From Methanobacteriota archaeon (GTDB lineage: Archaea > Thermoplasmatota > Thermoplasmata > Methanomassiliicoccales > Methanomethylophilaceae), in NCBI GenBank assembly GCA_029574055.1, contig JAKQBQ010000155.1:1-8046 (forward strand): a stretch of 8,046 nt of DNA, written 5' to 3'. Shown piece by piece: positions 1-8,046 of this stretch. The first letter of the stretch is position 1, and every line of letters starts with the position of its first letter. The position numbers and the translations under genes are program-made. The notes beneath the pieces were generated by a model. It did not search any database. It was not told where the DNA came from and worked only from the letters and a program-made list of their open reading frames with translations.

Positions 1-1
1 A

Positions 2-61
2 TCCATGTGCTATCTGGTAAGCGCGCAGGAGAACACCGACATGTACGGAAGAGGTGTGTGA
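2..61 (+). CDS. Possible C-terminal tail of an unidentified upstream gene
   Basis: Frame 2 is open from the window edge to a TGA at 59-61 and reads as 19 residues ending in NTDMYGRGV. The composition looks protein-like, and the AT-rich, apparently noncoding DNA begins right after the stop. A perfect 7-bp hairpin with a 3-nt loop (73-89) follows 12 nt downstream, as might be expected at a gene end, although no T-run follows it. The stretch is too short to identify, and a chance open frame is not excluded. Confidence 0.3.
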   Translation, partial: SMCYLVSAQENTDMYGRGV

Positions 62-132
62 GGTGTCTTCACTGCGGGCGCAGCCCGCACCTGTTTCCAC
101 TCAAATCAAAACAGGACCTTGGTCTCGGTCAT

Positions 133-140
133 TTTATATA
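133..140 (+). promoter_or_regulatory. Consensus archaeal TATA box with no gene downstream
   Basis: TTTATATA matches the archaeal TATA consensus. A plus-strand start would lie near 160-165, and a T7 run at 200-206 could end a transcript of about 40 nt. An 8-bp inverted repeat (AACAGGAC at 110-117, GTCCTGTT at 148-155) flanks it. Because TATATA is symmetrical, a minus-strand promoter is equally possible. In AT-rich DNA such a match can arise by chance. Confidence 0.3.
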
Positions 141-557
141 CTTTGTTGTCCTGTTATGGTTTGCTTCGGGTTTGACGGTAGAGTCACTCCCGTTTGCTCT
201 TTTTTTGATTTCATGCGCACTTGGACACACAGATATATGTATCTGATTTGCCTGCTATGCTTTGATCTTGAGGGATCCGACGTTTGCTGAGTTCGGCTCA
301 GCGTCTTGCGTCACTGCTTCCCCTCCTGATCATCTTCTTTTTATCCTCATTTCTGACTTTGTTTGATATTCTGTCTCTCAAAAAAAGCTAAATAACTCAT
401 ACCTTTACTATAGATCGGGTGAGGAGAAAGCAACTGTAGGCCATCGTCGACCGTTGTTCTCATCCACTCTGATTTTCTTGAGATTCAGATTGCCACTGTT
501 GACTTGGTCATTTATGCGTGTGAACAGTTAAATATTGCATACTCAATGTTAAGAGCA

Positions 558-588
558 GTAGTATCTCGCCGTAAAGGTGAGACGCTAC
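558..588 (+). ncRNA. Hairpin preceded by a TATA-like box; possible small RNA
   Basis: Bases 558-570 pair with 576-588 over 13 positions around a GTAAA loop, with one A-C mismatch (563/583) and two G-T pairs. A TATA-like TTAAATAT at 528-535 would place transcription start near 556-560, at the foot of the stem. A short T-run (593-596) follows. The strand is chosen from this order of TATA box, hairpin and T-run. No known RNA family is recognised; the hairpin could instead be a lone inverted repeat or protein-binding site. Confidence 0.3.
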
Positions 589-673
589 ACTCTTTTCCAA
601 TCCTTATGTTTGGTTGTTGTTTGTGGACATTATAGATCAGAAAATATCAGCCATACAGCACGATTTATGTAAG

Positions 674-692
674 GCGGGCCTGAAGGGATTCG
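674..692. repeat. Detached 19-bp copy of the tRNA-Lys 3' end (putative att site)
   Basis: Bases 674-692 are identical to 1583-1601, which cover the 3' end of the tRNA-Lys gene (discriminator base, acceptor strand, half of the T-stem and part of the T-loop). The copies are direct repeats 909 bp apart, and identity stops abruptly (T693 versus A1602). No tRNA can fold around this copy because the 5' half of the T-arm is missing. This is the usual footprint of site-specific integration into a tRNA 3' end, where the element restores the tRNA and leaves the displaced end at its far border. Confidence 0.65.
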
Positions 693-905
693 TAATATGC
701 GCCGCAACTGCGGCGGCACAGCAGCCGACGTGCGTTCTGTCGCGTTTGTGAGCCTGACCGAGTTTGACAGGGGTGACAATCCGGCGTAATTCTGTGGACA
801 TGACCGAAAACTGCCACATATCCTGCGCGGATTAATAGATTACAGGATCACGTTTTAACCCGTTCGAAGTTTTGATGAGATGGTGCCACGCATGATCCTT
901 ATAGG

Positions 906-1511
906 TCAATAGTCCAATAAGCGTCCATCATCATGCCATTCTCCATACATCTTGTTGCTTTTGGTATTCTCAATCAGTTTCCGCAGTCTTTTTTCGAAGA
1001 CATCGGGATGGTTGTATATCAGTTCCTTTTGGATGGTATCGACCCTGACGCGCCGATACAGTTCCGGAAATGCAAGGAAGTTGTCATAGACTTCCGGGTC
1101 CTCCTCCAAAGCCCGTTGAACAAGGGGATGTATCTCGAAAGACCCGGGCGACATGTCCGGAAGGCATTTCCGGCCTTCGTCGGTCATTAAACCCAATTTT
1201 TCCAGACGCCGCACACGCTCCTTATTCAATTCGGTCCAGTTCCCGTTTTTCCTCCGCGGCGTCAACCGCTGAGCTAGTTCGGTCTCGGAGTATTTTTTTC
1301 TCATGCCGTCTATCCACCCAAAGCAAAGGGCTTCTTCGACAGCCTCTAAATACAATATTGTGTCAGGCTTAGGTTTTTCGCTTATGAGTATCCAGCACGA
1401 TGATTCCGTTGTGCTGTTGGCGGCCAACCAATCCCTGAGCTCCAGGCGTGTTCTCAGCGGCAACAGATCTTCTCCTTTCCGGAGCATGGCCCGCCCATCC
1501 TTCTTAGACAT
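906..1511 (-). CDS. YdeI/OmpD-associated (OmdA) family protein
   Basis: A 201-residue protein of the YdeI/OmdA family. Hallmarks are EALCFGWIDG at residues 60-69, followed by RLTPRR and NWTELNKERV between residues 82 and 100; members share the WIDG block and a TPR-x-NWS/T-x-N-K segment. No signal peptide or membrane helix is visible. The biochemical role is not established; some bacterial members are linked to stress or peptide resistance, which cannot be transferred here. The ATG at 1511 is preferred over an in-frame TTG at 1523 because a TATA-like TAATAAAT (1536-1543, minus) lies about 28 nt upstream, fitting leaderless transcription. The gene lies between the tRNA-Lys gene and the detached copy of its 3' end, so it may be cargo of an integrated element. 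It is isolated, with no integrase nearby. Confidence 0.85.
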   Translation of the reverse strand: MSKKDGRAMLRKGEDLLPLRTRLELRDWLAANSTTESSCWILISEKPKPDTILYLEAVEEALCFGWIDGMRKKYSETELAQRLTPRRKNGNWTELNKERVRRLEKLGLMTDEGRKCLPDMSPGSFEIHPLVQRALEEDPEVYDNFLAFPELYRRVRVDTIQKELIYNHPDVFEKRLRKLIENTKSNKMYGEWHDDGRLLDY

Positions 1512-1535
1512 CAACGGGTGCAACGCATCCGTCCG

Positions 1536-1543
1536 ATTTATTA
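1536..1543 (-). promoter_or_regulatory. Putative TATA box of the YdeI/OmdA gene
   Basis: On the minus strand the sequence reads TAATAAAT, centred about 28 nt upstream of the ATG at 1511. This is the distance expected if transcription starts at or next to the start codon. It lies inside the putative integrated segment, so the gene would travel with its own promoter. Confidence 0.4.
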
Positions 1544-1583
1544 CTTAACGCGGCCACCGGCCGGAGAACGTGTTTTTTGAAAG

Positions 1584-1657
1584 CGGGCCTGAAGGGATTC
1601 GAACCCTTGGCCGATCGATTAAGAGTCGATCGCTCTACCTAGCTGAGCTACAGGCCC
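1584..1657 (-). tRNA. tRNA-Lys (anticodon CUU)
   Basis: The minus strand folds as a complete cloverleaf: acceptor GGGCCTG/CAGGCCC (7 bp), TA at positions 8-9, D-stem GCTC/GAGC, anticodon stem ATCGA/TCGAT with loop CTCTTAA, a five-base variable loop, T-stem AAGGG/CCCTT and loop TTCGAAT. The anticodon CTT reads AAG lysine codons. The discriminator base is G. CCA is not encoded and must be added by the nucleotidyltransferase. No intron is present. Its 3' end is duplicated 909 bp further along its own direction of transcription, marking it as a probable integration target. Confidence 0.95.
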
Positions 1658-1683
1658 CGTGCGCCTCTTGATTACATTATGAT

Positions 1684-1691
1684 AGATAAAA
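1684..1691 (-). promoter_or_regulatory. Putative tRNA-Lys promoter (TATA box)
   Basis: The minus strand reads TTTTATCT, centred about 30 nt upstream of the tRNA 5' end at 1657. This spacing suits an archaeal tRNA promoter with a very short 5' leader. Confidence 0.4.
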
Positions 1692-1700
1692 CTGTCTGTT

Positions 1701-1707
1701 TTTAAAT
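1701..1707 (+). promoter_or_regulatory. Putative promoter of the CBS/metallo-hydrolase operon
   Basis: TTTAAAT, extended upstream by further T residues, fits an archaeal TATA box. A start near 1730 would give a 5' leader of roughly 35-40 nt ending in an AGGAG (1761-1765) very close to the ATG at 1768. It is back-to-back with the tRNA promoter. Confidence 0.4.
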
Positions 1708-1767
1708 CTGTGCGGTACGACGGGCGCGAACACAAATCCTATATCTTCAGGGGTCATACCAGGAGCG

Positions 1768-2253
1768 ATGACAGAGTTAAGGGTAAGGGATCTAATGACC
1801 ACTCAGGTGTTGACCGTCAAACCGACAGACACGGTTAAACGGGCAACGATAAAAATGGCTGTGGACAACACGACCGGCGCGCCGGTGGTTGACAACAGGA
1901 ACCACGTGATCGGCATAATCACGGAGAAGGACATACTCGATCTGATAGTCGAGTACCAGGAGAAGCTGGACGCCGATCCGAATTCTCCGTACACGCTTCT
2001 CAACATGCCGATGGACGGGATCACAGACATAGCCCCGCTTGCGGACGCGATCAAGGCGATATCGGAGACGAAGGTAGAGGAGATAATGACCAGAAGCGTC
2101 CTTACGACGACTCCCGACGAGAAGATAGTCTACGCCCTGAAGAAGATGACGAATCTGAACGTGAACCGCCTGCCGGTCCTTGAGAAAGGGGTGCTGGTGG
2201 GGATACTGTCCAGATCCGACATAATATTCTACATCTACAAGAAGAAGATCTGA
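1768..2253 (+). CDS. Tandem CBS-domain protein
   Basis: A 161-residue soluble protein made almost entirely of two CBS domains, about residues 6-60 and 103-158, joined by a charged linker. Each repeat has the usual pattern: VRDLM-TTQVLTV then GIITEKDIL in the first, VEEIMTRSVLTT then GILSRSDII in the second. CBS pairs typically bind adenosine nucleotides or related ligands and regulate a partner; stand-alone archaeal ones usually have no assigned function. The start is fixed by the first repeat beginning at residue 6 and by an AGGAG two bases upstream, a short spacing. The stop is 5 bp before the next start, and the TGAGG that ends this gene supplies the neighbour's ribosome binding site, so the two genes are probably co-translated. 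Confidence 0.93.
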   Translation: MTELRVRDLMTTQVLTVKPTDTVKRATIKMAVDNTTGAPVVDNRNHVIGIITEKDILDLIVEYQEKLDADPNSPYTLLNMPMDGITDIAPLADAIKAISETKVEEIMTRSVLTTTPDEKIVYALKKMTNLNVNRLPVLEKGVLVGILSRSDIIFYIYKKKI

Positions 2254-2258
2254 GGCAG

Positions 2259-3020
2259 ATGTTCGAGGTACACGTCCTTGCAAGCGGCAGCGATGGGAAC
2301 TGCGCCATCATCCAGTTCGAGGACGAGGCGGTGATGATCGACGCCGGCATCAGCTGCAAGAAGACCATTGAGCTGATGGAAAAGGAAGGCGTAGACCGCA
2401 AGGTGCTGAAAGCCCTTCTCATCACCCATGAGCATACCGACCACATCGGCGGGGCCGGCCCGGTCTCCAGGAAGTTCGACATACCCGTCATGTGCAACAG
2501 GGCCACTTTTGAGAACAGCGACATCGGCAACGTTGCGTACGCCGAAATAAAGACCATGGGTTCCTTCTGCGTCGGAAGCATGAACATCACCCCCCTCCCC
2601 ACATCCCACAACGCCGTCGAGCCGAACGCCTTCTTTGTGGAGGCCGGCGGGAGGAGCGTTCTGGTCGCCACGGATACGGGGAAGCTCACATTCCAAGTGG
2701 AGCACGCGCTTAAGCAGGCCGATGTGGCGGTCATCGAATCGAATTACGACAAGAAGATGCTCGCCAACGGCCCTTACCCCCTATACCTCAAGAATCTGAT
2801 CGCCAGCGACATGGGCCATCTGTCCAACACGGATTGCGCCGGAGCGATAAAGAGGACGATGAGAGAAAACCGGCAAATATTCCTGGCACATTTGAGCAAG
2901 ACCAACAATGAGCCCGATCTTGCCAGAGATACCGTGTCGGAATTGACGGGGATCAAAAGACTGTGCATAGATTGTCTCGAATTCCCGGGAGACACCAGGA
3001 CCATCAGGGTCCGGGGCTGA
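2259..3020 (+). CDS. Metallo-beta-lactamase-fold hydrolase, WalJ/YycJ-like
   Basis: A 253-residue cytosolic metallo-hydrolase. The metal-binding motif THEHTDH is at residues 56-62, followed by a conserved histidine at 117 (TSHNA), an aspartate at 139 (ATDTG) and a histidine at 187 (GHLSN) or 211 (AHLSKTNN). The block ESNYD (160-164) followed by NGPYPLYLK and MGHLSN is characteristic of the YycJ/WalJ branch of the fold, whose members are thought to act on nucleic acids; the substrate here is not known. The length is normal and all expected ligands are present. Translation starts at ATG 2259, three bases after a GAGG that overlaps the upstream stop codon. The last 17 bp overlap the end of the convergent GINS gene. 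Confidence 0.93.
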   Translation: MFEVHVLASGSDGNCAIIQFEDEAVMIDAGISCKKTIELMEKEGVDRKVLKALLITHEHTDHIGGAGPVSRKFDIPVMCNRATFENSDIGNVAYAEIKTMGSFCVGSMNITPLPTSHNAVEPNAFFVEAGGRSVLVATDTGKLTFQVEHALKQADVAVIESNYDKKMLANGPYPLYLKNLIASDMGHLSNTDCAGAIKRTMRENRQIFLAHLSKTNNEPDLARDTVSELTGIKRLCIDCLEFPGDTRTIRVRG

Positions 3021-3777
3021 ACAGGACCGCTTTTTCCCTGTTGATGAGCGCGACAGCCATCGCCTTCGGCATTCTCACTATGTCTTCTTTGGACAGGTCG
3101 TAATTCCTGTCCGGGCCGGAGAAAGGCGGAAGGTCCTCAAGGATCCTTATGACCACCATCTCCTCTTCCGGTTCTTTCTCTTTGGGCTTTTCATGCAGCT
3201 GTTCGATGGCCCACTCATCCTCCGGCTCTTCGGCGGCCAGTTCCTCGATCATCTCTTCCATGAGGGGATCCGGCAAGACCTCTGTTATTTCCTCAGCCGG
3301 CTCAGGCTCGGCCGCTGCAGGCTCAGGCTTCTTCTCCTCGACCACGGGGTCCGGAACGATCGGAGGAGTGTCGAACTTCCGTTTGCCGGTGAGCTTGTCC
3401 ACAATACCCAGGTGCCTTCTGGATATATCTAAAATATGATCATAGTATTCACGCTCTTCCGGAGTGAGATTGTCCAATTTGTTCTGGCTGCCCCTTGCGC
3501 CGAGGAGGGCGAGGGACGAGATCTTCTCCATCCTAAGCTCGGTGATCTCCTTTGCCATGGAGGCCGCTTTTTTCCGGTGCTGGTTGGCCCCTTCGCACAT
3601 TATCGAATCGGGATCGGCGGAAAGATGCTTTTCGTACTCAGACCTTAGCAATACGATAAGGCGGGCCATTGCAGGATAAAGATCCCTTCTTACAGCCGAC
3701 AGGCTGCGGGAGCTTTTCTCCATCCGGTATACGGTGCCCAGATCCTCATAGGTCATTTGGTCGGAGTTCTTTGACAT
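3004..3777 (-). CDS. Archaeal GINS complex subunit (Gins51-type)
   Basis: A 257-residue replication factor. The N-terminal helical A domain (about residues 8-130) is followed by a long low-complexity linker rich in Glu, Pro and Ala (about 140-205) and a small C-terminal beta-rich B domain (207-253) with VVIRILEDLPPF and a DIVRMP..MAVALI segment. A-linker-B order is typical of the Sld5/Psf1-like Gins51 subunit. GINS joins Cdc45/GAN and MCM in the replicative helicase. Thermoplasmatales are known to use a Gins51 homotetramer, so a partner gene need not be nearby. A TATA box centred about 27 nt upstream makes the ATG at 3777 probably leaderless; ATG at residue 8 is an alternative. The acidic linker is long, with no sign of frameshift. 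Confidence 0.9.
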   Translation of the reverse strand: MSKNSDQMTYEDLGTVYRMEKSSRSLSAVRRDLYPAMARLIVLLRSEYEKHLSADPDSIMCEGANQHRKKAASMAKEITELRMEKISSLALLGARGSQNKLDNLTPEEREYYDHILDISRRHLGIVDKLTGKRKFDTPPIVPDPVVEEKKPEPAAAEPEPAEEITEVLPDPLMEEMIEELAAEEPEDEWAIEQLHEKPKEKEPEEEMVVIRILEDLPPFSGPDRNYDLSKEDIVRMPKAMAVALINREKAVLFSPGP

Positions 3778-3800
3778 CTGCTACCCCTATTTTCGTGTCG

Positions 3801-3806
3801 ATATAT
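3801..3806 (-). promoter_or_regulatory. Putative GINS promoter (TATA box)
   Basis: The minus strand reads CCATATATCG with the ATATAT core here, centred about 27 nt from the ATG at 3777. That spacing predicts transcription starting at the initiation codon itself. Confidence 0.5.
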
Positions 3807-3863
3807 GGTTTTATTCACGTCCGGTTTTTTTGGGGTCATCAGGTCTGCTGCGATCCCCGTATT

Positions 3864-3888
3864 TTCAGAGTAATTAGGGAACTCTGAA
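3864..3888. repeat. 8-bp perfect inverted repeat between divergent promoters
   Basis: TTCAGAGT (3864-3871) and ACTCTGAA (3881-3888) are separated by 9 nt. The repeat sits between the GINS TATA box and the TA-rich promoter of the membrane-protein operon, so it is better placed to be an operator than a terminator. No protein for it is identifiable. Confidence 0.35.
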
Positions 3889-3922
3889 CATATAGAAGGG
3901 GGCTTTACGGGGCGAAAAATTA

Positions 3923-3938
3923 TGATATATATATATCA
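3923..3938 (+). promoter_or_regulatory. Palindromic TA-rich promoter of the membrane-protein operon
   Basis: TGATATATATATATCA is a perfect 16-bp palindrome containing TATA boxes in both directions. Transcription on the plus strand would begin near 3955-3960, giving a 30-nt leader before the small ORF. A palindrome covering the TATA box could also be a repressor site competing with TBP. Confidence 0.45.
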
Positions 3939-3990
3939 CATATTGCCTATCAACTGTCGCAATCGGCAATACAGAGGGAGAATGAGCAAC

Positions 3991-4089
3991 ATGGACGATG
4001 CACGCGAAAGAGCTGTTGAATACCCGGATGACGCATCCGTTGGCACTTATCGTAAAGGACACGCGTCCTTTACTTCGAAGATGGAGTGA
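3991..4089 (+). CDS. Small ORF (32 codons), possible leader peptide
   Basis: ATG 3991 is preceded by a strong GGGAG (ending at 3980) with a 10-nt gap; an in-frame ATG at 3982 is only 1 nt from the same GGGAG and is less likely. The peptide is hydrophilic and charged (it begins MDDARERAVEY) and matches no family I recognise. Its last third contains a perfect 9-bp hairpin (4052-4073), and its TGA (4087-4089) lies 5 nt before the ATG of the membrane protein, directly after that gene's GGAG (4083-4086). This layout suggests translational coupling or leader-type control. A chance open frame in a long 5' leader is the main alternative. Confidence 0.4.
   Translation: MDDARERAVEYPDDASVGTYRKGHASFTSKME
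4052..4073 (+). promoter_or_regulatory. Perfect 9-bp hairpin before the membrane-protein gene
   Basis: GTAAAGGAC (4052-4060) and GTCCTTTAC (4065-4073) enclose the 4-nt loop ACGC. The stem ends 9 nt before the GGAG at 4083-4086 that serves the ATG at 4095. There is no T-run after it, so it is more likely to affect translation or RNA stability than to terminate transcription. Confidence 0.4.
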
Positions 4090-4094
4090 TCATC

Positions 4095-4862
4095 ATGGAA
4101 CCTCTTGTGGTTTCGGCTATAGCCATGATCGTCTTGTTTGTGCTGTTCGCAGCGGCATTGTATACCACATTGAAATACGGAAAGCACAGAAGAAAGGCAG
4201 TTTCTATCATGAACAAAGCGAAACTGATAGCCTATTGCATCCCGTTGATTGTTTCCGTTCTTTTAACAGCTGTCTTCCATCAGGAGCTGAGGGAGTACTT
4301 GGTCGCGCCTATGTGGAGCGTTGGCTTCGGAGTAATAGCCTTTGTCATCCTGTTCGATGTTTTCGAATCGAGAAAGGCAGGACGGTCGGAAGGAGATGAG
4401 ATGCAGCTGCGCTGGTTGTGGGGTTCGGCCCAGGGCGTGATGTACAGGGAGCGGGTGAAAAGCGCTGTTGTCATCGGTCTCATTTGGGGAGCGGCGGTAG
4501 CCGCAGTGGCCATTGCTTCATGGGACGAGCACCACGGCCTGGGATCCCTGATGTGGCTGATCTTTCCGCTGGTGATCATGGTAGTAGGGCTTTTGACATA
4601 TGTAGGGCATCGCAAGATGATGATCGGATACAAAACGAGGACAAAGGAGGAACAGGACAAGTACGATCTCAGATTGGCCTCTTCCTGCGTGGGGATATTC
4701 TTTGTGATATTCTCATTTCTCATGTTCCTGATGGATCTGCGGCCATTCACGATCGGCATCTGGATAGTTTGGGTGACAGCGATCATTGCAGCCGCGTGGT
4801 TCATATTCATGTTCGCCTACGTCTACCCCAAAACGTTCAAGGCAGACAAGGCGAGGACATGA
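4095..4862 (+). CDS. Seven-helix membrane protein with DUF3784-like C-terminal half
   Basis: A 255-residue integral membrane protein. Hydrophobic segments lie at about residues 4-24, 43-61, 72-90, 121-142, 151-171, 195-213 and 218-243. A cytosolic-type loop at 172-192 contains GYKTRTKEEQDKYD, resembling the GYNTMSKEEKxKYD signature of DUF3784 proteins, and two helices follow it. The first 100 residues are a separate unit, matched along their length by the adjacent 105-codon paralogue (shared MNK..I..Y..PLIVSV and ILFD.FES blocks), so the protein looks like this unit joined to a DUF3784-like unit. ATG 4095 is chosen over GTG 4086 because GGAG lies 8 nt upstream. No transport or enzymatic motif is visible, and the function is unknown. 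Confidence 0.82.
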   Translation: MEPLVVSAIAMIVLFVLFAAALYTTLKYGKHRRKAVSIMNKAKLIAYCIPLIVSVLLTAVFHQELREYLVAPMWSVGFGVIAFVILFDVFESRKAGRSEGDEMQLRWLWGSAQGVMYRERVKSAVVIGLIWGAAVAAVAIASWDEHHGLGSLMWLIFPLVIMVVGLLTYVGHRKMMIGYKTRTKEEQDKYDLRLASSCVGIFFVIFSFLMFLMDLRPFTIGIWIVWVTAIIAAAWFIFMFAYVYPKTFKADKART

Positions 4863-4932
4863 CGCCGCAGGCAAGTTGCGGAGTTCAGCCGCTCATAAAA
4901 AGCATACGTTTGACGGAGGATAGGTGCTGAAC

Positions 4933-5118
4933 ATGGATCCAATGCTAATCATCGCTGTATCGGTCACAGTGATCTGGGTCGGACTGTTGTACGTACAGGG
5001 GCGCATGCAGGAGAAATATACGGGATGCAGGAAAGAGGCATTCAGAGCAATGAATAAAACAAGGATTATTGTGTACGGCACTCCTTTGATCGTGTCTGTT
5101 TTTACTCTAACTCGGTAA
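4933..5118 (+). pseudogene. 5' part of a paralogous small membrane protein, cut by the IS
   Basis: Codons 1-57 (4933-5103) align without gaps after the first residues with the N-terminal unit of the gene just upstream: Y..C/HRK.A...MNK....I.Y..PLIVSV. A signal-anchor-like helix covers residues 4-22. At 5104 the frame enters the insertion sequence and ends at a TAA inside the left terminal repeat (5116-5118), adding four foreign residues. A GGTG 6 nt before ATG 4933 supports that start; GTG at 4924, 3 nt after a GGAGGA, is an equally plausible alternative that adds three residues. The remainder continues at 6774. Whether the truncated 61-residue product is still made is unknown. Confidence 0.85.
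5100..5103. repeat. Target site duplication, left copy (TTTT)
   Basis: TTTT directly precedes the left terminal repeat and matches 6770-6773 directly after the right one. A run of five T residues makes the exact phase slightly ambiguous, but removing one 4-bp copy restores the broken reading frame. Confidence 0.7.
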
Positions 5119-5133
5119 ATTGGGGTATAACTT
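5104..5133 (+). repeat. IS terminal inverted repeat, left
   Basis: It has three conserved blocks: ACTCTAACT (5104-5112), GGTAA (5114-5118) and GGTATAACTT (5124-5133). All are matched in the complement of 6740-6769, with five mismatches in the spacers. The inner block recurs in the transposase promoter. Confidence 0.92.
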
Positions 5134-6623
5134 CATGAAGAGGCGGCGGGAGCCTTCGGCTTCCGCCCCCTATTCTTCTTGATTCCGTCAAGCCTGTCTC
5201 GATCGTCCCGAGTGCTGTACATGAACAATCCCAGCTTCGCGTCCAGGTCCCTCACGTCCTTCGGGACGACCTGCCTCATATCCGCGTTCCCTTCCATTAT
5301 TTTCATGGTCCCGTACACATCGAGGACGTCCTCGGGGGTCATGGATCCCGAAAGATCGGCATCATCCAGCAGCTTGGCTATCTCGAAACGCACCAGCATC
5401 GCTACGAACGTTATGAAGAGATGGCCCATGACATGGTTGTCGTCATGCATGTACGTCCTGTCCGCCGAAAGGACGTTCTTCCCCGCATCGAAGAAATTCT
5501 CGATCTCGCTCCTCGCCTTGTACAGCCTGTATATCTCCTTGGGGTCGGCCTCCATCGACGCTATGATGACGAAATTGCCGGCTTTGTCGATCTTCAGTTC
5601 CCTGTCCGGGTCCCTCTCCCTTGCTTTCAGCGCGTCCACCAGCTCGTCGTTCCTGCTGTCCAGGTTCTCGAAGCGGTACGCCCATTCCTCTTCTCCGAGA
5701 CGACTGCGGCCGTACGCCACGGCGGAATCCCTCCACCTGAATATCCCGTCCTTCGTACCCGTCACATCATACACTTTCGAGTTGCGTTTGACCGCGACGA
5801 TGTAGTCCAGGTCCTTTTCCCGGATCGCGTCAAGGAGCTTCCTATCATGATATCCACGATCCATCACCAGGACCGTACCTTCCGGTATGTCGAACTCGTC
5901 CAGCATGCTTACGGCGGAACCCTCCTTGATGTTGCCCGGCACCACTCTCATATACTGCGGCCGGCCGGAGGCCAGGCCGCATACCGCCAGCAGGTTGAAC
6001 TGCGGACAGGAGAGTCCGAAGCGGTTGTACCCGGATTTGTTCATGAACGCCCCTCTCGCTTTAGAGAAGATCACGGACATGTCGACAGCCATCTCCCCGT
6101 CCTCCGTCGCGATGTTGTTGAAGAACAGGTCCTGAGAGCCTCTCGCCGCGCCCACCCGCTCCAGCGTCTGCGATAGGCTCTTCGGAGAAGTGTTCGGGCG
6201 TAGATCCAGCACATCCTCCAGCCTGTTCCAGCACCGCCCGCATTTGTTCAGCTCGCCTCTGCCCAGGCATCTGGCGAAAACGAGTTCGACGATCTCCCGA
6301 TGATCGTTGGGAAACGCCTTCTTCAGAGGCTCCGCTATCTTCTCCGCGGCCTTGGCAAGCAGCCTCGCGCTGCCGCTGTCACGAACATCGGTTATATCAA
6401 CGCGCGAGCGCATCGGCCTCGGAGGGGTGACGGTGCCGTCCGGATTGAGAACTCCGCGGTACTCGGAGACCTTCCTTCTCTTCTTCGCTTCCTTATCCCA
6501 CACGGTGGTGGCCCACTTCAGATAGTGAACCCCGCCCTTCTTCTCCACGGTCAGGCCGGTATTCCCCGCTTTACGCTGCTCCTCAAGCCAGTCCCTCGCC
6601 CATTGATCAGGTTCGCATCCCAT
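5133..6623 (-). CDS. DDE transposase, IS4/IS1634-type
   Basis: A transposase of 496 residues from ATG 6623. Catalytic residues, numbered from this start: first Asp 181 in VDMSVIFS, second Asp 255 in VLVMDRGYHD, and the Y-x2-R-x3-E-x6-K signature as Y368, R371, E375 and K382 in YKARSEIENFFDAGKN. All three acidic residues are present, and the C-terminus ends in a basic tail (KKNRGRKPK). A longer frame opens at ATG 6662, but its first 13 codons run through a TATA box (6647-6654) centred about 27 nt from ATG 6623, so the shorter, leaderless start is preferred. An 18-bp palindrome between the TATA box and the start carries a copy of the IS terminal-repeat block, suggesting that the transposase represses itself. 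Confidence 0.93.
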   Translation of the reverse strand: MGCEPDQWARDWLEEQRKAGNTGLTVEKKGGVHYLKWATTVWDKEAKKRRKVSEYRGVLNPDGTVTPPRPMRSRVDITDVRDSGSARLLAKAAEKIAEPLKKAFPNDHREIVELVFARCLGRGELNKCGRCWNRLEDVLDLRPNTSPKSLSQTLERVGAARGSQDLFFNNIATEDGEMAVDMSVIFSKARGAFMNKSGYNRFGLSCPQFNLLAVCGLASGRPQYMRVVPGNIKEGSAVSMLDEFDIPEGTVLVMDRGYHDRKLLDAIREKDLDYIVAVKRNSKVYDVTGTKDGIFRWRDSAVAYGRSRLGEEEWAYRFENLDSRNDELVDALKARERDPDRELKIDKAGNFVIIASMEADPKEIYRLYKARSEIENFFDAGKNVLSADRTYMHDDNHVMGHLFITFVAMLVRFEIAKLLDDADLSGSMTPEDVLDVYGTMKIMEGNADMRQVVPKDVRDLDAKLGLFMYSTRDDRDRLDGIKKNRGRKPKAPAASS

Positions 6624-6626
6624 GAA

Positions 6627-6644
6627 TATACCATATATGGTATA
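6627..6644. promoter_or_regulatory. 18-bp palindrome in the transposase promoter (putative operator)
   Basis: TATACCATATATGGTATA is a perfect palindrome lying between the transposase TATA box and its ATG at 6623. Its right arm extends into GGTATAACT (6639-6647), identical over nine bases to the inner block of both terminal inverted repeats. A protein that binds the IS ends could therefore bind here and block transcription. Confidence 0.5.
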
Positions 6645-6646
6645 AC

Positions 6647-6654
6647 TATTTAAA
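6647..6654 (-). promoter_or_regulatory. Transposase TATA box
   Basis: The minus strand reads TTTAAATA, centred about 27 nt upstream of the ATG at 6623. It overlaps by one base the GGTATAACT copy at 6639-6647. Confidence 0.55.
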
Positions 6655-6739
6655 CCCTTCAATCCCTTTACTCCGAGTCACGAACGACAACATGCCAGAT
6701 CGTCCCTGTTGCAAAACATCGTCACCGTCCGGCGTCAAA

Positions 6740-6769
6740 AAGTTATACCTTACATTACCAAGTTAGAGT
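6740..6769 (-). repeat. IS terminal inverted repeat, right
   Basis: Its complement begins ACTCTAACT, then GGTAA, then GGTATAACTT, matching the left end at 25 of 30 positions. The 95 bp between it and the transposase promoter hold no other gene. Confidence 0.92.
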
Positions 6770-6773
6770 TTTT
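6770..6773. repeat. Target site duplication, right copy (TTTT)
   Basis: TTTT directly follows the right terminal repeat and equals 5100-5103. Joining base 5103 to base 6774 recreates an uninterrupted coding frame. Confidence 0.7.
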
Positions 6774-6920
6774 ATTATAGCAATATTCTATCAGCAAATG
6801 TTGGAGTACCCTCTATCCTTCGCATGTGTGTTCATTGTCCTCTGCGGGTTTTTAGCTGGGTCAATTCTTTTTGACACGTTCGAATCAAAGAGGATCAAAC
6901 TGTCAAAAACCGGTGAATGA
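6774..6920 (+). pseudogene. 3' part of the IS-split small membrane protein
   Basis: This 48-codon frame, starting IIAIFYQQMLEYP and ending in KLSKTGE before TGA 6918-6920, continues codon 57 at 5103 without a frame change. It aligns with residues 56-100 of the gene at 4095: IFYQQMLEY with VFHQELREY, and ILFDTFESKR with ILFDVFESRK. It contains the third hydrophobic segment. The rebuilt protein is 105 residues and stops where its neighbour continues into the DUF3784-like half, so the ancestor was a short protein. An internal ATG at 6798 has no convincing ribosome binding site. Confidence 0.85.
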
Positions 6921-6921
6921 A

Positions 6922-6950
6922 CGAACCCCATCCATCGGTTCGGGTCGAAC
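6922..6950 (+). terminator. Alternative small hairpins after the disrupted gene
   Basis: CGAACC (6922-6927) can pair with GGTTCG (6937-6942), or GTTCG (6938-6942) with CGAAC (6946-6950). The two stems exclude each other. They lie directly after the stop codon at 6918-6920, but only an A-rich stretch follows and there is no T-run, so a terminator role is weakly supported. Confidence 0.2.
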
Positions 6951-7004
6951 AAAACCTCCGCCCAAAGAAAACAATGTTAACCATGTATAGGATATCAACA
7001 AAGG

Positions 7005-7304
7005 ATGCTTGTCGAAGATGTTGTCAGAGTGACCGATTCGGGAGTGGAGGCGGACGTCCAGGTATCGCCGAGATCCGGAAGGTCCAGGATCGAGGGGATC
7101 GACAGCTGGAGGAAAAGGCTGATCGTAAAAGTAAGGTCGCCCCCGCTGGACGGAAAGGCGAACGCCGAAGTGGAGGAGGTGTTCCTTGAAGCAACAGGCT
7201 TCCCGTCGTCGATAATCTCAGGGCATACGAACAGGCAGAAAACCGTCCTCATTCGAGGAAATGCAGAAGCAATAATCTCAAAGCTGAGGGATGTAATTGG
7301 ATGA
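7005..7304 (+). CDS. DUF167 (YggU-type) family protein
   Basis: A 99-residue protein of the DUF167 family. The signature VSPRSGRSRIEG (20-31), LIVKVRSPPLDGKAN (39-53) and SGHTNRQKTVLI (72-83) follows the family pattern of PRS-x-G, APP-DGKAN and SG-x-S/T-R-K. These are small alpha/beta proteins found in bacteria, archaea and eukaryotes with no firmly established function. ATG 7005 is the first start after an in-frame stop at 6978-6980; an AGG directly abuts it, too close for a normal ribosome site, so leaderless initiation is possible although no clear TATA box was found. The last 8 bp overlap the next gene, so the two are probably translated together. Confidence 0.9.
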   Translation: MLVEDVVRVTDSGVEADVQVSPRSGRSRIEGIDSWRKRLIVKVRSPPLDGKANAEVEEVFLEATGFPSSIISGHTNRQKTVLIRGNAEAIISKLRDVIG

Positions 7305-8046
7305 TGTCGAACGCCTGGAAGAGATCGAAGAGGTCATCGAAGAGCTCAGGGAACTTTCAAAAGACCACGTGATCCTCACCGAAGGCCTCAGGGACAAGAA
7401 GGCTCTGGAAGCGTTAGGGATAAAGGGAGACATATTCCTGATACAATCGGCCGCCGGGCCGCTGAAGGCCGCCGAGTATGTCGCCGGCCGCAAAGGAAAA
7501 GCCGTCATACTGACGGACTGGGACAGAAGGGGAGGGACGATCGCGAACGATCTGGAACTTCAGCTGTCTTCATTGGGGGTTGAGCACAACATCGAGATCA
7601 GGGCGAAGCTCTCCCGCCTCTGCAAGAGATACATAAAGGACGTCGAATCCCTGAACACAATGCTGGAAAGGCTGTCGTCAAACGCAAGCGGTATTAAAGC
7701 AGGACATGATATCATTCTCGACGGTGAGTTTCTGAAAGGGGCGTTCCTTGTTATAGAGGGTATCGACGGGGCCGGCAAATCCACGCTCTGCGAGCTGCTG
7801 GAGAACATGCTCAAGGGGGAAGGGTACAAAGTAATGGTGACCCAAGAGCCGACGCATGATGAGATAGGGATGTTCATAAGAGAAGGGAAGGTCAAAGGCA
7901 TATCTCAGAAGGCGGAGGCCCTTCTGTTCGTGGCGGACCGCGCCGTACACACGGAAAGGATATCGAAGTGGGTGGAGGAGGGGTTCGTGGTCATATGCGA
8001 CAGGTATTTCGCATCAACCGTGGCATACCAGTCCTCCGGGTTCAAC
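7297..8046 (+). CDS. Toprim domain (UPF0292-type) fused to thymidylate kinase, partial at 3' end
   Basis: One open frame of 250 codons runs from TTG 7297 to the window edge. TTG is chosen because GAGGG (7286-7290) lies 6 nt upstream and no in-frame ATG precedes the first domain. Residues 1-145 resemble archaeal UPF0292 Toprim proteins: VILTEGLRDKKAL (25-37) with the catalytic-type Glu29, and AVILTDWDRRGG (69-80) with the DxD pair Asp74/Asp76. From residue 149 the frame reads as dTMP kinase: FLVIEGIDGAGKST (150-163) with the P-loop, QEP (183-185), LLFVADRAVH, and DRYFASTVAYQ (235-245), the nucleotide-binding DRY motif. dTMP kinase converts dTMP to dTDP for DNA synthesis; the Toprim part may bind or cleave nucleic acid, or be structural. 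No stop or frame change separates the halves. The C-terminal part of the kinase is beyond the window. Confidence 0.9.
   Translation, partial: MDDVERLEEIEEVIEELRELSKDHVILTEGLRDKKALEALGIKGDIFLIQSAAGPLKAAEYVAGRKGKAVILTDWDRRGGTIANDLELQLSSLGVEHNIEIRAKLSRLCKRYIKDVESLNTMLERLSSNASGIKAGHDIILDGEFLKGAFLVIEGIDGAGKSTLCELLENMLKGEGYKVMVTQEPTHDEIGMFIREGKVKGISQKAEALLFVADRAVHTERISKWVEEGFVVICDRYFASTVAYQSSGFN

Follow-up and report, generated by a model that had tools for sequence, protein, structure and literature searches.

At its 3' end the window, by which the whole analyzed stretch of 8,046 nucleotides is meant, carries a Toprim domain that runs without interruption into the 5' part of a dTMP kinase. This raises the question whether the two form one genuine gene and, if so, what the joint between them does. 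The fusion is real and its parts are ordinary, and the point of interest is a probable gene start hidden in the joint.

A single open frame for a Toprim domain and a dTMP kinase

The following features of the window were considered for the frame and its surroundings:
7005..7304, + strand: DUF167/YggU gene, COG1872 type (PF02594, 62 bits, cut-off 30.9, scored on 7026-7304)
7297..7686, + strand: Toprim domain of the UPF0292/PRK04017 type, residues 1-130, with Glu29, Asp74 and Asp76
7732..8046, + strand: 5' part of the dTMP kinase domain, truncated by the contig end (PF02223, TIGR00041)
7759-7782, + strand: kinase P-loop, GIDGAGKS, residues 155-162
7999-8007, + strand: kinase DRY motif, with Asp235

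Positions 7297-8046 of the + strand form a single open frame of 250 codons that begins with TTG and contains no stop, as the earlier note on this DNA had claimed, and 0 of 2000 base shuffles of the same stretch remained open. The residues highlighted in that note, Glu29, Asp74/Asp76, GIDGAGKS at 155-162 and Asp235 of DRY, were all found at the positions given. The Toprim half (residues 5-130) was compared with the NCBIfam PRK04017 models (UPF0292 type) and scored best with NF003091 (102.2 bits). Because this profile score is below the curated cut-off of 129, the Toprim half is classified by its profile as UPF0292-type and not as a member. PDB entry 1t6t matched it with an E value of 6.8e-07, and no Pfam Toprim model was obtained at E 0.001 in a Pfam profile search of the window frame. 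The kinase part contains both the P-loop and the DR(Y/H) motif of dTMP kinases; it was above the cut-off with Pfam Thymidylate_kin (PF02223, residues 153-246, 92.2 bits, cut-off 27) and, despite the missing C-terminal half, also with TIGR00041 (102.4 bits, cut-off 83.25). Upstream, the last 8 bases of the DUF167/YggU gene are shared with the beginning of the fusion at its TTG; a DUF167-like gene likewise precedes Toprim in the unfused genomes that were read, e.g. G010, G142, and G117.

The end of the window is the end of its contig (G000:C88). The rest of the gene was located on contig C68 of the same assembly, which shares a 21-base overlap with the window end. On C68, the kinase frame reaches a TAG about 33 codons past the overlap, and homologous sequence resumes one base out of frame; the frame change corresponds to a one-base shift near an A5-G3 run (L066, about 6000-6010). 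Since the window gene is the sole PF02223 match in its assembly (completeness 69%), and since Tmk is essential in known organisms, an assembly error on C68 appears likelier than a dead gene. The LID and C-terminal part of the kinase lie outside the window and are found in relatives, 36 of 37 of which have SK(F/Y)E; the reading frame on C68 is shifted by one base. The kinase is followed on C68 by coaBC, a pantoate kinase-like gene (profile matches under cut-off), and the genes of two synthetases, PRPP synthetase and prolyl-tRNA synthetase; small ORFs are interspersed.

Two further loci of the window were recorded. An IS1634-type transposase is encoded at 5133-6662 (- strand, 113.5 bits, cut-off 100) in an element bounded by 35-nt inverted repeats (5104-5138 and 6735-6769); by eye, the element seems to split a membrane-protein gene (pieces near 4924-5118 and 6800-6919) that resembles an intact copy at 4086-4862. 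A GINS-type replication protein is encoded at 3004-3777 (- strand; Sld5 28.8 bits, over the cut-off; Gins23 40 bits, below the cut-off), and a GINS-type gene was seen near the Toprim/kinase locus in 12 of 17 genomes of the genus in the stretches read.

Distribution and origins of the fusion

Orthologues with the same domain order, regarded in the earlier note as the mark of a real fusion, proved to be numerous. A search of 5.8 billion proteins yielded 643 relatives, and among the best 120 of these the alignment extends over 89% or more of the query in at least 37 (P0001-P0037). One of these 37, P0024 from Candidatus Methanoplasma termitum, is annotated as putative thymidylate kinase, a name that omits the Toprim domain. 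No account of an archaeal Toprim-thymidylate kinase fusion and no archaeal literature on toprim and small primase-like proteins were found in the open-access library searched.

In the genus of the window (Methanoplasma group), the fusion is present in 10 of 17 genomes, with the copies of G000 and G063 cut by contig ends. The idea that a sequencing error hides a stop at the joint does not hold, as nine other genomes of the genus share the open frame; the same recurrence rules out an assembly error at this site, and pyrrolysine incorporation or stop read-through is ruled out by the lack of any stop codon in the fused frame. The halves are not fused in the other seven genomes. In G017 and G061, the Toprim and kinase genes overlap out of frame, and in G069, G037, and G044 they are separate genes. 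In G066 and G064, the Toprim gene adjoins other genes, with the kinase on a different contig in G066 and not found in G064 in the scan of the 17 genomes. The free Toprim gene of these two genomes (L068 5453-9717 and L069 1326-5469) is located upstream of genes for ribose-1,5-bisphosphate isomerase (over the cut-off) and a type III RuBisCO-like protein (368.9 bits, below the cut-off of 497); in G064, AMP phosphorylase is also present.

Among the matches listed for the 102 genomes scanned from the family, three of which gave no match, 15 genomes are fused: the 10 of the Methanoplasma group and 5 of the 31 of genus g4 (G080, G084, G089, G091, G092). Several g4/g12 relatives in which one in-frame stop, TGA or TAA, separates the genes were excluded from this count. 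Outside the order, the matches listed for a phylum sample of 145 genomes include none that spans both domains. The fusion is lineage-specific and, in the genomes searched, restricted to two genera of one family.

Trees place the fused groups of Methanoplasma and g4 apart. The Toprim+kinase tree comprised 56 of the 102 family genomes, with the fused metagenome proteins P0027-P0037 left off; in it, the fused Methanoplasma genomes and G064/G066 form a group with a support of 95 (73 when the tree was built from seven genes of the neighbourhood), and G084 groups with the other g4 fusions at a support of 82 and has a different linker. Because of the separation of the two groups and the differing linker of G084, we infer that the fusion arose two or three times among the genomes in the tree, with at least two origins. 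The nesting of G064/G066 within the fused clade is poorly supported (≤65 in the seven-gene tree, ≤71 in the Toprim+kinase tree). A "linker scar" in G066 was rejected as proof of secondary fission, as the linker is probably the old kinase leader, which can be retained without an earlier fusion.

Gene order and the case for a functional partnership

For comparison, 16 genomes were chosen from the remaining families of the order. Toprim and tmk share contig and strand within about 5 kb in 16/16 of them and do not touch in 15/16, the two being adjacent in G117. The glycine decarboxylase gene gcvPA (NF001696) was over its cut-off in 11 of the 16 genomes and located between Toprim and tmk in 11/11. 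Both gcvPA and gcvPB were confirmed at this position in G142, G135, and G008 (loci L171, L172, L175), of which G008 belongs to the window's own family. A search for gcvPA at E 1e-20, with a model that matches 10 of 14 control genomes, found the gene in 0 of the 17 genus genomes. Many of these 17 assemblies are incomplete, and the gene is missing from 5/5 of those of good quality. Because gcvPA intervenes in 11/16 genomes yet was found in 0/17 of the genus, its loss probably brought Toprim and tmk together. This loss by itself does not cause fusion, since the five gcvPA-less genomes of the other families (G102, G103, G105, G117, G120) remain unfused: their Toprim-tmk gaps are shorter, no match in them spans both genes stop-free, and in G102 a different gene on the opposite strand separates the two. 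We propose that loss of gcvPA-gcvPB placed the Toprim gene beside tmk and that frame changes would then have merged the 5' leader of the kinase into the Toprim reading frame. In G017 and G061, this same leader stretch is shifted by one base relative to the fused genomes.

Gene fusion is usually taken as evidence that two proteins cooperate. The Toprim domain might work on DNA or RNA while the fused kinase supplies nucleotides, and such channelling would fit with a fusion that arose at least twice in one family and with catalytic motifs that are mostly kept (P-loop and CDRYF in 37/37 relatives, EGx(K/R/N)D in 37/37, TDWD in 35/37, with TYWD in P0017 and ADWD in P0023 as exceptions). It is highly improbable in our view, as the halves are separate in 7/17 genus genomes and in most of the family, gcvPA usually parts the genes in the other families of the order, and beyond the order none of the listed matches from the 145-genome sample combines the domains. 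In addition, dTMP kinase yields dTDP and not the dTTP used by polymerase. The distribution argues against a required Toprim-kinase partnership. The tie between dTTP supply and replication or repair suggested in the earlier note appears to have little support: the fusion occurs only in two genera of one family in the genomes searched, close relatives are split (G066) or out of frame (G017, G061), and the genes lie apart in 15/16 other-family genomes, with gcvPA between them in 11. Juxtaposition after loss of the intervening genes would explain the arrangement at lower cost, so that a functional tie is not supported.

Synonymous constraint at the linker

Between the two domains, the joint contains the following features:
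7684..7731, + strand: linker, residues 130-145, for which disorder is predicted in the relative P0024; the strongest synonymous constraint of the gene falls within it
7684..7698, + strand: conserved nucleotide block GCAAGCGGTATTAAA with a weak archaeal promoter-like (BRE/TATA) match, matrix score 4.6
7723..7728, + strand: Shine-Dalgarno-like (SD-like) GGTGAG, duplex energy -8.0 kcal/mol
7732..7734, + strand: ancestral kinase start position, residue 146, CTG, from the alignment of fused genes; proposed internal start

The 10 fused coding sequences (mean pairwise nucleotide identity 74%) were aligned by codon and evaluated in 8-codon windows (n = 340), the score being the excess of same-codon use at aligned identical amino acids over the codon-usage prediction. 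The four highest-scoring of the 340 windows lie over residues 128-138 and reach 0.93-0.98 (mean of all windows 0.26, sd 0.17), and columns 129-136 rank first whichever single genome is dropped. Three separate peaks stand out: 0.98 in the linker, 0.76 at the 3' end, and 0.75 at alignment columns 141-148, the last coinciding with the old kinase start position; the remainder are at ≤0.55. Because the 3' end of the gene overlaps the start of coaBC, its peak serves as a built-in positive control. Residues 132-133 are encoded by GGT and ATT in 10/10 fused genes, in which GGT accounts for 12% of the Gly codons and ATT for 10% of the Ile codons. In a random-column test with columns picked after the scan, the value was 1 of 20000 sets.

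An AlphaFold2 model of P0024 (60-sequence alignment) gave confident domains with a mean pLDDT of 90.6, and their mutual placing is uncertain (pTM 0.63). Values of pLDDT <50 were confined to residues 131-146, i.e. the linker, and a structured protein role therefore does not explain the linker constraint. As the strongest codon conservation sits on the residues that the model gives as least structured, it points to a signal at the level of DNA or RNA. The constraint could also be accommodated by a plain fusion that is made as full-length protein only, in which the linker nucleotides would be conserved because of features of its own codons or mRNA. In agreement with this, the frame has stayed open in 10 genomes at 74% identity, the linker residues SGIK and FLKG are conserved as amino acids too, and the g4 fusion of G084 lacks an internal ATG. 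Nevertheless, we consider a plain fusion unlikely, since a linker predicted to be disordered is under the strongest synonymous constraint, and since the same nucleotides precede the kinase in G066, where Toprim is elsewhere, and in G017/G061, where it is out of frame.

A promoter matrix built from 21 tRNA promoters of G004 was applied to the same region. The block CAAGCGGTATTAAA is the best promoter-like match within 75 bases, in the same register, in 8 of 10 fused genes; the match in this register is second in G051 and third in G058. The block scores 4.6-5.0 bits versus 1.9-15.9 for the training promoters (18/21 at 9 or more), and with some 60 positions scanned per gene a 99.7th-percentile promoter match is not rare. 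Only the second-best, shifted match touches the block in G066 and G017, and in G061 the best match touches it with a score of 0.3. A promoter as sole cause of the constraint was not accepted because of the weak score given by the 21-tRNA-promoter matrix, and a promoter in the linker block is regarded as possible only.

The old kinase start inside the joint

The free kinases P0050-P0052 begin with MKGAF/MRGAF at the position matching residue 146. The codon of this residue is CTG in nine and TTG in one of the 10 fused genes, and G066, G017, and G061 also carry CTG there; the old start is NTG in 13/13 genus sequences retaining the leader. In fused proteins of the Methanoplasma type, residue 146 is Leu in 25/26 and Met in 1/26, and the preceding residue varies. 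As 1 of 19 other conserved Leu columns is likewise entirely NTG, this conservation by itself is only suggestive, and start codons of the CTG type are poor ones. The idea of a separate kinase start near 7741, considered in the earlier note, was borne out insofar as an ancestral start lies nearby, at 7732-7734, but it is now CTG, and no stop precedes it.

The old start is preceded, at a distance of a few bases, by a purine-rich SD-like sequence (GGTGAG, GGAGAGTGGG). With the anti-SD that we assumed, the duplex energy is -8.0 kcal/mol for the window and -9.2 to -11.6 kcal/mol for the other nine fused genes; the coaBC starts used for comparison (three matched of six loci given) gave similar or weaker values of -7.1 to -9.7 kcal/mol. 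The SD-like sequence of the window is the weakest of the ten, and 3 of 23 other in-frame NTG codons score equally well. With respect to other in-frame NTG codons, the old start ranks first in G004, G067, and G068 and is equalled by 1 to 6 codons elsewhere (6/41 in G062). The nearest unfused kinases of the genus, in G069 and G037, have an ATG start and no SD (0.8 and -1.1 kcal/mol), so that an SD does not generally accompany this gene; the unfused kinase of G044 has an SD-like sequence (-10.3 kcal/mol).

Relatives in which the leader is found outside an in-frame fusion serve as natural comparisons. The kinase of G066 keeps the block, the SD, and the CTG although Toprim is on another contig. In G017 and G061, Toprim ends with GRK-stop, and the kinase frame continues through the same leader; there is no ATG, GTG, or TTG between the Toprim stop and the P-loop, and an in-frame ATG inside the Toprim end could start the kinase. 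Because these three genomes keep it, the leader is retained whether Toprim is fused or not. The g4 fusions of G080, G089, G091, and G092 have an internal ATG preceded by GAGG (-5.9 to -9.8 kcal/mol).

In the out-of-frame relatives, the kinase might alternatively be obtained by programmed frameshifting or from a start in the Toprim end, with the block as a recoding signal or dual-frame remnant. The Toprim stop of G017 (L070) and G061 reads AAA TGA T, at which a +1 shift enters the kinase frame, and protein P0054 begins at an ATG such as the one in their Toprim ends. However, in-frame fusions, which need no shift, show high constraint on the block, it precedes the G066 kinase without Toprim, and the out-of-frame state was observed in two genomes only. 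This explanation is therefore very unlikely.

Predicted products of the fused gene

The reading towards which we lean, if only slightly, is a real in-frame fusion in which translation of a second, free kinase likely also begins at the joint. The leader would have kept its job, with ribosomes also starting at the CTG/TTG at 7732, and a free kinase of approximately 197 residues would be made beside a fusion of approximately 342 residues; a weak promoter may lie in the linker block as well. In both forms the kinase would make dTDP, and the Toprim domain would act as an independent metal-dependent nucleic-acid enzyme. This dual output of fusion and free kinase is a prediction. A more far-reaching version, with one gene giving two enzymes by design, namely the fusion and an essential free kinase from a nested CTG/TTG with its own SD and a vestigial promoter, is put forward tentatively, with a chance that we place just short of even.

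An enzyme taken as essential would have been swallowed by the frame of its neighbour, and its leader seems to be selected at the nucleotide level inside a coding sequence. If true, an essential gene can undergo fusion yet keep its own expression, caution is needed in inferring function from fusions alone, and the working leader of a swallowed gene offers a new route to gene-within-gene coding. The locus is small enough to serve as a convenient test of CTG-initiated internal translation in archaea and, if proven, would join the very few examples of internal in-frame translation in this domain of life.

Comparison with known systems

The kinase half resembles thymidylate kinase (Tmk, PF02223/TIGR00041) in its P-loop and CDRYF and, in fused relatives, in SK(F/Y)E; in structure, the P0024 model is matched best by the Tmk enzymes of Aquifex and Thermotoga. 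Unlike free Tmk, it has an N-terminal Toprim domain, and in the Methanoplasma type CTG/TTG (Met in one protein) replaces the ATG of the free kinases. The Toprim half has the same domain and the Glu + DxD residues of UPF0292/PRK04017 Toprim proteins; unlike P0120, a free Toprim subdomain protein of 141 amino acids from Methanomethylophilus alvi, it is fused to tmk.

According to a report on Haloferax volcanii, cas8b gives Cas11b by internal in-frame initiation behind a potential SD, with a start at ATG that was demonstrated by mutation and mass spectrometry (PMC11899642). In the fused genes, the candidate counterpart is the in-frame NTG present in 10/10, with SD-like energies of -8.0 to -11.6 kcal/mol. 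In contrast to Cas11b as described there, the putative start is CTG/TTG, and the fusion joins two unrelated enzymes. Bacterial tmk overlaps holB as the upstream partner with separate frames (PMC10653934), and GeneTack places a thymidylate kinase cluster under translational coupling (PMC3711429); the sections consulted in these two sources do not mention a Toprim-tmk fusion. As far as these sections go, the locus shares with both systems a close translational coupling of tmk to its neighbour, whereas, unlike in tmk-holB, the frames are fused here and tmk forms the downstream part.
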